Assembly: GCA_020061125.1 (NCBI GenBank)
Contig: JAGUYV010000415.1
Span: 1 to 8,920, forward strand
Source: a bacterium
GTDB lineage: Bacteria; UBP15; UBA6099; DSWB01
Direction of reading: 5' to 3'
Length of the DNA stretch: 8,920 nt
Shown: piece after piece, positions 1 to 8,920 of the stretch
How positions within the stretch are numbered: position 1 is the first letter of the stretch
Layout: every line of letters begins with the position of its first letter
Notes under the pieces: model-generated
Told to the model about the DNA's origin: nothing
Databases searched by the model: none
What the model saw: only the letters and a program-made list of their open reading frames with translations
Made by a program: the position numbers and the translations under genes

Positions 1-1
1 C

Positions 2-235
2 GCGTGCCTGTGGTTCCTCGGCCCCGCCCTGGCCTATGTCAACCTGTACCGCACGGACCTCCAGCATATGGCGCTGAACATGAACCTGTTCGGCGCAAGG
101 GTCTCGATTCCACTGTGGACCACGAGGCTGGCGCTGCCCTTCACGCTCTGCCTGCTGGCGTCAAGGTTTGTTCTGGAATGCGTTGGCGAACTGCGCCGCG
201 CCGCGGCCCGCGGCGGGGAGGAGGCCGGCTCGTGA
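2..235 (+). CDS. TRAP transporter small membrane subunit, DctQ type (C-terminal part)
   Basis: The reading frame is open from the window edge to TGA at 233-235 and encodes about 77 residues, so the N-terminal half lies outside. DctQ-type subunits are four-helix integral membrane proteins that pair with the DctM subunit in tripartite ATP-independent periplasmic transporters, which take up organic acids and similar solutes with sodium. The visible part has a hydrophobic run (start ACLWFLGPALAYVNLY), a polar loop, then SIPLWTTRLALPFTLCLLASRF as a likely last helix and a charged, Arg/Glu-rich cytoplasmic tail. The S-x-P-x-W segment before the last helix is typical of DctQ ends. The stop codon overlaps the GTG start of the next gene (GTGA, 232-235), which implies translational coupling with DctM. 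Identification rests on this context and on the end pattern; a fused subunit is excluded by the stop. The substrate-binding DctP gene is not in the window. Confidence 0.8.
   Translation, partial: ACLWFLGPALAYVNLYRTDLQHMALNMNLFGARVSIPLWTTRLALPFTLCLLASRFVLECVGELRRAAARGGEEAGS
215..224 (+). promoter_or_regulatory. Shine-Dalgarno site of the DctM gene
   Basis: The purine run GGGGAGGAGG lies inside the end of the DctQ gene, 7 nt before the GTG at 232. It decides the DctM start: the open frame continues 76 codons further upstream, but that extension only shadows the DctQ coding sequence and looks nothing like a transporter. Confidence 0.8.
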
Positions 236-1758
236 CTTACGGACTCATCGCCGCCGTTTTCCTGGTTCTGCTTCTGCTGCGCACGCCTCTGTTCATCGCC
301 CTGGGCGCAGCGTCGGCCATGTGCTTTTCCCTCATCAAGCCGGAACCTTTCACCGGCCTCATGGCCCAGCAGATGTATTTCATCACCGAAAAAGGCGAAC
401 TGCTCGCCATCCCGTTTTTCGTGCTGGCCGCATCACTGATGACGCATGGCAAAAGCGCGAAGCGCGTCACGGAATTCGTTGGCGCGGCCGTGCGCTGGCT
501 CCCCGGCGGCCTGGCCCTGGCCACCATTGTTTCGTGCGTGCTGTTCGCCGCCATGTGCGGCCTCACGCCCACGGCCGTGGTGGCGGTGGGCGCGCTCATG
601 CTTCCCGGCCTGGTGGGCGCGGGATATCCCGAGCGCTTTTCCCTGGGCCTGGTCACATCGTCCGGCTCGCTGGGCATTCTGGTGCCGCCCAGCCTGGTGG
701 TGCTGGTGTTTGTGGTGGTGGCCACATCATCGGTGCAGGGTTACAACCAGGCTGCGCAGGAAGTGGCCGTAATGCGCATGCAGGAGCAGGCGGAGCGCGC
801 GGCTGAAACCGCCGCGGCGCGAGACGCGGAGCAGCAGGACCCGGCCGCGGAGTTCATGCCCGCCTGGGCCGCGGATGTGCATGAGGATCTGGAAACGCCA
901 GAAGCCGCGCAGACCTCGAAAGAGCAGCAGCCCGCCGCACCGCAACCGCCGCGACCGGAACCCAAAACCGATGTCAACCTCAAAAATGCCTTTGTGGCGG
1001 GCGTCATGCCCGTGCTGCTGATTGCCACCCTTTTTTCCGCATACGCGGTGATTACAGGACTGCGCAGCGGCGCGCGCCGCGAGCGGTTTTCGCTGCCGGA
1101 ACTGGCCCGGACCGCGCGCCGCGGCGTGCTCGCCCTGGTGCTTCCCGCTCTGGTCATCGCCGTGATCCTCACCGGACGAATGACCGTGATTCAGGCCGCG
1201 GCCCTGGCCGCCGTGTACGCTTTCATCCTCGAGGTTTTCCTGTACCGCGCCGTGCGGCTGCGCGATCTGCCCGCAGTGGTGCGCGAAGCGGGCGTCATGA
1301 CCGGCATGATTCTCATCATCCTCGCCGTGACCATGGCCTTTAATTATTACCTCGCCAACGAGTTGATCATCATTGATCTCACGGACTGGATCCAGTCGCA
1401 TTTTCATTCGCGTCTTGGGTTCCTCATCGCCGTGAACATTCTGCTTCTGTTCCTGGGCTGTCTCATGGACATCCTGTCGGCCGTGTTCGTCACCGTGCCC
1501 CTGCTGCTTCCGGCCGCGCTGCAGCTTGGCATAGACCCCATCCATTTCGGCGTGATCTTTCTCATCAATTTCGAAATCGGGTATCTGACCCCGCCCATCG
1601 GCGTGAATCTGTTCACCGCAGGCGCTGTTTTCAAGAAGGATCTGGTAGAGGTGTCGCGTTCGGTGCTGCCGTTCCTGGGCCTGTTGCTGGCGGCTCTGGC
1701 CCTGGTCACATATTTCCCCGGCATCAGCCTGTGGCTGGTGCGCGCATTGGGCGGCTGA
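232..1758 (+). CDS. dctM: TRAP transporter large membrane subunit, DctM type, with internal hydrophilic insert
   Basis: DctM-type subunits form the transport domain of TRAP systems in the inner membrane, moving the solute delivered by the periplasmic DctP protein with sodium. From the GTG start (strong SD, 4-bp overlap with DctQ) the protein has 508 residues; family members are usually near 425-450. Seen in order: N-terminal helix (residues 4-28), the helix after IPFFVLAASLM (60-70), WLPGGLALATIVSCVLFAA (89-107), a Thr/Ala-rich turn GLTPTAVVAVGALMLPGL, the family motif GSLGILVPPS (145-154), then after the insert AFVAGVMPVLLIATLF, further helices, and a strongly typical end: LGIDPIHFGVIFLINFEIGYLTPPIGVNLF (432-461) and TYFPGISLWL. 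About 80 residues rich in Ala, Glu, Gln and Pro (169-248) interrupt the place where the family normally reads straight from the VPPS helix into the LFLAGxxPG helix. Both ends of the insert are in frame and the rest of the protein is intact, so the gene looks functional. Substrate cannot be told from sequence. Confidence 0.93.
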   Translation: MTYGLIAAVFLVLLLLRTPLFIALGAASAMCFSLIKPEPFTGLMAQQMYFITEKGELLAIPFFVLAASLMTHGKSAKRVTEFVGAAVRWLPGGLALATIVSCVLFAAMCGLTPTAVVAVGALMLPGLVGAGYPERFSLGLVTSSGSLGILVPPSLVVLVFVVVATSSVQGYNQAAQEVAVMRMQEQAERAAETAAARDAEQQDPAAEFMPAWAADVHEDLETPEAAQTSKEQQPAAPQPPRPEPKTDVNLKNAFVAGVMPVLLIATLFSAYAVITGLRSGARRERFSLPELARTARRGVLALVLPALVIAVILTGRMTVIQAAALAAVYAFILEVFLYRAVRLRDLPAVVREAGVMTGMILIILAVTMAFNYYLANELIIIDLTDWIQSHFHSRLGFLIAVNILLLFLGCLMDILSAVFVTVPLLLPAALQLGIDPIHFGVIFLINFEIGYLTPPIGVNLFTAGAVFKKDLVEVSRSVLPFLGLLLAALALVTYFPGISLWLVRALGG

Positions 1759-1778
1759 TCCGCAACCCGCTTTTTTTT
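1749..1778 (+). terminator. Weak intrinsic terminator after the TRAP genes
   Basis: GCGG (1751-1754) pairs with CCGC (1760-1763) around a 5-nt loop that includes the DctM stop codon. GG 1749-1750 can extend the stem against CC 1766-1767 if AA bulges out. A run of eight T follows at 1771-1778. The stem is short and imperfect, so this is a plausible rather than firm terminator. Confidence 0.4.
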
Positions 1779-1792
1779 CAAAGAACCGGCTC

Positions 1793-1798
1793 TATACT
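1793..1798 (+). promoter_or_regulatory. Possible -10 box upstream of the GAF-HisKA-REC gene
   Basis: TATACT matches five of six positions of the sigma70 -10 consensus and lies in the AT-rich part of the gap between the DctM stop and the next start. No convincing -35 box lies at the usual distance; only the T run at 1771-1778 is there. If it is used, the leader would be about 40 nt. Confidence 0.35.
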
Positions 1799-1845
1799 AA
1801 ACCCATAATCAGCCGCGCCCTCGGACGCGGGCAAGTGGTCAGGCC

Positions 1846-2928
1846 ATGGATTCAAACGCACCAGACACCAATGCGCGCAGACTCGAAATGCTGTTGCGCG
1901 GCATCCCGGAACTTGCTGCATGCAAAACCGGACAGGATCTCCTCATCCAGACAGCGCGCACGGCGGCGCTTGCGCTCGAATGCACATGCGCGCTGTTTCT
2001 GCCCGGCGGCAGCCGGCGCATGCAACTTGCCGCGGAATGGGCGCGCGACGGCCAAAAGGTCCAGGCTGGCGCTGAATGGCCCGACATGGATGCGGGCCTC
2101 TGCGCAGAAGCATGGAGCGTGCGCTCCCCGGTATTTACCCAAAACCCCGAGCCGCTCGTCCTCGCACCCGTATTTTACGGCGATGCGCCCGCAGCCATAC
2201 TGCGCATGACAGGCGCGCTTTTGAACCGCGAATGCCTGCCTATGATTGATCACCTTGCCGGAATTGCGGGAGCCATGATGCCGCTCGTTTCAGATTCAGA
2301 ACGCGCAGCCCGCAAAGCTGATGGAGATTTTGTCCACGATCTCAACAATCTGCTTGCGATCATCATCGGCAACGCACAAATTGCGCTGTCAGGCCTTGGG
2401 GATCACGAGAACAGCGAAGAAGTACAGGAAATACTGGAGGCGGCCCGCCGCGCGCGCGACTTGAGCGACATGCTGCGAACCGCCCGGGGCAGCGCACCGG
2501 AACACGCGCGGCAAGAACCGCCCCATCCATCCGGCCCGGCCGCGGCATCGGACTGCGGCGGAACCGTACTCATCGTGGACGACGAACCCGCCCTGTTGCG
2601 CATGGCGGAAAAAATGCTCACACGCGAGGGATACTCTGTTGTCTGCGCGCCGGACGGAGCGCGCGCGCTCGAGATTTTCCGCGAGCGGCAGGCGCAAATT
2701 CACGCCGTGGTTCTGGACATGATCATGCCGGGCATGGATGGAGCCGAGGTTTTCAACGCACTCAAAGCCGAGAATCCTGGCGTGCGCGTGATTCTAGCAT
2801 CGGGCTTCAGCCTCGAGGGGCGCGTGTCCGAGCTCCTGGCCAGCGGCGCGCGCGGCTTCGTTCAAAAACCCTTCAGCGCCGCCGAACTGTGCCGGATTCT
2901 GGACGAAACCCTGAATTCCCGGACTTAA
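1846..2928 (+). CDS. GAF-like / HisKA / receiver protein lacking the kinase ATPase domain
   Basis: This 360-residue protein is probably a cytosolic two-component signalling protein; no signal peptide or membrane helix is seen. Residues about 20-147 look like a GAF-type sensor fold (low certainty). Residues 161-210 match the dimerisation helices of hybrid histidine kinases: DFVHDLNNLLAIIIGNAQIA with the phospho-accepting His at 164, followed by EVQEILEAARRARDLSDML. A Pro/Ala-rich linker (211-236) then leads straight into a complete receiver domain (239-356): acidic pocket D245/D246, phospho-acceptor D291 in VVLDMIMPGMDG, S319 in ILASG, and K341 in QKPF. The HATPase_c catalytic domain (N, G1 and G2 boxes, roughly 110 residues) that normally sits between HisKA and REC is missing, with no frameshift to explain it. 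It therefore cannot autophosphorylate alone; it may receive phosphate from a partner kinase or act as a scaffold. The ATG is preceded by only a weak AGG. It stands alone between TRAP and TPR genes, so partner and output are unknown. Confidence 0.8.
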   Translation: MDSNAPDTNARRLEMLLRGIPELAACKTGQDLLIQTARTAALALECTCALFLPGGSRRMQLAAEWARDGQKVQAGAEWPDMDAGLCAEAWSVRSPVFTQNPEPLVLAPVFYGDAPAAILRMTGALLNRECLPMIDHLAGIAGAMMPLVSDSERAARKADGDFVHDLNNLLAIIIGNAQIALSGLGDHENSEEVQEILEAARRARDLSDMLRTARGSAPEHARQEPPHPSGPAAASDCGGTVLIVDDEPALLRMAEKMLTREGYSVVCAPDGARALEIFRERQAQIHAVVLDMIMPGMDGAEVFNALKAENPGVRVILASGFSLEGRVSELLASGARGFVQKPFSAAELCRILDETLNSRT

Positions 2929-2945
2929 ATCTTTTCTTCAGACTT

Positions 2946-2973
2946 TTGATCAATTCTTGAAATGTAATATAAT
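2946..2973 (+). promoter_or_regulatory. Sigma70-like promoter of the TPR gene
   Basis: TTGATC (2946-2951, four of six matches) and a perfect TATAAT (2968-2973) are separated by 16 bp in an AT-rich island within a GC-rich region. Transcription would start near 2980, giving a leader of about 30 nt. The -35 box lies in the 8-bp palindrome TTGATCAA (2946-2953), which might be an operator but is short enough to be chance. Confidence 0.6.
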
Positions 2974-2995
2974 TAGGGGCTGATTACGGATCTGC

Positions 2996-3002
2996 AAAGG
3001 AG
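2996..3002 (+). promoter_or_regulatory. Shine-Dalgarno site of the TPR gene
   Basis: AAAGGAG lies 6 nt before GTG 3009. This fixes a GTG start that puts a clean signal peptide at the N-terminus. Confidence 0.8.
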
Positions 3003-3008
3003 CCAGCC

Positions 3009-4076
3009 GTGAGAGTTCGCATTCTACCGGTGCTGTTCGCAATATGCTTTCTGGCGCTGCCGGCCCTGGCGGGCGTGGAAGACGCCGTGATTCTGAACAA
3101 CGACGGGGTGGACCTGTACACGCGCGGCTTTTACACCGCGGCCATTGACAGGTTTCAGGCCGCCCTCACCTACGACGCAAACAACCCGCAGATTTACACC
3201 AACATGGGCTATGCGTACATGGCGTCCAACATGCCCGAGTACGCCGTGGAATCCTTCCGCAAGGCGCTTGCCATTGACCCCACGAATCTCGATGTGCACA
3301 ACAACCTCGCCATCAGCCTCTACACCCTGGGCAAGCGGGATCAGGCCATTGAGGAATGGGAGTTCGTGCTGCGCACCGATCCCAATTTCGAAGCCGCGAA
3401 ACGCAACCTGGAACTGGCTTATGCGGGCAAGCGCCTGGCCCCGGCCGGAGAAGAAATTTATTACACCGGCTCCCACGGCGAGCCTTTTGTGAACTACGAC
3501 GAGCTGGCCGATATGTTCGACCGCGGCAAGCTGGCCTACAAACGCGGCAACTTCGGCGAAGCCATCGAATTGTTAAGCAATGTGCTCGAAGTCAAACCCA
3601 CAAGCAAATTCAGCCACTTCTATCTGGGCCTGGCGTACGCGCGCATGGGCAAGAGCGACCAGGCCATGACGCATCTGCGCGAGTACCTGGTGCGGGAGAC
3701 CACCCCGCCGGAAAGCTCCTCCGCTTACGACCACGCGGAAAAGGTTTTCCAGAACCTGCGCAAGGGCTATACCTATGTGGACATGCTGGAGTTCGACGAC
3801 ACGGCCGCCAGTTATTATGACCAGGGCAAGAACGCATACGAGAAAGGAGACTATTTCAGGGCCATCCATTTCCTGCGCCGCGCCGTGGATCTTGCGCCCG
3901 GCTCGTTTTCGTCCAACTACCTGCTGGGCCTGGGATACCGCCATGTGGGGGACCGCGAGCGCGCCGTGTACCACTTGAGCCGCGCCCTGTATTCCGTGGA
4001 AGCGGAAAAATACAGCGACAATACCCTAAAGAAAGTCGAAGACCTGCTCAACTCATTGAGCCAGGGCGGCGACTAA
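3009..4076 (+). CDS. Secreted tetratricopeptide repeat protein
   Basis: The product has 355 residues and a GTG start. Residues 1-21 form a signal peptide (MRVR, a hydrophobic core, then ALA before Gly22), so the protein is probably periplasmic or surface exposed. The mature part is mostly TPR helix pairs with 34-residue spacing in three blocks: about 26-59, 60-93 and 94-127; 166-199 and 200-233; 266-299 and 300-333. Typical TPR signatures are visible, for example YTNMGYAYMASNMPEYAVES, FRKALAIDPTN, GKLAYKRGNFGEAIELL and GKNAYEKGDYFRAIHFLRRA. Two linkers without repeats (about 135-165 and 234-265) are rich in Tyr and acidic residues. TPRs mediate protein-protein binding; no enzymatic domain is seen. 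It has its own promoter and converges on the minus-strand foldase/peptidase operon. A role in envelope assembly or a secretion complex is possible, but the sequence gives no specific partner. Confidence 0.85.
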   Translation: MRVRILPVLFAICFLALPALAGVEDAVILNNDGVDLYTRGFYTAAIDRFQAALTYDANNPQIYTNMGYAYMASNMPEYAVESFRKALAIDPTNLDVHNNLAISLYTLGKRDQAIEEWEFVLRTDPNFEAAKRNLELAYAGKRLAPAGEEIYYTGSHGEPFVNYDELADMFDRGKLAYKRGNFGEAIELLSNVLEVKPTSKFSHFYLGLAYARMGKSDQAMTHLREYLVRETTPPESSSAYDHAEKVFQNLRKGYTYVDMLEFDDTAASYYDQGKNAYEKGDYFRAIHFLRRAVDLAPGSFSSNYLLGLGYRHVGDRERAVYHLSRALYSVEAEKYSDNTLKKVEDLLNSLSQGGD

Positions 4077-4129
4077 AACAGGAACACCCGATTCCCTCGA
4101 TAGCCCGTTCACCCGCTGCCGCGCCCGGG

Positions 4130-4183
4130 CCGGTGCGGTTTCCGGTGTGCGGATTCATTCAGTTTCAATGGATGACAATCATC
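4130..4183. other. Convergent intergenic gap with a short hairpin and imperfect direct repeat
   Basis: The 111-bp gap (4077-4187) separates two converging genes. It contains an imperfect direct repeat (CCGGTGCGG at 4130-4138, CCGGTGTGCGG at 4142-4152) and a 5-bp hairpin GATGA-CAA-TCATC (4171-4183). No T run follows the hairpin on either strand, so a canonical bidirectional terminator is not supported. Confidence 0.35.
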
Positions 4184-4187
4184 TTCA

Positions 4188-5507
4188 TTATTCCGCAACC
4201 AGCGGAATGGCGATGTGGTCGAGGACTGTCGCGCCGCCCTTGCCGTGCGGCTCTTTGGCAAGGACGACATGAAGGATTTGGTCAGGCGGATTCGAGGGCA
4301 AGAGCGCTTTGCAGGATTTGTCAGGAGCGATGAGGGACAGGTTAAATTCCACAATGCGCTTGTCCGCGCTGGACGGAGCGCCGCCCCGCAGTCTGGCGGC
4401 CGCGAACCGGATTTGCGGCACGCCCGCACCCGGACCCGTTGCGGGCCGCACTATCAGCGAACCCAAGTCCGCGCCCTCGCCGGAAACCCACGCGCACGAT
4501 TCCCGGCCGCTGCGCCCGGCCAGTCCCGCGCCGATCAGCAACTCGTCCTCATCCCCGGCCTGGAACGCCAGAAGCCGCAATCGCAGACCGGCTCGCAGGA
4601 TGTCTGTTCCCTCCTGCCGCGGCGCGCTTTTCCCGGCAGGACGCAATGCGATCCCGTAACGCCGGAATGCGTTCAGTTCCTTTTCGCTGGCGGGCAGCCA
4701 CAGCGCCCACTCCCCGCCCGGCGCCGGGCCTTGCAGGAAACAGTTGCGCCTGCAGGAGCCGGGGCCTCCATCCCCAGCCCAGTAAAGCTCGGGCAGAATC
4801 TGAATGGTGGGTTTGGGCGAACGGCGGTGCGCCGCGGGTGCGCTTTTCCAGTCCTTGCGCATGACCGCAAACAACTGAACCGGGGCCGCGGCCGTGATTT
4901 TCAGCCTATCCAGAAACGCGCGCCAGGGCAGCCGGGCGTTAATGAGGCACTCGGGTCCGCGCCCGCATCCCGGGTTGAACGCGCCGGACGGATCGTGATA
5001 CCACACACCTTTTTCATCGTATCCCGTAACCACGATCCAGTGCAGGCGCGCCACGCTCATGAGCATGACCGGCCAGCCGCCGGAGATATACCGCTTGATC
5101 CGAGAGACGAGTTGTGATTCCTGCCGTGTTAGAAAAAAAGCGTGAGAATGCGCGGCAAGCCCTGCCGCGGTGTAGCGCGCGCGCACGAATTGCGCATGGT
5201 GCTGCGCTGCCGTTGCGCCGGACCGGTGGCAGGTGAGCAAATCCAGCGCCCCGCGGCACGGTTCGCTCACCTTGCCTTCGCCCGCGGCGATCTCCCAGAG
5301 TTCCGCATCCGCGCCCGCATACTTCAACGCCATGGCCAGAGATGCGGGGCCGCACCAGTTCCGCGCGCCCTGCATGTAATACGGAACTTGCAGGCGTTCG
5401 CTCCGCGGCAATTCCGAGCACGCCGCGTCCACGCACACACCCAGCGCCAGGCAGACTATGAAAAGGGGAAATACAGACCGGAAAATTGCGCGCCGGATAT
5501 TAAGCAT
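4188..5507 (-). CDS. Exported papain-like cysteine peptidase, C39-type
   Basis: The product has 439 residues. An N-terminal signal peptide (basic MLNIRRAIFR, hydrophobic core, likely cut after VDA at residue 28) points to the periplasm or beyond. Residues about 38-216 carry the papain-like pattern of C39-family (Peptidase_C39_2-like) domains: VPYYMQGARNWCGPASLAMA with oxyanion Gln46 and nucleophile Cys52, then LHWIVVTGYD with His156, and WYHDPSGAF with Asp172. Such domains cleave peptides, often near Gly-Gly motifs when fused to ABC exporters; here there is no transporter, so the substrate is open. Residues 220-439 are of unknown type, beta-rich in feel, with no motif I recognise. Cysteines occur as close pairs (84/93, 181/187, 252/256), consistent with disulfides. 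No good SD is seen before the ATG, which begins only 16 nt after the foldase stop, so translation is probably coupled. A catalytically active enzyme is likely since all four key residues are present. Confidence 0.75.
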   Translation of the reverse strand: MLNIRRAIFRSVFPLFIVCLALGVCVDAACSELPRSERLQVPYYMQGARNWCGPASLAMALKYAGADAELWEIAAGEGKVSEPCRGALDLLTCHRSGATAAQHHAQFVRARYTAAGLAAHSHAFFLTRQESQLVSRIKRYISGGWPVMLMSVARLHWIVVTGYDEKGVWYHDPSGAFNPGCGRGPECLINARLPWRAFLDRLKITAAAPVQLFAVMRKDWKSAPAAHRRSPKPTIQILPELYWAGDGGPGSCRRNCFLQGPAPGGEWALWLPASEKELNAFRRYGIALRPAGKSAPRQEGTDILRAGLRLRLLAFQAGDEDELLIGAGLAGRSGRESCAWVSGEGADLGSLIVRPATGPGAGVPQIRFAAARLRGGAPSSADKRIVEFNLSLIAPDKSCKALLPSNPPDQILHVVLAKEPHGKGGATVLDHIAIPLVAE

Positions 5508-5523
5508 GGGTTGGGCCCGCGGA

Positions 5524-7344
5524 TTACTGTTGCGGGGACATGGGCGGCAGATTCTTCTTGAGCGCTTCGGCCCACCGGGCGCCGACTTCGGGCACGGCGG
5601 CCTGATTGATCTGCACGGTCATTTCCGTGCGGTATTTGCTGATGATGTCCAGGAACTGCGCGCGGCGTCTGTCTGTAAGCAGGCGAGAGCGGATCTGCTC
5701 CTTGAGTTCATCGGTGAAAGGCATGTAATCGTCTTTGGGATCGGACGCGGCCGTGACCAGAAAAATGTGCCACCCGAACTGGGTCTGCACAGGTTCCGAC
5801 ATCTTGCCCACGGGCGTGCCGAACACGGCTTTCTCGGCCTCGGGCACGAACTGGCCCTTGCTCACGCGGCCCAAAACCCCGCCCTTGTCCTTGCTGCCGG
5901 GATCGAGCGAGTGCTTTCCGGCCAGTTCCGCGAACTTGTCCGGACTTTTCTTGAGTTCCGCGTAAATCTTGTCTATCTCTTCCCTGGAGGCCACAAGGAT
6001 GTGGCTTGATTCCCGCCATCCGGTGTACAGGGCCGTTTCCTTGTTGGTGTCGTACCATGATTTGATCTCGTCATCGGAAACAGCGAGCTTGTCGAGTTCG
6101 GGGTTCACAAATTTTTCGAAGTACAGGGTTGCGAGCAGGCTGTCTTTTTTCACCCTGATGATTCTCTGGAAGTCCGGATCTTGATCGAGTTTCTGTTCGC
6201 GGGTCAGATGGGCCAGGGCCGCAACCTCGATCCAGCGCGACAAAAAGGTGCGCTGCCAGTCGGGCTGGGCCATGAGCTGGGACTTGAATCCGTCGCCCAT
6301 CTCCTGTGTCCAGGCCAGATCAAGTTCGCGCAGGGTAATTTTGACGCCAGGTTTGCCCAGTGTTGCGGCCACGGTGGCGGGGTCCGGCTTTTTCGCGTCC
6401 GCCGGGGTTTCATCGGGAACCCCGGACTGCCGTTTCATTTCCCGGAGCCATTCCGCGGCAATCATGGGCACGGCATCGTCATTAATCTTGACATCGAGTT
6501 TATCGAGTTGAGCCGTGATGGCGGCCAGAGCCGCGGCCTGCTGCTTTTCAGCGCTCACCAGCGGGCGGATCTCGTTCTTGAGCGCTTCGTCCAGGGGTTT
6601 GTAATCCTCATCGGGTTTGGACGCCGCGGACGCAAGAACCAGATGCCAGCCGAACCGGCTCTGCGCGGGCGCGCTGACTTTGCCGGCCACGGCTTGAAGA
6701 TAGACGGGCAGGATTTCCGGGGGGAACCGGTCATCCCCGGCCGTTATGCGCCCCAGCGCGCCGCCTTTGTCTTTGGTGTCTTCATCCAGGGAATGCTGTT
6801 TGGCCGCGGCCGCGAATCCGTCCGGCTTTTTCGAAAGCTCCGCGTACAGCTTGTCGGCCAGGGCTTTGTCCGCCACGATAATGTGCGAAACCTCGCGCCA
6901 CCCGCTGAAATAGCGGGCCTGTTTGTTCTTTTCATAAAAACTTTTGATCTCGTCTTCGGAAACCTGAATTTTCGCCAGTTCGGGAGCGATAATCTTTTCG
7001 AAATACAGGCCTGCATTGAGGCTGGCCTCGCGGATGCTCCATGTGAGTTTGAAGTCTTCGGATTCCTGAATTTTGTTGAGACGGCCTTTCTCCGCAAGAA
7101 CCGCCACCTGCACCCAGTTTTCCACAAAGCGCATCTGCCAGTCCGGCTGCGAAACATACTGGTATTTGGTCTGATCGGGAATTTCCGAACGCCAGGCGGA
7201 ATCCAGATCATCCACGGTGTAGGCCGCGCTTTTGCCGGCTGTGAAAACCTGGGTCGAGCCTTCGGCCATCACAGGCCCAGACAGCGCAGCGCAGATCATC
7301 GCCGCAATGAGAAATGCAAGCAGTGATATGTGTTTGTTCGCCAA
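5524..7344 (-). CDS. Periplasmic foldase with two PpiC (parvulin) modules, PrsA/SurA-like
   Basis: The product has 606 residues. A signal peptide ends near VMA (residue 27), so it acts in the periplasm. Parvulin-type enzymes catalyse cis-trans isomerisation of prolyl bonds and, in PrsA and SurA, also chaperone exported proteins. Two parvulin domains are visible, about 148-240 and 445-535, each with the first-strand His (SHIIV H154; SHILV H448), a KDKGGxLGR turn (191-199; 485-493) and the closing FGWH (231-234; 523-526). Each domain is framed by an N-terminal helical part containing QPDWQ, a YFEK helix, VSxDEIKS, and a C-terminal helical tail, so the whole ~290-residue module is duplicated. 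A Pro/Lys/Asp-rich linker (about 306-324) joins the halves. The start is TTG 7344, with AAAGGAG 11 nt upstream; the next Met would destroy the signal peptide. It is first in an operon with the exported cysteine peptidase, a candidate client. Confidence 0.9.
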   Translation of the reverse strand: MANKHISLLAFLIAAMICAALSGPVMAEGSTQVFTAGKSAAYTVDDLDSAWRSEIPDQTKYQYVSQPDWQMRFVENWVQVAVLAEKGRLNKIQESEDFKLTWSIREASLNAGLYFEKIIAPELAKIQVSEDEIKSFYEKNKQARYFSGWREVSHIIVADKALADKLYAELSKKPDGFAAAAKQHSLDEDTKDKGGALGRITAGDDRFPPEILPVYLQAVAGKVSAPAQSRFGWHLVLASAASKPDEDYKPLDEALKNEIRPLVSAEKQQAAALAAITAQLDKLDVKINDDAVPMIAAEWLREMKRQSGVPDETPADAKKPDPATVAATLGKPGVKITLRELDLAWTQEMGDGFKSQLMAQPDWQRTFLSRWIEVAALAHLTREQKLDQDPDFQRIIRVKKDSLLATLYFEKFVNPELDKLAVSDDEIKSWYDTNKETALYTGWRESSHILVASREEIDKIYAELKKSPDKFAELAGKHSLDPGSKDKGGVLGRVSKGQFVPEAEKAVFGTPVGKMSEPVQTQFGWHIFLVTAASDPKDDYMPFTDELKEQIRSRLLTDRRRAQFLDIISKYRTEMTVQINQAAVPEVGARWAEALKKNLPPMSPQQ

Positions 7345-7355
7345 GGGTCGTGTCT

Positions 7356-7362
7356 CTCCTTT
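7356..7362 (-). promoter_or_regulatory. Shine-Dalgarno site of the foldase gene
   Basis: On the minus strand this reads AAAGGAG, 11 nt before the TTG start at 7344. The spacing is longer than usual, but no other start codon in the right frame fits it better. Confidence 0.6.
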
Positions 7363-7402
7363 GTTCCGGGGCTTGTCCGGCCCCTGTCTACAAAATTAAA
7401 GC

Positions 7403-7433
7403 ATACTATCAGATGAAAGGGCTTGCAACAAGC
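7403..7433 (-). promoter_or_regulatory. Weak promoter candidate and inverted repeat upstream of the foldase operon
   Basis: On the minus strand TTGTTG (7426-7431) and TAGTAT (7403-7408) are spaced by 17 bp; both are only partial consensus matches. The -35 part lies within an inverted repeat, GCTTG-CAA-CAAGC (7421-7433), which could be a small operator. Evidence is by position and pattern only. Confidence 0.35.
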
Positions 7434-7470
7434 ACGCTCTGCAGCGGGCGCGGCGAAAGCCATGTTCTTT

Positions 7471-7500
7471 TTGTCAATGCCTAAACTTGCTGCATATTAT
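7471..7500 (+). promoter_or_regulatory. Sigma70-like promoter candidate
   Basis: TTGTCA (7471-7476) and TATTAT (7495-7500) each match five of six consensus positions, with an 18-bp spacer. Transcription would begin near 7507, about 160 nt before the next start codon, leaving room for a structured leader or a small RNA. Confidence 0.5.
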
Positions 7501-7543
7501 GTCCATAGCCGGCTGTTTCTTACGCGTTAGCCCAATTCGCATC

Positions 7544-7578
7544 CCGGTGGTGCATTACCCCGGCAGCATATTTTTTTT
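7544..7578 (+). terminator. Hairpin followed by T8: possible terminator or attenuator
   Basis: CCGG 7544-7547 pairs with CCGG 7560-7563, and GGT 7549-7551 with ACC 7557-7559, with one bulged T and the loop GCATT. Eight T follow at 7571-7578 after a 7-nt gap, which is further from the stem than in a standard intrinsic terminator. It lies upstream of the small membrane gene, not after a gene. Confidence 0.35.
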
Positions 7579-7609
7579 AAGTCTTTGCGCACAAGACATG
7601 AAATTGCGA

Positions 7610-7615
7610 TAAAAT
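7610..7615 (+). promoter_or_regulatory. Possible -10 box of the small membrane gene
   Basis: TAAAAT matches five of six -10 positions and would give a leader of about 47 nt to the ATG at 7669. The best -35-like string (TTGCGC, 7585-7590) is weak and 19 bp away. Confidence 0.35.
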
Positions 7616-7656
7616 TGAGCATGACATGATTGTACACATTGCTGTCTCTTTGTTAT

Positions 7657-7662
7657 TGGAGG
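7657..7662 (+). promoter_or_regulatory. Shine-Dalgarno site of the small membrane gene
   Basis: TGGAGG lies 6 nt before ATG 7669 and selects this start over an in-frame GTA/ATT-rich extension and the alternative at 7630 that lacks any such site. Confidence 0.7.
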
Positions 7663-7668
7663 CATGAA

Positions 7669-7935
7669 ATGCGTACACTGGATAACAATGTGTATTACGA
7701 CAAACGCATGATGAAGAAAAAAATTATTTTCGCTTCAGACGCCCGCACAGGGAACCCGGAGCGGCTGCGTGCAGCACGCGCGCTCCTGGCCGCATGCGTG
7801 GCGATTATTGTCATATCCATTCTTCTGTTTCTGGCCGCGCCTCTTCTGACCCATGAAAAACTCATCACCATGACCATGGACGGCCGCATCTCCATTACCG
7901 ATCATGCGGAGAAGTATTCCCGGGTTCTGGAATAA
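7669..7935 (+). CDS. Small single-pass membrane protein, unknown function
   Basis: The product has 88 residues and I do not recognise a family. A polar, Lys/Arg-rich N-terminal part (1-36, with MMKKK at 14-18 and several Arg at 26-37) precedes one hydrophobic helix (about 37-60, LLAACVAIIVISILLFLAAP). A short polar C-terminal part follows (61-88), rich in Thr, Met and Asp/Glu. The positive-inside rule suggests the N-terminus is cytoplasmic and the C-terminus periplasmic. The tail segment KLITMTMDGRISITD has alternating hydrophobic residues, as in a beta hairpin. The good SD, a credible ATG and the helix make it a likely real gene. It is followed after 38 bp by another exported protein gene and may be co-transcribed with it. 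Confidence 0.6.
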   Translation: MRTLDNNVYYDKRMMKKKIIFASDARTGNPERLRAARALLAACVAIIVISILLFLAAPLLTHEKLITMTMDGRISITDHAEKYSRVLE

Positions 7936-7961
7936 GCCGTTTCATAATTCTCCATAGCTGG

Positions 7962-7967
7962 TACAAT
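7962..7967 (+). promoter_or_regulatory. -10-like box just before the last gene
   Basis: TACAAT (five of six matches) ends 6 nt before ATG 7974, so initiation from it would fall on or next to the start codon and give a leaderless mRNA. No clear -35 box is present at 16-18 bp. Confidence 0.35.
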
Positions 7968-7973
7968 ATTTTT

Positions 7974-8920
7974 ATGTTCGGCAACACGGCAAATGCATGC
8001 CTGCGCGCCGCGGCCGCATTTTTCATGGCCCTGTTGGTTTGCGCATGCGCGGCGGCCCAAGACGCGATTGAGGTTCCCGGCCCGCGCCTGGATGCGGTGC
8101 GCGATCTCGCCCCCGTGGCGGGCATGACCTCGGCCGCGCTTCTGGCCCTGGAAAAGAACGGGGGCAATTATCCCAACGCGGTTGATCTGCGGTTCGACAT
8201 CGGCGGCGGCTCGACCCTGCGCCTGTACCGCCAGCACGCGCTGCGCAAAACCCTGTACCAGGGCACATCCCTGACGCGCAGTCTGGACGGGGGCCGCTCG
8301 ATTCTCTGGGAAGTTGCCACATTTGAAACCACACCCCTGCTGCACGGCTCCTTCGGCCTCAAGCGCAGTCTGCGCACGCCGCGCCGGCAAACGGTCGCGG
8401 CCGTGGTTCACATGCCTGCCCTGGGCGCGGGGCTTCCCATCGAGGAACAAAGCAAATACCTGTTTCTGTGGACACGCGAAACCTGGAGCCGGGAGCATGT
8501 ATTCATCAACGGCGGCGGGTTGCTCGGCCGATGGAACTGGCGCCGCGGCGCAGCCCTGGCCTTTGTGGGCGAATCCCCGGTTGCGGACGGGTTGAGCGGT
8601 CTGTCGCAAACCTATGATGCGCGCGTGGAAATGCCCCTGGGCGATTTCAGGCCGTTCATCTCATATTCGCACACCGTGAATGTGGCGCACCTCGGGGGCA
8701 TGCTTCCGGACGCCGAATATCTGAACGCGGGCGATTGGTGGGAAATGCTGATCATGGACCGGAGCGCGGGCGCGGGATTCTCCGTGACCCTGCCCGGCGG
8801 CGCGGCCCTGCGGTATGGGCTGGACACGGACCGGCACTTCCGCGCCATGCGCGAGACCGTTTCCTTCAGCCGCAGCCTGGCGCACGATCTGGAGCTTGCG
8901 GCGGCGTGGACCCGTGACCG
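7974..8920 (+). CDS. Exported protein of unknown family, possibly beta-barrel (5' part)
   Basis: The frame is open from ATG 7974 through the window edge (315 codons plus 2 nt), so the C-terminus is missing. Residues 1-28 are a plausible signal peptide: polar start with one Arg, hydrophobic AAAAFFMALLVCAC, and cleavage after AAA before Gln29. Cys25 in VCAC might be lipidated, but the lipobox is poor. The mature part begins with a polar/Ala-rich stretch (30-62) and then shows repeated short alternating hydrophobic/polar strands ending in Gly/Asp turns: AVDLRFDIGGG (69-79), TVAAVVHM (140-147), KYLFLW (161-166), YDARVEM (214-220), FRPFISYSH (225-233), GAGFSVTLPGG (266-276) and later ones, with frequent Trp and Tyr. 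This pattern fits an outer-membrane barrel or a secreted beta-sandwich. No SD is seen upstream, so the start is less sure; Met18 and later Met would cut the signal peptide. The frame is kept because codon choice is strongly GC at third position throughout. Confidence 0.65.
   Translation, partial: MFGNTANACLRAAAAFFMALLVCACAAAQDAIEVPGPRLDAVRDLAPVAGMTSAALLALEKNGGNYPNAVDLRFDIGGGSTLRLYRQHALRKTLYQGTSLTRSLDGGRSILWEVATFETTPLLHGSFGLKRSLRTPRRQTVAAVVHMPALGAGLPIEEQSKYLFLWTRETWSREHVFINGGGLLGRWNWRRGAALAFVGESPVADGLSGLSQTYDARVEMPLGDFRPFISYSHTVNVAHLGGMLPDAEYLNAGDWWEMLIMDRSAGAGFSVTLPGGAALRYGLDTDRHFRAMRETVSFSRSLAHDLELAAAWTRD

Follow-up and report, generated by a model that had tools for sequence, protein, structure and literature searches.

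A gene in the window (here, the whole stretch of 8,920 nucleotides analysed, which is an entire contig) codes for a 360-residue protein with the build of a hybrid histidine kinase, from which one complete ATPase domain is absent. The chain carries a sensor, a HisKA (DHp) domain with the conserved His and a receiver, but no HATPase, and thus belongs to the class of HisKA-without-HATPase proteins; with no HATPase_c domain bearing N and G boxes, the feature by which histidine kinases are defined, it is not a histidine kinase, and lacking an ATPase domain it is unable to autophosphorylate. We tentatively regard it as a kinase-dead offshoot of the HDxNN hybrid kinases, which are plentiful in the source genome, that may act as a sensor-gated phosphate sink or phosphatase. 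In one way or another, the protein probably drains, or passes on, phosphate from other kinases.

Results

Gene context and domain organization

The reading frame runs from an ATG to a TAA (Table 1) and lies between a gene for a TRAP large permease (DctM), upstream, and one for a TPR protein, downstream. No kinase or regulator gene adjoins it, making it an orphan within the 8.9-kb contig. A σ70-like site with 10 of 12 matches to consensus (chance expectation, 0.4) precedes the downstream gene and suggests that the latter may have a promoter of its own. Other genes of the window have features of their own. DctM (4-1758, +) shows two Pfam stretches split by an 80-residue Gln/Ala/Pro-rich insert, roughly residues 243-326, an apparent oddity in the TRAP large permease family. 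The opposite strand encodes a protein of periplasmic type whose single chain holds a tandem pair of PPIC rotamase (parvulin) modules (5524-7344, -), as well as an exported C39-like cysteine peptidase, the long C-terminal region of which matches no recognised family (4188-5507, -).

Table 1. Coordinates of the gene, its domains and the downstream promoter-like site (positions in the window).
Feature	Position	Strand	Evidence
Whole gene, 360 aa, ATPase-less hybrid histidine-kinase-like protein	1846..2928	+	ORF, Pfam, spacing, profile search
N-terminal sensor region, residues 1-149, possibly GAF-like (by reading and sub-threshold Pfam GAF_2)	1846..2292	+	
HisKA/DHp helical hairpin, residues 150-213	2293..2484	+	Pfam, AF2, paralogue identity
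H-box HDLNN: H164 (phospho-acceptor), D165 (kinase-type acid), N168 (phosphatase-type Asn)	2335..2349	+	Sequence; roles per PMC3510030
Pro/Ala-rich linker, residues 214-239, where paralogues have HATPase_c	2485..2562	+	Spacing, low AF2 pLDDT, profile search
Receiver domain, residues 240-357, with D245, D246, D291, S319 and K341	2563..2916	+	Pfam, alignments, AF2, Foldseek
D291, receiver phospho-acceptor	2716..2718	+	Sequence alignment
σ70-like promoter, TTGATC-16-TATAAT, between the ATPase-less gene and the TPR gene (putative)	2946..2973	+	

The initial annotation had placed in this frame a GAF-like region, a HisKA domain with His164, a Pro-rich linker and a receiver with Asp291; the frame and the positions of both phospho-acceptors were correct, and the last three of the four elements were confirmed. 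For the receiver, the Pfam Response_reg match (residues 241-352) is significant (E = 1e-24) and the catalytic set is complete, with the acid pair D245/D246, D291, S319 and K341; in an alignment of 31 sequences D245, D246, D291 and K341 are invariant and S319 nearly so. The AF2 model of this domain has pLDDT values mostly of 84-97, and the top matches of the whole model in Foldseek were receivers only, Spo0F and RR468 among them. The Pfam HisKA match (residues 163-211; E = 3.8e-5, 24.1 bits) falls slightly below the curated cut-off of 26.9 bits; the assignment is independently confirmed by 56% identity to the Pfam-recognised HisKA of C96, a paralogue from the same genome, and by the helical hairpin in the full-length AF2 model (helices 150-184 and 190-213, pLDDT about 78), which was built on a 29-row alignment. 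The Asn of the phosphatase motif, at +4 from the H-box His, is present (N168). The surroundings of the H-box read GDFVHDLNN, as compared with the GG[IMV]AHDFNN common to nearly all of the kinases compared, and the second DHp helix also differs at its LLTFA end; given these changes, the DHp might be structurally altered. Between the DHp and the receiver lies a linker of 26 residues (GSAPEHARQEPPHPSGPAAASDCGG), rich in Pro and Ala, which is disordered, with low pLDDT, in the AF2 model.

The sensor is the soft point of the original description. Pfam GAF_2 matches this region with an E-value of 0.039 (0.04-0.06 over runs), far under the curated cut-off, and residues 1-149 have pLDDT values mostly below 50 both in the full-length model and when the N-terminus is folded alone; the GAF-like character is only suggested by Pfam, and the two AF2 runs are of low confidence. 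Lastly, Pfam detected no output domain in the protein, in agreement with what had been proposed.

A complete ATPase domain is missing

A search for leftover HATPase sequence, recommended in the initial annotation, was conducted in two ways. In Pfam, no HATPase family was listed for the 360-residue protein at E ≤ 1; HATPase_c was recognised with an E-value of 5e-20 or better in the three paralogues of the same genome that were run through Pfam. A profile built from the ATPase segments of own-genome paralogues was searched against the six frames of positions 1401-3300, and the best match had an E-value of only 0.8; as a positive control, the profile detected a held-out kinase of the same genome at 1.8e-47. 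On the six-frame search of this interval, a residual or frame-shifted ATPase domain was rejected.

The distance from the H-box His to the acid pair of the receiver is 81 residues, versus 241-248 in the HDFNN/HEFNN hybrid kinases of the same genome for which both ends could be measured. In the own-genome hybrid kinases the N box is found at +107-109 from the H-box His and the G box usually at about +151-155. About 162 residues are missing, equal to one whole ATPase domain, and a diverged ATPase domain, the alternative raised in the initial annotation, has no room, because just 26 residues separate the DHp from the receiver. The spacing, the profile search with its control, and a phylogenetic tree (with a weak fork; see below) support the proposal that the ATPase domain was cleanly removed from a hybrid kinase. 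Two short frames of the same genome (C456 and C125) also appeared to be ATPase-less at first sight, but were rejected, as their N and G boxes are found just downstream.

Relatives and age of the loss

The closest HisKA is that of C96, a PAS-HisKA-HATPase-REC kinase with which the protein shares the sequence AIIIGNAQI; near the H-box, 16 of 24 DHp residues are identical to C96, and 8-14 of 24 to the other own-genome paralogues. The closest receivers, at 50% identity, are likewise from the same genome. More generally, the own-genome HDxNN hybrid kinases (C96, C283 and C31) show the same domain order, with HisKA and receiver domains up to 56% and 50% identical, respectively, but have an HATPase_c between the two (sensor-HisKA-HATPase_c-REC), which the protein studied here does not. 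In a maximum-likelihood tree of the joined DHp and receiver (117 rows), the protein's neighbours are kinases from its own genome and order, at a weakly supported fork (68/98). Its branch is long (0.66 changes per site), and the loss of the ATPase domain is therefore not obviously recent, a recent deletion being the second alternative raised in the initial annotation. No orthologue of the sensor region was found in the other six genomes of the phylum, or in 53 further genomes (relatives or random), and a scan of genome contigs returned mostly receiver matches; the source is a single metagenome-assembled genome, 79% complete.

The same truncation in other bacteria

Further cases were sought with a profile or protein query that ran from the HisKA into the beginning of the receiver; per genome, only a limited number of candidates was scored. 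Two further bacterial groups with the same truncation were found. In one, from a different phylum and represented by a pair of congeneric species, 266-residue proteins are organized as coil-DHp-REC, with no HATPase and a spacing of 83 residues (L124:1234-2034, -; L125:1231-2031, -). In the other, a genome of the phylum of Desulfofustis, a multi-PAS protein (L128:1273-3384, -; in a frame of 1274 residues) ends in an HDLNN-type DHp, a Pro/Ala-rich linker and a receiver, again with no HATPase and with a spacing of 86 residues. In the tree, L124 and L125 are embedded in a clade of complete kinases, and the grouping of L128 is likewise with complete kinases (95/99); because each case nests among full-length kinases, the losses look independent. 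L124 and L125 are separated by a synonymous distance of 0.43 and a non-synonymous one of 0.067, for a Ka/Ks of about 0.16, which is lowest in the DHp (about 0.10), and so their form is under purifying selection. Together, the sequences indicate that the ATPase domain may well have been lost repeatedly, leaving a spacing that is almost the same in each case, and in one lineage under selection.

In both the window protein and L128, HDFNN has become HDLNN, the GG ahead of it is gone, and the second DHp helix no longer ends in LLTFA; L124 and L125 retain GGIAHDFNN. Possibly, the changed residues are needed for docking of the ATPase domain only.

A tblastn search of plasmids identified an additional HisKA-REC-Guanylate_cyc protein with no HATPase in Sinorhizobium terangae (L121:2261-3823, +), the gene for which adjoins those for a hybrid kinase and a single-receiver protein. 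A Deinococcus plasmid match from tblastn was discarded, as it spans two separate genes. No more cases were found among the limited candidates scored per genome, in 48 genomes and another phylum.

Discussion

Proteins with a HisKA but no HATPase have been described in archaea as 'nonenzymatic HK-like proteins', alongside REC-PAS/GAF-HisKA regulators such as AF_1472, which also lack HATPase, and an RHH-HisKA-REC architecture is known from Lokiarchaeum (Galperin et al., 2018; PMC5847659). Like the window protein, they have a sensor and a HisKA with the conserved His, some with a receiver, and no HATPase; the tabulated archaeal type, however, has its receiver at the N-terminus, REC-(PAS)n-HisKA, whereas the protein described here is bacterial, has a C-terminal receiver and is clearly related to the HDxNN hybrid kinases. 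The P2CS database lists HisKA-without-HATPase proteins as probable incomplete kinases (PMC2716373), and the authors of the archaeal survey note that none of the regulators in the class with receivers has been investigated (PMC5847659). The window protein thus adds a bacterial example to a kind already catalogued but uncharacterised. The S. terangae protein also combines HisKA(s) and a receiver with no HATPase, but differs in its HDLRTP-type H-box, its adenylate/guanylate cyclase output and its adjacent hybrid kinase and single-receiver genes.

We infer that an HDxNN hybrid kinase lost its whole ATP-binding domain, leaving a sensor, a DHp dimer, a flexible linker and a receiver. D291 would then take phosphoryl groups in trans from the DHp of at least one full hybrid kinase of the cell, and the protein's own DHp, through N168 assisted by H164, would strip the phosphate in cis or off partner receivers, a removal that the N-terminal sensor may gate. 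The first candidate partner would be C96, the DHp of which is the closest, with an identical AIIIGNAQI. The +4 Asn/Thr is required for phosphatase activity and the +1 acid for kinase but not for phosphatase activity (PMC3510030), and in EnvZ and NtrB the isolated DHp is reported to act as a phosphatase without the rest of the kinase (Zhu, 2000; Kramer and Weiss, 1999; both cited in PMC3510030). A phosphatase or sink is favoured here because N168 is kept and because the DHp alone is enough in EnvZ and NtrB; as in the window protein, the EnvZ and NtrB constructs have the HxxxN/T motif and no ATPase, but they are laboratory truncations with no attached receiver. The combination of a retained H164 and a full receiver active site with the lack of an ATPase, an output domain and a neighbouring kinase or regulator gene further supports this reading, as does the maintenance of L124/L125 under purifying selection, and phosphatase activity has been proposed for HisKA-without-HATPase proteins (PMC5847659). 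Weighing against this reading, the retained D165, of the type required for kinase and not phosphatase activity, would also fit a donor or an acceptor role, and the changed residues near the H-box and at the end of the second helix might mean an altered DHp. A counter-case is ChrS of Corynebacterium glutamicum, which without a working ATPase domain gave no sign of phosphatase activity and the conserved His of which was uninvolved (PMC9491836). This pseudokinase, ChrS_CA-fs, is also a kinase with a destroyed ATPase domain that still alters signalling; unlike the window protein, it arose by a frameshift during laboratory evolution, has no receiver and has apparently lost phosphatase activity (PMC9491836).

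HisKA-like folds act as phosphotransferases in Spo0B and ChpT, and the DHp could likewise serve as a histidine phosphotransfer domain in a phosphorelay shuttle, one of the three roles, with phosphatase and decoy, that the initial annotation had put forward; D291 would be loaded by another kinase, and H164 would take the phosphate from D291 and pass it to a downstream response regulator. Both phospho-acceptors and all of the receiver residues are intact, and the flexible linker of the model would permit His-Asp contact, yet no response-regulator gene lies nearby, the protein retains N168, the phosphatase Asn, and the archaeal survey offers no studied regulator of the receiver-bearing class (PMC5847659); we consider such a relay rather unlikely. 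Alternatively, the DHp could pair with a full-length paralogue, C96 being the best candidate given the 16 of 24 identical residues near the H-box (8-14 in other paralogues), and either be phosphorylated in trans at H164 or lower the activity of its partner. In C. glutamicum, the truncated ChrS influences the paralogous pathway that depends on HrrS, and native ChrS does form heterodimers with HrrS, but no clear heterodimer signal was obtained from truncated ChrS itself (PMC9491836); moreover, the DHp helix-end residues differ from those of C96 and homodimers are the usual form, and a role as heterodimer partner or decoy therefore seems doubtful.

A functionless hybrid kinase, decaying or truncated in the assembly, would be compatible with a source that is a single metagenome-assembled genome, 79% complete, and with the lack of an orthologue in the six related genomes. 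This is very improbable, however, in view of an unbroken frame through a Pro/Ala-rich linker of ordinary type, a normal codon-position GC pattern in every domain, the full set of receiver active-site residues and the fact that two unrelated lineages have the truncation too, at almost the same spacing, with conservation across two species in one of them.

To return to the sink or phosphatase, a bolder and, in our view, unlikely generalization is that repeated loss of the ATPase from HDxNN hybrid kinases has yielded an ATP-independent 'self-resetting receiver', which other kinases would load and a sensor-controlled DHp of the same chain would discharge in cis, with a DHp-receiver spacing constrained to 81-86 residues. 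Annotation tends to label HisKA-without-ATPase proteins as kinases, which such proteins cannot be. Being small and soluble, and having a likely partner, the window protein is a candidate in which one can test directly whether proteins of this kind serve as phosphatases, relays or dimerization partners.
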